From Sphaerotilus sulfidivorans (GTDB lineage Bacteria; Pseudomonadota; Gammaproteobacteria; Burkholderiales; Burkholderiaceae_C): a DNA stretch of 64,000 bases. Within the stretch, counting starts at the first letter, position 1. Every line of letters starts with the position of its first letter. The position numbers were made by a program, and so were the translations under genes. The notes under the pieces are model-generated. The model searched no databases. It was given only the letters and a program-made list of their open reading frames with translations, and was not told where the DNA came from. Below, piece after piece: positions 1-64,000 of this stretch. The stretch lies in NCBI RefSeq assembly GCF_013426975.1, contig NZ_JACCPY010000012.1, positions 1-64,000 of the forward strand, read 5' to 3'.

Positions 1-94
1 AGTCGTTCAAGACCAGGACGTTGATAGGCTGGGTGTGGAAGAGCGGTAACGCTTTAAGCTAACCAGTACTAATTGCTCGTGAGGCTTGACCCTA
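1..94 (+). rRNA. rrl: 23S ribosomal RNA, 3' end (partial)
   Basis: The first ~94 bases match the conserved 3' terminus of bacterial 23S rRNA, including the helix around GTTGATAGGC, GCTAACCAGTACTAAT and the terminal GTGAGGCTTGACC. The 5' part lies outside the window. The exact 3' end is estimated from the E. coli terminus. The 95-238 stretch to the 5S gene is transcribed spacer; I see no tRNA in it. Confidence 0.93.
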
Positions 95-238
95 TAACTT
101 TGACATTCCTGTCAAGGTAAGAGTGTCGACGTGAACCGTACTTCAGTCACGGTGAACGCAATCAATTGACAGACCAGCGCTGATTCATCAGACTCTACGA
201 ATCGTCTTTCAGGCTCAAGCCTGAAAGACCAACGGTTA

Positions 239-354
239 TGCCTGACGACCATAGCGAGGTGGTCCCACTCCTTCCCATCCCGAACAGGACAGTGAAACGC
301 CTCCGCGCCGATGATAGTGCGCATTCGCGTGTGAAAGTAGGTCATCGTCAGGCT
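239..354 (+). rRNA. rrf: 5S ribosomal RNA
   Basis: A 116-nt block begins TGCCTGACGACC and ends GGTCATCGTCAGGC, so its ends pair as 5S helix I. It contains the conserved GGTGGTCCCAC, CCCATCCCGAAC and GTGAAACGCC segments of betaproteobacterial 5S. It is the last gene of the rRNA operon and is followed directly by a terminator. Confidence 0.95.
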
Positions 355-365
355 TCTATTCCAGC

Positions 366-400
366 AAACCCCTCTGATCTTATGGTCAGAGGGGTTTTTG
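366..400 (+). terminator. Intrinsic terminator of the rRNA operon
   Basis: A 12-bp perfect stem (AAACCCCTCTGA paired with TCAGAGGGGTTT) with an 8-nt loop is followed by TT and then GC. It lies 11 nt after the 5S gene, as expected for a rho-independent terminator closing the rrn operon. Confidence 0.9.
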
Positions 401-494
401 CTTTGGCCCGTCGAAATGACGAAATCCTGCCGTGGAGGAATTTCCGGGCGTGGCCGCGATGGCGGCCTCATGCCCGGATGTGATCTGCGGGAGA

Positions 495-1625
495 TCAGGC
501 GATCACTGTCGTGATGATGCCGCCGCCCAGGCACACTTCGCCGTCGTAGACGACGGCAGACTGGCCTGGCGTGACCGCCCATTGCGCCTCGTCGAAGTGC
601 AGGCCGAAGCTGTCGTTGGTCGCATGGCCTGCGTCGATGCGGCAACGCGCATCGGTCTGGCGATAGCGCGTCTTGGCGGCGCAGGCGCCTAGCTTGGGGG
701 ATTCGCCGGCCACCCAGCTGATGTCGCCGGCACGCAGTTGATGCGACTGCAGCCACGGATGATCATGGCCCTGCACGATCCACAGCGTGTTCTTCTCCAT
801 GTCCTTGCGGGCGACGAACCAGGGCTCATGGTCACCGCCGCCGCGTGCGGATTTCTTCTCCTTCACGCCGCCGATGCCGATGCCCTTGCGCTGGCCGAGG
901 GTGTAGAAGCTCAAGCCCACATGCTCGCCGAGCACGCGGCCGCGGTCGTCCTTGATCGGGCCGGGTTCCTTGCTCAGATAGCGGTTCAGGAAATCGCGGA
1001 ACGGGCGCTCGCCGATGAAGCAGATGCCGGTCGAGTCCTTCTTCTTCGCGTTGGGCAGGCCGATCTCTTCGGCGATGCGACGCACCTCGGTCTTGTGGAT
1101 CTCGCCGACCGGGAACATCGTCTTCGACAGCTGCGCCTGGTTCAGCCGGTGCAGGAAATAGCTCTGGTCCTTGGCCGGGTCCAGGCCCTTGAGCAGCTCG
1201 AAGCGCTGGCTGGCTGGGTTCTCGCGCACGCGGGCGTAATGGCCGGTGGCGATCTTCTCGGCGCCGAGGCGCATCGCGTGGTCCAGGAAAGCCTTGAACT
1301 TGATCTCGGCATTGCACAGCACGTCCGGATTGGGCGTGCGGCCAGCCTGGTATTCGCGAAGGAAATCCGCGAAGACGCGGTCCTTGTATTCCGCGGCGAA
1401 GTTGACATGCTCGATCTCGATGCCGATCACGTCGGCGACCGAGGCGGCGTCGAGGAAGTCCTGGCGCGACGAGCAGAACTCGCTGTCGTCGTCGTCCTCC
1501 CAGTTCTTCATGAAGATGCCGACCACCTCATGCCCCTGCTGCTTGAGCAGCCAGGCGCTGACGGCCGAATCGACGCCGCCGCTCAGGCCGACGACGACAC
1601 GCTGAGGACGCACGCTCGCGCTCAT
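495..1625 (-). CDS. mnmA: tRNA-specific 2-thiouridylase MnmA
   Basis: MnmA activates U34 of tRNA-Lys, -Glu and -Gln with ATP and transfers sulfur from the persulfide relay to make s2U34 in the cytoplasm. The 376-residue product has the PP-loop SGGVDS at residues 15-20. The two catalytic cysteines lie at C104 (DVLCNAE) and C202 (STGICF), matching C102 and C199 of the E. coli enzyme, so it should be active. It is full length. Its ATG overlaps the stop of nudJ by 4 bp (ATGA), so the two are translationally coupled. The same pair is adjacent in E. coli, which supports both calls. Confidence 0.97.
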
Positions 1626-2116
1626 GCCGCACCTCCGGTGCCCAGCGCGTCCTCGGCCCAGACCGCGTCGAGCGGATGACTGCGGCCGGCCAGATGGTCC
1701 TCGATGCAGCGCAGCAGCATTGGGGAGCGGTGGCGCGCGACGCTGGTGCGGATCTCGTCCGGCGTCATCCAGAGGGTGCGCACGATGCCGGCGTCGAGAG
1801 CCTGGTCGGGAATCGGCTCGCCGACCCGACCGCGATAGGCAAAGCGCAGGTAGGTCACGTCTGCAGCCGGGTCAGCCTCGCGGTGCATGCGGGCCAGATA
1901 GACGCCAAGCAGGGCCTCCGGCACGAAATGGCGCCCGGTCTCCTCGAGCGCCTCGCGCACCACGCCCTGCAGCAGCGATTCGCCTGCCTCGAGGTGGCCT
2001 GCGGGGTTGTTCAGTTTCAGACCATCGGGTGTCTCTTCCTCGACCAGCAGGAAGCGGCCTTCCTGCTCGATGATGGCCGCAACCGTGACACTGGGTTTCC
2101 AACGTTGTTCGCTCAT
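1622..2116 (-). CDS. nudJ: Nudix hydrolase, NudJ-like
   Basis: This is a 164-residue Nudix hydrolase. The Nudix box spans residues 40-62 (G40, E46, R54-E55, E58-E59), the Mg-binding helix of the family. NudJ of E. coli hydrolyses nucleoside and thiamine-precursor pyrophosphates (HMP-PP) and lies directly upstream of mnmA, as here. The order and the 4-bp overlap with mnmA are what favour NudJ over other Nudix families. Substrate is therefore inferred from synteny. The gene is divergent from pntAA across a 125-bp gap. Confidence 0.88.
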
Positions 2117-2230
2117 GTCGCGATCCTACCGGCTTGGGCTGTTACCGGGCCGTGTGACGGGCCATGTCTCCGGGATCGCACGGGGGTGGTGGCGTCACGC
2201 GATCTGTGTAATCTGACACATCCACAATGA

Positions 2231-2237
2231 GGAGGGG
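2231..2237 (+). promoter_or_regulatory. Shine-Dalgarno site deciding the pntAA start
   Basis: GGAGGGG at 2231-2237 sits 4 nt before the ATG at 2242. An in-frame ATG at 2227 lies upstream of this site and would place the Shine-Dalgarno inside the coding region, so 2242 is the better start. Confidence 0.7.
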
Positions 2238-2241
2238 TCAG

Positions 2242-3372
<1,131 letters not shown>

Positions 3373-3383
3373 AGGAGCACGCC

Positions 3384-3707
3384 ATGGACATCGTGTCCCC
3401 CACGATTCTCAATCTGATCATCTTTGTGCTGGCCATCTATGTCGGCTATCACGTCGTCTGGACGGTGACGCCGGCGCTGCACACGCCGCTGATGGCGGTG
3501 ACCAATGCAGTCTCGGCTATCGTCATCGTCGGCGCGATGCTGGCGGCGGCGCTGACCGAGACGACGCTGGGCAAGAGCATGGGCGTGCTGGCGGTGGCGC
3601 TGGCGGCGGTGAACGTCTTCGGCGGCTTCCTGGTCACGCGCCGGATGCTGGAGATGTTCAAGAAGAAGGACAAGAAGCCCGCGGCGGCCAAGGGAGAGTC
3701 GGCATGA
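3384..3707 (+). CDS. pntAB: NAD(P) transhydrogenase subunit alpha part 2 (membrane part)
   Basis: A 107-residue protein with three hydrophobic segments (roughly residues 8-27, 39-58 and 66-84) and a lysine-rich C-terminus. It is the separate membrane portion of PntA that forms part of the proton channel with PntB. The conserved TPLMAVTNAVS segment is present at about residue 34. It lies between pntAA and pntB, and its stop overlaps the pntB start (ATGA). Confidence 0.93.
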   Translation: MDIVSPTILNLIIFVLAIYVGYHVVWTVTPALHTPLMAVTNAVSAIVIVGAMLAAALTETTLGKSMGVLAVALAAVNVFGGFLVTRRMLEMFKKKDKKPAAAKGESA

Positions 3708-5125
3708 GCATGAATCTCGTCACGCTGCTCTATCTGGTGGCCAGCGTCTGCTTCATCCAGGCCCTCAAGGGCCTGAGCCACCCGACCACCTCGATCCGCG
3801 GCAATGTCTTCGGCATGACCGGCATGACGATCGCGGTGCTGACCACCGCGGCGCTGATCGTCAAGCTGGCCGGCTCGCCGCTGGGGCTGGGCTATGTGCT
3901 GGCGGGCCTGGTGGTCGGCGGCGGGGCCGGCGCGGTCATGGCCCAGCGCGTCGAGATGACGAAGATGCCCGAGCTGGTCGCCTTCATGCACAGCATGATC
4001 GGCCTGGCGGCGGTCTTCATCGCCATCGCGGTCGTCGCCGAGCCCTACGCCTTCGGCATCGTCGCCAAGGGGGAGATGATCCCGGCGGGCAACCGGCTGG
4101 AGCTGTTCCTGGGCGCGGCGATCGGCGCGATCACCTTCTCGGGTTCGGTCATCGCCTTCGGCAAGCTCTCGGGCAAGTACAGGTTCCGCCTGTTCCAGGG
4201 CGCGCCGGTGCAGTTCAAGGGCCAGCACATGCTGAACCTGGTGCTGGGCCTGGCCACCGTCGGCCTCGGCCTGGTCTTCATGTTCACCGAGAGCTGGCCA
4301 GCCTTCTTCGCGATGCTGGCGCTGGCCTTCGTGATGGGCGTGCTGATCATCATCCCGATCGGCGGCGCGGACATGCCGGTGGTCGTGTCGATGCTCAACA
4401 GCTACTCGGGCTGGGCGGCGGCCGGCATCGGGTTCTCGCTCAACAACAGCATGCTGATCATCGCCGGCTCGCTGGTCGGCAGCTCGGGCGCCATCCTCTC
4501 GTACATCATGTGCAAGGCGATGAACCGCTCGTTCTTCAACGTGATCCTGGGCGGCTTCGGCGGCGAGGCGGCGGCGGCCACCGGCGGCGCGCAGGCTCAG
4601 CGCAGCGTCAAGAGCGGCTCGGCCGACGACGCGGCCTTCATTCTCGGCAACGCCGAGACGGTGGTGATCGTGCCCGGCTACGGCCTGGCGGTGGCGCGCG
4701 CGCAGCACGCGGTGAAGGAGCTGGCCGAGAAGCTCGTCCACAAGGGCATCACGGTGAAGTACGCGATCCACCCGGTCGCCGGGCGCATGCCCGGCCACAT
4801 GAACGTGCTGCTGGCCGAGGCCGAAGTGCCCTACGACCAGGTCTTCGAGATGGAGGACATCAACGGCGAGTTCGGCCAGGCCGACGTGGCGATCATCCTG
4901 GGTGCCAACGACGTGGTGAACCCGGCCGCGCTGCAGAAGGGCAGCCCGATCTACGGCATGCCGATCCTGGAGGCCTACAAGGCCAAGACGGTCATCGTCA
5001 ACAAGCGCTCGATGGCCGCCGGCTATGCCGGCCTGGACAACGAGCTGTTCTACATGGACAAGACGATGATGGTCTTCGGCGACGCGAAGAAGGTGGTCGA
5101 GGACATGGTCAAGGCGGTGGAGTGA
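3704..5125 (+). CDS. pntB: NAD(P) transhydrogenase subunit beta
   Basis: PntB carries the membrane domain II and the NADP(H)-binding domain III of transhydrogenase. The 473-residue product has about eight membrane helices in its N-terminal two thirds. The C-terminal nucleotide domain contains VVIVPGYGLAVARAQH, VAGRMPGHMNVLLAEA and LGANDVVNPAA, the hallmark NADP-binding motifs. The start is the ATG overlapping the pntAB stop. An open frame continues upstream in another reading frame of pntAA/pntAB but carries no family sequence. The three genes form one operon. Confidence 0.96.
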   Translation: MSMNLVTLLYLVASVCFIQALKGLSHPTTSIRGNVFGMTGMTIAVLTTAALIVKLAGSPLGLGYVLAGLVVGGGAGAVMAQRVEMTKMPELVAFMHSMIGLAAVFIAIAVVAEPYAFGIVAKGEMIPAGNRLELFLGAAIGAITFSGSVIAFGKLSGKYRFRLFQGAPVQFKGQHMLNLVLGLATVGLGLVFMFTESWPAFFAMLALAFVMGVLIIIPIGGADMPVVVSMLNSYSGWAAAGIGFSLNNSMLIIAGSLVGSSGAILSYIMCKAMNRSFFNVILGGFGGEAAAATGGAQAQRSVKSGSADDAAFILGNAETVVIVPGYGLAVARAQHAVKELAEKLVHKGITVKYAIHPVAGRMPGHMNVLLAEAEVPYDQVFEMEDINGEFGQADVAIILGANDVVNPAALQKGSPIYGMPILEAYKAKTVIVNKRSMAAGYAGLDNELFYMDKTMMVFGDAKKVVEDMVKAVE

Positions 5126-5262
5126 GGTCCTTGATCCTGAACATCGGATGAAAGTCGGCTGAATGGGAAATGAGTAACAGGGGCGACAGCTTCTGAATGA
5201 ATCCCCTGATGTCCGCCTGAGCGGCCTCCACCAGAATAGTCCGCAGCACTGGAGACATCTGA
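5126..5262 (+). other. Intergenic region upstream of fadD
   Basis: This gap separates the pnt operon from fadD. It holds a short inverted repeat (CAGGGG at 5178-5183 and CCCCTG at 5203-5208) without a T-run, so I do not call it a terminator. No clear sigma-70 promoter is visible by eye. Confidence 0.4.
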
Positions 5263-6939
5263 ATGGACAAAGTCTGGTTGAGGCACTACCCCGAAGGGGT
5301 TCCCGCCGAGATCGAGGTCAGCCGCTACGCATCGCTGGTCGCGCTGCTGGACGAAAGCTTCGCGAGCTTTCGCGACCGCGATGCCTACCGCTACATGGGG
5401 CAGACCTTCAGCTATGCCCGCATCGACGAGATGTCGCTCGCCTTTGCGGCCTGGCTGCAGGCGCAGGGGCTGAAGAAGGGCGACCGGGTGGCGGTCATGC
5501 TGCCCAACGTGCCGCAGTATCCGATCGCGGTGGCCGGCATCCTGCGTGCGGGCATGGTGGTGGTCAACGTCAATCCGCTCTACACCCCGCGCGAACTCGA
5601 GCACCAGCTGCGCGATGCCGGCGCGAAGGTGCTGCTGATCCTGGAGAACTTCGCGCACACGCTGCAGCAGGTGCGTGCCTCGGTGCCGGTCGAGAAGGTC
5701 ATCCTGACCTCGCTGGGCGAGCTGCTCGGCTTTCCGAAGGCGGCGATCGTCGATTTCGTGGTGCGCCGGGTCAAGAAGCTGGTGCCCGCCTTCGAGCTGA
5801 AGGGCACCCTGCGCTTCCGGGATGCGCTGGCGCAGGGTCGGTCGCGCAGCCTGCAGCCGGTGGCGGTCGGGCCGGAGGACCTGGCGGTGCTGCAGTACAC
5901 CGGCGGCACCACCGGCGTGGCCAAGGGCGCGATGCTGCTGCACCGCAATCTGGTCGCCAATGTGCTGCAGTGCGATGCCTGGTACCAGCCGGCCCTCAAG
6001 CGTCTGCCCCCCGGCGAGCAGCTGGTGCAGATCTGCGCGCTGCCGCTCTATCACATCTTCGGCTTCAACACGAACATGATGCTGGGCTCGCGGGTCGGCG
6101 CCTGCAATGTGCTGATCCCGAATCCGCGTGATCTGCCGGCGCTGCTCAAGGAGCTCTCGGGCATCCGCTTCCATACCTTTCCGGCAGTCAACACGCTGTT
6201 CAATGCGCTGGCCAACCATCCCGCCTTCGGGTCGGTCGACTGGAGCCATCTGCTGATCTCGGTCGGGGGCGGCATGGCAGTGCAGCAGGCCACCGCGAAG
6301 CTGTGGCTGCAGAAGACCGGCTGCTCCATCTGCGAAGGCTACGGCCTGTCGGAGACCTCGCCGACGGTCAGCTGCAACCCGACCGACAGCCATGCCTTCA
6401 CCGGCACCATCGGCCTGCCGCTGCCCGGCACCGAGATGTGCCTGCTCGACGACGACGGCCGCGAGGTGCCACCGGGCACCGCCGGCGAGATCGCGGTGCG
6501 CGGTCCGCAGGTCATGGCCGGCTACTGGCAGCGCCCGGACGAGACCGCCAAGGTCATGACCGCCGACGGCTTCTTCCGCACCGGCGACATCGGCATGGTC
6601 GACGAGCGCGGCTACTTCCGCATCGTCGACCGCAAGAAGGACATGATCCTGGTGTCGGGCTTCAACGTCTACCCGAACGAGATCGAGGATGTGCTGACGC
6701 AGATGCCCGGCGTGGCGGAATGCGCCGCGGTCGGCGTGGCCGACAGCCGCACCGGCGAGGCGGTCAAGGTGGTCATCGTGCGGCGCGATCCGGCGCTGAC
6801 CGAGGCCGATGTCCGGGCCTACTGCGAGCAGAACATGACCGGCTACAAGCGCCCGCGTGTCGTCGAGTTCCGCGACGAGCTGCCCAAGACGCCGGTCGGC
6901 AAGGTGCTGCGGCGCGAGCTGCGCGACCGCAAGCCCTGA
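5263..6939 (+). CDS. fadD: Long-chain fatty acid-CoA ligase FadD
   Basis: This adenylate-forming ligase activates fatty acids to acyl-CoA for beta-oxidation at the inner membrane. The 558-residue length equals the FadD norm. The AMP-binding P-loop YTGGTTGVAKGA is near residue 211. The motifs EGYGLSETSP (about residue 358), FFRTGDIG and DRKKDMILVSGFNVYPNEIE (linker/hinge) are intact. The C-terminal catalytic lysine region TPVGKVLRRELR is also present. It appears to be monocistronic. The C-terminal DRKP end and overall motif spacing fit FadD better than short-chain ligases. Confidence 0.93.
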   Translation: MDKVWLRHYPEGVPAEIEVSRYASLVALLDESFASFRDRDAYRYMGQTFSYARIDEMSLAFAAWLQAQGLKKGDRVAVMLPNVPQYPIAVAGILRAGMVVVNVNPLYTPRELEHQLRDAGAKVLLILENFAHTLQQVRASVPVEKVILTSLGELLGFPKAAIVDFVVRRVKKLVPAFELKGTLRFRDALAQGRSRSLQPVAVGPEDLAVLQYTGGTTGVAKGAMLLHRNLVANVLQCDAWYQPALKRLPPGEQLVQICALPLYHIFGFNTNMMLGSRVGACNVLIPNPRDLPALLKELSGIRFHTFPAVNTLFNALANHPAFGSVDWSHLLISVGGGMAVQQATAKLWLQKTGCSICEGYGLSETSPTVSCNPTDSHAFTGTIGLPLPGTEMCLLDDDGREVPPGTAGEIAVRGPQVMAGYWQRPDETAKVMTADGFFRTGDIGMVDERGYFRIVDRKKDMILVSGFNVYPNEIEDVLTQMPGVAECAAVGVADSRTGEAVKVVIVRRDPALTEADVRAYCEQNMTGYKRPRVVEFRDELPKTPVGKVLRRELRDRKP

Positions 6940-6986
6940 CTGCTGCAGCGCGCATGCAGGGTCGCCGCAGCAGTCAGGCAGGGACC

Positions 6987-7655
6987 ATGGCCGAGTACTA
7001 CGCCAAGTCGGTGCGCGGCCGCCAGGTGCTGCGTGACCGGCACTACCCGCTGCCGCGTTCGGCGCGCAATCTGCTGCTGATCCTCGACGCGTCGAAGCCG
7101 GTCCGGCAGTGGCTGCAGATGGTGCACGGCGTCGGCTGGGCCGAGGTGGGCGTGCTCGAGCAGGCCGGCCTGATCGAGCCGGTGCCGGAGGCCGGACCTG
7201 CCGAGACCCGTCCGGCGCCGCTGCCCAGCGATTTCGGTCCGGTCTTTCGCGCCGACGAACTGGCCCGGCTGGCGCTGCCGATCCCGCTGCAGGTGCCGCG
7301 GTTCGTCTCCCCCGCGTCTGGAACGGTTCCGCCTGCGTCCGCTCCCGCGCCTGCGCCGGTCATCGTGCCGCAGCAGGCGGATCCGCAGAGCGCCTTCATT
7401 CCTCTGAGCACCCGGCCTCGGCTGCATTCCACGCTGGGCTATGCCGATCTCTATGACAGCCTGAACGCGCTGGCGCGCCAGACGCTCGGTCTGTTCCGGG
7501 GCTACCGCTACACGCTGCGCATCGAAAAGGCGCAGGACCTCGACGACCTGGAGCAGGTCGCCACCGACTTCGTCGCCGAGGTCGAACGCCTACGGGGGCT
7601 GGCCACGGCGCGCACCGTGCGGCGCGCCCTGGGCCTGGAAGATCTCGGCGACTGA
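6987..7655 (+). CDS. Hypothetical protein
   Basis: A 222-residue protein I do not recognise. The first ~65 residues (MAEYYAKSVRGRQVLRD..) look like a compact helical domain. Residues ~70-145 are rich in Pro and Ala and probably flexible. The last ~70 residues form an amphipathic helical region (YADLYDSLNALARQTLGLF, then a DLDDLEQVATDFVAEVERLRG helix). No signal peptide or membrane segment is seen. The ATG at 6987 follows a GGCAGGGA stretch. Codon usage matches its neighbours, so it is likely real. Confidence 0.7.
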   Translation: MAEYYAKSVRGRQVLRDRHYPLPRSARNLLLILDASKPVRQWLQMVHGVGWAEVGVLEQAGLIEPVPEAGPAETRPAPLPSDFGPVFRADELARLALPIPLQVPRFVSPASGTVPPASAPAPAPVIVPQQADPQSAFIPLSTRPRLHSTLGYADLYDSLNALARQTLGLFRGYRYTLRIEKAQDLDDLEQVATDFVAEVERLRGLATARTVRRALGLEDLGD

Positions 7656-7687
7656 CGCGCGCCGGCTGGCGTATGCTCGCGCCGATC

Positions 7688-8491
7688 ATGAGCACGCCGT
7701 CCTGCCCGTCCCCTTCCGAGATGTCTTGCCCGACCCCGATCCGGCCGCTGGCGATTGTCAGTGCCCTGCACCAGGAACTCGCCGCGCTGCTGGCGCGCGG
7801 CCACGAGGCCGACTTCGAGCGCCAGCGCCATGCCGGGCGCGACTTCCTGGTCGGACAGCTGCATGGCGTGCCGGTGGTGCTGGTGCTGTGCGGCGTCGGC
7901 AAGGTCGCGGCGGCGACCACCGCGACGCTGCTGGCCGAGCGCTTCGGCGTCGGCGCGCTGGTGTTCACCGGCGTGGCCGGCGGCCTGGGCGACGGCGTGA
8001 AGGTGGGCGATCTGGTGCTGGCCGACACGCTGCTGCAGCACGACATGGACGCCTCGCCGCTGTTCCCGCGCTTCGAGGTGCCGCTGACCGGGCGCTCGCG
8101 CTTTCCGGCCGATGCGGCACTGACCCAGGCGCTGGCCACGGCCTGCGAGGCGGTGCTGGCCTTGCCGCAGCCCTTCGGCGCGGCGGCCGAGGCGCTCGGC
8201 GTGAGCCGTCCGGCCCTGCATCGCGGCCTGATCGTCAGCGGCGACCGCTTCGTCGGCGCCGCGTCCGGATGCGCGGCGCTGCGCCAGGCGCTGCCGGACG
8301 CGCTGGCGGTCGAGATGGAGGGCGCGGCGCTGGCGCAGGCCTGCCACGACCTCGGCCTGCCGTTCGCGGTGCTGCGCACCATCTCGGACCGCGCCGACGA
8401 CAGCGCGCATGTCGACTTCATGCGCTTCATCGACGAGGTCGCCTCGCACGCCAGCGCGGCGATCGTCGACGGCTGGCTCAGCGCGCGCTGA
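7688..8491 (+). CDS. mtnN: 5'-methylthioadenosine/S-adenosylhomocysteine nucleosidase
   Basis: This phosphorylase-superfamily nucleosidase cleaves adenine from methylthioadenosine and S-adenosylhomocysteine. The motifs GVGKVAAATTATLL (residue ~60), FTGVAGGL, VEMEGAALAQ with the substrate-binding Glu, and RTISDRADDSA with the catalytic Asp are all present. At ~267 residues it is somewhat longer than E. coli MtnN (232), mainly from an N-terminal extension and an insert after the DMDASPLFPRF loop. Another in-frame ATG lies at 7673, and neither start has a convincing Shine-Dalgarno. The 3' end overlaps the convergent serine hydrolase gene by 14 bp. Confidence 0.87.
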   Translation: MSTPSCPSPSEMSCPTPIRPLAIVSALHQELAALLARGHEADFERQRHAGRDFLVGQLHGVPVVLVLCGVGKVAAATTATLLAERFGVGALVFTGVAGGLGDGVKVGDLVLADTLLQHDMDASPLFPRFEVPLTGRSRFPADAALTQALATACEAVLALPQPFGAAAEALGVSRPALHRGLIVSGDRFVGAASGCAALRQALPDALAVEMEGAALAQACHDLGLPFAVLRTISDRADDSAHVDFMRFIDEVASHASAAIVDGWLSAR

Positions 8492-9764
8492 GCGCCTCGA
8501 CCCCCGGCTCGGTGCCGTCCAGGCCGCTGCGCGCGATGCGGCCCAGCACGCCCGGCCACCAGGTGCCGGGCCGGCGATCGGTGCCCAGCCGCACCACGAC
8601 GGTGCGCTGGCGCGGCGCCACGAAGATGTACTGGCCGTGCTGGCCCTGCGCGTAGAAGTCGGTGCCCGGCACCAGGGTGGCCGGGTCGCGCCCGGAAGCC
8701 GGATCGGGGCGCATCTCCAGCGGGCCCTGCGGCAGACGGCGCCACTGGCCGGTGTAGAAAGCCGCTTCCGGCCGGCCCGGCAGCTCGATGTTGCGCTGTG
8801 CGGCCGCATCGTCGCCGGGATGGGTCTGCACCGTCAGCAGCGTGTCGATCCATTCTGCCGGCACCACCTGGCGTGCGCCGACACGGCCGCGGTCCAGCAT
8901 CAGCTGGCCGATGCGGGCGAAGTCGAGCGCACGGGCGTTCAGGCAGCAGAAGGCACGCGCCTGCCCGAGCACCGCGCTGTCGACGCTCCAGCTGGCGTCC
9001 ATGCCGGCACCCATCGGCGCCCACAGGTCCTGCGCGACCCGCTGGTGCAGCCGCTGGCCGGTCGCGCGCTCGATCGCCATGCCCAGCAGCTGGGTGTCGC
9101 CGCTGCTGTAGCGGTAGCGCTGGTTTGGCGGCTCGGCGATCTTCAGGCCGGCCACCGCGCGGCCCAGGTCCGGCGTCAGGTAGAAGATCGCCACATCCGA
9201 CCACGGCGAGCTGTACTTTTCCTGGAACGCGATGCCGCTGCGCATCGCCAGCAGGTCGCGCAGCCGCACCTGGGCGAAACGCGGATCCTGGCGCTCCAGC
9301 TCGGGCAGGTAGCGGGTGACCGGATCGTCGATGCCACGGATGTGGCCGTCGCGGATCGCCTGGCCCAGCAGCAGCGCCACCACCGACTTGGCCACCGAGA
9401 ACGAGGTCAGCAGCGTGTCACGCTGGCGGCCGGCGAAATACTGCTCGTGCACGATGCGACCGTCGCGCAGCACGATCAGCGCGACCGTGCCCTGCTGCTC
9501 CAGCCAGGGGCCAAGCTCGCCGCCGTCGGGCGCGGTGGGCAGCTTCAGTGCCTCGGGCGCGGCCGGCAGCGGCACCGGCTGGCGCGAGGCCGGAATCGGT
9601 GCGTTGTCGAAGTGCTGATGGTCGGTGATCATCGTGCGCTGCTGGCCGATGATCCAGGCCGGTGGCAGCAGCGTGCCGCAGCCGGACAGGGCCAGCGGCA
9701 GCAGCGGCAGCAGCAGCGCGCCCAGGGCGCGTGACGGAAGAAGGCGAGGCAGTCGAAAGGGCAT
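8478..9764 (-). CDS. Beta-lactamase-family serine hydrolase, predicted lipoprotein
   Basis: A 428-residue member of the class C beta-lactamase/esterase fold. The N-terminus is a lipoprotein signal with lipobox ALSGC (Cys29), so it is predicted to be membrane-anchored in the envelope. The catalytic S-x-x-K is S123-V-A-K126 and the second motif is Y219-S-S. A late GQHGQY segment replaces the canonical KTG. The pattern fits the 6-aminohexanoate-dimer hydrolase/EstB-type group rather than true beta-lactamases, so substrate is unknown. A GTG at 9785 is an alternative start but would lengthen the signal peptide. Confidence 0.82.
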   Translation of the reverse strand: MPFRLPRLLPSRALGALLLPLLPLALSGCGTLLPPAWIIGQQRTMITDHQHFDNAPIPASRQPVPLPAAPEALKLPTAPDGGELGPWLEQQGTVALIVLRDGRIVHEQYFAGRQRDTLLTSFSVAKSVVALLLGQAIRDGHIRGIDDPVTRYLPELERQDPRFAQVRLRDLLAMRSGIAFQEKYSSPWSDVAIFYLTPDLGRAVAGLKIAEPPNQRYRYSSGDTQLLGMAIERATGQRLHQRVAQDLWAPMGAGMDASWSVDSAVLGQARAFCCLNARALDFARIGQLMLDRGRVGARQVVPAEWIDTLLTVQTHPGDDAAAQRNIELPGRPEAAFYTGQWRRLPQGPLEMRPDPASGRDPATLVPGTDFYAQGQHGQYIFVAPRQRTVVVRLGTDRRPGTWWPGVLGRIARSGLDGTEPGVEALSAR

Positions 9765-9813
9765 GGCAGGAGCGGCAGGCCGCACCAGGCAGCCTGCACA
9801 AGGGCCGCAAGGC

Positions 9814-11313
<1,500 letters not shown>

Positions 11314-11365
11314 GCGGACCTCGTGTCCGGCCGGAGGCGGCCGTCCGGCGGTCAGTGTAGCCAGC

Positions 11366-11872
11366 TCAGCCCAGCGCGTCGTCAAGCAGCGCCGGCAGCG
11401 CGTCCAGACCCTCGATGAGCTGTGGGGGCAGCGTGCCGTCGGGTAGTCGCGGCAGCTCGTCGGTGGCATGGAACTGGATGCGCGAGCCGCCGCCGGCCTC
11501 GGCGGTGATGCGCATCGTCAGCGGCAGGCTGACGATCTGCTCCGGATCGTCGCTCTGCACGATCGCGGTCTCGTCCTCGGCCAGGCCGAGCACCAGCCAC
11601 TCGCCGCGGCCCTCGCGGTCCTGCAGCGGAATGCGGGCGAAGACGCTCAGGCCGTAGGCCTGCGCATGTGCGGCGAGCCGGGCAATCGTTTCGGTCGGCG
11701 AGAACCGGCTGAGCCGCGCCAGGCTGCCGCTGTGGTGCGAGCCCAGACTGGTGACGGTCAGCGCCACCACCGTCAGGCCGCCGGTGATCCAGCAGCGCCA
11801 CAGCGGCGCACGGCGGTGGGTGGGCGAACGCTTGTCCTGAAGATGCCGGTCCTGATCATCGAGTGGCTGCAT
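11366..11872 (-). CDS. DUF302 domain protein with N-terminal membrane anchor
   Basis: A 168-residue protein with one hydrophobic segment (about residues 29-45), then a DUF302-like domain starting SPTETIARLAAHAQAYGLSV and containing the family-typical FARIPLQDREGRG. The anchor predicts display in the periplasm from the inner membrane. The start at 11872 has GAGGAG 6 nt upstream. DUF302 proteins have no firmly established function. The next gene on the strand is the M20 peptidase, 52 nt away, so they may be cotranscribed. Confidence 0.72.
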   Translation of the reverse strand: MQPLDDQDRHLQDKRSPTHRRAPLWRCWITGGLTVVALTVTSLGSHHSGSLARLSRFSPTETIARLAAHAQAYGLSVFARIPLQDREGRGEWLVLGLAEDETAIVQSDDPEQIVSLPLTMRITAEAGGGSRIQFHATDELPRLPDGTLPPQLIEGLDALPALLDDALG

Positions 11873-12053
11873 GGGAACTCCTCGGCGGACGGGTGGCGGT
11901 GCCACGACAAAGATCGAATTCCGCACTCTACAGGCTTGAATTCGTCAGATTGGTGAAAGCCGAGCCGGAGTGTGGGTTGATCCGGGGCGGAATCATCCGG
12001 ATTTACAGCTTTATATGAAACAATATGTAAACAACTGGCTTCGATGATGTCCG

Positions 12054-12749
12054 ATGAACCTGCGCGCCCGCATCGATCTGGCGGTGGCTCTGGCCGCGGT
12101 GGTCGCCAGCGCCGGTCTGGGCCTGCTGACCTGGATGGACCGGGAGGACTGGCGCCAGCACCTGCCGCCGCGGGTGCTGGCGCTGCTGCTGATCTTCCTG
12201 CTGCTGAATCGGGCCCTGCACCGGCTGGTACGCCGACCTGCGCGTGAGCACAGCCAGGCGCTGCGCCGGCTGGCGCTGCATGACAGCCTGACCGGCGCGG
12301 TGAACCGGCGCGGCTTCATGGATCGACTGGCGCAGGCCCAGCAGCAGCAGGCGCTGCTGTCGCTGGTGATGATCGACATCGATCACTTCAAGCGCATCAA
12401 CGACCGGCATGGTCATGCCGCAGGCGACGGGGTGCTGCGCGAGGTGGCTGCCCGCCTGCGCCGGCAGATGCGCGGTGCAGACCTGCTGGGCCGGCTGGGT
12501 GGCGAGGAGTTTGCGCTGCTGCTGCCCGCGACCGATCTGGCCGGAGCGCTGGCTCAGGCCGAGCTGGCCCGGCAGGCGCTGCGCCGCGAGCCGATGGCGA
12601 TCGCCGGCACGGTCACCGCCAGCTTCGGCGTGGCGCAGTGGGACGGCAGCGAATCGGCCGCCGACTGGCTGCACCGTGCCGATCTGGCGCTGTACCAGGC
12701 CAAGCGGTGCGGCCGCGACCAGGTGAGCCTCAGCGGTGCTCGAACTTGA
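12054..12749 (+). CDS. Membrane diguanylate cyclase (GGEEF)
   Basis: A 231-residue protein with two N-terminal membrane helices (about 9-27 and 40-52) and a GGDEF domain. DSLTGAVNRRGF at residues 77-88, DIDHFKRINDRHGHAAGD at 108-125 and the active-site GGEEF at 149-153 are intact. The RxxD inhibitory c-di-GMP site is intact at R140-D143. It should therefore make c-di-GMP with product inhibition. No extracytoplasmic sensor domain is present. The last 20 bp overlap the convergent metW gene. The 181-bp upstream gap is AT-richer than the surroundings and shared with the divergent DUF302 gene. Confidence 0.9.
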   Translation: MNLRARIDLAVALAAVVASAGLGLLTWMDREDWRQHLPPRVLALLLIFLLLNRALHRLVRRPAREHSQALRRLALHDSLTGAVNRRGFMDRLAQAQQQQALLSLVMIDIDHFKRINDRHGHAAGDGVLREVAARLRRQMRGADLLGRLGGEEFALLLPATDLAGALAQAELARQALRREPMAIAGTVTASFGVAQWDGSESAADWLHRADLALYQAKRCGRDQVSLSGART

Positions 12750-13314
12750 AGACCGCGGTGCTGGCCAGCAGATTGGGCCAGTGCCGTACCACTTCACCCT
12801 CGTGCAGGCCGAAGGCGTCGAGGATGTGCAAGCCGTTCTTGCGCGCCAGGATCTCGAAGTCGGCGAAGGTGCCGACGCGGATGTTGGGCGTGTCGTACCA
12901 CTGGTAGGGCAGCACCTTGGTCACCGGCATGCGGCCCTGCAGCACGCGCAGCCGGTTCGGCCAGTGTGCGAAGTTGGGAAAGCTGACGATGCCGATGCGC
13001 CCGACGCGCGCGGTCTCGCGCAGCATGTCCTCGGTGTTGCGCAGGTTCTGCAGCGTGTCGAGCTGCAGCACCACGTCGAAGCTGTTGTCCTCGAAGAGGC
13101 TCAGGCCTTCTTCCAGGTTGCGCTGCAGCACGTTGACGCCACGCTGCACGCCGGCCAGCACCTTGGCGTCGTCCAGCTCGACGCCGTAGCCGCGGCAGCC
13201 GCGCCGGTCGCGCAGCAGCGCCAGCAGCGCGCCGTCGCCGCAGCCCAGGTCGAGCACGCGGCTGCCCTGGGGCACCAGATCGGCGATCAGTTCGAGGGCC
13301 TGGCGGTTGCTCAT
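12730..13314 (-). CDS. metW: Methionine biosynthesis protein MetW
   Basis: A 194-residue class I SAM-methyltransferase-fold protein. [15 protein letters not shown] (motif I) is at residues ~20-34, and the MetW signature [19 protein letters not shown] and [13 protein letters not shown] follow. MetW acts with MetX in homoserine acylation, and the pair is conserved in proteobacteria. Its ATG overlaps the metX stop by 4 bp (ATGA), so it is translationally coupled and presumably under the same upstream riboswitch. Confidence 0.95.
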
Positions 13315-14444
13315 GCGCCGATCTCCCGGGCGATGTTGTCGTAGCAGGCGCGCACGACGCCGTGGTAGCGCGCGTCGTCCAGCAGGAAGGCATCGTGGCC
13401 GTGCGGCGCGTCGATCTCGGCGTAGCTCACGTCGATCCGGTTGTCGAGCAGGCCCTTGACGATCTCGCGCGAGCGCGCCGGCGAGAAGCGCCAGTCGGTC
13501 GTGAAGCTCACCACCAGGAACTTCGCCTGCGCGCGCGACAGCGCCCGCGACAGGTCGCCGCCGAACTCCCGCGCCGGGTCGAAGTAGTCGAGCGCACGCG
13601 TGATCAGCAGGTAGGTGTTGGCGTCGAAGTACTCGCTGAACTTGTCGCCCTGGTAGCGCAGGTAGCTCTCGATCTGGAACTCGATCTCCTGCGTCGAGTA
13701 GGCCAGCTCGGCCGAACGCAGCTCGCGGCCGAACTTGGCCTCCATCGAGTCGTCCGAGAGGTAGGTGATGTGGCCGATCATGCGCGCCACCCGCAGGCCG
13801 CGCTTCGGCACGACGCCGTGCGCGTAGAAATGGCCGCCGTGGAAGTCCGGGTCGGTGACGATCGCGCGCCGGGCGACCTCGTTGAAGGCGATGTTCTGCG
13901 CCGACAGGCTCGGTGCCGAGGCGATCACCAGCGCATGGCGCATGCGCTCGGGGTATTGCAGCGTCCAGCTCAGTGCCTGCATGCCGCCCAGGCTGCCGCC
14001 CATCACCGCGGCGAGCTGATGAATGCCCAGCCGGTCGAGCACCCGGGCCTGCGCGTTCACCCAGTCTTCCACCGTGACGACCGGAAAGTCGCTGCCATAG
14101 AGGCGGCCGGTGTCCGGATTGACATGCATCGGGCCGGTCGAGCCGAAGCACGAGCCGGGGTTGTTGATGCAGATGACGAAGAATCGGTCGGTGTCGAGCG
14201 GCTTGCCCGGACCGATCAGGTTGTCCCACCAGCCGACGTTCTTCGGGTTGTCGGCATGCGTGCCGGCGACATGGTGGCTGGCGTTGAGCGCATGGCACAC
14301 CAGCACCGCGTTGCTGCGCTCGGCGTTGAGCCGGCCGTAGGTCTCGTAGACCAGCGTGTAATCGCGCAGCGTGGCGCCGCTGCGCAGCTTCAGCGCTTCG
14401 CTGAAATGCATCTTCTGCGGGGTGACATGTCCCTGCATCGACAT
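13311..14444 (-). CDS. metX: Homoserine O-acyltransferase MetX
   Basis: MetX acylates L-homoserine, the first committed step of methionine synthesis. The 377-residue alpha/beta hydrolase has [11 protein letters not shown] (oxyanion region), the nucleophile elbow GGSLGGMQ near residue 151, Asp in TTDWRFSP and His in PHGHDAF. Whether it uses acetyl- or succinyl-CoA cannot be decided by eye; many proteobacterial MetX enzymes are succinyltransferases. Starts at 14444 (MSMQG) and 14438 (MQG) are both possible; GGGAG lies just upstream. The leader carries a SAM-II-like riboswitch and a terminator, so expression should fall when SAM is plentiful. Confidence 0.95.
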
Positions 14445-14474
14445 CGGGAGAGCTCCCAGAGGTTTCCGACCACG

Positions 14475-14510
14475 AAAAAAACCCGGCGCTGCCTGAGGCG
14501 GACACCGGGT
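14475..14510 (-). terminator. Leader terminator between riboswitch and metX
   Basis: On the minus strand ACCCGG pairs with CCGGGT around an inner GCCTCAGGC hairpin, followed by a run of seven T. It lies inside the metX 5' leader, 31 nt before the ATG and just after the SAM-II-like aptamer. That is the arrangement of an attenuator controlled by the aptamer. Confidence 0.8.
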
Positions 14511-14520
14511 CGTCGAGTGC

Positions 14521-14574
14521 CCCTCTTTAGCGGAATTTCTAGAGCGCCCGCAAGCCGGACCAAATCGGCGCTGT
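14521..14574 (-). ncRNA. SAM-II (SAM-alpha) riboswitch aptamer, predicted
   Basis: On the minus strand the order of elements matches the SAM-II H-type pseudoknot. AGCGCC (14572-14567) pairs with GGCGCT (14548-14543) as P1. It is followed inside by GATTTGGTCCG and TTGC, then an A-rich linker CTAGAAATTCC, then GCTAAAG (14531-14525). The GATTT/GCTAAAG pair forms the pseudoknot and SAM pocket in the known family. It is followed by an intrinsic terminator and metX, the classic SAM-II target. The call is by eye against the remembered consensus; no covariance search was run. Confidence 0.85.
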
Positions 14575-14767
14575 GAGGCGCGAGTGTAGCGCGAGCGCGA
14601 ATGCGGCATGAACTGCGATTTTGGTGGCGTCTCAGCCCCTCGTGCAGGTGGCTGCTGCAGCCGCCGGACCCGTGGCCCCGGGGTGGCGAGTCCGGCCCCT
14701 GGGTCGTGACAATTCTCTCGCTCCCCCTTCTGGATGAAGCTGAACCGCTCCGAACCCGTCTGACACC

Positions 14768-15562
14768 GTGAATCCGACTGCTGTTCCCGATCTCTCGAGT
14801 GATGCCTGGCTGCTGGCGCTGGGCACGATGCTGGCGCTGGCGCTGGTCGGCCGGCTGTGGCATCGCTGGCAGCAGGGCCGGGCGGACGAGCAGGCGCTGC
14901 CGTGCCGCTCGCTGCCCTTCGACTCCACGCTGGCGCGCTGGCCGGGGGTGCCCGAGGCGGACACCGACATGCAGCGGCTGGTCGGCGAGGTCCAGGACCG
15001 GCTCGGGATGCAGCTGCTGGCCGCGCGCACGCTGGCGCGCACCGGCGATGACCTGCCCGGTCCGGCGCGGCTGATGCATCTCGACCAGCAGCTCGCGCAG
15101 GCGCTGCTGTCGCTGCGGCTGATGCGCGAGGCCGTGCGTGCCGAACCGGCGGCGCTGGGTGACGGCCTGCACGGTCTGCAGGCCCATTTCCAGCCGATGC
15201 TGGCCGAGCGGGGCATCCGGTTGAGCTGGCAGGTCGACGAGGCCGCCGCGGTGCTGCATCTGCCGGCGCGCAGCCGGCTGCATCTGATGCGGCTGGTCCA
15301 GGAGGCGCTGGACAATGTGGTGCGTCATGCCGAGGGCGCGCATGCGGCCGGGTTCGAGCTGCGGCTGCTCGAGGAGCGTTCGCAGCGCAGCCTGCGCCTG
15401 CGCATCAGCGATGACGGCCGCGGCAAGCCCGAGGGGCGCCGCGCCGAGGCCACCGCGCGTGGCATCGCGATGATGGAGCGTCTCGCCGGCGATCTGGGCG
15501 CACCGCTGGCGATCGGCCCGGCCCGTCCGGGCTGGGTGGTGGAACTGACGCTGAAGCTCTGA
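14768..15562 (+). CDS. Histidine-kinase-like ATPase lacking the phosphoacceptor His
   Basis: A 264-residue protein with one N-terminal membrane helix (about 13-30) and a C-terminal HATPase_c domain of the NarX/UhpB (HisKA_3) group. The N-box is [13 protein letters not shown] (E179, N183, H187) and the G1 box is DDGRGKPEG (215-222). In the dimerisation region, where the family has ELHDxxGQ, this protein reads EVQDRLGMQ (residues 74-82), so Gln76 replaces the phosphorylated His. It may be a sensor-less, degenerate kinase or phosphatase-like regulator. No response regulator gene is adjacent. Its stop abuts the stop of the convergent GST gene. Confidence 0.72.
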
Positions 15563-16192
15563 TCAGGCCGGCGGGGCTGCCGGCGGCTGCGTGGCCGCGA
15601 AGCTCGCGCGCTGCGACAGACGCTGCATCAGCCGGTCCAGATTGGGATGCGCATCGCGCCAGGCGATCGCCGGAAAGCGGAAGTCCAGATAGCCCAGCGC
15701 GCAGCCGACCGCGATGTCGGCCAGCGTCGGATGCAGGCCGGAATACCAGTTGCGTTCGCCCAGGCCAGCGGACAGGGTGCGCAGCGCCGCGTCGATCTTG
15801 CCGAGCTGGCGCTCGATCCAGGCCGGGCAGCGCTGGCTGGCGTCGCGGCCGGGCCAGGTCGATTCCAGCCGTGCCAGCAGCGCGGCATCCAGCAGGCCGT
15901 CGGCCAGCGCCTCCCAGGTGCGGACCTCGGCGCGCTCGCGGCCCTTTTCCGGAATCAGCCGGCCGACCGGCGAGAGCGTGTCCACATATTCGACGATGAC
16001 CCGCGAGTCGTAGAGCGCGTCACCGCCCTCGAGCACCAGGCAGGGTACCTGGCTGAGCGGGTTGGCCGAGGTCAGGCCGACCGGATCCGACCACGGATCC
16101 TCGATGACGAGCTTGTAGTCGAGCTTCTTCTCCGCCAGCACGATGCGCACCTTGCGCACATACGGGCTGGTCAGCGAACCGATGAGTTTCAT
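15563..16192 (-). CDS. Glutathione S-transferase family protein
   Basis: A 209-residue cytosolic GST. The N-terminal thioredoxin-like domain begins MKLIGSLTSPYVRKVRIVLAEKKLDY, with Ser9/Ser-Pro in the active-site region. NPLSQVPCLVLEGG carries the cis-Pro glutathione site, and DALYDSRVIVEYVD has the conserved Asp-Ser that binds the gamma-glutamyl group. The C-terminal helical domain ends with PTLADIAVGCALGYLDFRF. It resembles the YibF-like group; substrate is unknown. I considered maleylpyruvate isomerase for the distant gentisate cluster, but the zeta-class SSCxWRVR signature is absent. Confidence 0.88.
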   Translation of the reverse strand: MKLIGSLTSPYVRKVRIVLAEKKLDYKLVIEDPWSDPVGLTSANPLSQVPCLVLEGGDALYDSRVIVEYVDTLSPVGRLIPEKGRERAEVRTWEALADGLLDAALLARLESTWPGRDASQRCPAWIERQLGKIDAALRTLSAGLGERNWYSGLHPTLADIAVGCALGYLDFRFPAIAWRDAHPNLDRLMQRLSQRASFAATQPPAAPPA

Positions 16193-16307
16193 GAGCGGGG
16201 CAGGTTTGTCGTTCTGAGTTTCGGGGCAGGACCATTCTAGCCACGAGCCTTTCGGGCCAGCGGTCCGGCTCCCCCCTTGGAAAAGCGTGATGCGGGGTGA
16301 TCGACCT

Positions 16308-17600
16308 TCAGCGCTGCAGTGTCCAGTCGACCGTGGCAGGTCCGCGCCCGGGCAGGTCGAGCACGGCCTGGGCGGGTGCGCAGCGCGCGATCACCTGTCC
16401 GCGCCGCACCACCGCCAGCCGGGTCGCGCGCAGCCGGATCGCCTCGACCGGCGAGCGCGCCTGCAGCAGCACGACATCGCCGTGGCAGCCGATGTCCAGC
16501 CCGTGGCCGTCGAGCCCGAGTACCTTCGCGGCATTCGTCGTCACCGCGTCGAAGCAGGCGCGCATCTGCGCCTGCGAGGTCATCTGCGCCACATGCAGGC
16601 CCATCTGCGCCACCTCCAGCATGTCGCCCGAGCCCAGCGAATACCACGGGTCCATGACGCAGTCGTGGCCGAAGGCGACATTGACGCCGGCGGCCATCAG
16701 CTCGGGCACGCGCGTCATGCCGCGGCGCTTCGGGTAGGTGTCGTGGCGGCCCTGCAGCGTGATGTTGATCAGCGGGTTGGCCACCGCATGCACGCCGGCC
16801 TCCGCGATCAGCGGCAGCAGCTTGGAGACATAGTAGTTGTCCATCGAGTGCATGGACGTCAGGTGCGAGCCGGTGACGCGGCCCTGCAGCCCGAGCCGCT
16901 GCGCCTGATACGCCAGCGTCTCGATGTGGCGCGACAGCGGATCGTCGCTCTCGTCGCAGTGCATGTCGACGCGCAGGCCGCGTTCGGCGGCCAGCTCGCA
17001 CAGCAGGCGCACCGACTCGGCGCCGTCCGCCATCGTCCGCTCGAAGTGCGGGATGCCGCCGACCACCTCGACGCCCAGGTCGAGCGCGCGCTTCAGGTTG
17101 GCCAGCGCGCCCGGGCGGCGCAGCACGCCGTCCTGCGGGAAGGCGACCAGCTGCAGGTCGAGGCAGGGCGCGACGCGGCGTTTCACCTCCAGCAGCGCCT
17201 CCACCGCCAGCAGTCGGTCGTCGCAGATGTCGACATGGCTGCGGATCGCCAGCAGCCCCTTGGCCACCGCCCAGTCGCAGTACTGCAGCGCGCGCTCGAC
17301 CAGCGCTTCCTGCGTGAGCTGCGGCTTGAGCTCGCCCCACAGCGCGATGCCCTCCAGCAGCGTGCCGCTGGCGTTGACCCGCGGCAGGCCGTGGGAGAGC
17401 GTCGCGTCCATGTGGAAATGCGCGTCGACGAAGGGCGCGCTGAGCAGCCAGCCCCGGGCGTCGAGCGTGGGCAGGCCCGGCGGCGCGGCCAGCGCCGGGC
17501 CGACCGCGGCGATGCGCCCGGCCAGGATCAGCAGGTCCTGGCCGGTGCGGCCGTCGGGCAGCGTGGCGTCGCGGATCAGCAGGTCTCGGGCTTCGGTCAT
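16308..17600 (-). CDS. codA: Cytosine deaminase (CodA type)
   Basis: A 430-residue amidohydrolase. Its metal and catalytic residues fall at the E. coli CodA numbers: H61 and H63 (HFHMD), Q156 (AFPQ), H214 and E217 (HCDE), H246 (GSHLTSMH) and D313 (GHDCVMDPWY). It should deaminate cytosine to uracil and ammonia. No cytosine permease is adjacent. It lies at the 3' end of a minus-strand series with upp, URC4 and a URC1 homologue, which would consume the uracil formed. The start at 17600 (MTEARDLL) is chosen over 17627 because the family homology starts there. Confidence 0.9.
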   Translation of the reverse strand: MTEARDLLIRDATLPDGRTGQDLLILAGRIAAVGPALAAPPGLPTLDARGWLLSAPFVDAHFHMDATLSHGLPRVNASGTLLEGIALWGELKPQLTQEALVERALQYCDWAVAKGLLAIRSHVDICDDRLLAVEALLEVKRRVAPCLDLQLVAFPQDGVLRRPGALANLKRALDLGVEVVGGIPHFERTMADGAESVRLLCELAAERGLRVDMHCDESDDPLSRHIETLAYQAQRLGLQGRVTGSHLTSMHSMDNYYVSKLLPLIAEAGVHAVANPLINITLQGRHDTYPKRRGMTRVPELMAAGVNVAFGHDCVMDPWYSLGSGDMLEVAQMGLHVAQMTSQAQMRACFDAVTTNAAKVLGLDGHGLDIGCHGDVVLLQARSPVEAIRLRATRLAVVRRGQVIARCAPAQAVLDLPGRGPATVDWTLQR

Positions 17601-17634
17601 CGGGACGTCTCCGCGGCAGAGGGGCAATCGGGTG

Positions 17635-18681
17635 TCAGGCCGCGATGCGGCGGCGGCGGCGGCGGCCGGCGGCCATCTCGGCCTCGCAGCGCTGCATCAG
17701 CGTCTGCGGCGTGTCGCCCGGTCCGGCCTGGGCATGGCTGATGTCGATCTGCAGCAGGCGATCGCCGCTCAGGGCCGACCAGTCGCGCTCCTGCACCGCC
17801 TGCGCGATGCGCTGGCAGATGCGCGCGGCATCATCGGCCGAGGCCTGCGGCAGCAGCACCGCGATCTGCTCGTCCGACCAGCGGGCCGCCAGATCGCCGG
17901 CCCGCAGCGTCAGTCCGATCAGCTGGCCAAAGGCGACGAGCACCCGTTCGTGCCGGGCCTGGGCGGGCGGATCGATGTCGCTGGCCGACAGCAGCAGCAC
18001 CGCGCAGTCCTGATCCGCCGGCAGCGGCAGCAGGCGGTGCGCCTGCTGCATGAAGGCCTGCCGGTCTGGCAGCGCGGGCAGGTGCTCGGCGTGCTCGGGC
18101 ACCAGCGCAGGCTGCACGCTGGCCTGCAGCTGCGTCAGATAGCGCGACAGCCGCGCCGAGGACGGCAGGCTGGCGCTGTCGCGGGCCTCCAGACCCTGAC
18201 GCCGGCGCGCCATCTGCTCGGTGTCCAGACAGCGGGCCAGGCAGCGTTCGCCCAGATCCGCCAGTGGCCGATGACCGATCCGGGCCGCCTCGTCGGCCAG
18301 ACGCAGCGCGGCGGCTTCCAGCGCCGCCGCATCCTGCCGGGCCTGCGCGATCAGCACGGCCACCCACAGCAGCGGCAGCTCGGTGTTCTCGGGTGCGGGG
18401 TCCGTGGTGTCCTGGCCGGGCGCCTGCCGGGGCGGCGGGCTGCTGCGCAGCCGGGCCAGATGCTGGCGCGCGGCGTCCGGCTCGCCGTCCAGCACCTGCT
18501 GCAGCGCCTGCAGCCAGCCCAGGTGCCAGGCGCTTGCCGCATCGGCGGGGCGGGTGCCCGCCAGGTCGATCGCCTGCCGCACCGTGCTCAGCAGCTGCGC
18601 ATCGGAGGCGGCGCAGCCGTCGAGAAGCTGGCGAGCCAGCATGCTGCTGTGCTGAGGGTCCTGGCGCTCCGGTTCGTTCAT
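17635..18681 (-). CDS. Degenerate GGDEF-domain protein
   Basis: A 348-residue soluble protein. Residues ~1-195 are helical and repeat-like, without a recognised sensor. Residues ~200-345 align with a GGDEF domain: LPALPDRQAF stands for the DxLTGLxNRRxF motif, and DIDPPAQARHERVLVAFG for the DxDxFKxxNDxxGHxxGD motif. RWSDEQI (267-273) replaces RxGGDEF. With the active site lost it should not make c-di-GMP; it may bind nucleotides or act as a scaffold. It sits between upp and codA on the same strand, 34 nt before codA. The start at 18681 has GGGGAA upstream; 18702 is an alternative. Confidence 0.75.
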   Translation of the reverse strand: MNEPERQDPQHSSMLARQLLDGCAASDAQLLSTVRQAIDLAGTRPADAASAWHLGWLQALQQVLDGEPDAARQHLARLRSSPPPRQAPGQDTTDPAPENTELPLLWVAVLIAQARQDAAALEAAALRLADEAARIGHRPLADLGERCLARCLDTEQMARRRQGLEARDSASLPSSARLSRYLTQLQASVQPALVPEHAEHLPALPDRQAFMQQAHRLLPLPADQDCAVLLLSASDIDPPAQARHERVLVAFGQLIGLTLRAGDLAARWSDEQIAVLLPQASADDAARICQRIAQAVQERDWSALSGDRLLQIDISHAQAGPGDTPQTLMQRCEAEMAAGRRRRRRIAA

Positions 18682-18888
18682 GCATTCCCCATCTCGTGTC
18701 ATCCGGTCTGCCCTTGTGGCGGCTGGCACGCGCCCCGGGCCTCTTCTCCTGCGGCAGCGCGGAGGCCTGCGGGCCACGATCCGCTCTGGATCCGGCAGAA
18801 TCCGGCCGCGTCCACGACCATTCGTGCCGCTGCCGGATGATGGGAATTGAACCACAGCCGTACCCGGCCCCGATGTCTGCCCGGCTTC

Positions 18889-19542
<654 letters not shown>

Positions 19543-19578
19543 GGGGTCTCTCCTCGCGGGTTGCGGATCAGGTTGGGA

Positions 19579-20824
19579 TCAGAAGACGGTGCCGTCGCTG
19601 GCGATGCGCAGTGGCGGCGCGCCGCCCGGCCGGCGCTCGGCGGCGATCTCGCGGCCGGCGGCCCAGCTGCCGCCCTCGAGCATGCACGCCAGCGGCAGCT
19701 GCTGCGCGTCGACGCCCAGCTCGGCGCGCACCAGCGGCGCCAGGTCGTCGAGCAGCGCCACCGTCAGCGCCCGCCACTCGATCACCCACGGATCGTCGAC
19801 CGTCTTCGGCCGGGCGGCGAAGTCGGCCGCCAGCGGCACCAGCGCGCCGCCGTCGATCAGCAGGCCGCCGTTGCGGTATTCGGGCAGGCCGGTGAGCGCG
19901 TCCAGCCCTTCCACCGCGATGCCGGCCCACTCGAAGGGCTCCAGCAGCGAATAGGTCAGCCACTGCGACAGCTTGTGGAAGGGCACCCGGCCGGCGGCCG
20001 GCGCGTCCGGCGCACTGGCCTGCGGGTGCGGCCAGACATCGCCGATCGGCCGCCCGTCCAGACTCTGGCCCGAGGGCCAGATCGGCGCGAGCGACGCCAG
20101 CAGCTCGACCAGCAGCTCGGCGGCCTGCAGCGCCGGCGCGGTGCTCGAGCGCTGGCGCGCGCGCGCGGCCAGCCGGTCGAACAGGCCGCCGGGGCGGCCG
20201 TCGTCGCCGAAGCGCTCGGGCTGCGCCGCCATCACCGCGCCGAGCCGGCGCAGCAGCGCCGCGCGCCCCTCCAGGCCGACGAGCGGATTGTCCGGCCGGA
20301 CCTGGAAGACGGCGGCCAGCGGCGCGGCCTCCATCCGGCCGAGCGCGCGGGCGTCGACCCGGCAGGGCTCGTCCGGCCGCGACGAGAAGGCACCGGCCGC
20401 GAAGGCGCGCAGCGTCGCCACCGCCAGGCCTTCCGAGCGCGCCAGGCGCTGGCCGGTCTCGGCCTCGTCGTAATGCCAGTCGGGGCCGGCGCCGGCATCG
20501 AGCAGCACGCTGATCAGCGCGAGATCGATGCGCGCACGCGCCAGACCGACGCTGCCGAGCGGGCGCAGCAGCGCGTCGATCTCGTCCTTGCGGTCGACGC
20601 CGCCGGCCTCGAAGTGGCGCCAGCGGCTGTGATACGGGATCTGCAGGTCGGGGAATCGCCGGCGCGTCAGGGCGGCGATGCGCTGCGCGATGGCCGGCAG
20701 CGCACCGCGGTCGATGCGGAAATGCGCCGAGTGGCCGCTCTCCACCGCGGCGGCGATCGCGTGGCAGCGCCGGCGCACGGTGGCCGGGTCGTTCAGCACG
20801 ACCAGCGGGTCGGGGCGATGGTGT

Positions 20825-20832
<8 letters not shown>
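19579..20832 (-). CDS. URC4/urg3 family protein (DUF1688)
   Basis: A 417-residue protein of the DUF1688 family, homologous to yeast URC4 of the uracil catabolic (URC) pathway. Family features seen are IPYHSRWRHFEAGGVDR (about 66-82), VPFHKLSQWLTYSLLEPFEWAG (about 283-304) and the PEYRNGGLLID segment. The molecular reaction of URC4 is not settled to my knowledge. Its start overlaps the stop of the URC1-like gene by 8 bp and upp follows, so the three are cotranscribed. That recapitulates the URC1-URC4-URC6 set in a single bacterial operon. Confidence 0.9.
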
Positions 20833-22105
<1,273 letters not shown>

Positions 22106-22121
22106 GAGGGTTCCTCGGGTG

Positions 22122-22967
22122 TCAGTCGATGATCTGCAAGCCGCGTGCCCGCAGCTCGCCCAGCTGATGCCAGTGCGGTGCCACCGCGTCGCGCAGCGCC
22201 TGCTCGGGCAGGTCGGCGCTGGCGGGCAGTCCGGAGAGCGCCGACAGCGCCGCCGGTGCGCCCGGGCCGCCGTCCTCGTGCAGCAGCGCCTCGGTGGCGG
22301 CGCCCAGTGCGAGCAGCCGGCGCAGCATCGGCTCCAGCGGCGGGCGCTGCGCCGGGGCTCGCACCCGTTCCCGCACGAAGCTGACGACCGGCCCGGCCAG
22401 CCCCCAGCTGGCACACAGCACGCTGCCGTAGGCGGCATGTCCGATGCCCCAGGCGCTGGTCTCGGCCGCATCCAGCGCGGTGGCGTCGGTGCCGAAGGCC
22501 TCGAGCATCGCCTCGTAGGCCGGGCCCAGATGCGCCAGCATCAGCGCCTGGCCGCTGCGTGCGAACAGGCCCGCGGTGTGCGCCTGCAGCGGATCGACGC
22601 CCAGCGCTGCGGCGCTGCGGCCCATCAGCAGGCCGCTCAGCCCGGCGGTGCGCCACAGCGCGTTCATGCGCGGCGAGGGCGGGAAGGCCGCACGCAGCGC
22701 GCTGGCATAGCTGATCGCCACCACCTCCCGGGTGCCGAGATAGCGCAGTGCCTCGCCGACCGTCTCGACCCGCCGCAGCAGGCCGTACATCGCCGAGTTG
22801 ACGGTGCGCACGACCGCGGCGGCCAGCGCCATGTCGGACTCGATCAGCGCGGCGATCTCCGGCAAGGCGCGCTCGTCATCGCGCATCAGGGTCTGCAGTT
22901 CCAGCAGCACACGCGGGCAGGCCGGCAGATCGGCCTGGAGGCTGCGCAACGGTGCGGGCAAGGGCAC
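22122..22967 (-). CDS. HDOD domain protein
   Basis: A 281-residue HDOD-domain protein, a signalling domain related to HD phosphohydrolases but usually without the metal-binding HD residues. Typical segments are VLLELQTLMRDDERALPEIAALIESDMALAAAVVRTVNSAMYG and the helix following TVGEALRYLGTREV (described by its key residues). A GTG at 22967 with GGAG six nt upstream is the best start; the longer open frame upstream has no domain content. It is the first gene of the run leading into the URC1-URC4-upp genes, 16 nt apart. No output domain is fused, so its partner is unknown. Confidence 0.78.
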   Translation of the reverse strand: MPLPAPLRSLQADLPACPRVLLELQTLMRDDERALPEIAALIESDMALAAAVVRTVNSAMYGLLRRVETVGEALRYLGTREVVAISYASALRAAFPPSPRMNALWRTAGLSGLLMGRSAAALGVDPLQAHTAGLFARSGQALMLAHLGPAYEAMLEAFGTDATALDAAETSAWGIGHAAYGSVLCASWGLAGPVVSFVRERVRAPAQRPPLEPMLRRLLALGAATEALLHEDGGPGAPAALSALSGLPASADLPEQALRDAVAPHWHQLGELRARGLQIID

Positions 22968-23163
22968 GTGCTTCTCCGATCCCCAAGACGGTGTTGAACA
23001 GGCCTTCAGCGTACGTCGGCTCACCCCGGTGGTGCATCTGGGGTGACCCGTGACGGTGCACTTTCCTGGCAAGTCCGGCAATGCAGCGCGCTCCGACGTG
23101 GTGTTTTCCCCGTGTGCGTCGTTGTCACGAGCGCCCCAGGCCCTTGCGGCACCGCAATGAAAA

Positions 23164-23192
23164 TTGACCGGCACGACTTTTGCCTTCATATT
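23164..23192 (+). promoter_or_regulatory. Candidate sigma-70 promoter for the 23252 gene
   Basis: TTGACC (23164-23169) and CATATT (23187-23192) are separated by 17 nt, inside the 284-bp gap between the divergent HDOD gene and the proline-dehydrogenase-like gene. The flanking sequence is AT-rich for this genome. The rest of the gap (22968-23163) shows nothing I can assign. Confidence 0.5.
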
Positions 23193-23251
23193 TCCTTCGA
23201 AATCTGCTTGAATTCGTGACACTTGTCGCGCTTTGTGGGGTGGGGACTCTG

Positions 23252-24115
23252 ATGGACACAGCCGTGAAACAGGAGATGGCAGAAATGGCAGGCGCGAGCC
23301 GGGTTGCTGCGCAATGTCGTGCGCCGTCCAGAGGCGCGATCCGTTTCGACGAAGTGCTGGCGGCGGCGGTGCGGCTGGCGCGCTGGCGCATGGGGGCCTG
23401 CGTCAGCTACCGGCCGGAGTCGGACGAGTCGCCCGCCGAGGTGGCCGCGCGTCTGATCGGCAGCATGGCCCGGCTGTCCGAGCTGCCTGCGGAGGCCGCG
23501 CTGCTGGTGCAGCCGGCCGCGCTGGGTCAGGACGCGGTGCAGATGATGCGGCTGCTGGCGGCGGCCCGTTCGCGGGCGATGCCGGTCACGCTGGATCTGG
23601 TGGCGCCCGAGGCGACCGGCCGGCTGATCGACCAGCTGGCGATGCTGCGCGTGCATCACGACCGCCTGGGGCTGTCGCTGTCGGCCGATCGAGAGTCCAG
23701 CCTGCACGATGCCGACCGCGCCTGCGAGGCCGGCGTGCGGCTGCGGCTGGTGCATGAGCGCTGGGCCGACACCGGTGCGGCGCGCCGCCAGTCGACCGAG
23801 GCCTTCGAGCGGCTGGTCGACCGGGTGGCCGGTCGTGCCACGCAGGTCATGCTGGCCTGCCACGACCCGCAGACGCTGGATCGCAGCGTCGAGCAGCTGC
23901 GCCGTGCAGGCAGCGCGGTCACGCTGGAGCTTCAGCCCGATCAACCTCGCCAGGGTGTGCTGTGGGTGGCCCGCAGCCGCCAGGTGCCGGTGCGCAGCCT
24001 GCTGCACTACGGCCGGCCGGCCGCACCGACGCGGCTGGGCACGCTGGCCCGTCAGCCCCGGGTGCTGTGGTGGTCGACGCTGAGCAGCAGCCTCAGCACG
24101 CTGCTGCCGGCCTGA
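23252..24115 (+). CDS. Proline dehydrogenase-like protein, probably degenerate
   Basis: A 287-residue protein whose strand/helix order resembles the FAD-linked proline dehydrogenase barrel. VRLRLVHERWADTGA recalls the PRODH VRLVKGAYWD motif, and VMLACHDPQTLDRSVEQL recalls the ATHNxxTI motif. RSLLHYGRPAAP recalls the YVPYG region. The conserved lysine and several flavin contacts of PutA appear substituted, so activity is doubtful. No P5C dehydrogenase or putA regulator is nearby. The ATG at 23252 (MDTAVKQEM) is preferred; the in-frame 23180 start would lie within the promoter. Family assignment is tentative. Confidence 0.5.
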   Translation: MDTAVKQEMAEMAGASRVAAQCRAPSRGAIRFDEVLAAAVRLARWRMGACVSYRPESDESPAEVAARLIGSMARLSELPAEAALLVQPAALGQDAVQMMRLLAAARSRAMPVTLDLVAPEATGRLIDQLAMLRVHHDRLGLSLSADRESSLHDADRACEAGVRLRLVHERWADTGAARRQSTEAFERLVDRVAGRATQVMLACHDPQTLDRSVEQLRRAGSAVTLELQPDQPRQGVLWVARSRQVPVRSLLHYGRPAAPTRLGTLARQPRVLWWSTLSSSLSTLLPA

Positions 24116-24136
24116 GTCCCGCGGGCCGCGGCCGCC

Positions 24137-25003
24137 TCACACGCTGTCATCCGTCAGCGGACCGGTGTTTTCCAGGCTGTCGCCCAGGCGCAGCTGCAGG
24201 CTTTCCGGGCGCGGCACCGGCACGGCCCGAGCCAGCGCCATCCAGACCGCGAAGGGCAGGCCGGACTCCTGCGACAGCGGGCGCATCGGTGCCGGGCGCA
24301 GCGTGTGCAGCAGGCCGCCTCGCATCTCGATGACGCCGCATTCGGCCGGAATCTCCTCGGCTCGGGCGATGCCTTCGGCGAGCACGTAGTACAGGCCGCC
24401 GGCCATGTCGAGGTAGGCCGCCCGCTTGGTCGGCTGGCGCAGGTCGGCCAGCAGGTCGGCCCGGCTGACCTTGATCTCGTGCACCAGCGGCTGCAGATAG
24501 GCCGCCACCGAGGTGTGCCGCACCGAGAAGACATCGGGCATCGCCAGCTGCCAGGTCCGGTCATCGACCGGGCCGGGGTCGACCGAGGCGTCATGGGCCG
24601 ACAGCTCCATCGGCACGGGCGTGCCGCCGCCGGATTCGCCCGGCACGCGGGCACGCAGCGTCAGGCCGCGCCAGGCGATGCGGCCTTCGCGGATCATGGC
24701 CAGCGCGACCTGCTCGACCAGGGCCTCGTGCGCACTGCGGGCGGCGCGGTTGCGCGCGGCGGAGTCGGCCAGCGCCTGGATGCCGGCATCGGTCACCCGG
24801 ATGGTGCAGCGCCCGGCGCTGTCGTGATGACGCTCGAGCAGTCCGGCGGCCAGCAGCTCGGCCTCGAGAATGTCCTGCGCCGGCCAGCCGGCCGAGCGCC
24901 AGACCTCGCGCAGGCGCCGGCGGTGCGCGCTGGTCAGGCGCATCGGCGCCGGGGCGGGGCTCGGAACGGAATTCGGTGCGGGACTCGGGGCATCGGCGCT
25001 CAT
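24137..25003 (-). CDS. MmcB-like PD-(D/E)xK-fold protein with N-terminal winged helix
   Basis: A 288-residue protein. Residues ~25-110 look like a winged-helix domain (RRRLREVWRSAGW..ILEAELLAAGLLERHH..ITVTDAG pattern). Residues ~165-245 match the MmcB/DUF-type nuclease core: AMPDVFSVR, then VHEIKVSRADLLADLRQPTK with the E-x-K of a PD-(D/E)xK site, then YYVLAEGI and IPAECGVIEMRGG. MmcB in Caulobacter is a DNA-repair-linked putative nuclease. The role here is inferred from motif order only. No repair operon partners are adjacent; a small 87-residue gene lies 91 nt upstream on the same strand. Confidence 0.6.
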   Translation of the reverse strand: MSADAPSPAPNSVPSPAPAPMRLTSAHRRRLREVWRSAGWPAQDILEAELLAAGLLERHHDSAGRCTIRVTDAGIQALADSAARNRAARSAHEALVEQVALAMIREGRIAWRGLTLRARVPGESGGGTPVPMELSAHDASVDPGPVDDRTWQLAMPDVFSVRHTSVAAYLQPLVHEIKVSRADLLADLRQPTKRAAYLDMAGGLYYVLAEGIARAEEIPAECGVIEMRGGLLHTLRPAPMRPLSQESGLPFAVWMALARAVPVPRPESLQLRLGDSLENTGPLTDDSV

Positions 25004-25094
25004 GCCCCCGAGCGTAACAAGATCGTGTGCCTCGTCACGGACAGCAAGCAGGGCGCCGAGGTCATTGCAGCTCACGGGCAGATTCCTCCGGCCT

Positions 25095-25358
25095 TCAACG
25101 GCTGCCGGCGGGCGGGAAGGCGCGGTCCCGGGGCTGGAAGACGGCCTGGCACAGGGCGGCCGGCACGCTGTACTCGGTGATCTCGAGGCCGGAGAACTCG
25201 CCCGGCTGGGTGTCGTACCAGGTCCAGCGGGCGTCCTCGGCGCTGATGGACGCCGGCACACGCGGGGCTGGCGCGCGGGTCGAGACCGGCATCAGGCGGG
25301 TGCCTGGCAGTCGGCCCAGTTCGTTCAGCAGCAGTTCCAGCGCGCCTCGAGCGGTCAT
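25095..25358 (-). CDS. Small hypothetical protein
   Basis: An 87-residue protein (MTARGALELLLNELG..) that I do not recognise. A strong Shine-Dalgarno GGGAG lies 7 nt upstream of the ATG, which supports it as real. There is no signal or membrane segment; WTWYDTQPGEFSGLEITEYS suggests a small beta-rich domain. It precedes the MmcB-like gene by 91 nt and may be cotranscribed with it. Confidence 0.6.
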   Translation of the reverse strand: MTARGALELLLNELGRLPGTRLMPVSTRAPAPRVPASISAEDARWTWYDTQPGEFSGLEITEYSVPAALCQAVFQPRDRAFPPAGSR

Positions 25359-25482
25359 CTCTTTCTCCCTGCGTGAATGAAGTCACGGCGTTTCTGAATG
25401 ACGTTTCCGATCTGTGACGATTGTTTCACTCAAGGCTTGCCTGCGTGCATCGCTCCAACAGATGAAGCGTCGTGTCCGGCCG

Positions 25483-26796
25483 TCAACCGCCGAGGGCGTG
25501 CAGCACCAGTCCGATCAGCCCGCCCACCAGCGTGCCGTTGAGCCGGATGAACTGCAGGTCGCGGCCGATCGCCAGCTCGATCTCCTGCACCAGCTGCTCG
25601 TCATGCCAGCCGCGCACCGTGCGCGCGATGTGGGTGGCGGCCAGATCGCGCAGCGCCGGCGCGCTCTGCTCGACCACCGTGCGCAGATGCGCCTGCAGCG
25701 CGGCGCGCAGCACCGCGTCGTTGCCCAGCGCCCGGCCCAGGCGCTGCGCCGCCAGCAGCATCTGCTCCTGCAGCCGCGACTGCGGCGAGGCCAGATCGGC
25801 CAGCAGCCAGGCACGCAGCTCGTCCCACAGGCCGCGCACATAGTCCTGCAGCACCGGCTCGTGCAGCCAGCGGTCCTTGGCGGCATGGATGCGTGAGGCG
25901 AAGTCCGGGTCCTGGCGCAGCCGCTCGACCAGCTCGGCGACGCTGCGGTCGAAGGCCAGCCGGCGCGGATGCTGCGGATCCTCGCAGACCTCGTGCACCC
26001 AGCGGGTCAGGCCGCGTGCGGTCGCCGAGGCCAGCCGGCGGCCGAACTCGTCGGTGTCGGCGACCAGGCCGATGGTGCGCAGCACCAGTGGATATTCCTG
26101 TCCGGCGATCTCCAGCAGCACCGAGGCCAGCGTGCGCTGCACCGGTTCGCTGTCGACCTGCTCGGCCAGCTGCAGCAGCGCCTGCTCGAAGAGCTGCTGA
26201 TGGCGGCCCTGCGCGGTCAGGGTGTCGAGCAGATCCCCGGCGGCATGCGACAGGTCGAGCCGCTCGAGCCGCTGCGTGACCGCCCCCTGCAGCAGGCCGC
26301 GCACCCGTGCATCGTCGATGCAGCCCAGCAGCACGCCGCCCAGGCCCTGCAGATGCGTCGCCAGCCGGCGTGCGTTGTCTTCGCGGGCCAGCCATTCGCC
26401 CAGCCGCGCCAGCGGATCGAGGGCATCCAGCCGGGCCAGCAGCGTCGGCGTGTCGAGAAAGCGGTCGCGCATGAAGACCGCGAACTGGTCGGCGAGCTGG
26501 GGCTTGCGCCGCGGCAGGATCGCGGTGTGCGGGAAGGGCAGGCCGAGGGGGCGGCGAAACAGCGCCACCACCGCGAACCAGTCGGCCAGCGCACCGACCA
26601 CCGCCGCCTCGGCGAAGGCCGCCACCCAGCCCCAGAGGCCGCTGCGGCCCTGCTGGTGCGCCAGCGCCAGCAGCCCGGCGCACAGCACCAGCGCCAGCAG
26701 CGCCAGGTGCTTCATCCGGCGCAGCCGGGCGAGGCGCTCCTCGACCGGCGGGACCGAGGGAACGGACGGCGGGGGAGTCAGGGCCGGATCGCTCAT
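25483..26796 (-). CDS. DUF445 family membrane protein (YjiN-like)
   Basis: A 437-residue DUF445 protein. Two N-terminal membrane segments (about 30-46 and 53-78) include the family hallmark AAVVGALADWFAVVALFRRPLG, followed by PHTAILPRRK. A long helical cytoplasmic or periplasmic body follows, and the C-terminus ends with a hydrophobic hairpin (LNGTLVGGLIGLVLHALGG) typical of the family. Function is not established. The start at 26796 (MSDPALTPPP) is preferred, since upstream codons have no homology. It is divergent from pobR across 167 bp. Confidence 0.86.
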   Translation of the reverse strand: MSDPALTPPPSVPSVPPVEERLARLRRMKHLALLALVLCAGLLALAHQQGRSGLWGWVAAFAEAAVVGALADWFAVVALFRRPLGLPFPHTAILPRRKPQLADQFAVFMRDRFLDTPTLLARLDALDPLARLGEWLAREDNARRLATHLQGLGGVLLGCIDDARVRGLLQGAVTQRLERLDLSHAAGDLLDTLTAQGRHQQLFEQALLQLAEQVDSEPVQRTLASVLLEIAGQEYPLVLRTIGLVADTDEFGRRLASATARGLTRWVHEVCEDPQHPRRLAFDRSVAELVERLRQDPDFASRIHAAKDRWLHEPVLQDYVRGLWDELRAWLLADLASPQSRLQEQMLLAAQRLGRALGNDAVLRAALQAHLRTVVEQSAPALRDLAATHIARTVRGWHDEQLVQEIELAIGRDLQFIRLNGTLVGGLIGLVLHALGG

Positions 26797-26963
26797 GCAC
26801 CGATTGTGCTCGGCCGCGGATGACGTGGGGCTGTCGGGGCCTGGGCCTGCCCGGTGGGCATGTCTGTGCGAATGCCGCACGATCATCACTGCAGAGTGCG
26901 CATGTCGCACGGATCGTCGGCCGCCTGGCCGCGCTTCCTAACCTTGACCGACATCAGATCCCG

Positions 26964-28989
<2,026 letters not shown>

Positions 28990-29053
28990 GCTTCGCCCCC
29001 AGCGGCCGGGCGCCGGGCTGTGGCAGGATACCCCCCTGCCTACACCTGATGCC

Positions 29054-30847
29054 ATGACCGCTCCGTCCGTTCCCTCGATCGTCCCCACGCTGGCCGAGCG
29101 CCTGTTCGGCGCCTGGGTGCGCATCGTCTCGCCGGCGACGCTCAAGGCCGATGCGCAGGCCGGGCTGCTGGGCGCGCTGCTGGTGCTGCCGCAGGGCATC
29201 GCCTTTGCCTCGCTGGCGGGACTGCCGCCGCAGTACGGCCTGTACAGCGCGCTGGTGCCCACCGTGGTGGCGGCGCTGGCCGGATCGAGCTGGCATGTGG
29301 TGTCGGGTCCGACCAATGCCAACTCGCTGGCGCTGGCGGCGATGCTGGCGCCGCTGGTGGCGGCCGGCTCGCCCGGCTACATCGAGCTGGCGCTGATGGT
29401 GACGATCATGGTCGGGGTGATCCAGACCGCGGTCGGCGCACTGCGGCTGGGGCTGCTGGCGGACTTCATCTCGCCGGCGGCGCTGCTGGGCTTCACCAGC
29501 GGTGCGGCCTGCCTGATCGGCATCCACGCGCTGCGTGATCTGCTCGATGCCGGGGTGCCGCGCGGCCTGGGGCCCGGCGGCGTGCTGGTGCAGAGCGCGC
29601 AGCATCTGCCGCAGCTCAGCCCGGCCGCGCTGCTGACCGGGCTGAGCGCGCTCGGGGTGGCTGCGGCGCTGCGCCGGTGGCGGCCGCGCTGGCCCTTCAT
29701 GCTGGTCGGGCTGGGTGCGGCTTCGGTGCTGGGCGCCTTGCTGCCGGTGCTGCTGCCGGGCTGGCGCGAGGTGCGCATTCTCGGCCCGCTGCCCTCGCCG
29801 TGGCCCGCCTTCCATGTCCCGCAGGTCGAATGGTCACGCCTGCCCGAACTGGTGGACAAGGCGCTGGCGCTGTCGATCATCGCGCTGGGCCAGTCGGTGT
29901 CGATCGCCAAGGCGATGGCGGCGCGCTCGGGCCAGCGCATCGACACCAACCGCGAGTTCCTCGGCCAGGGCCTGTCGAACCTGGCCGGCGGCTTCTTCTC
30001 CTGCTATCTCAGCTGCGGCTCGCTGAACCGCTCGGTGCCCAATCTGGAGGCGGGCGCGCGCACGCCGCTGGCCGGCGTGGCCTCGGCACTGTGGCTGCTG
30101 CTGCTGGTGGCGGTGTCGGCGCCGCTGCTGGCGCACATTCCGCTGCCGGCGATCGCCGGGCTGCTGATGCTGGTGGCCTGGACGCTGCTGGACCTGCCGC
30201 GCTGGCGCCGCCTGGCGCGCCTGGACCGCACCGACCTGGCGATCGCCGCCACCACGCTGGCGGCCACGCTGCTGCTGCGGCTGGAGATCGCGATCCTGAT
30301 CGGCACCGGGCTGTCGCTGGTGGCCTATCTCTACCAGACCTCGCGCCCGGCGATGCGCACGATGGGCTTCGACAGCCGCCGCGCCGACCGCCGCTTCATC
30401 GTGCGCGACGACACACCCGGCGCGCTGCCCGAGTGCCCGCAGCTGAAGCTGCTGCGCATGGAGGGCGAGATCTACTTCGGGGCCGCCACCCATGTCGCCG
30501 AGCACCTGCACGCGTTGCGCCAGAACCATCCCGGCCAGAAGCACCTGCTGGTGATGAGCAAGAGCATGAACTTCCTCGACCTGGCCGGCGTCGAGCTCTG
30601 GGAGACCGAGCTGCGCGAGCGCCGCGCCGCTGGCGGCGACCTGCATTTCCACCGCCCGCGCCCGCAGGTGATGGCGATCTGGCGCCGCACCGGCTTCCTG
30701 GACCGGCTGGGGGCCGACCACATCTTCCCGGACAAGCAGCAGGCGATCGCCAGCATCTTCCGCCGGCTCGATCCGGCGGTCTGCGCGCGCTGTCAGGCAC
30801 GGGTGTTCCGCGAATGTCAGCCGGACGACCCTGGCGCGGCGATCTGA
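29054..30847 (+). CDS. SulP family anion transporter with STAS domain
   Basis: A 597-residue SLC26/SulP transporter. About ten to twelve membrane segments run from residue ~35 to ~430, starting with the family segment LPQGIAFASLAGLPPQYGLYSA and VSGPTNANSLAL. A C-terminal STAS domain (about 455-560) contains MEGEIYFGAATHV and VLVMSKSMNFLDLAGVELW-like sequence. The tail has a Cys cluster (C-x2-C-x7-C) seen in some proteobacterial SulP proteins. Substrate may be sulfate, bicarbonate or an organic anion and cannot be told from sequence. Neighbours give no operon clue. Confidence 0.88.
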   Translation: MTAPSVPSIVPTLAERLFGAWVRIVSPATLKADAQAGLLGALLVLPQGIAFASLAGLPPQYGLYSALVPTVVAALAGSSWHVVSGPTNANSLALAAMLAPLVAAGSPGYIELALMVTIMVGVIQTAVGALRLGLLADFISPAALLGFTSGAACLIGIHALRDLLDAGVPRGLGPGGVLVQSAQHLPQLSPAALLTGLSALGVAAALRRWRPRWPFMLVGLGAASVLGALLPVLLPGWREVRILGPLPSPWPAFHVPQVEWSRLPELVDKALALSIIALGQSVSIAKAMAARSGQRIDTNREFLGQGLSNLAGGFFSCYLSCGSLNRSVPNLEAGARTPLAGVASALWLLLLVAVSAPLLAHIPLPAIAGLLMLVAWTLLDLPRWRRLARLDRTDLAIAATTLAATLLLRLEIAILIGTGLSLVAYLYQTSRPAMRTMGFDSRRADRRFIVRDDTPGALPECPQLKLLRMEGEIYFGAATHVAEHLHALRQNHPGQKHLLVMSKSMNFLDLAGVELWETELRERRAAGGDLHFHRPRPQVMAIWRRTGFLDRLGADHIFPDKQQAIASIFRRLDPAVCARCQARVFRECQPDDPGAAI

Positions 30848-30973
30848 GCCCTTCTCCCCCATTTCACGGAGTTCAGGGTTTTCCAGAAGCCGCTAGAGTG
30901 CGTGGAACCGCGCCCACCGGTGCTTTCCACCTCCTCTTCTGCGCACGCCGATCCTGGCGTGTGTTGCCCGCCG

Positions 30974-31864
30974 ATGCCTTCTTCCGACACCCGCCCGCTT
31001 CAGGGCGTCCTGCTTGTCATTGCCGCGGTGGCGCTGTTCGCGTGCTTCGACACCGGCGTCAAGATCGCCAGCGCGCTGGCGCCGGTCGGGGTGGTGGTCT
31101 GGGCGCGCTATCTGTTCCAGGTCGGGGTGACCGCGGTGACGGTGCTGCCGCGCCGCGGCCGGGCGCTGCTGCGCACCGAGCGGCCGGGCCTGCAGCTGCT
31201 GCGCGGGCTGTGCCTGCTGTCGCTGAGCGTGCTGGCCTTCTTCAGTCTGCAGGTGATGCCGGTGGGCGAGTTCACCGCCATCGTCATGCTCACGCCACTG
31301 CTGATCACGCTGCTGGCGGCGCTGACGCTGGGCGAGCGCATCTCGGCCTGGCGCTGGCTGCTGCTGGCCGGCGGCATGGCCGGCGCGCTGATCGTCATCC
31401 GCCCGAAGGGCGAGGCGCAGGATCTGGGCTGGGCGGCGCTGCTGCCGCTGGGGCTGGTGGTGTCGAATGCGCTGTTCCAGATCATCACCAGCCGGCTGGC
31501 GCGCACCGAGGATCCGGCGACCACCCATTTCTACACCGGCCTGACCGGTGCGCTGCTGACCAGCGCGGCGCTGCCGTGGAGCTGGCAGCAGCTCTCGCCC
31601 ACCACCTGGGCGCTGCTGGCGCTGCTGGGCGCGCTGAGCTCCTCCGGGCATTTCCTGCTGATCCTGGGCTACATGCGTGCCCGTGCGGCGACGCTGACAC
31701 CCTTCCTGTATTTCCAGATCGTCTTCGCGACGCTGGTGGGCTGGATCGGGTTCGGCCATGCGCCCGATGCGCTGACGCTGCTCGGCATCGCGATCATCAC
31801 CGGCTGCGGCGTGCTCGGCACCTGGCTGGCCAGCCGCGAGCCGGTGCCGACGCCGGCGCGCTGA
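30974..31864 (+). CDS. EamA/DMT-family transporter
   Basis: A 296-residue drug/metabolite exporter-superfamily protein with ten predicted helices in two EamA repeats. The first repeat ends with TLGERISAWRWLLLAGGMAGALIVIRP, the usual signature before the second repeat. The ATG at 30974 (MPSSDTRPLQG) places the first helix right after the start; a GTG at 30902 would add an unlikely Ser/Pro-rich extension. Substrate is unknown. Confidence 0.85.
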   Translation: MPSSDTRPLQGVLLVIAAVALFACFDTGVKIASALAPVGVVVWARYLFQVGVTAVTVLPRRGRALLRTERPGLQLLRGLCLLSLSVLAFFSLQVMPVGEFTAIVMLTPLLITLLAALTLGERISAWRWLLLAGGMAGALIVIRPKGEAQDLGWAALLPLGLVVSNALFQIITSRLARTEDPATTHFYTGLTGALLTSAALPWSWQQLSPTTWALLALLGALSSSGHFLLILGYMRARAATLTPFLYFQIVFATLVGWIGFGHAPDALTLLGIAIITGCGVLGTWLASREPVPTPAR

Positions 31865-31876
31865 ATCGTGCCGAGC

Positions 31877-32173
31877 TCAGGGGCCTGGCACTGATCGTCC
31901 GGCGCACAGGCCCGGACAGTGGCGCTCCAGCAGCGAGCGGCGACACACCGCCGTCGGCCACAGGCAGGGCCACAGCAGCAGCGTGGCCGCCCCGAGCAGC
32001 AGCGCCGACAGCAGCGGGGGCGGCAGCGGCGGCTCGTGCGGCGGCTGCATTGCCCGGCGCATCCGGGCCTCCTGCATCGCATCGACGATGAGCCGGTGCA
32101 GCGGGCCGACATGCAGCAGCACCACCCCGATGCCGAGGTAGGCGCTCATCAGCCAGGTCAGGGCGTGGGACAT
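31877..32173 (-). CDS. Small membrane protein, hypothetical
   Basis: A 98-residue product with two hydrophobic segments (about residues 3-22 and 50-68) separated by a Pro-rich linker (PPHEPPLPPPLL) and a Cys-containing C-terminal tail. I do not recognise the family. It is convergent with the EamA transporter, with stops 12 nt apart. Start at 32173 (MSHALTWLM) is preferred over the ATG or other start at 32212. It could be spurious in this high-GC sequence. Confidence 0.42.
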   Translation of the reverse strand: MSHALTWLMSAYLGIGVVLLHVGPLHRLIVDAMQEARMRRAMQPPHEPPLPPPLLSALLLGAATLLLWPCLWPTAVCRRSLLERHCPGLCAGRSVPGP

Positions 32174-32244
32174 CGAGACAGCACGGAGGCGGCCGGATTG
32201 GCCTCCCCGCATGCTGTCACAGTCCTGGATCCATGTGGTACCAC

Positions 32245-34044
32245 TCAGTCACGGGGCTGCGGGCGCAGCACGTCCGCCCCGCCGCGCTCCAGGCGCTCGA
32301 CCGCCTCGGCGCGCCGCGCCAGCACCGCGCGCTGGTTGATGTAGCCCTTGTCGGTGATCTCGCCGGCATCGACGCTGGGCGGCTCGTCGAGGATCAGCGC
32401 GCGCGTCGGCGTCTGCGAAGAGCCCCCGCCCTCGGCCTGCAGCGCGTGCAGGCCGGCGCGCAGATGGGCCTCGAGCTCGGCGCGCGGCAGCGCGCGGGCC
32501 TGCGGCGTCGGGAAGACCAGCAGGCCGATCTCCTCGCGGCCATGGCCGGTGACGACGACATCGGCCACATGCGGCGCCAGCGCGCTGACCGCACGCACCC
32601 GCAGCGTGCCGACGCTGACCCAGGTGCCGCTCATCAGCTTGAAGTCCTCGGCCACGCGGCCGTCGAAGAGAATGCCGCGCTCGGGGCGGGTCTCGTCGAG
32701 CAGCTTGGCGGCGTCGCCGATGCAGTAGAAGCCGTCGGCGTCGAAGGCCTGGGCGGTGACCTCGGGGGCGTGGCGGTACTCGGAGAAGATGTTCGGGCCG
32801 CGCACGCGGATCTCCAGCTTGCCACCGTTGGGCAGCAGCTTCAGCTCGACGCCCGGCAGCGGCAGCCCGATGCAGCCGGCGCGGTCGATGCGCCAGTGCA
32901 CGCTGGTGACGGCGGGCGCGGTCTCGGTGGCACCCCAGGACGAGGTGAACCACAGCGGCCGGTTGCGCACCTTGGCGACCACCGCTTCGAGCCGCGCCCA
33001 CAGGCTCTGCGGCAGCGCGGCGCCCGCGTAGAACACGCCTTCGAGGTTCTCGATCACGTCGCGGGCGAGCTGCTCGTCCGCTTCGAGGTAGGGCAGCAGC
33101 ATGTCGAAGCCGCGCGGCACGTTGAAATGGAAGTTCGGCCGCACGTCGCGCAGATTGGCCACCGTCTTCTCGATCAGGCCCGGCACCGGGCGGCCTTCAT
33201 CGACCCAGAGGCTGCCGCCGTGGGCGAGCACCATGTGGAAGTTGTGGTTGCCGCCGAAGGTGTGGCTCCACGGCAGCCAGTCGAGCAGGCGCAGCTGGTG
33301 GCGGGTGAGGAAGGGCCAGGCCTGCGCGATCTGCTTCTGGTTGGCGCAGAGCATGCGGTGGCTGTTGACGACCACCTTGGGCATGCCGGTCGAGCCGGAG
33401 GTCAGCAGGTACTTGGCCGGCCACTCGGGACGGATCGCGGCGAAGGCGGTCATCACCGCGGGTGTCTCCTCGCGGTCGAGCAGCGCGGCGAAGGGCTGGG
33501 CGCCCAGCACCGCCGGCACCGCAGCGCGCTCGGCCCGCGCGGCGCGCCAGGACTGCACCGCCGGCCCGTAGACGCCCGGATCGCTGGCGAAGATCAGGCC
33601 CGGATCGAGCGCATCGAGAATGGCGTGGATCTTGGCGAAGTCCTTCGTCAGACGGCAGTAGGCGCTCGACACCGTGCAGGCCACCCGGCCCAGGTGCATC
33701 GTCGCCAGCATCAGCAGCGCATGGTCGACGCTGTTGTCCGACAGGATCACCACCGGCTTGTCGGCGGGCAGGTTCAGGTCGAGCTGCGCCTGCGCCAGTC
33801 GGCCGACCGCATCGCGGGTCTGGCGGTAGGTGAGCTGGCGCCAGCCGCCGGTGGCATCGCGTTCGGCGAGGAAGACCGCGTCGGGCGTGGTCTGCGCCCA
33901 GTGCTCCAGCCACTCGCCGATGCAGCGCACGAAGGGCTGCAGCGGCTCGGGCGAGCGCAGGATGAAGCCCCCGCCGGGCAGGTCTTCGCGCAGCACCCGC
34001 GGCGGGGCGAGGGCGGCGGCGTCGTCGAACAGCATCAGGTCCAT
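32245..34044 (-). CDS. Feruloyl-CoA synthase-like aromatic acid-CoA ligase
   Basis: A 599-residue adenylate-forming ligase. LLTSGSTGMPKVVVNSHRML (about 213-232) is the P-loop, SSWGATETAP the acyl-adenylate motif, and RGILFDGRVAEDFKLMSGTWVSVG the hinge region as in feruloyl-CoA synthases (Fcs). The C-terminal TDKGYINQRAVLARR replaces the usual GKI lysine motif and is also typical of that subfamily. It is the last gene of the minus-strand liv/box operon, 41 nt after livF. No enoyl-CoA hydratase/aldolase (ech) partner is adjacent, so the substrate may be another aromatic or hydroxycinnamic acid. Confidence 0.82.
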   Translation of the reverse strand: MDLMLFDDAAALAPPRVLREDLPGGGFILRSPEPLQPFVRCIGEWLEHWAQTTPDAVFLAERDATGGWRQLTYRQTRDAVGRLAQAQLDLNLPADKPVVILSDNSVDHALLMLATMHLGRVACTVSSAYCRLTKDFAKIHAILDALDPGLIFASDPGVYGPAVQSWRAARAERAAVPAVLGAQPFAALLDREETPAVMTAFAAIRPEWPAKYLLTSGSTGMPKVVVNSHRMLCANQKQIAQAWPFLTRHQLRLLDWLPWSHTFGGNHNFHMVLAHGGSLWVDEGRPVPGLIEKTVANLRDVRPNFHFNVPRGFDMLLPYLEADEQLARDVIENLEGVFYAGAALPQSLWARLEAVVAKVRNRPLWFTSSWGATETAPAVTSVHWRIDRAGCIGLPLPGVELKLLPNGGKLEIRVRGPNIFSEYRHAPEVTAQAFDADGFYCIGDAAKLLDETRPERGILFDGRVAEDFKLMSGTWVSVGTLRVRAVSALAPHVADVVVTGHGREEIGLLVFPTPQARALPRAELEAHLRAGLHALQAEGGGSSQTPTRALILDEPPSVDAGEITDKGYINQRAVLARRAEAVERLERGGADVLRPQPRD

Positions 34045-34085
34045 GTCGTGTCTCCTTGTGTTCTTGTCTCTTGTCGGGGCAGACC

Positions 34086-34817
34086 TCAGACGCCGAGGTA
34101 ACCCGCCAGTTCTGAACTGCCGCGCAGCGCCTCGGACGGCCCCTCCAGCACGATGCGCCCCTTCTGCATCACCACCAGCCGATCCGACTCGTTGCAGACC
34201 TTGCGGTAGTCGCGGTCGACGATCAGCGTCGCGATGCCGGTGCGGCGGATGCTGGCGATGACGCGCCAGATCTCGGCGACGATCAGCGGCGCCAGGCCCT
34301 CGGTCGCCTCGTCGAGGATGATCGCGTCGGGGTTGGTCATCAGCGCCCGGCCGATCGAGAGCATCTGCTGCTCGCCGCCGGAGAGCTGGCTGCCCAGATT
34401 CGTCAGCCGCTCGGACAGGCGCGGGAAGGTCTCCATCACGCGCTCGTAGGTCCAGTCCTTCTGACCCCGGGTGCCGGCGCGGGCTGCCATCACGAGGTTC
34501 TCGCGCACCGTCAGCGTCGGGAAGATGCCGCGGCCTTCCGGCACATAGGCCACGCCCAGCTGCGCGACCTGGTGCGGCATGCCTTTGGACAAGTCCTTGC
34601 CCGCCACCTGGATGCGCCCCTCGCGCTGGCGCACATGGCCCAGCAGCGTGCGGATCAGCGTGGACTTGCCCATGCCATTGCGCCCGAGCAGGCCGACCGT
34701 CTCGCCCTTCGCGAGCTTGAAGTCCAGGCCGTGCAGGATGTGGCTGCTGCCGTACCAGGCTTGAACACCCTGCGCGTCAATGATCAGCGGCGTCGATGCG
34801 GAAGAAGGTACCGACAT
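34086..34817 (-). CDS. livF: Branched-chain/aromatic acid ABC transporter ATPase LivF type
   Basis: A 243-residue ABC ATPase. Walker A GRNGMGKSTL is at residues ~44-53, the signature is LSGGEQQMLSIGRAL, and Walker B is AIILDEATEGLAP, the LivF-specific form. It ends with SSELAGYLGV. Its ATG overlaps the livG stop by one base. It is part of the livK-H-M-G-F set in the benzoate operon, so aromatic acid uptake is the likely role. Confidence 0.92.
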   Translation of the reverse strand: MSVPSSASTPLIIDAQGVQAWYGSSHILHGLDFKLAKGETVGLLGRNGMGKSTLIRTLLGHVRQREGRIQVAGKDLSKGMPHQVAQLGVAYVPEGRGIFPTLTVRENLVMAARAGTRGQKDWTYERVMETFPRLSERLTNLGSQLSGGEQQMLSIGRALMTNPDAIILDEATEGLAPLIVAEIWRVIASIRRTGIATLIVDRDYRKVCNESDRLVVMQKGRIVLEGPSEALRGSSELAGYLGV

Positions 34818-35563
34818 CAGTGGCCTCCCAGGTAAGCGGCCTGCACGTCACGGTTCGTGCGCACCTCGTCGGGCGTGCCGGTGGCGATCACCGCGCCGTT
34901 GACCATCACGGTGATCCGGTCGGCCACCGCGAACACCGCGTCCATGTCGTGCTCGACCAGCAGGATCGCGTGCCCCGTCTTCAGCGCGCGCAGCAGATCC
35001 AGCATCCGGTGCGACTCCTCCGGCCCCATGCCCGCCAGCGGCTCGTCCAGCAGCAGCACCCGCGGCTCAGTCGCCAGGCACATCGCGATCTCCAGCTGAC
35101 GCTTCTGGCCGTGCGACAGGCTGGCCGCCGTGCGCTGCGCAAACGCGGCGAGGCCGGCGCGCTCGATCGCTGCCTTCGCCCGCCCGGTGCTGGTGCGGCA
35201 CGCCTGCGCCGACTCCCACCACGCCCACGGCCGCTGCACGCGGGCCTGCGCGGCGAGCCGGCAGTTCTCCGCCACCGTCAGCGGCAGGAAGATGTTGTTG
35301 CGCTGGTAGCTGCGGCCGATGCCGGCGTGCGCCAGCTTCGGTTGCGGCCAGCGCGTCACGTCCTGACCGTCGAGCAGCACCTCGCCGCTGCTGGGCGGCA
35401 GCTCGCCCGAGAGCAGGTTGATCAGCGTCGACTTGCCCGCGCCGTTGGTGCCGATGACGGCGTGGATCTCGCCCTCAAACAGCGCGACCGACACCTCGCT
35501 CACCGCCACCAGGGCGCCGAAGCGGCGGGTGAGGCCGCGGGCTTCGAACAATGCGGCGCTCAT
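34817..35563 (-). CDS. livG: ABC transporter ATPase LivG type
   Basis: A 248-residue ABC ATPase with Walker A GTNGAGKSTLIN (about 40-51), signature LSHGQKRQLEIAMCLA (His in the place of Gly after LS), Walker B VLLLDEPLAGMGPEE and H-loop VEHDMDAVF. The LivG-type insert after Walker A (GIGRSYQRNNIF) is present. Its start overlaps the livM stop by 4 bp. It pairs with LivF as the motor of the uptake system. Confidence 0.93.
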   Translation of the reverse strand: MSAALFEARGLTRRFGALVAVSEVSVALFEGEIHAVIGTNGAGKSTLINLLSGELPPSSGEVLLDGQDVTRWPQPKLAHAGIGRSYQRNNIFLPLTVAENCRLAAQARVQRPWAWWESAQACRTSTGRAKAAIERAGLAAFAQRTAASLSHGQKRQLEIAMCLATEPRVLLLDEPLAGMGPEESHRMLDLLRALKTGHAILLVEHDMDAVFAVADRITVMVNGAVIATGTPDEVRTNRDVQAAYLGGH

Positions 35564-36543
35564 GCGGCCTCCTTGCGCTGCTGCAGCCGTGCCCACAGCC
35601 CGGCCAGCCCCTGCGGCAGCAAGGCCACCGCGACGATGATGAAGCCGCCGAACAGCAGCTGCCAGTGCTTGGTCAGCGCCGAGAACACTTCCGACAGCAG
35701 CACGAACGCGAACGCCCCCGTCACCGCACCGCCCAGACTGCCCAGCCCGCCGAGGATGATCATCACCAGCGCGTTGCCGCTGTAATGCCACGACAGGATC
35801 TCGGGTGTGACGAAGCCGTACTGCGCCGCATAGAGGAAGCCGCCCAGCCCGGCCAGCATCCCGGCGACGACGAAGCTCGCCAGCTTGTAGAGCAGCGTCG
35901 AGTAGCCCGCGGCCCGCATGCGCTGCTCGTTGTGCTTGATGCCGACCAGCGCGTGCCCGAAGCGCGAGCGCAGCAGCAGCGCCAGACTCCCCAAGGCCAG
36001 CACCAGCGCGCCCAGTACGAACCAGTAGAAGCTGTTCGCCTTCTCCAGGTCGATCCACTGCCAGCCCGCGATCGCGAAGTCCGGCTTGAAGTAGACATAG
36101 GCACCGTCGCTGCCGCCGGCGATCTTCGTGTCGTGGAAGACGAAGTAGACGAGCTGCCCGAAGGCCAGCGTCACCATGATGAAGTAGATGCCCTGCGTGC
36201 GCATCACCAGCGCGCCGATGACCAGCGCCAGCAGCGCTGCCCCGGCCGTGGCCGCCAGCAGCATCAGCCAGCCGTTGCCGGCCTCCGACATCGGCGCCAG
36301 CATTGCCACCGCGTAGGCGCCGAAGCCGAAGAACGCCGCGTGCCCGAGGCTGACCAATCCGGTGTAGCCGACCAGCAGCTGCAGGCTGGCCGCGAAGATC
36401 GACATGATCATCACCTTGGCGAGCAGCTCGGTGTGGAACTTGCCGCCGATCGGCTCCGGCAGCAGCGGGAACACCGCCAGCAGCGCGAAGGCGAGCACCC
36501 AGGCGACCACGGACAGCGACGAAAGAGGTTTGCTTGAAGTCAT
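35560..36543 (-). CDS. livM: ABC transporter permease LivM type
   Basis: A 327-residue inner-membrane permease with about nine hydrophobic segments. Family motifs are LVGYTGLVSLGHAAFFGFGAYA and GIKHNEQRMRAAGY, the coupling loop contacting the ATPase. It lies 7 nt after livH and overlaps livG. Confidence 0.93.
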   Translation of the reverse strand: MTSSKPLSSLSVVAWVLAFALLAVFPLLPEPIGGKFHTELLAKVMIMSIFAASLQLLVGYTGLVSLGHAAFFGFGAYAVAMLAPMSEAGNGWLMLLAATAGAALLALVIGALVMRTQGIYFIMVTLAFGQLVYFVFHDTKIAGGSDGAYVYFKPDFAIAGWQWIDLEKANSFYWFVLGALVLALGSLALLLRSRFGHALVGIKHNEQRMRAAGYSTLLYKLASFVVAGMLAGLGGFLYAAQYGFVTPEILSWHYSGNALVMIILGGLGSLGGAVTGAFAFVLLSEVFSALTKHWQLLFGGFIIVAVALLPQGLAGLWARLQQRKEAA

Positions 36544-36550
36544 CGCCTTG

Positions 36551-37417
36551 TCACCCTGCCTTGAACAGACCGGCCGGGCGCCACAGCAGGATGGCCGCCA
36601 TCAGCACATAGACCAGCGCCCCGGCCCCTTCCTGCCAGAGCACCTTGCCGAAGGTGTCGACGAAGCCGATCAGCAGCGCGGCGATGAGCGCGCCCTTGAT
36701 CGAGCCGATGCCGCCGATCACGACCACCACGAAGCAGATGATCAGCACCTGCCCGCCCATGCCCGGATACACCGAGGACACGGGCGCGGCGATCATCCCG
36801 GCGAACACGGCGAGCGCCACCCCGACCGCGAACACCACCCGGTACAGCAGCGTGATGTTGATGCCCAGCGACTGCACCATCTCGCGGTTGGTCGCCCCGG
36901 CGCGGACCATCATCCCCAGTCGGGTCTTGCTGATCAGCAGGTACATCCCGAGCGCGAGCAGCAGGCACACGCCCGAGACGAACAGCCGGTAGACCGGGTA
37001 GGTCATGCCGTTGCCGATGGCGATCGAGCCGGCGAGCAGCTCGGGGATCGCCACGCCATGCACGTCGTCGCCGACCAGGATGCTGCGCAGCTCCTCGAAC
37101 ACCAGGATCAGCCCGTAGGTCATCAGCACCTGCTGCAGGTGCTCGCGGTCATAGAGGTAGCTGAAGAACACCCACTCCAGCACGTAGCCGAAGGCCACCG
37201 CCAGCACGATGCCGACCAAGAGCGCCAGCGGCAGGCTGCCCAGCAGCGAACTCAAGCTGAACGCCAGGTAGGCGCCGATCATGTAGAAGCTGCCGTGGGC
37301 GAGGTTGATCACGCCCATGATCCCGAAGATCAGCGTCAGCCCCGAGGCCACCAGGAACAGCAGCAGGCCGTACTGCACGCTGTTCAGGCACTGGATGAGG
37401 AAAGTGGTGAGGTCCAT
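36551..37417 (-). CDS. livH: ABC transporter permease LivH type
   Basis: A 288-residue permease with about eight membrane helices. FGIMGVINLAHGSFYMIGAY (about 31-50) and AGATNREMVQSLGIN (coupling loop) identify LivH. The ATG at 37417 starts MDLTTFLIQCLNSVQYGL, the standard N-terminus; the frame upstream runs through an inverted repeat and is not coding. The 113-bp gap to livK contains that palindrome. Confidence 0.93.
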   Translation of the reverse strand: MDLTTFLIQCLNSVQYGLLLFLVASGLTLIFGIMGVINLAHGSFYMIGAYLAFSLSSLLGSLPLALLVGIVLAVAFGYVLEWVFFSYLYDREHLQQVLMTYGLILVFEELRSILVGDDVHGVAIPELLAGSIAIGNGMTYPVYRLFVSGVCLLLALGMYLLISKTRLGMMVRAGATNREMVQSLGINITLLYRVVFAVGVALAVFAGMIAAPVSSVYPGMGGQVLIICFVVVVIGGIGSIKGALIAALLIGFVDTFGKVLWQEGAGALVYVLMAAILLWRPAGLFKAG

Positions 37418-37441
37418 GGGGACGGTGGCGGTGGGCGGTGC

Positions 37442-37510
37442 GTGGGTCCCCGCCTGCGCGGGGATGACGCCCGGTCCTTCTCCGTCATCCCCGCGCAGGC
37501 GGGGATCCAC
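37442..37510. repeat. Large palindromic REP-like element (CGTCATCCCCGCGCAGGCGGGG family)
   Basis: Two 28-nt arms (37442-37469 and 37483-37510) are inverted repeats with 27 of 28 positions matching, separated by 13 nt. The arm contains the CGTCATCCCCGCG and CAGGCGGGG cores, which translate as VIPAQAG when read through and recur in many betaproteobacteria. It lies between livK and livH and would form a very stable hairpin in the operon mRNA. A diverged copy is at 61966-62044. Confidence 0.9.
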
Positions 37511-37530
37511 GACAAGGACCGGACAAGGGA

Positions 37531-38703
37531 TCAGAGCCGGCAGCCGCGCGCCGGGTCAGCCAGACCCTTGACCGCGATGCCCACGTTCCTGTTCACCTTG
37601 CCGCTGACCTCGCGCAGGTAGATGTCCTGCACCGGGTTGTGCGCCCGGCTCAGCGTGAAGGCGCCGCGCGGGCTGTCGATCTTCGCGCTCGCGATGGCCT
37701 TGACCAGCGCGTCGCGCTGCTTCATGTCGCCCTTGACCGCGTTGACGCCGGCCGCCAGCATCTGCGCCGCGTCGTAGCCCTGCACCGCGTAGACATCGGG
37801 CTGCAGCTTGTAGGCCTTGGCGTACTGCAGACGGAAGGCCTTGTCCTTCGGATTCGCCAGGTCGTCGGCGTAGTGCAGCGTCGTCAGCAGGCCCTGCGCG
37901 GCCGCGCCCTGCGCCTCGAGCGTGCCATCGGTCAGGAAGCCCGCGCCGATCAGCCGGATGCTGCTGCCCAGCCCGGCCGCCGCCCAGTCCTTGACGAACT
38001 TGACCGCGCCGCCGCCGGCGAAGAACACGTAGACCGCGTCCGGCTTGAGCGCGGCCACCTCGGTCAGCAGCGCCTGGAACTCGACATTGGGGAAGGGCAG
38101 GTTCAGCTCCTTGACCACCTTGCCGCCGCCGGCCTCGAAGCCCTCCTTGAAGCCGCGCACCGACTCGTCTCCGGCGGCGTACTTCCAGGTCAGCGTCACC
38201 GCAGTCTTGATCTTCCTGTCGGCGGCGACCTTGCCCATCGCGAAGCCGGGCTGCCAGTTCGAGAACGAGGAGCGGAAGATGTTGGGCGCGCACAGCGGGC
38301 CGGTGATCGCGTCCGCGCCGGCGTTGGGCACGATCAGCAGCGTGTTGTTGTCCTTGGCGACCTTGGCCATCGCCATCGCCACGCCCGAGTGCACCGTGCC
38401 GATCATCACGTCGACGTTGTCGCGCTTGACCAGCTTGTTGGCGTTGTCCGAGGCCTTGGCCGGGTCGGACTCGTCATCGACCTTCACGAACTCGACGGTC
38501 TTGCCGGCGAGCTTGCCGCCCTGCTCGTCGATGTACTGGCGAAAGCCGTTCTCGATGGCGGTGCCCAGCGCCGCGAAGGTGCCGGTGTAGGGCAGCATGA
38601 AGCCGACCTTGATCTTGTCCTGCGCGCTGGCTGGAGCGGCGGCGGCCGCCAGCAGCGCGCTGCCGAGCAGGGTGCGGGCCAGGAGGGAAGGGCGGATGCG
38701 CAT
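37531..38703 (-). CDS. livK: ABC transporter substrate-binding protein, LivK/aromatic acid type
   Basis: A 390-residue periplasmic binding protein of the Leu/Ile/Val-BP family (Peripla_BP_6). A Sec signal peptide covers residues 1-27 with cleavage after PASA. The mature domain begins DKIKVGFMLPYTGTFAALG. Its place directly after the benzoate-CoA ligase and alpha/beta hydrolase genes suggests an aromatic acid such as benzoate or a hydroxybenzoate as ligand; this is inference from context. GAGGAG lies upstream of the ATG. Confidence 0.92.
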   Translation of the reverse strand: MRIRPSLLARTLLGSALLAAAAAPASAQDKIKVGFMLPYTGTFAALGTAIENGFRQYIDEQGGKLAGKTVEFVKVDDESDPAKASDNANKLVKRDNVDVMIGTVHSGVAMAMAKVAKDNNTLLIVPNAGADAITGPLCAPNIFRSSFSNWQPGFAMGKVAADRKIKTAVTLTWKYAAGDESVRGFKEGFEAGGGKVVKELNLPFPNVEFQALLTEVAALKPDAVYVFFAGGGAVKFVKDWAAAGLGSSIRLIGAGFLTDGTLEAQGAAAQGLLTTLHYADDLANPKDKAFRLQYAKAYKLQPDVYAVQGYDAAQMLAAGVNAVKGDMKQRDALVKAIASAKIDSPRGAFTLSRAHNPVQDIYLREVSGKVNRNVGIAVKGLADPARGCRL

Positions 38704-38747
38704 GGCGTGTCTCCTCGTTGTGGTCGGGTCAGGCTTCAGGGCGTCGT

Positions 38748-39575
38748 TCAGGGCGTCATTCGGGGGGGCGAGCCGTCGTGACGCTGCAGGAAATCGCGGG
38801 TGGCCTCGATCAGGGCCTGCGGCTGGTCGCGGTGCGGGCTGTGGCCGCAGGCCGCCAGCTTCAGCAGCTCGGTGCGGCGCGACGGGCGCAGCGCGGCGAT
38901 GCGCTCGATCTGCGCCATCGTTCCGTACTCGTCGTCCTCGCCCTGCACCGCCAGCACCGGGCAGGTGATGCGGGCCACTTCCGCCTCGAGGTTCCAGTCG
39001 CGGAAGGCCGGGTCGAGCCAGATGTCGTTCCAGCCGAAGAAGGCCGAGTCGGGGTCGGCGTGGTGGCGGGCCAGCCGCGCGCGCAGGTCGGTGCGCTCGT
39101 AGGCGACGCGGGCCTGGCGGATGCTGTCGATCGTCAGGTCCTCGACGAAGAGGTGCGGCGCGGCCACCACCAGCGCGGCGACCCGCTCGGGGTGCGCGGC
39201 CGCGTGCAGCAGCGCGATCGAGCCGCCGTCGCTGTGGCCGAACAGCACGCAGGGCCCGGCCACGCCCAGCGCGTCGAGCAGCGCCGGCAGCAGCTCGCGC
39301 GCCTGGCGGTGCATGAAGTCGGGCGCCCAGCGCTCGTCCGGCGGGCGCGGCGTCGAGCGGCCGTAGCCCGGGCGCGAGTACACCCAGCCGGTGCGGCCCA
39401 GCGCGGCGCACAGCCGCGCCGGGAAGTCGCGCCACAGCGACAGCGAGCCCAGGCCCTCGTGCAGGAAGACCAGCGGCGCGCGTGCCGGGGCGCCCGCCGG
39501 CGCGTCGATGCGCGCCCACTCGATCCGAACCGGCCGGCCGGCCTGCTCGAGCGTGACGAATCCGGTGGCGTCCAT
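38748..39575 (-). CDS. Alpha/beta hydrolase
   Basis: A 275-residue alpha/beta hydrolase. FLHEGLGSLSLWRDFP gives the oxyanion strand, VYSRPGYGRST the typical loop, GHSDGGSIAL the nucleophile elbow (Ser near residue 104), VQGEDDEYGT the acid, and CGHSPHRDQP the catalytic His. Related genes are common in box clusters, where a thioesterase role releasing CoA from stalled benzoyl-CoA-type intermediates has been suggested, but this is not shown by sequence. It lies between benzoate-CoA ligase and livK. Confidence 0.85.
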   Translation of the reverse strand: MDATGFVTLEQAGRPVRIEWARIDAPAGAPARAPLVFLHEGLGSLSLWRDFPARLCAALGRTGWVYSRPGYGRSTPRPPDERWAPDFMHRQARELLPALLDALGVAGPCVLFGHSDGGSIALLHAAAHPERVAALVVAAPHLFVEDLTIDSIRQARVAYERTDLRARLARHHADPDSAFFGWNDIWLDPAFRDWNLEAEVARITCPVLAVQGEDDEYGTMAQIERIAALRPSRRTELLKLAACGHSPHRDQPQALIEATRDFLQRHDGSPPRMTP

Positions 39576-39591
39576 GGCGCGGTGTCTGGTC

Positions 39592-41205
39592 TCAGGTCGA
39601 GGCGCGGGCCTGCGCCTGTGCCTGCGCACGCTCGCGCTCGCGCAGCCGGAAGCGCTGGATCTTGCCGGTGGCGGTCTTGGGCAGCTCGTCGACGAACTCG
39701 ATCTGGCGCGGGTACTTGTAGGGCGCGAGCCGGTCCTTCACGAAGGCCTTCAGCTCGGCCTCGGTGGCGCCGCCGGGCTCCTTCAGGATCACGAAGGCCT
39801 TGGTCTTGGTCAGGCCCTCGGCGTCCTCCACGCCGATGACCGCCGCCTCCAGCACCGCCGGGTGCTGCACCAGCGTGGCCTCGACCTCGAAGGGGCTGAC
39901 GTAGATGCCGCTCACCTTCAGCATGTCGTCGGAGCGGCCGCCGTAGGTGTAGGTGCCGTCGGGGTTGCGCACGTACTTGTCGCCGCTCTTGGTCCAGCCG
40001 CCCTGGAAGGTCTCGCGGGTCTTCTCGCGGTTCCCCCAGTACATCATCGCGGCGCTCGGGCCCTGGATGTAGAGGTCGCCGGGCTCGCCCTCAAGCACCT
40101 CGCGGCCGTCGTCGCCGCGCAGCTCGACCCGGTAGCCCGGCACCGGCCGGCCGGTGGTGCCGTAGCGCACGTCGCCGGGGCGGTTGCTCAGGAAGATGTG
40201 CAGCATCTCGGTCGAGCCGATGCCGTCGACGATGTCGACGCCGAAGCGGGCCTTGAAGCGCTCGCCCAGCTCGGCCGGCAGCGCCTCGCCCGCCGACGAG
40301 GCCAGGCGCAGCGCCACCGCCTCGCGCGCCGGCAGCTTCGGATGCGCGAGCATGCCGGCATAGCCGGTCGGCGCGCCGAAGAAGACGCTCGGGCGCACCC
40401 CGCCCACGCCGCCGAGCCAGCGCTGGAACACCGCCTCCGGCGTCGGCCGCTCGGCCATCAGGATCGTCGTCGCGCCCACGCTGAGCGGGAAGCTCAGGCC
40501 GTTGCCCAGCCCGTAGGCGAAGAAGAGCTTGGCGGCGGAGAAGCACACATCGTCCTCGCGCAGGCCCAGCACCGCGCGGCCGTAGAGCTCGGCGGTCCAG
40601 TAGGGGTTGCCGTGCGAGTGCACCGTGCCCTTGGGTCGGCCGGTCGAGCCGGAGGAATAGAGCCAGAAGCCGGGCGCGTCCGGTCCGGTGGCCGCTGCCT
40701 TCTGCGCCGGCGCGTGCGCGGCCAGGAAGGCCTCGAGCTCGACCTCGGACGGATGCAGCGGCGCCACCGGCCGTGACACGATCACCTTGCCCACCTCGTG
40801 GTCCGACTGGACCAGCGCGGCGTTGAGCGTCGGCAGCAGCGCGCCCGACACCAGCACCGCCTGCGCCCGCGAGTGCTCGAGCATGTAGGCGTAGTCGTCG
40901 GCGGTCAGCAGCGTGTTGACCGCCACCGGCACGATGCCGGCGTGCATCGCGCCGAGAAAGCTCACCGGCCAGTCGTTCACGTCCTGCATCAGCAGCAGCA
41001 CGCGCTCTTCCCGTTTGATGCCCAGCCCGCGCAGGCCGCTGGCCAGGCGGCGCACCCGCTCGTCGAGCGCGCGGAAGGTGAGGGTGCCGAGATCGTCGAC
41101 GAAGGCCGCCTTGTCCGGCCGGCCGGCATTGAGCGCGAGCAGGTGCTGGGCGAAGTTGAAGTCCGCGCCGGGCGCGGCGACGGGCAGGTCGGTGGGGTCG
41201 CTCAT
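39592..41205 (-). CDS. bclA: Benzoate-CoA ligase
   Basis: A 537-residue ligase that makes benzoyl-CoA from benzoate, ATP and CoA. FNFAQHLLALNAGRPDKAAFVDD is the benzoate-CoA ligase N-terminus. The P-loop is YSSGSTGRPKGTVHSH (about 183-198), followed by FFAYGLGNGLSFPL, GIGSTEMLHIFLSN, YVRNPDGTYTYGGRSDDMLKVSGIYVSP (by key residues) and PKTATGKIQRFRLR with the catalytic Lys. It is in the box operon 15 nt downstream of boxD, and BoxR-type control is expected. Confidence 0.95.
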   Translation of the reverse strand: MSDPTDLPVAAPGADFNFAQHLLALNAGRPDKAAFVDDLGTLTFRALDERVRRLASGLRGLGIKREERVLLLMQDVNDWPVSFLGAMHAGIVPVAVNTLLTADDYAYMLEHSRAQAVLVSGALLPTLNAALVQSDHEVGKVIVSRPVAPLHPSEVELEAFLAAHAPAQKAAATGPDAPGFWLYSSGSTGRPKGTVHSHGNPYWTAELYGRAVLGLREDDVCFSAAKLFFAYGLGNGLSFPLSVGATTILMAERPTPEAVFQRWLGGVGGVRPSVFFGAPTGYAGMLAHPKLPAREAVALRLASSAGEALPAELGERFKARFGVDIVDGIGSTEMLHIFLSNRPGDVRYGTTGRPVPGYRVELRGDDGREVLEGEPGDLYIQGPSAAMMYWGNREKTRETFQGGWTKSGDKYVRNPDGTYTYGGRSDDMLKVSGIYVSPFEVEATLVQHPAVLEAAVIGVEDAEGLTKTKAFVILKEPGGATEAELKAFVKDRLAPYKYPRQIEFVDELPKTATGKIQRFRLRERERAQAQAQARAST

Positions 41206-41220
41206 GGCGGGTCTCCTGGA

Positions 41221-42821
<1,601 letters not shown>

Positions 42822-42825
<4 letters not shown>

Positions 42826-43295
42826 GCGGCGGCTCCGGTGAACTCGATCGCGCCCTGCGGCAGCAGGTAGAGCACGAAGGCGCGCCCACCTGCGACGGTC
42901 GGCCGGTGCGCCGAGCCGGCGCCGTAGACGCACCAGCCCGCGCCGCGGCCGTCGAAGGTGGCGCCGGCGTCGACCGGCACGATCAGGTCGATCTCGCCGT
43001 GCGGATGGCGGTGGTGCGGGCCGGCGATGTTGCTCATGTCGACCACGTCGACCGAGCAGCCGGCCAGGTCGTCGGCGGCCTTGAAGATGCGGCCGTAGCG
43101 GATGCCGCCGCCCTCGCGCTGGCACAGCCAGCCCTCGGCCACGCCGGTGCGGATGGCCTCGGACAGCCGGGTGAAGGTGGGGGAATCTGCACCATGGTGC
43201 AGGTTCAGCCAGGCATCGAGCGTGTCGTCGAGCGGCCGACCGGCCAGCTCGGCTGCCAGTTCGCTCAGTGCGGCCCGGAAGGAGGCTTGTGACAT
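42822..43295 (-). CDS. DUF4863 family protein (4-hydroxylaminobenzoate lyase-like)
   Basis: A 157-residue cupin-like protein of the DUF4863 family. PHHRHPHGEIDLIVPVD carries the His cluster likely to bind a metal, and the protein ends LLPQGAIEF. Some family members are named 4-hydroxylaminobenzoate lyase, but homologues are regularly found as the first gene of box operons where that reaction makes no obvious sense. Its role in benzoyl-CoA catabolism is unknown. The promoter with TTGACA and flanking BoxR-type sites is directly upstream. Confidence 0.85.
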
Positions 43296-43319
43296 GATGG
43301 ATTGGCGGCTTCAGTGGGA

Positions 43320-43332
43320 TGCACTATTGTGC
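43320..43332. promoter_or_regulatory. Putative BoxR operator 1
   Basis: TGCACTATTGTGC contains the palindrome GCAC-N4-GTGC. It lies just downstream of the predicted -10 (43343-43348) of the minus-strand DUF4863-boxD promoter, where a repressor would block transcription. The same half-site recurs at 43373, 46533 and 46565. TGCA-rich palindromes are known targets of the related regulator BzdR. Confidence 0.7.
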
Positions 43333-43342
43333 GTTCTGGAAA

Positions 43343-43371
43343 ACGATAGTTATCACCCTGATCCGTGTCAA
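43343..43371 (-). promoter_or_regulatory. Promoter of the DUF4863-boxD-bclA-liv operon
   Basis: On the minus strand a perfect TTGACA (43371-43366) is followed after exactly 17 nt by TATCGT (43348-43343). The first gene starts 48 nt further on. It is flanked on both sides by putative BoxR operators. Confidence 0.75.
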
Positions 43372-43372
43372 G

Positions 43373-43384
43373 CAATATAGTGCA
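43373..43384. promoter_or_regulatory. Putative BoxR operator 2
   Basis: CAATATAGTGCA includes the GCA..TGC palindromic half-sites (GCAATATAGTGC) of the TGCAC family. It lies just upstream of the -35 of the boxD operon and over a TATAGT that could be the -10 of boxR, so it could mediate autoregulation. Confidence 0.6.
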
Positions 43385-43408
43385 TACATGGTGTTTCCCC
43401 TAGGCGCG

Positions 43409-44356
43409 ATGCAGACCTCCCGCAGCCCCGATTCCGGCCGCTCCGATGCCGGCCCCGCCCTTGCCGCCGACGAGGCCGGCGAGGCCAAGAACCCCTTCCT
43501 CGTCGCGCTGGGCGAGCGGGTGCGCGAGCTGCGTGCCCGGCGCGGGCTGACGCGCAAGGCGGTGGCGCAGATGTCCGAGGTGTCCGAGCGCCATCTGGCC
43601 AACCTCGAGTACGGCATCGGCAACGCCTCGATCCTGGTGCTGCAGCAGGTGGCGGGGGCCTTGCAGTGTTCGCTGGCCGAGCTGATCGGCGACATGACCA
43701 CCGCCTCGCCGGAATGGCTGATGCTGCGCGAGCTGCTCGAGCACCGCAGCGAGGCCGACCTGCGCCGCGCGCGCGAGGCGCTGGTGCGTCTGTTCGACGG
43801 CCCCGCAGCCGCGCCTGCGCAGCGCCGCCGCTGCATCGCGCTGATCGGCCTGCGCGGCGCGGGCAAGTCCACGCTCGGCCAGATGCTGGCCGATGCGCTG
43901 GGCTGCCCCTTCATCGAGCTGAGCCGCCAGATCGAGGCCTTCGCCGGCTGCAGCATCAGCGAGATCCACAACCTCTACGGCACCAACGCCTACCGCCGCT
44001 ACGAGCGCCGCGCGCTGGAAGAGGCGATCCAGATCTATCCGGAGGCGGTCATCGCCACGCCGGGCGGGCTGGTGTCGGACGCGGCCAACTTCAACCTGCT
44101 GCTGAACCACTGCACCACCGTGTGGCTGCAGGCCACGCCCGAAGACCACATGAACCGCGTCGCCGCCCAGGGCGACCTGCGCCCGATGGCGGCCAGCCGC
44201 GAGGCGATGGACGACCTGCGCCGCATCCTCGCCGGCCGCTCCGCCTTCTACGAGAAGGCCGACCTCACGCTCGACACCAGCGCCCAGGATCTGGAGGCGA
44301 CCTTCGCGCTGCTGCAGGCGCGGGTGGCCGAGGTGCTGGCCTCGGCGGCGGCCTGA
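43409..44356 (+). CDS. boxR: BoxR transcriptional regulator of benzoyl-CoA catabolism
   Basis: A 315-residue regulator with an N-terminal XRE helix-turn-helix (about 25-80; LGERVRELRARRGLTRKAVAQMSEVSERHLANLEYG by key residues). A C-terminal shikimate-kinase-like domain follows from about residue 140, with P-loop LIGLRGAGKSTLGQML and a GCPFIELSR segment. In the BzdR/BoxR family this second domain binds benzoyl-CoA and relieves repression. It is divergent from the boxD operon. The ATG at 43388 is an alternative start; neither has a clear Shine-Dalgarno. Its stop abuts the stop of the convergent STAND-like gene. Confidence 0.94.
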   Translation: MQTSRSPDSGRSDAGPALAADEAGEAKNPFLVALGERVRELRARRGLTRKAVAQMSEVSERHLANLEYGIGNASILVLQQVAGALQCSLAELIGDMTTASPEWLMLRELLEHRSEADLRRAREALVRLFDGPAAAPAQRRRCIALIGLRGAGKSTLGQMLADALGCPFIELSRQIEAFAGCSISEIHNLYGTNAYRRYERRALEEAIQIYPEAVIATPGGLVSDAANFNLLLNHCTTVWLQATPEDHMNRVAAQGDLRPMAASREAMDDLRRILAGRSAFYEKADLTLDTSAQDLEATFALLQARVAEVLASAAA

Positions 44357-45088
44357 TCAGCCCGCCGCATCGTCCGTGCGGCCCGGGTGGATGGCCTCGG
44401 TCTCTTCTGCCCTGGCTGCTGCAGCGTGTTCGGTGTCTCCGTGTGCTGCAAACAGGCTGGCCGCGCGCTGGGCGGCGCGGCGGCTTTGCTCCCAGTGTCC
44501 CAGTTGCCGATGCACGCGGGCGGCTTCCAGCAGCAGGTGGGCGGAGGGTCGCCTGTCGTGATCGGGCTGGCGGTCTTGCCGATCCAGGAAGTCCGAGATC
44601 TCGGCCAGTCGTTCTGTCAGGGCTGCGATGCGTGCGGGCTGTACCACCGGCACGGTGAAGTCCAGCACCGCCTCACGCCAGTTCCACAAGTCCGGTGCCT
44701 GGTGCGCGGCGGTGTCCACATCGGCCTGTGACAGCCACACCACCTGCAGCGTCGGCATCGCATCGGCCAGCCGCTCGCGCACGACGTTGGCTTGCTGCCA
44801 CCAGAGGTCGTCGTGCCGCGCATCCAGCGGAAGACAGACATGCAGGCGGCGCAGGCCTTGTGCGCATTGGGCTTCGCCTTGCCGCAGCCACGCGGCCGGC
44901 GGGTCTGCGGAGGTCAGATCGATCCGGGCGCCGGGCAGCACGGTGTCCAGACGGGCGATCAGCATGTCCCGGTAGTCCGGGTTGTCCACCATCGCCAGCA
45001 CCAGGCTGAAATGGCTGCGCCGCTCCCAGAGTCGCCTCAGCCGCAGGAAGGCGCCGGTGTGCTCGTCGAGGATGTCGGACGCTGACAT
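44357..45088 (-). CDS. Inactive-STAND/TPR-like partner protein, hypothetical
   Basis: A 243-residue protein of unknown function. The first ~145 residues follow the pattern of P-loop STAND-type domains that have lost Walker A: FSLVLAMVDNPDYRDMLIARL, QQANVVRERLADAMPTLQVVWLSQADVD and APDLWNWREAVLDFTVPV, with no GxxxxGK. The last ~70 residues are TPR-like helices (HLLLEAARVHRQLGHWEQSRRAAQRAA by key residues). It begins 4 nt after the upstream ATPase gene, so the two form one unit. The stop touches that of boxR. An iSTAND reading is pattern recognition only. Confidence 0.65.
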   Translation of the reverse strand: MSASDILDEHTGAFLRLRRLWERRSHFSLVLAMVDNPDYRDMLIARLDTVLPGARIDLTSADPPAAWLRQGEAQCAQGLRRLHVCLPLDARHDDLWWQQANVVRERLADAMPTLQVVWLSQADVDTAAHQAPDLWNWREAVLDFTVPVVQPARIAALTERLAEISDFLDRQDRQPDHDRRPSAHLLLEAARVHRQLGHWEQSRRAAQRAASLFAAHGDTEHAAAARAEETEAIHPGRTDDAAG

Positions 45089-45092
45089 GATC

Positions 45093-46412
45093 TCAGGGTG
45101 TTGCCAGCCTGGTCAGCGCGTTCTGGTAAGGCCGCAGCGTGCGCACCAGCGGATGGCTGCACCACCAGTAGCTGTTGTACTCCAGCAGCACCAGGTCATA
45201 GAGCAGCCGCAGCCGGGCCTCGGTGCGGTCCTTCTCCTCGCCCTGGGACTGGTCGATGGCCACCAGATCCGCCCAGTCGCTTTGCTGCACCAGACGGCGG
45301 TACTCCGAGGCCACTTCCTGCACGGCTTGTTCCGCGACCGTTCGCGTGATCTGGTCTCCGTCGAGCAGCGAGAAGCACGCGCGGATCAGGCGCAGCAGGT
45401 CGCGGACATGTCCGCCACTTTTCTGGACCAGCAGGCGCACGGTCTCCCGGTCATCGAAGCAGCGCAGCGGCATCCGCTTGAGCACCAGGTCGATCAGCGC
45501 ATCCTCATCCTGTTCACGCGGCGTGCCGTCCGCCTCGAAGATCTTCACCATCGGCAACTGCACCTTGGTGAAGCGTTGCGCGGTGATGCCGCTTTCCAGC
45601 AGCACCGAAATCGGGGCGCAGACGATCAGGTTGGTCATGATCTGACCCAGCTGGTTCACGTCGGCGTGGAAGAATGCCTGGGCGTCGTCCTTGGACAGCT
45701 TGTCCGTGCCGTCCATGATGAACAGCAGCGGTCCTCGACGCTGGTGCGCCAGCAGCGCGTTGGCGTGGGCGATCAGCGCGTTGAAGTGAACCAGCAGTTG
45801 CAGGAATCCATCCCGGATCTCGCGACGCAGCTCTTCCCGGTAGCTGGCGCCACCGCGCACCTTGGCGGTCATCGTGGCCATCAGGCTGGCCAGCCAGGGC
45901 AGGCCCCCTTGGGCCTTGATGTCGGTCTTGATCTCGCCTTCGATGTCCTTGAATCGCTCCTGCTTCACGATGCGGGTGTCGAACCAGCCCAGCACAGGGT
46001 TCAAGAACACCGGGTCGGGCCGCAGCGACAACTTCTCGTCTGCAAAGGTGTTCGTCAGGGCGTGGACCAGTGCGATCAGCAGGTCGCTGAAGCGCAGATT
46101 GTTGATGTCGAGGAGCTTGGTCAGCTCCAGATGGTGGACGGTGTAGGTCTGCTGGAAGAGCCGGGCGTAGTCGCGCAGTTCCGTCGATTTCCCGCATCCG
46201 ATGTGCCCGCCAAACAGCACTGCTTCGGCGTCCTTGGGCCTGGCGCCCGGGCGCAGCCTGCCCCCGCTGTCCAGATGGAAGGCGGTCAGCATCTTGCGGC
46301 GGCTGTACTGGCCGCGGTGCCCTTCGAGCGGGTGGTGAAAGGGGCTGTCCGGATCGATGTCACGGCGGAAATCGAAGTTGTCCTGATAGGACCAGATGCT
46401 CGGTTCGGTCAT
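45093..46412 (-). CDS. P-loop NTPase (AAA/STAND-like), hypothetical
   Basis: A 439-residue ATPase. Walker A is GGHIGCGKST (68-77), Walker B is LLFIMDGTDKLS (229-240), and a sensor-like VCAPISVLLES segment is near residue 265. A winged-helix-like C-terminal region (QKSGGHVRDLLRLIRACF; LLYDLVLLEYNSYWW) follows. The GCGKSTELRDYA form of Walker A is seen in uncharacterised NTPases of predicted conflict/defence systems. It is cotranscribed with the 44357 gene. It has no link by motif to benzoate metabolism although it sits between boxR and boxC. Confidence 0.75.
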   Translation of the reverse strand: MTEPSIWSYQDNFDFRRDIDPDSPFHHPLEGHRGQYSRRKMLTAFHLDSGGRLRPGARPKDAEAVLFGGHIGCGKSTELRDYARLFQQTYTVHHLELTKLLDINNLRFSDLLIALVHALTNTFADEKLSLRPDPVFLNPVLGWFDTRIVKQERFKDIEGEIKTDIKAQGGLPWLASLMATMTAKVRGGASYREELRREIRDGFLQLLVHFNALIAHANALLAHQRRGPLLFIMDGTDKLSKDDAQAFFHADVNQLGQIMTNLIVCAPISVLLESGITAQRFTKVQLPMVKIFEADGTPREQDEDALIDLVLKRMPLRCFDDRETVRLLVQKSGGHVRDLLRLIRACFSLLDGDQITRTVAEQAVQEVASEYRRLVQQSDWADLVAIDQSQGEEKDRTEARLRLLYDLVLLEYNSYWWCSHPLVRTLRPYQNALTRLATP

Positions 46413-46513
46413 GCGCGGCGCTCCAGGGGCATGCGCGGATTATCCGCATCCCTCCGCACCCCGGACTTTCCCTGATTTCTGGCGTCATCTCCGGCACATG
46501 AACCGGATTGCAT

Positions 46514-46542
46514 TTGCGCTGTCTCAAGACAGGCACTATGAT
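46514..46542 (+). promoter_or_regulatory. Promoter of the boxCBA operon
   Basis: TTGCGC (46514-46519) and TATGAT (46537-46542) are separated by 17 nt, 54 nt before the boxC ATG. The -10 lies inside putative BoxR operator 3. Confidence 0.65.
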
Positions 46543-46544
46543 GC
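46533..46544. promoter_or_regulatory. Putative BoxR operator 3
   Basis: GCACTATGATGC is a GCA/TGC palindrome like operator 1 (shared GCACTAT). It overlaps the -10 of the boxC promoter. Confidence 0.65.
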
Positions 46545-46564
46545 ATTTCATCCGCTCACCGAAT

Positions 46565-46576
46565 GCACGATCGTGC
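46565..46576. promoter_or_regulatory. Putative BoxR operator 4
   Basis: GCACGATCGTGC is a perfect 12-bp palindrome of the GCAC-N4-GTGC type, located 32 nt after operator 3 (start to start), three helical turns away, and 19 nt before the boxC ATG. Position and spacing suggest cooperative repressor binding. Confidence 0.7.
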
Positions 46577-46595
46577 GTCCCGCCAGGAGACTCCG

Positions 46596-48281
46596 ATGAC
46601 CCAGACCGCTGTTCCCGTCGCCCCCGTCGCTCCCGCTGCCGTCGACTACCAGACCCACCCGTCGCGCTACCGTCACTGGAAGCTGTCGTTCGAGGGCGCG
46701 GTCGCGACGCTGTCGGCCGACTTCGACGAGAACGCCGGCCTGCGTCCCGGCTACAAGCTCAAGCTCAACAGCTACGACCTGGGCGTCGACATCGAGCTCA
46801 ACGACGCGGTGCAGCGCATCCGCTTCGAGCACCCGGAGGTGCGCACGGTGATCGTCACCAGCGCGAAGGAGAAGGTGTTCTGCTCGGGCGCCAACATCTT
46901 CATGCTCGGGGTCTCCAGCCACGCCTGGAAGGTCAACTTCTGCAAGTTCACCAACGAGACCCGCAACGGCTTCGAGGACTCGTCGAAGCATTCGGGCCTG
47001 AAGTTCCTGGCTGCGGTGAACGGCGCCTGCGCCGGCGGCGGCTATGAACTCGCGCTGGCCTGCGACGAGATCATCCTGGTCGACGACCGCTCGTCGGCGG
47101 TGTCGCTGCCGGAGGTGCCGCTGCTGGGCGTGCTGCCGGGCACCGGCGGCCTGACCCGCGTGACCGACAAGCGCCGCGTGCGCCATGATCTGGCCGACAT
47201 CTTCTGCACCACCAACGAGGGCGTGCGCGGCCAGAAGGCCAAGGACTGGCGCCTGGTCGACGACATCGCCAAGCCGGCGCAGTTCGCCGCCAGGGTGCAG
47301 GAGCGTGCGCTGCAGCTCGCCGCGCAGAGCGATCGCCCGGCCGATGCCAAGGGCGTGGAGCTGACCCCGCTGGAGCGCACCCTCGAGGCCGACGCGCTGC
47401 GCTACAGCCACGTCACCGTCGAGATCGACCGCGCCCGCCGCGTCGCCACCTGGACGGTGAAGGCGCCGAGCGGCGCGCAGCCGACGGATGTCGCTGGCAT
47501 CGAGGCCGCCGGCTCGGCCTGGTATCCGCTGGTGCTGGCCCGCGAGCTGGAGGACGCCATCCTGTCGATGCGCACCAACGAGCTGGAGATCGGCACCTGG
47601 CTGATGAAGACCGCAGGCGACGCGGCGGCGGTGCAGGCGATGGACGCCACGCTGCTGGCGCATCAGGACCACTGGCTGGTGCGCGAGACGACCGGCCTGC
47701 TGCGCCGCACGCTCAGCCGGCTGGATGTGTCCTCGCGCAGCCTGTTCGCGCTGATCGAGGCCGGTTCGTGCTTCGCCGGCACCTTCCTGGAGCTGGCGCT
47801 GGCCTGCGACCGCAGCTACCACCTGGCGCTGCCGGACGACGAGGCCGCCGCGCCGAAGATCACCGTCGGCGAGGTCAACTTCGGCCTCTACCCGATGGCC
47901 ACCGACCAGAGCCGCCTGGCGCGCCGCTTCTACGGCGAGGCCGCGTCGATGGACGCGGTGCGCGCCGCGATCGGCCAGCCGCTCGATGCCGATGCCGCCT
48001 TCGCGCTCGGCCTGGTGACCTCCAACCCGGACGACATCGACTGGGCCGACGAGACCCGCATCGCCATCGAGGAGCGGGTGGCGATGAGCCCGGATGCACT
48101 CACCGGCATGGAGGCCAACCTGCGCTTCAACGGCGTCGAGAACATGGTCACCCGCGTCTTCGGCCGGCTCACCGCCTGGCAGAACTGGATCTTCCAGCGC
48201 CCGAACGCCGTCGGCGAGAAGGGCGCGCTGAAGGTCTACGGCAAGGGCGACAAGGCCGCCTTCGACTGGAACCGCGTCTGA
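46596..48281 (+). CDS. boxC: 2,3-epoxybenzoyl-CoA dihydrolase
   Basis: BoxC opens the ring of 2,3-epoxybenzoyl-CoA to 3,4-dehydroadipyl-CoA semialdehyde and formate. The 561-residue protein has two crotonase-like halves: KEKVFCSGANIFMLG and AVNGACAGGGYELALACD in the first, and LIEAGSCFAGTFLELALACDRSYHLAL (by key residues) in the second. It ends YGKGDKAAFDWNRV. Length and organisation match the known enzyme. It is the first gene of the boxCBA operon, with GAGA upstream of the ATG, and is preceded by two TGCAC-type operators. Confidence 0.96.
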   Translation: MTQTAVPVAPVAPAAVDYQTHPSRYRHWKLSFEGAVATLSADFDENAGLRPGYKLKLNSYDLGVDIELNDAVQRIRFEHPEVRTVIVTSAKEKVFCSGANIFMLGVSSHAWKVNFCKFTNETRNGFEDSSKHSGLKFLAAVNGACAGGGYELALACDEIILVDDRSSAVSLPEVPLLGVLPGTGGLTRVTDKRRVRHDLADIFCTTNEGVRGQKAKDWRLVDDIAKPAQFAARVQERALQLAAQSDRPADAKGVELTPLERTLEADALRYSHVTVEIDRARRVATWTVKAPSGAQPTDVAGIEAAGSAWYPLVLARELEDAILSMRTNELEIGTWLMKTAGDAAAVQAMDATLLAHQDHWLVRETTGLLRRTLSRLDVSSRSLFALIEAGSCFAGTFLELALACDRSYHLALPDDEAAAPKITVGEVNFGLYPMATDQSRLARRFYGEAASMDAVRAAIGQPLDADAAFALGLVTSNPDDIDWADETRIAIEERVAMSPDALTGMEANLRFNGVENMVTRVFGRLTAWQNWIFQRPNAVGEKGALKVYGKGDKAAFDWNRV

Positions 48282-48310
48282 ATCCGAACCCCCACCCCCG
48301 GAGCACCGAC

Positions 48311-49738
<1,428 letters not shown>

Positions 49739-49765
49739 GCTGGACAACCGAGCTGGAGATCCGCC

Positions 49766-51055
49766 GTGGACATGGCCGACATCGCTGACCTGACTGTCAT
49801 CCGGCAGCACCTGATCGATCCGGAGATCTGCATCCGCTGCAACACCTGCGAGGCGACCTGCCCGGTGGGGGCGATCACGCACGACGACCGCAACTATGTC
49901 GTCGATGCGGGCAAGTGCAATCTCTGCATGGCCTGCGTGCCGCCCTGTCCGACCGGCTCGATCGACAACTGGCGGCTGATGCCGCGGGCCCGCGCCTACA
50001 CGCCGGCCGAGCAGCTGCTGTGGGACGAGCTGCCGGCCGAGCTGACGCCCGAGCAGCTCGCCGAGGCCGGCGTGGCGGCCGGCGCGGCGCCCGAGGTCGA
50101 GCCGGTGGCGCCTGCGCTGCCGGCCGCAGTCGACGGCACGCCGGCCTTCGGCAGTGCGCAGTGGGGCGCCACCGTGCCGCCGTGGTCGGCCGCGCATGCC
50201 TACACCCAGCTCTACGGCCCGAAGGCGCCCCAGAAGACGATCACCGCGACCGTCACCGGCAATGTGCGCGTCACCGCGGTCGGCCGCGACTACGACACCC
50301 ACCACATCGTGCTGGACTTCGGCGCGATGCCCTTCCCGGTGCTGGAAGGCCAGTCGATCGGCATCGTCCCGCCCGGCGTCGATGCCCACGGCAAGCCGCA
50401 CCATGCGCGCCAGTACTCGATCGCCAGCCCGCGCAACGGCGAGCGGCCCGGCTACAACAACCTGTCGCTGACCATCAAGCGCGTGCTGGAGGACCACCAG
50501 GGCCGCCCGGTGCGCGGCGTGGCCAGCAACTACATGTGCGATCTGCAGGTCGGCGACAAGGTGCAGGTGATCGGGCCTTTCGGCGCCACCTTCCTGATGC
50601 CGAACCATCCGAAGTCGCACATCGTCATGATCTGCACCGGCACCGGCTCGGCGCCGATGCGCGCGATGACCGAATGGCGCCGGCGCCTGCGCGCCGGCGG
50701 CAAGTTCGAGAGCGGCCGGCTGATGCTGTTCTTCGGCGCGCGCACGCCCGAGGAGCTGCCGTACTTCGGCCCGCTGCAGAACCTGCCGCGCGACTTCATC
50801 GACATCGAGCTGGCCTTCAGCCGCGTCGCCGGCCAGCCGCGCCGCCATGTGCAGGACGCGATGCGCGAGCGCGCCGCCGACCTGGCCGCGCTGCTGGCCG
50901 ACCCGGACGCCTGCTTCTTCGTCTGCGGCCTGAAGGCGATGGAGGAGGGCGTGGTGCTGGCGCTGCGCGACATTGCCACCCAGGCCGGGCTGGACTGGGA
51001 CACGGTCGGCGCCGCGCTCAAGCGCGAAGGCCGGCTGCACCTCGAGACCTACTGA
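49766..51055 (+). CDS. boxA: Benzoyl-CoA 2,3-epoxidase reductase subunit BoxA
   Basis: BoxA passes electrons from NADPH through FAD and two 4Fe-4S clusters to BoxB. The 429-residue protein opens with two ferredoxin motifs, [12 protein letters not shown] (24-35) and [12 protein letters not shown] (about 52-63). A ferredoxin-NADP reductase domain follows with [18 protein letters not shown] (FAD) and [16 protein letters not shown] (NADP). It ends [13 protein letters not shown] at 49766 has GGAG upstream; the ATG two codons later is an alternative. Confidence 0.96.
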
Positions 51056-51103
51056 GCGGGCGTGCCGAGCCGGCGTTGACCTCCGGCAAATCCCGTATTC
51101 ATT

Positions 51104-51120
51104 AGCCGACCGGTCGGTCT
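51104..51120. promoter_or_regulatory. TetR-type palindromic operator upstream of the beta-oxidation-like genes
   Basis: AGCCGACCGGTCGGTCT is a near-perfect palindrome around CCGACCGGTCGG, in the 113-bp gap between boxA and the enoyl-CoA hydratase gene. GACCGGTC-type sites are typical of TetR-family regulators of acyl-CoA or phenylacetate catabolism (for example PaaR/LiuR-like). No TetR gene is in the window, so a regulator encoded elsewhere is implied. Confidence 0.65.
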
Positions 51121-51168
51121 AACAATAAGGCCCACGAGACCGATCCGGCCTCTGCCCAGGATGCCCCG

Positions 51169-51978
51169 ATGCCCGACACGACTGCGCCGCCCCCGCCGAC
51201 CCTGACCCTGAGCCGACCGCGCCCCGGCGTCGCTCAGGTCACGATGTCGCGTCCGGCGGTCTTCAATGCCTTCGACGAGCAGATGATCGCCGAGCTGGAC
51301 GCGGCCTTCGCGCAGCTGGCCGAGGACGAGGGCGTGCGCGTCATCGTGCTGGCCGGCGAGGGCCGGCATTTCAGCGCCGGCGCCGACCTGCAGTGGATGC
51401 AGCGCGCCAGCCTCGCCTCGCTCGAATGGAACCTGGCCGATGCACGGCGCTTTGCCGGCATGCTGGCGCGCATCGAGGCCTGCCCGAAGCCGACCGTGGC
51501 GCGGGTGCAGGGCGCGGCGCTCGGTGGCGGCGTCGGCCTGGCCTGCGCCTGCGACCTCGCGATCGCCGCCGACAACGCCAGCTTCGCGGTCAGCGAGGCC
51601 CGGTTCGGCATCCTGCCCTCGGTCATCGGTCCCTATGTGACCAACGCGGTCGGCAAGCGCCACGCCCGGCGGCTGGCGCTGACGACCACCCGCATCGGCG
51701 CGGCCGAGGCGCTGGCCATCGGCCTGGTGCAGCAGGTGGTGGCGCTGGATGCGCTGGACGCGGCGGTGGACCGCGCGGTCGACGAGCTGCTGGCCTGCGG
51801 GCCTGGTGCGCAGCGCGAGATCAAGCAGCTCTTCGCGCAGCTCGAGGTCGGCCCGATCACGCCCGAGGTGCGCGAGCTCACCGCGCAGACCATCGCCCGG
51901 GTGCGTGGCACCGACGAGGCGCGCGAGGGCTTCGCCGCCTTCCTGGGCAAGCGCCCGCCGAACTGGATGCCGCAATGA
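51169..51978 (+). CDS. Enoyl-CoA hydratase/isomerase, methylglutaconyl-CoA hydratase-like
   Basis: A 269-residue crotonase. HFSAGADLQWMQRAS (oxyanion region) and VQGAALGGGVGLACACDLAIA with the SEARFGILPSVIGPYV segment (catalytic Glu) are clear. These segments and the EGFAAFLGKRPPNW tail are closest by eye to LiuC-type methylglutaconyl-CoA hydratases. The gene's place before a PaaH-like dehydrogenase and 3-oxoadipyl-CoA thiolase suggests it hydrates dehydroadipyl-CoA here. It overlaps the next gene by 4 bp. Confidence 0.87.
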   Translation: MPDTTAPPPPTLTLSRPRPGVAQVTMSRPAVFNAFDEQMIAELDAAFAQLAEDEGVRVIVLAGEGRHFSAGADLQWMQRASLASLEWNLADARRFAGMLARIEACPKPTVARVQGAALGGGVGLACACDLAIAADNASFAVSEARFGILPSVIGPYVTNAVGKRHARRLALTTTRIGAAEALAIGLVQQVVALDALDAAVDRAVDELLACGPGAQREIKQLFAQLEVGPITPEVRELTAQTIARVRGTDEAREGFAAFLGKRPPNWMPQ

Positions 51979-53540
51979 GCGCTGCAAGCGATTCTTCCTT
52001 CCCGCCCTCGCTGCAGGGCGCGCCGCTGCTGGTGGTCGGCGCCGGCATCATGGGCGCCGGCATCGCGCAGGTGGCTGCGCAGGCCGGCCATCCGGTGTGG
52101 CTGCACGATGCGCGCGAAGGCGCCGCGGCCGAGGCCAAGGCCCGGCTGGCCCGGAGCCTGGACGCGCTGGTCGCCAAGGGCCGGCTGAGTGCCGAGGCGC
52201 TCACGCAGACGCTCGCGCGCATCACGCCGGTCAGCGCGCTGGCCGAGGCGGCGGGTGCACGGCTGGTGGTCGAGGCCATTGTCGAGAAGCTCGACGTGAA
52301 GCGCGCGCTGTTCCGCGAACTCGAGGGCCTGGTCGCGCCGGACTGCGTGCTGGCGACCAACACCTCGTCGATCTCGGTGACCGCGATCGCCAACGGGCTG
52401 GCGCATCCCGAGCGGCTGGTCGGCATGCACTTCTTCAACCCGGTGCCGCTGATGAAGCTGGTCGAGGTGGTCAGCGGCCTGCAGACCGCGCCGGCGGTGG
52501 CCGAGGCGATCTTTGCGCTGTCGGCGGCCTGGGGCAAGACGCCGGTGCACGCGAAGTCCACGCCCGGCTTCATCGTCAACCGCATCGCGCGGCCCTATTA
52601 CGCCGAGACGCTGGCGCTGCTGCTGGAGCAGGCGGCCACGCCGGCGGTGCTCGACGCCTGCCTGCGCGCGGCGGGCTTCCGCATGGGCCCGTGCGAGCTG
52701 ATGGACCTGATCGGCCACGACACCAACTTCTCGGTGACGCAGTCGGTCTATGAGGCCAACTTCTTCGACAAGCGCTTCATGCCCTCGCTGGTGCAGCGCG
52801 AGCTGGTCGACGGCGGCCTGCTCGGGCGCAAGTCGGGCCGCGGCTTCTACGCCTATCCGGACGACGGCGCGGCGCTGCCGGTGGCGGTGCACGGCGCGCC
52901 CGACACCGCCGGCGCGGTCACCGTGCATGGCGAGGGTCCGATCGCCGACGCGCTGGCGCAGGCCGCCACCGTCGCGCTGGCCGACCAGGGCTGGGGCCCG
53001 GCGCGGGTGACCGACAGCGGCTGGACCGGGCTGGAGATCGACGGCGCGCGGCTGATGCTGACCGACGGCCGCCCGGCCTCGCAGGTGGCGGCCGAGACCG
53101 GCTGCCGCGATGTCGCGCTGTTCGACCGGCCGGTGCGGCTGCCGGTGGCGCCGGGCACCGCGCTGGCCTGGGCGCTGGCCGAGGGCGCCTCGCCCGCCTG
53201 GCGCGTGCAGGCGCCGGCCTGGCTGGCGGCGCTGGGCTTTGCGCCGCTGCCGCTGGCCGATGTGCCGGGCCTGGTGGTGGCGCGCACGCTGGCGATGCTG
53301 ATCAACGAGGCCGCCGACGCGGTGCTGCAGGGCGTGTGCACGCCCGAGGGCGCGGACGCGGCGATGAAGCTCGGCGTCAACTATCCGGCCGGGCCCTTCG
53401 AGTGGCTGGCCGCCTGGCGTGCGGCCGAGGTGGCTGCGCTGCTGGACGCGCTCGACGCGCACCACCGCGGCGAGCGCTACCGCGTCAGCCCGTGGCTGCG
53501 CCGGCGGGTCTGGGCACGACAGACGGGAGACGCTGCATGA
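51975..53540 (+). CDS. paaH: 3-hydroxyacyl-CoA dehydrogenase, PaaH-like
   Basis: A 521-residue NAD-dependent dehydrogenase. It has the Rossmann start VVGAGIMGAGIAQVAAQAGH (20-39), TNTSSISVTAIA, FFNPVPLMKLVEVV and STPGFIVNRIARPYY. A second C-terminal 3HCDH domain has TLAMLINEAADAVLQGVCTPEGADAAM. The two-domain length matches PaaH, which oxidises 3-hydroxyadipyl-CoA to 3-oxoadipyl-CoA. That is the step needed after the box pathway. Its start overlaps the hydratase stop and its stop overlaps the MaoC gene start. Confidence 0.88.
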   Translation: MSAASDSSFPPSLQGAPLLVVGAGIMGAGIAQVAAQAGHPVWLHDAREGAAAEAKARLARSLDALVAKGRLSAEALTQTLARITPVSALAEAAGARLVVEAIVEKLDVKRALFRELEGLVAPDCVLATNTSSISVTAIANGLAHPERLVGMHFFNPVPLMKLVEVVSGLQTAPAVAEAIFALSAAWGKTPVHAKSTPGFIVNRIARPYYAETLALLLEQAATPAVLDACLRAAGFRMGPCELMDLIGHDTNFSVTQSVYEANFFDKRFMPSLVQRELVDGGLLGRKSGRGFYAYPDDGAALPVAVHGAPDTAGAVTVHGEGPIADALAQAATVALADQGWGPARVTDSGWTGLEIDGARLMLTDGRPASQVAAETGCRDVALFDRPVRLPVAPGTALAWALAEGASPAWRVQAPAWLAALGFAPLPLADVPGLVVARTLAMLINEAADAVLQGVCTPEGADAAMKLGVNYPAGPFEWLAAWRAAEVAALLDALDAHHRGERYRVSPWLRRRVWARQTGDAA

Positions 53541-53977
53541 AGTTCGCCGAGTTCCATGTCGGGCAGGTCATCGAGGCCGGGCCCCATGTGCTGACCCAGG
53601 ACGAGCTGCTGCGCTTTGCGCGCGACTGGGATCCGCAGTGGTTCCATACCGATCCGGAAGCGGCCGAATCCGGCCCCTTCCAGGGCCTGATCGCCAGCGG
53701 CTGGCAGACCTGCGGCATCGCGATGCGGCTGATTGCCGACGCGGTGCTGGCCGGCTCCGAGTCGTACGCCTCGCCGGGGCTGGCCTATGTGAAGTGGCCG
53801 CATCCGGTGCGCCCGGGCGACGCGCTGAGCGTGCGCGCGACCGTGCTGCAGGTGCGCCGCTCGTCCAGCCAGCCGCATCTGGGCCTGCTGCGCTGGCGCT
53901 GGCAGCTCTTCAACCAGGCTGGCCGCGAGGTGCTCGACCTCGAGGCGACCAGCCTGTTCGACCTCAACCGATCCTGA
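53537..53977 (+). CDS. MaoC-family dehydratase
   Basis: A 146-residue hot-dog-fold protein of the MaoC/R-hydratase family. FARDWDPQWFHTDPEAA (Asp and His active-site residues, about 28-44) and FQGLIASGWQTCGIAMRL are the family signature. It overlaps paaH by 4 bp (ATGA). It could hydrate or dehydrate a CoA intermediate of the opened ring, giving the cluster a second hydratase type. Direct substrate unknown. Confidence 0.87.
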   Translation: MKFAEFHVGQVIEAGPHVLTQDELLRFARDWDPQWFHTDPEAAESGPFQGLIASGWQTCGIAMRLIADAVLAGSESYASPGLAYVKWPHPVRPGDALSVRATVLQVRRSSSQPHLGLLRWRWQLFNQAGREVLDLEATSLFDLNRS

Positions 53978-54001
53978 GCGGCCCCCCGGCTGCGCTCCGC
54001 C

Positions 54002-55204
<1,203 letters not shown>

Positions 55205-55227
55205 GGCCGGCGGCATACTCGCCGCCC

Positions 55228-55644
55228 ATGACTGCCCCTGCCTCCACCGCTGCCCCTGCGTTCCCGCCCGCCATCGTCCTGATCGACAACCATCCGGCCA
55301 CCGCGCCGGCGGTCGACCATCCGCGCGTCGACCGGCGCCTGTCAGGCTGCCCGCGCCGCGAGACCTGGACCGCCTTCGAGGCGCCGCAGGGCGACCTGAG
55401 CGCCGGCGTCTGGACCTGCGAGCCGGGGCACTGGCGCATCGTCTTTCCGCCGCACAAGGACGAGTATTTCTTCGTGCTCGAGGGCCGGCTGCGGCTGCAC
55501 GATGCCGCGCGCGGCACCGCCACCGAGGTGCAGGCCGGGCAGGGCGCGGTGATTCCGGGCGGCTTCGAGGGCGCGTTCGAGGTGATCGAGACGGTGCGCA
55601 AGCACTTCGTCGTCGTCGAGCGGCCGCTGCCGGCGGCGGACTGA
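55228..55644 (+). CDS. Cupin domain protein
   Basis: A 138-residue single-domain cupin. FPPHKDEYFFVLEGRLRLHD and QAGQGAVIPGGFEGAFEVIE give the two cupin motifs (His and Glu metal ligands; second-motif His replaced by Gly/Phe). It resembles the small cupins of COG3450. It lies 23 nt after the thiolase and is likely the last gene of that operon. Role unknown. Confidence 0.82.
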   Translation: MTAPASTAAPAFPPAIVLIDNHPATAPAVDHPRVDRRLSGCPRRETWTAFEAPQGDLSAGVWTCEPGHWRIVFPPHKDEYFFVLEGRLRLHDAARGTATEVQAGQGAVIPGGFEGAFEVIETVRKHFVVVERPLPAAD

Positions 55645-55659
55645 GCGCCGCGCGCGGGG

Positions 55660-56142
55660 TCAGCCCGCGCCGGGCTCGTCCTCGACCGTGCGGTGGCCGG
55701 CGATCAGCACCGCCAGCATGCGCATGAACTCGCCCCGCTCGGCCTCGGGCAGCGGCGAGAGGATGCGCTGCTGCGCCTGCAGCATCGCCGGCACCAGCGC
55801 GGCCAGCAGCACGCCGCCGGCCGCAGTCAGCGTCAGCAGCCGCACCCGGCGGTCCTGCGCCGAGGCGTTGCGCTGCATCAGCCCGCGCGCCTCCAGCCGG
55901 TCGATCACGCCGGCGATGGTCGAGGTGTCGAAGCCGATGGTGCGCGCCAGCGTGCGCTGGTCCATGCCGGGCTGAAGGCCCACCGCCTGCAGCGCCGCGT
56001 ACTGCACCGGCGTCACGCCGAAGGCCTCGGTCTCCTGCATGAAGATCGCCACCGAGATCTGGTGCAGCCGCCGGATGTCATGGCCCGGCAGGCCGTCGAG
56101 CGTCAGCGGCGGCGACAGGAATGACGGGGCGGAATCGGGCAT
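55660..56142 (-). CDS. MarR-family regulator of the gentisate genes
   Basis: A 160-residue MarR protein. The winged helix spans about residues 45-110, with LARTIGFDTSTIAGVIDRLEARGLMQR (by key residues) as recognition helix and wing DRRVRLLTLT. It is divergent from the 3-hydroxybenzoate hydroxylase gene, and the shared 95-bp gap holds inverted repeats. This is the usual setup for a repressor released by a hydroxybenzoate or gentisate. Convergent with the cupin gene. Confidence 0.87.
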   Translation of the reverse strand: MPDSAPSFLSPPLTLDGLPGHDIRRLHQISVAIFMQETEAFGVTPVQYAALQAVGLQPGMDQRTLARTIGFDTSTIAGVIDRLEARGLMQRNASAQDRRVRLLTLTAAGGVLLAALVPAMLQAQQRILSPLPEAERGEFMRMLAVLIAGHRTVEDEPGAG

Positions 56143-56189
56143 CGGCTGAGGGTTTTCACGCGAACGGGAACAGCGGATCCTAGCATTAC

Positions 56190-56213
56190 ACTGATCGTCA
56201 GTATGCTGATGAT
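56190..56213. promoter_or_regulatory. Putative MarR operator
   Basis: Two overlapping inverted repeats, ACTGA-TCG-TCAGT (56190-56202) and ATCGTCAG-TATG-CTGATGAT (56194-56213), lie in the gap between the marR gene and the 3-hydroxybenzoate hydroxylase gene. Confidence 0.65.
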
Positions 56214-56237
56214 ATGCGTGCTGACGAGGAGACTTCG

Positions 56238-57476
56238 ATGGCTGAAACTCGTTCTTCCGATGCAGACGCGCGCCTGGACACCGTGCTGGTGGCCGGCGGC
56301 GGCATCGGCGGGCTGGCGGCGGCGCTGGCGCTGACCCGGCGCGGCTTCCGGGTCACGGTGCTGGAGCAGGCGGCGGAGATCGGCGAGATCGGCGCCGGCA
56401 TCCAGCTCGGACCGAATGCCTTTGCCGCCTTCGATGCGCTGGGCGTCGGCCCGCAGGCGCGGGCGCGGGCGGTCTACACCGACTGCATGGTGATGCACGA
56501 CGCGATCGACGAGACGCTGGTCGGCCGCATTCCCACCGACGAGGCCTTCCGCGCGCGCTTCGGCAATCCCTATGCGGTCATTCACCGCGCCGACGTGCAC
56601 CTGTCGCTGCTCGAGGGCGCGCAGGCCAGCGGCCGGGTCGACTTCCACACCTCGACCCGGGTCGAGCGGGTCGAGCAGGACGAGACCGGCGTGAGCGTGA
56701 TCGCACAGGACGGCCGCCGCTGGCGTGGCGTGGCGCTGATCGGCGCCGATGGCGTCAAGTCGGTGGTGCGCCAGCAGTTCGTCGGCGACGCGGCGCGGGT
56801 GACCGGCCATGTCGTCTACCGCGCGGTGGTCGACCGGGCCGACTTTCCCGAGGAGCTGCGCTGGAACGCCGCCAGCATCTGGGTCGGGCCGAACTGCCAT
56901 CTGGTGCACTACCCGCTGCGCGGCGGCGAGCAGTACAACGTCGTCGTCACCTTCCACAGCCGCGAGACCGAGCAGTGGGGCGTGCGCGAGGGCAGCAAGG
57001 AAGAGGTGCAGAGCTACTTTCACGGCATCCGCCCGAAGGCACGCCAGCTCATCGACCTGCCGAAGTCCTGGAAGCGCTGGGCCACCGCCGACCGCGAGCC
57101 GATCGCGCAGTGGAGCTTCGGCCGCGTCACGCTGCTGGGCGACGCGGCGCACCCGACGACGCAGTACCTGGCGCAGGGCGCCTGCATGGCGATGGAGGAT
57201 GCGGTGACGCTGGGCGAGGCGCTGCGCGAATGCGGCGACGGCCCGGGCACCGACTGGCCGCACGCGCTCGACCTCTACCAGCGCGCCCGCGTCGCGCGTA
57301 CCGCGCGCATCGTGCTCTCCAGCCGCGAGATGGGGCGCCTCTATCACGCCAAGGGCGTCGAGCGCCTGGTGCGCAACGACCTGTGGCGCGGCCGTTCGCC
57401 CGAGCGCTTCCAGGACGCGCTGGAATGGCTCTACGGCTGGAACGTCGGCAACTGCCTCGACGCCGCCCGCCGCTGA
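56238..57476 (+). CDS. 3-hydroxybenzoate 6-monooxygenase
   Basis: This FAD enzyme converts 3-hydroxybenzoate to gentisate with NADH and O2. The 412-residue protein has the FAD motif VLVAGGGIGGLAAALALTRRG (by key residues, about 18-38), GIQLGPNAF, the DG motif ALIGADGVKSVVR, and VTLLGDAAHPTTQYLAQGACMAMEDA (by key residues). The PTTQYLAQGA form with Gln is characteristic of 3HB6H rather than salicylate hydroxylases. The start at 56238 has GAGGAG 7 nt upstream. The dioxygenase gene begins directly after its stop. Confidence 0.9.
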   Translation: MAETRSSDADARLDTVLVAGGGIGGLAAALALTRRGFRVTVLEQAAEIGEIGAGIQLGPNAFAAFDALGVGPQARARAVYTDCMVMHDAIDETLVGRIPTDEAFRARFGNPYAVIHRADVHLSLLEGAQASGRVDFHTSTRVERVEQDETGVSVIAQDGRRWRGVALIGADGVKSVVRQQFVGDAARVTGHVVYRAVVDRADFPEELRWNAASIWVGPNCHLVHYPLRGGEQYNVVVTFHSRETEQWGVREGSKEEVQSYFHGIRPKARQLIDLPKSWKRWATADREPIAQWSFGRVTLLGDAAHPTTQYLAQGACMAMEDAVTLGEALRECGDGPGTDWPHALDLYQRARVARTARIVLSSREMGRLYHAKGVERLVRNDLWRGRSPERFQDALEWLYGWNVGNCLDAARR

Positions 57477-58568
57477 ATGTCGCAGACCCCCGAGGAGATG
57501 CAGATGCAAGACGACGCCCCGCTCGGCCGGCTCGAGGACCTGCCGGCCGACGATGTGCAGGCGATGCGCGCGCGCAACCTGGTGCCGCTGTGGCCCAGCC
57601 TGCGCGCGGTGCTGCCGCCCCAGGTGCCGACCCGCCCGACGCAGGCGGTGCACTGGGCCTATGGCGACATCCGGCCGCTGCTGATGCGCGCCGGCGACCT
57701 GACCCCCATCGAGAAGGCCGAGCGCCGGGTGCTGGTGCTGGCCAATCCCGGCCACACGCTGGAGAAGATGCAGGCCAGCAGCGCGATCTACCTGGGCATG
57801 CAGCTGCTGCTGCCGGGCGAGTGGGCGCCGTCGCACCGCCACACGCCCAACGCGGTGCGCATGGTGGTCGAAGGCGAGGGCGCCTGGACCCTGGTCGACG
57901 GCGAGAAATGCCCGATGTCGCGCGGCGACCTGATCCTCACGCCCACCGGCCTGTGGCACGAGCACGGCCACGACGGCGACGCGCCGGTGGTCTGGCTCGA
58001 CGTGCTGGACCTGCCGCTGGTGCATTACCTGGAGGCCAGCTACCACCTCAACGGCGAGCGCCAGAAGCAGCGGCCCGGCCGCGGCGACCGCGCCCACACC
58101 CGCGCCGGCCTGGTGCCGACGCCGGTCTTCGGGGGCGACGGCCCCGGCCGCCGGCGCTATCCGGTGCTGCGCTACCCCTGGGTCGAGGCGCGCGCGGCGC
58201 TGCAGTCGCTGGCCGAGGACCGCCCGGACCGGGAGGCGGTGCAGCTCACCTACGTCAACCCCGAGACCGGCGAGGACGCCGAGAACATTCTCGGCTTCCA
58301 CGCGCTGATGCTGCGCCCGGGCCAGACGCTGCGGCTGCCGCCGCGCTCGCCGGCTAGCGTCTTCCACCTGATCGAGGGCGCCGTCGAGGCCGCGATCGAC
58401 GCGCCGCAGCCGCGCCGCTTCGCGCTGGCCGAGGCCGACACCTGCGTCGCGCCGGGCTTCAGCGCGGTCACGCTGCGCAATGCCCGCACCGACGCGCCCG
58501 CCTTCGTCTTCATCGCCGACGAGTCGCCGCTGCACCGCAAGCTCGGCCTGCTCGAGCAGCGGGACTAG
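57477..58568 (+). CDS. Gentisate 1,2-dioxygenase
   Basis: A 363-residue bicupin that opens gentisate to maleylpyruvate with Fe(II). The first cupin has [16 protein letters not shown] (His ligands) and [14 protein letters not shown]. The second C-terminal cupin (about 265-350) has lost most ligands, as is normal. The ATG at 57477 directly follows the upstream stop. In-frame ATGs at 57498 and 57504 have a CGAGGAG upstream and may be the real starts. Confidence 0.93.
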
Positions 58569-58641
58569 GCTGAGGCCTGCTCCTCCCGCGCACTTCCTCT
58601 CTTTCCTTCTCGCCGTCTCTCCCACCCGCACCGCCACCGCC

Positions 58642-59343
58642 ATGACGACCTACCTCTGGAACCCGCCCCCCGTCGCCTCGCTGCCCGTGCGCGGCACGGA
58701 CGCCCGCCTGCCGGTCCACCGCATCTTCTGCGTCGGCCGCAACTACGCCGCCCATGCGATCGAGATGGGCCGCCCGGTCGACAAGTCGGTCGAGGTGCCG
58801 TTCTATTTCACCAAGTCGCCCTCGACGCTGGTGGAGAGCGGCGCGACCATCGCCTACCCGCCGCGCACCGCCAACTACCACCACGAGATGGAGCTGGTGG
58901 TGGTGATCGGCAAGCCCGGCTTCCGGGTCGCCGAGGCCGATGCGGCCGCGCTGATCTGGGGCTATGCCTGCGGTCTGGACATGACCCGCCGCGACCTGCA
59001 GCTCGCCCTGCGCGACAAGGGCCGCCCCTGGGACATCGCCAAGGACATCGAGCAGGGCGCGGTCATCTCCGAGCTGGTGCCGATGCCCGGCGTGGTCATC
59101 GCCTCCGGCGAGATCGCGCTGGAGGTCAACGGCCAGACGCGCCAGAAGTCCGACATCGACAAGCTGATCTGGAACATTCCCGAGCTGATCGCCGACCTGT
59201 CGACGCTCTACCACCTGCAGCCCGGCGACCTGATCTACACCGGCACGCCCGAGGGCGTCGGCGCGGTGGTGGCGGGCGATGTCATCACCGGCCGGGTGGC
59301 GGGCGTGGGCGAGATCGCGCTGACGATCGGCGCGGCCGAGTGA
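58642..59343 (+). CDS. Fumarylpyruvate hydrolase (FAH family)
   Basis: A 233-residue FAH-family hydrolase. [30 protein letters not shown] (metal Glu), [14 protein letters not shown] (metal Asp), [19 protein letters not shown] (by key residues) and [15 protein letters not shown] are the family motifs, and the size fits the NagK/fumarylpyruvate branch. It splits fumarylpyruvate to fumarate and pyruvate. The isomerase that makes fumarylpyruvate is not encoded in the cluster. It starts 73 nt after the dioxygenase gene. Confidence 0.9.
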
Positions 59344-59354
59344 GGGCGCCTGCG

Positions 59355-60344
59355 ATGAAGCGAAAGACCTTTCTCGCCGCGGCCCTGATCGGCGCCGCCG
59401 CGGCCGCCCACCTGCCGGCGCAGGCGCAGGCACAGAGCGCGGTCGACTTCCCGAGCAAGCCGGTGACGCTGTTCACCGCCTTCGCCCCGGGCAGCGGCCC
59501 GGACGCCACGCTGCGCCTGGTGGCCGACAAGCTGGGCCGGCTCTGGAACCAGCGCGTCATGGTGGAGAACCGCCCCGGCGGCGGCGGCTTCATCGCGATG
59601 GAGGCGGCGCGCCGCACCGCCGCCGACGGCTACACGCTGCTGCAGCTCGACAGCGACCACTTGGGCGCGGTGCCGCACCTGTAGCAGCACGGCGCGGCGG
59701 CGGTCGGCGCCTTCGAGCCGGTGGCGTCGATCTTCCGCACCACCTTCCTGGTCGCGGTCGGCACCGATTCGAAGTGGAAGACCATGACCGACCTGATCGC
59801 CGCGGCCAGGGCCGAGCCGGGCCGGGTCAACTACGGCTCCTGGGGCGTGGGCAGCCCCGGCCACCTCGGCGCCGAGCTGCTCGAGGATCTGACCGGCATC
59901 CGCATGCAGCATGTGCCCTTCCGCGAGGTCAGCCAGCTCTATCCGGCGGTCGGCTCCGGCGACGTGGCCTGGAGCCTGGGCACGCTGCCCTCGAGCTCCG
60001 GCGCCTACAAGGCCGGCAAGCTGCGCTATATCGCGGTGGCCGCGACGAAGCGCCTGCCGCAGATGCCCGAGGTGCCCACCGCGCAGGAGGCCGGTGCGCC
60101 GGCCGGCTTCGACGTCAACGCCTTCGTCGTGCTGGTCGCGCCGAAGGGGCTGCCGGCGCCGGTGCGCGCGAAGATCAACGCCGACATGGGCCGCGTGCTG
60201 GCCGACCCGGAGATCAGGGCGCGCTTCGACACCTTCGCCTTCGAGCCGATCAGCTGGTCGCCCGAGGAGATCGCGCGCGCTGCCGAGGCCAAGTCCAGGC
60301 TCTACGAGGGGCTGGTGAAGAAGGCGAACATCAGCCTGGAGTGA
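59355..60344 (+). pseudogene. Bug/TctC-type binding protein gene interrupted by in-frame stop
   Basis: The reading frame encodes a tripartite-tricarboxylate-transporter receptor (Bug family). It has a signal peptide (MKRKTFLAAALIG..AQAQ), FPSKPVTLFTAFAPGSGPD, ENRPGGGGFIAMEAA and, after the break, VPFREVSQLYPAVGSGDV and the usual C-terminal domain ending KKANISLE. A TAG at 59682-59684 interrupts it at residue 110, and the same frame stays open before and after with strong family similarity. A single base change (for example from TAC) explains it. It overlaps the fumarylpyruvate hydrolase region boundary by context and would have served uptake for that pathway. Confidence 0.8.
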
Positions 60345-60399
60345 TCTCTCCGGCCGCGGGCGTGCCGCACAATCGCGTCGCCTTCACGCCCGCCACGCC

Positions 60400-61059
60400 A
60401 TGCCGATCCGCCGCTCCTCTCGCCATCTTGTCCGGTTCTTCGTCACCGGGGTGCTGGCCACCCTGCCGCTGGCGGCCACGGTCGCCATCTTCTGGTGGGC
60501 GGCCAGCCTGCTGCTGAAGTGGCTGGGGCCGGACAGCATGATCGGCGGCTGGCTGATCTTCCTGGGGCTGGGCGTCAGCGGCTCGGAGGTGGTGGGCTAC
60601 CTGATCGGCATCGGTCTGGTCGCCTGCGCGATGGTGGTGCTGGGCGCGCTGGTGCATGCCGGCGTGCAGATCGGCATCAGCCGGCTGCTGGCCAACCTGA
60701 TCGGGCGCATTCCGCTGGTGCGCACCGTCTACGAGCTGTCGCACCGCCTGGTCGACCTGATGCGCCAGAAGGACCGCGAGGGTCCGAAGTCGATGAGCGC
60801 GGTCTGGGTGCATTTCGGCGGGGTCGAGCAGCCCGGCGTGGCGGTGCTGGCGCTGCTGTCGCTGCCCGAGCCGGTGCTGCTGGCCGATCGCCCGCACCTG
60901 GGCGTGATCGTGCCGACCGCGCCGGTGCCGGTCGGCGGCGGCCTGCTCTTCGTGCCGGCCGACTGGGTCCGCCCGGCCGATGTCGGCATGGAGGCGCTGA
61001 CCAGCATCTATGTGTCGATGGGCGTCACCGCGCGCGAGCATCTGCCGCGGCCGCACTGA
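60400..61059 (+). CDS. DUF502 family membrane protein
   Basis: A 219-residue DUF502 protein. Two membrane helices (about 10-37 and 60-90) precede the family motif RIPLVRTVYELSHRLVDLM (by key residues) and GVIVPTAPVPVGGGLLFVPADWV. Function unknown. Its 3' end overlaps that of the convergent LysR gene by 35 bp, an unusually long overlap. Confidence 0.88.
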   Translation: MPIRRSSRHLVRFFVTGVLATLPLAATVAIFWWAASLLLKWLGPDSMIGGWLIFLGLGVSGSEVVGYLIGIGLVACAMVVLGALVHAGVQIGISRLLANLIGRIPLVRTVYELSHRLVDLMRQKDREGPKSMSAVWVHFGGVEQPGVAVLALLSLPEPVLLADRPHLGVIVPTAPVPVGGGLLFVPADWVRPADVGMEALTSIYVSMGVTAREHLPRPH

Positions 61060-61957
61060 GGCGGCTGCTTGGCGTGTCCCGCAGCGCCTCGCGCATCAGC
61101 GCGCGCACCGCCTCCAGCCCCGGCACCGGCTCGCGCCCGGCCAGCGTCGCCAGGCCGAAGCGCGCGGTGGCGTCCAGCGGCGGCTCCATCGGCAGCTCGA
61201 CCAGCGTCGGGCCGGCGGCGCGGATCGCGATCAGCACCGCGTCGCTGCGCGCGGTGACCTCGACCAGGCTCGGGATCTCCTCGCAGCGCAGCGTGACGCA
61301 GCGCTGCGGGTGCGCCTCGGGGCCGTAGCGCGCCATCAGCACGCGCGCGACCTCGTCGCTGAGCGGGGTCGAGGCGATGGGAAAGCGCTGCACCTCGTCG
61401 AAGCGCACGCCGGTGTCCGCCGCCAGCAGCGGGTGGCCGGGGCGCACCATGAAGGCGCCGCGCATCTCGCACGGCGTGTCGACGCACAGATCGGCCGAGG
61501 GCGCCAGCGAGCGCACATCCACCACCAGCGCGTCGAGCGCGCGCGCCTGCAGCGCCTGCACCAGCCGTGCGGTGGTGGCGCGCGACACCTCGATGCGCCA
61601 GCCGGGATGGCGCGCTGCCGCGCTCATCAGCAGCGGCGTCATCAGCATCGCGCCCGGCCCCGAGCCCAGGCCCAGACGCAGCTCGGCCGCCTCGCCGCGC
61701 GCCAGCCGCCGGCCGTGGTCGCGCAGCGCATCGGCGTCGTCCAGCACCTGGCGCGCGCGCACGGCCATCGCGCGGCCGAAGGGCGTCAGCTCGCTGTGCC
61801 GGCCCAGGCGGTCGAACAGCGGCTGGCCCAGCTCGTCCTCGAGCGTCTGGATGCTGCGGCTGAGCGCGGGCTGGGTCAGATGCACCGCCTCGGCGGCGCG
61901 GCTGAACGAACCGCTGTCGGCCAGCGCAAGCAGGTGGCGGAGCTGGACCAGGGTCAT
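61025..61957 (-). CDS. LysR-family transcriptional regulator
   Basis: A 310-residue LTTR. The N-terminal helix-turn-helix MTLVQLRHLLALADSGSFSRAAEAVHLTQPALSRSIQTLEDELG (by key residues, 1-44) is canonical, and the effector domain follows. It is divergent from the intact Bug-protein gene across 228 bp, so it probably controls it. The open frame extends far upstream on this strand without homology; ATG 61957 is the family start. Confidence 0.93.
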   Translation of the reverse strand: MTLVQLRHLLALADSGSFSRAAEAVHLTQPALSRSIQTLEDELGQPLFDRLGRHSELTPFGRAMAVRARQVLDDADALRDHGRRLARGEAAELRLGLGSGPGAMLMTPLLMSAAARHPGWRIEVSRATTARLVQALQARALDALVVDVRSLAPSADLCVDTPCEMRGAFMVRPGHPLLAADTGVRFDEVQRFPIASTPLSDEVARVLMARYGPEAHPQRCVTLRCEEIPSLVEVTARSDAVLIAIRAAGPTLVELPMEPPLDATARFGLATLAGREPVPGLEAVRALMREALRDTPSSRLSAAAADARAR

Positions 61958-61965
61958 GGCGACTC

Positions 61966-62044
61966 CGTCATGCCTGCGCAGGCGGGCCGCCGCGCGGGAG
62001 CCGGGCGGTGGTGGGGGTGGGTCCTCGCCTTCGCGAGGATGACG
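61966..62044. repeat. Diverged copy of the CGTCATCC palindromic element
   Basis: Arm one (61966-61986, CGTCATGCCTGCGCAGGCGG) and arm two (62019-62044, reverse complement starting CGTCATCCTCGCGAAGGCG) share the cores of the element at 37442-37510 but have diverged and are 32 nt apart. It lies in the lysR-Bug intergenic region; the rest of that gap shows no clear promoter by eye. Confidence 0.75.
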
Positions 62045-62185
62045 GGTGGGGGAGGCTGGCGGCGTACGGCATTCATCCGACTCATCAAACCCGAGAGAAC
62101 AATGCATTGGACGTCGATTCTGGCGCTGCCTAGCATGGGCTTCATCAGGATCACCCCGCAATCTCGCTGGCCGGAGGACATGACG

Positions 62186-63205
62186 ATGAACCGCAAGACC
62201 TTTTCCGTTCGTGCGCTCACCCTGCTGGGCGCGTTGGGGCTGTCGGCGCTGACGCTGGGCGGTGCGCCTGCGCAGGCGCAGTCCTTCCCGACCAGGTCGG
62301 TCAGCCTGATGGTGCCGTACCCGGCCGGCGGCCTGTCGGACGCGATCGCGCGGGTGGTGGAGAAGCCGCTGAGCAAGGCGCTCGGGCAGATGGTGATGGT
62401 GGAGAACCTGGGCGGCGTCAGCGGTGCGCTGGGTGCGCAGAAGGTGCTGGGCGCGCCGGCCGACGGGCATTTTCTCTACCAGGGCTCGCCCAACGAGCTG
62501 ATCCTGGCGCCGATGGCGCTGCAGGCGGTCAAGTACAGGTCCGAAGACTTCCGCATGGTGCAGATCATCGGCGCCTTCCCGATGGCGGTGCTGGCGCGCA
62601 AGGACCTGCCGGCGAGCAACCTCGACGAGCTGGCCGCGCTGGCGAAGAAGGCGGCTGCCGAGGGCAAGCCGCTGACCTACGGCAGCGTCGGCATCGGCTC
62701 CTTCTACCATGTGCTGGGCGAGCATTTCTCGCACCTGGCCGGCGCGGCGATGACCCATGTGCCCTACAAGGGCATGGCGCCGCTGTCGACCGACCTGGCC
62801 GGCGGGCAGGTGGATGTGTCCTTCATCGTCGTCGGCGCCAAGGATGTGGCGCTGGCCGAGCAGGGGCGCATCAAGTTCCTGGGCACGCTGGCGCCGGCCG
62901 GCAAGGTCGAGGTGCCGCTGCTCAAGGCCTATCCGAGCGTCAACGACGGCAAGTTCGTCAAGGACTTCGCCTACAACGCCTGGACCGGCTACTTCGTCCG
63001 CAAGGACACGCCCGAACCGGTGGTGCAGGCGCTGAACAAGGCGCTGGCCACGACGATGGCCGACCCGGAGGTGCGCGCGCAGCTGGAAAAGATCGGCGGC
63101 ATGATCCCGGCACCGATGAGCCCGGCCGAGGCGACGAAGGAATACGAGGCGCAGACGGCGCGCTTCCGGGCCGTCGCCCGCGCGATCAAGCTGCAGGCGC
63201 AGTGA
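62186..63205 (+). CDS. Bug/TctC-family tripartite tricarboxylate transporter binding protein
   Basis: A 339-residue periplasmic receptor. The signal peptide ends ..PAQAQ near residue 32. Mature domain motifs are SVSLMVPYPAGGLSDAIARVVE, VENLGGVSGALGAQKVLGAPADG and MTHVPYKGMAPLSTDLAGGQVDV (key residues). GGAGG is 8 nt before ATG 62186; ATG 62180 is an alternative. No TctA/TctB membrane partners are in the window, which is usual for Bug expansions in Burkholderiales. Ligand unknown, but the next gene suggests an aroyl-amino acid. Confidence 0.9.
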   Translation: MNRKTFSVRALTLLGALGLSALTLGGAPAQAQSFPTRSVSLMVPYPAGGLSDAIARVVEKPLSKALGQMVMVENLGGVSGALGAQKVLGAPADGHFLYQGSPNELILAPMALQAVKYRSEDFRMVQIIGAFPMAVLARKDLPASNLDELAALAKKAAAEGKPLTYGSVGIGSFYHVLGEHFSHLAGAAMTHVPYKGMAPLSTDLAGGQVDVSFIVVGAKDVALAEQGRIKFLGTLAPAGKVEVPLLKAYPSVNDGKFVKDFAYNAWTGYFVRKDTPEPVVQALNKALATTMADPEVRAQLEKIGGMIPAPMSPAEATKEYEAQTARFRAVARAIKLQAQ

Positions 63206-63232
63206 GCGCGACGATCCGCCAGGGCTGACACC

Positions 63233-64000
63233 GTGAGCTATCTGCTCGACGCGCTGCAGGCGCGCATCGGCGAGTTCGTCTCGCTGCGCCGCGACATCCA
63301 CCGGCATCCCGAGCTGGCCTTCGAGGAGCACCGCACCGCCGCGCTGGTGGCCGACAAGCTCGAGGGCTGGGGCTACGAGGTCACGCGTGGCCTGGGCGGC
63401 ACCGGCGTGGTCGGGCGGCTGAGGCGCGGCACGGGGCCGCGCCGGCTCGGCCTGCGCGCCGACATGGACGCGCTGCCGATCGAGGAGCGCTCCGGCGTGG
63501 CCTGGGCCAGCGCACATCCCGGGCGGATGCACGCCTGCGGCCACGACGGCCACACCGCGATGCTGCTGGCCGCGGCGCGCCACCTAGCCGACAGCGGCCG
63601 CTTCGACGGCACGCTGCAGCTGATCTTCCAGCCGGCCGAGGAGGGCGGGGGCGGCGCGCTGCGCATGATGGCCGACGGCCTGTTCGAGCGCTTTCCCTGC
63701 GACGCGGTCTTCGCGATGCACAACATGCCGGGCATCGCCCAGGGCCACCTGGTGCTGCGCGAGGGCGCGGCGATGGCCTCGTCGGACTACGCGACGATCA
63801 CGATCGAGGGCACCGGCGGCCACGGCGCGATGCCGCAGCACGCGGCCGATCCGGTGGTCGCGGCCGCCAGCCTGGTGATGGCGCTGCAGACGGTGGTCTC
63901 GCGCAATGTCGACCCGCTGCAGGCGGCGGTGGTGACGGTCGGCGCGCTGCAGGCCGGCCAGGCCAACAACGTCATCCCGGCCAGCGCGCGGCTGGAGCTG
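63233..64000 (+). CDS. M20 family amidohydrolase, hippurate hydrolase-like (partial)
   Basis: The frame runs from a GTG at 63233 to the window end (256 codons, no stop). RRDIHRHPELAFEEHRTAALV, LRADMDALPIEE, MHACGHDGHTAMLLAAARHL (metal Cys/His), FQPAEEGGGGALRMM (catalytic Glu pair) and GHGAMPQHAADPVVAAASLV mark the M20D aminoacylase/hippurate hydrolase family. If it is a hippuricase, it would release benzoate and glycine and so feed the box pathway encoded upstream. Indole-3-acetyl-amino-acid hydrolases are the main alternative. It starts 27 nt after the Bug gene. Confidence 0.88.
   Translation, partial: MSYLLDALQARIGEFVSLRRDIHRHPELAFEEHRTAALVADKLEGWGYEVTRGLGGTGVVGRLRRGTGPRRLGLRADMDALPIEERSGVAWASAHPGRMHACGHDGHTAMLLAAARHLADSGRFDGTLQLIFQPAEEGGGGALRMMADGLFERFPCDAVFAMHNMPGIAQGHLVLREGAAMASSDYATITIEGTGGHGAMPQHAADPVVAAASLVMALQTVVSRNVDPLQAAVVTVGALQAGQANNVIPASARLEL

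Follow-up and report, generated by a model that had tools for sequence, protein, structure and literature searches.

A two-gene module of a P-loop NTPase and a TPR-type partner, possibly a conflict system, in the boxR–boxC gap of Sphaerotilus sulfidivorans

The gap between boxR and boxC in the benzoate gene cluster of Sphaerotilus sulfidivorans holds two minus-strand genes, which encode a P-loop NTPase and a smaller partner protein and which recur side by side and in the same order in proteobacteria and also on plasmids of cyanobacteria. The window, i.e. the whole 64,000-nt stretch of DNA that was analysed (NZ_JACCPY010000012.1, positions 1 to 64,000), contains one copy of this pair between boxR and boxC. 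Walker motifs are found in the NTPase gene only, both genes are under constraint, and the partner differs from copy to copy in its C-terminal TPR arm, which is missing in the window. We lean slightly towards the explanation that the pair is a transferable conflict-type (immune) signalling module occupying an accessory-gene site of the box cluster.

The NTPase gene (45093..46412, minus strand) encodes 439 aa and has relatives down to about 22–26% identity. An earlier note on this DNA had placed GCGKST at residues 72–77 and had named MDGTD as Walker B, and both readings hold exactly. The complete Walker A motif is GHIGCGKST (residues 69–77; 46182..46208, minus strand), recovered by motif scan and in alignment A2, and Walker B is LLFIMDGTD (residues 229–237; 45702..45728, minus strand). 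In A2, which has 12 members and reaches cyanobacteria, G69, H70, G72, G74, K75 and T77 of Walker A and D234 and D237 of Walker B are invariant, and the two motifs expected of an active STAND/NACHT subunit are intact. The GK[S/T] core of Walker A is present in 21/21 NTPases and the full GxxxxGK[S/T] in 20 of them, the remaining protein (L106) having S in place of the first G. As to the class of the NTPase, Pfam gave no match to a curated STAND/NACHT family: NACHT scored E 0.0029 and 17.9 bits versus a cut-off of 26.7, AAA_22 scored E 0.023, both are below the gathering cut-offs, and the relatives L022 and L102 likewise stay below the NACHT cut-off. PDB sequence searches with the NTPase and with the profiles of both proteins returned weak matches only, and the model of the NTPase (pLDDT 41) was too poor for a structure search.

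The partner gene (44357..45088, minus strand) is a 243-aa ORF whose ATG at 45088 follows the NTPase stop codon (45093–45095) after 4 nt, as the earlier note had it. Both genes have intact homologues and dN/dS of about 0.12–0.39, which argues that neither is a chance ORF. The N-terminal part of the partner, about 145 aa (44651..45085, minus strand), is an uncharacterised, predicted alpha/beta domain with N..RE and APDLWxWR motifs, delineated with alignments A1 and A5, a leave-out HMM and predicted secondary structure. Four residues, F26, N100, R103 and D132 (numbered in an aligned fragment that begins at residue 2), are unchanged across the 21 members of the alignment, among them L093 but not L020. 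GK[S/T] is missing throughout the window partner and occurs in 0/21 partner cores, so that loss of Walker A, which is necessary and not sufficient for an inactive STAND (iSTAND) protein, extends to all 21. The earlier note had read a STAND domain lacking Walker A into this half. The lack of Walker A stands, whereas the inactive-STAND fold is unproven. Alignment of the partner domain to the NTPase by hhalign gave a probability of 0.5%, or 2.5% with more members, and a convincing Pfam match was seen in 0/21 members, the four single-member matches having E of 0.03–0.1. The AlphaFold2 model of the partner, built from four sequences (window, L013, L014 and L015), has an alpha/beta pattern; with this weak model (pLDDT 64) Foldseek found nothing in the PDB at E<=0.001, and among the best 50 of 1169 matches ORC, Hda and clamp-loader chains appeared at E 0.13–0.3 amid unrelated proteins. 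The TPR-like character that the note had given to the C-terminal half is weak in the window protein taken alone, where the only Pfam matches, TPR_2 (E 0.069) and PDEase_I, are sub-threshold. It is supported by predicted helices at residues 151–172, 180–196, 199–215 and 219–233 (segment 151–233; 44390..44638, minus strand) and by relatives, in which this segment precedes a TPR array.

Pairing of the two genes is nearly universal among the copies compared. In 21/22 loci with downstream DNA read, drawn from proteobacteria and cyanobacterial plasmids, the gene that follows the NTPase bears the partner domain; the two genes form a conserved module. For 16 of these 21 loci the assignment comes from BLAST, alignment to the closest relative or the A1 profile. 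The five most distant partners were recovered by a profile from which they had been excluded (L017, 4.8e-17; L019, 6.7e-18; L020, 1.1e-17; L008, 4.6e-8; L010, 8.1e-8), the best of 300 shuffled control sequences reaching E 0.19. In the exception, L018 from Calothrix, the second position is taken by an NTPase-like protein that carries a TIR domain and to which the partner-domain profile gave no match. The 22 loci exclude L016, L092, L107 and L108, where the sequence ends inside or right after the NTPase, weaker matches such as L003, L009, L011, L012, L029, L031 and L032, the plasmid matches H2, H3 and H7, and the pairs on contig C1 of genome G694 and contig C218 of genome G691, the adjacency of which was taken from coordinates.

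The module is rare, recurs repeatedly and lies mostly outside box clusters. Box genes accompany it in 2/25 fetched loci, L013 and L014 (loci of 2–13 kb, short ones included, one place present twice, and boxB rows left out). In the genus, the NTPase profile matches 5/13 genomes (G692 only partly), the partner domain 4/13 and the box-linked pair 2/13. Wider tallies are lower bounds because at most four candidates per genome were scored. With the own genome counted in each, they comprise at least 10/299 genomes of the family with NTPase relatives at E<=0.001, five of these stronger than 1e-60, at least 5/399 genomes of the order with either profile, and at least 9/398 of the phylum at E<=1e-15. 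A further NTPase paralogue is encoded on contig C101 of the own genome. GTDB genome contigs yielded four NTPase loci, and seven plasmid records, all cyanobacterial, carry NTPase relatives; phage records gave no NTPase match, and two scans of viral contigs with both profiles confirmed no relative.

In many relatives the partner extends into TPR repeats. Stop-to-stop lengths are 585 aa in L013, 740 in L021, 487 in L022, 1216 in L023, 586 in L024 and 524 in L090, the array of L024 being of uncertain length because it comes to within 100 bp of where the contig stops. L021 (5974-7074) contains nine tandem 123-bp TPR units with 91% match, which points to recent amplification; Tandem Repeats Finder found no tandem array in L013, so that recent amplification is documented for L021 only. 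The L015 partner is also short, with about one TPR unit by a unit counter that is crude and serves as a rough guide only. On a Nostoc plasmid (L017) the core is followed by a helical-looking stretch, judged by eye, and then by nSTAND1 and WD40 domains (Pfam), and the L019 partner resembles it by eye. The window partner comprises the core domain plus the first part of the helical region, and the array is absent. It aligns with the L013 and L014 partners to about 44396, and its stop codon lies some 30 nt further on, at a junction shared with L013. The window gene ends at the point where the arrays of these two relatives start. The 243-aa protein is a shortened version of a partner that in most cases is a longer TPR protein, a point that the earlier note had missed. 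Repeat collapse during assembly was considered as a cause of the short partner and set aside, since neither a repeat unit nor a recognisable C-terminal tail seems to be left.

Domains fused to or replacing parts of the pair were seen at two further loci. On the Calothrix plasmid, L018:5297-7393 encodes the NTPase-like protein with C-terminal TIR that takes the place of the usual partner. L090:7405-10065 encodes an NTPase whose N-terminal part contains SLFN_AlbA_2 and HATPase_c_4 domains, next to a usual partner. The TIR and the SLFN_AlbA_2 and HATPase_c_4 domains are attached to the NTPases, suggesting that outputs are exchangeable.

The box cluster around the pair is well defined. The boxR flank (43319..44356, plus strand, ORF as listed) matches NF006015 over residues 45–342 (E 2e-133) and the boxC flank (46599..48281, plus strand) matches TIGR03222 (E 4e-294); other box genes encode BoxB (TIGR03225), BoxA (TIGR03224), 3,4-dehydroadipyl-CoA semialdehyde dehydrogenase (NF008868) and benzoate-CoA ligase (TIGR02262). 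Between the semialdehyde dehydrogenase gene and boxR lies a gene for a 157-aa protein (42825-43295), which recurs in the stretches of nine relatives and gave no NCBIfam match at 1e-20; it is provisionally labelled DUF4863. The pair is antisense to its flanks, and the stop codons of boxR (44354–44356, plus strand) and the partner (44357–44359, minus strand) abut in the palindrome TGATCA (44354..44359), confirming the contact between the two stops described in the note. Compared with the empty site of G690, the insert spans 44357..46454, its left end being set at the boxR stop and the blastn match resuming at 46455; against G694 the match resumes at 46461. Four BoxR operator-like sites were found in the window versus 0.04 expected from shuffles. 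Two of them, each with three mismatches to the consensus given in PMC6449761, fall in the stretch from the NTPase start to the boxC coding region (46531..46546, plus strand, and 46563..46578, plus strand, the latter in the boxC start region), suggesting that the insert left the control region of boxC in place.

Eleven genomes of the genus, including that of the window, have a readable boxR close enough for a comparison of the site. The gap is empty in G690, G687, G686 and G689, where the boxC match begins 111–232 bp past the boxR stop. G694 has an acyltransferase gene (PF01757), G692 has MarR, DUF4139-type and PepSY-type genes, G058 has MarR, HEC-02A, HEC-02B and DUF4139-type genes, and G691 (contig C31, locus L013) has MarR, HEC-02A/B, DUF4139 and PepSY genes together with the NTPase/partner pair. 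In G688 a glycosyltransferase gene (L086:2464-3978) follows boxR and boxC was not found in the 10-kb stretch, and in G248 the contig ends at the site. Gene families were scanned on L013, L080 and L086 and assigned elsewhere through similarity to L013. The gap is thus a turnover site in the genus. TGATCA occurs at the boxR stop in 2/11 genomes, those of the window and G691, which are the only carriers of the pair among the 11. HEC-02A and HEC-02B (L013:1039-2663) match PADLOC models at 6e-119 and 1e-59, and the G058 copies (L082:3116-4746) are 85–91% identical to them. A second contig of the G691 MAG (L014) carries MarR, DUF4139 and PepSY genes and the pair. The boxC matches of L013:1-348 and L014:1-348, both from this one Sphaerotilus MAG, end at the same boxC point at the contig end, and the pair copies of the two loci are diverged; they represent either two strains or two box clusters.

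Base composition agrees with the idea of an independent inserted unit, as the note had proposed and as the four empty gaps support: GC3 is 0.86 in the NTPase gene and 0.81 in the partner gene versus 0.95–0.96 in boxR, boxC and boxA. With dN/dS of 0.12–0.19 for the NTPase and 0.21–0.39 for the partner, both genes are constrained and the partner evolves faster. Synonymous divergence between the window and L013 is 0.40 for the NTPase, 0.53 for boxR, 0.45 for part of boxC (116 codons) and 0.76 for the partner, boxC rows versus G690 having been left out of the comparison. The similar values for NTPase, boxR and boxC suggest that the pair was probably resident at the site before the lineages of the window and L013 split and that it was later lost in close relatives. 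Simple vertical descent is put in doubt by the partner value of 0.76 and by the comparison of L013 with L014, in which synonymous divergence is 0.40 and 0.80 for the pair versus 0.12 for boxC; exchange at the boxR–boxC site is therefore possible.

Such losses bear on an explanation that we regard as a serious contender, falling somewhat short of an even chance, namely that what remains in the window is decaying: the sensor would have gone when the TPR array was deleted, and the pair would be drifting to loss. The end of homology with L013 and L014 about 30 nt before the shared stop junction fits this picture, as does the close relationship of the window to genomes that lack the pair at the site, the BoxR proteins of G690 (empty) and G694 (acyltransferase) being 97–98% identical to that of the window. 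Both ORFs are intact, however, and the short L015 partner indicates that brevity is not confined to the window. Furthermore, the window partner has not evolved faster than its relatives, dN to the outgroup L015 being 0.49 for the window, 0.51 for L013 and 0.46 for L014, a measure in which a recent truncation would not show. Decay is compatible with the immune-module explanation; under the latter, the window probably holds either a pair reduced to its core or one that has recently lost its receptor arm.

Comparison with described systems gives the immune-module explanation its context. PMC10907252 and PMC8195603 describe STAND-type switches that carry repeat receptors as established or predicted immune devices. 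Among the closest known systems is the nSTAND2 two-gene system, which according to PMC8195603 is a mobile operon of an active P-loop NTPase and a protein without NTP-binding motifs, the latter fused to variable modules, with a predicted counter-invader role. The pair described here shares the two-gene layout, with Walker motifs in one protein only and variable modules on the other. In the nSTAND2 system, unlike here, the STAND label is given to both proteins, and the effectors on the inactive one are mainly GT4 or HEPN; our partner bears TPR or nSTAND1-WD40, its STAND nature is unproven, and the two systems were compared by description only. Neither GT4 nor HEPN is among the Pfam matches listed for the scanned partners (the best 25 of 58 for L017 and the best 25 of 29 for L008). 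The MoxR-vWA ternary systems with iSTAND or iSTAND2 are similar in being NTPase-dependent and in having a third, inactive-NTPase component that is thought to sense invaders (PMC7159879 and PMC8195603). By contrast, the insert in the window consists of two genes without MoxR or vWA and, at this locus, is flanked by box genes, and the window NTPase has no MoxR match in Pfam. Single-chain antiviral STAND proteins (PMC10907252) likewise couple a P-loop switch to a TPR-type sensor, whereas here the switch is on one chain and the repeats are on another, and no effector domain was recognised. Similarity to the KAP NTPase family (PF07693) is seen in Calothrix L018 (3941-5242), which scores 24.7 versus a gathering cut-off of 20; the window NTPase, unlike L018, has no KAP match at E<=1.

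Searches for a direct link to defence gave a mixed picture. Neither window protein matched PADLOC 2.0, PHROGs or NCBIfam at E<=1, relatives of the NTPase gave weak PADLOC matches only (e.g. PDC-S20 at 9.5e-5 and mad8 at about 1e-3), and ten ORFs flanking pairs at other sites had no PADLOC match at 1e-6. A name for the pair was not found in the literature searched, which covered few subscription papers. A pair and a candidate defence system in one interval are known for L013 only, which counts against the conflict reading, as does the lack of the presumed sensor arm in the window copy. The suggestion of the earlier note that the pair belongs to a biological conflict system is nevertheless plausible in view of the variable arrays, the TIR, nSTAND1-WD40 and Schlafen-type fusions and the presence of HEC-02 at the site in two genomes, which together point to a putative defence role.

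If the pair is such a module, the NTPase would be a STAND/KAP/AAA-like P-loop protein that acts as an ATP-dependent switch. The N-terminal alpha/beta domain of the partner, which has no nucleotide-binding motif, would most likely dock physically on the NTPase, and the C-terminal TPR arm would recognise a ligand. Binding of the ligand would be relayed to the NTPase by the domain without a P-loop, leading to nucleotide loading and assembly into oligomers, and the assembled NTPase would elicit a growth-stopping or defence response. No effector domain was recognised in either window protein, so the output may be recruited via other proteins.

The same architecture could in principle belong to a signalling or chaperone module of STAND/MalT-like type that has nothing to do with invaders, its NTPase and TPR partner responding to a signal of endogenous or nutritional origin. 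We consider this unlikely. It would account for the matches to TPR_MalT in the partners of L021 and L024 (above the cut-off only in L021), for non-significant Foldseek matches to TPR proteins such as PlcR (among the best 50 of 1169) and for the neighbourhoods of other copies, where the six flanking ORFs (of the ten) that were scanned belong by Pfam to ordinary metabolic, transport and regulatory genes, e.g. malate synthase, hrcA, dapA-type and LysE-type. However, Pfam recognised no DNA-binding or enzymatic output domain in the window pair, the distribution is patchy, and the variation of the arrays and the TIR, nSTAND1 and Schlafen-type partners suit conflict systems better. A sensor or regulator tied to benzoate catabolism and co-controlled by BoxR, which the note had offered as an option, is very improbable: the NTPase gene and boxC are divergent in the window, and the operator-like sites at 46531 and 46563 are some 120–150 bp from the NTPase start codon, but box genes are rare among the fetched loci, the NTPase genes of L013 and L014 are separated from boxC by 4.4 and 2.8 kb that contain other genes, operator-like sites were seen by eye also at the empty G690 site and in G694, and four genomes of the genus have no gene at all between boxR and boxC. 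The recurrence of the pair outside box clusters, which is the neighbourhood comparison the note itself had suggested, rejects a role confined to benzoate metabolism. Co-control of the NTPase with box genes, if any, would be a local feature, considering the genes that part it from boxC in L013 and L014 and the 2/25 loci with box genes.

Returning to the immune-module explanation, we tentatively extend it to an undescribed module across proteobacteria and cyanobacteria, in a form that we would hold with clearly less than even confidence. The Pfam-less N..RE/APDLWxWR domain would be the nucleotide-free companion of a P-loop switch, and the exchangeable receptor arm would grow and shrink by repeat amplification. 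The window copy would represent the arm-less extreme, maybe a core or a silencing form, and the boxR–boxC gap would be a small site of defence-gene turnover. If this is true, a compact switch-plus-receptor system would join the known candidates for bacterial immune modules; its window proteins have no match among the NCBIfam, PHROGs and PADLOC models and none to a Pfam family above the cut-off. The split of the system into two chains and the natural range of arms, which runs from no repeats to nine or more, would open the way to direct tests of how STAND-like NTPases are activated by repeat receptors. The locus also illustrates that a small site for accessory genes can exist inside a catabolic operon.
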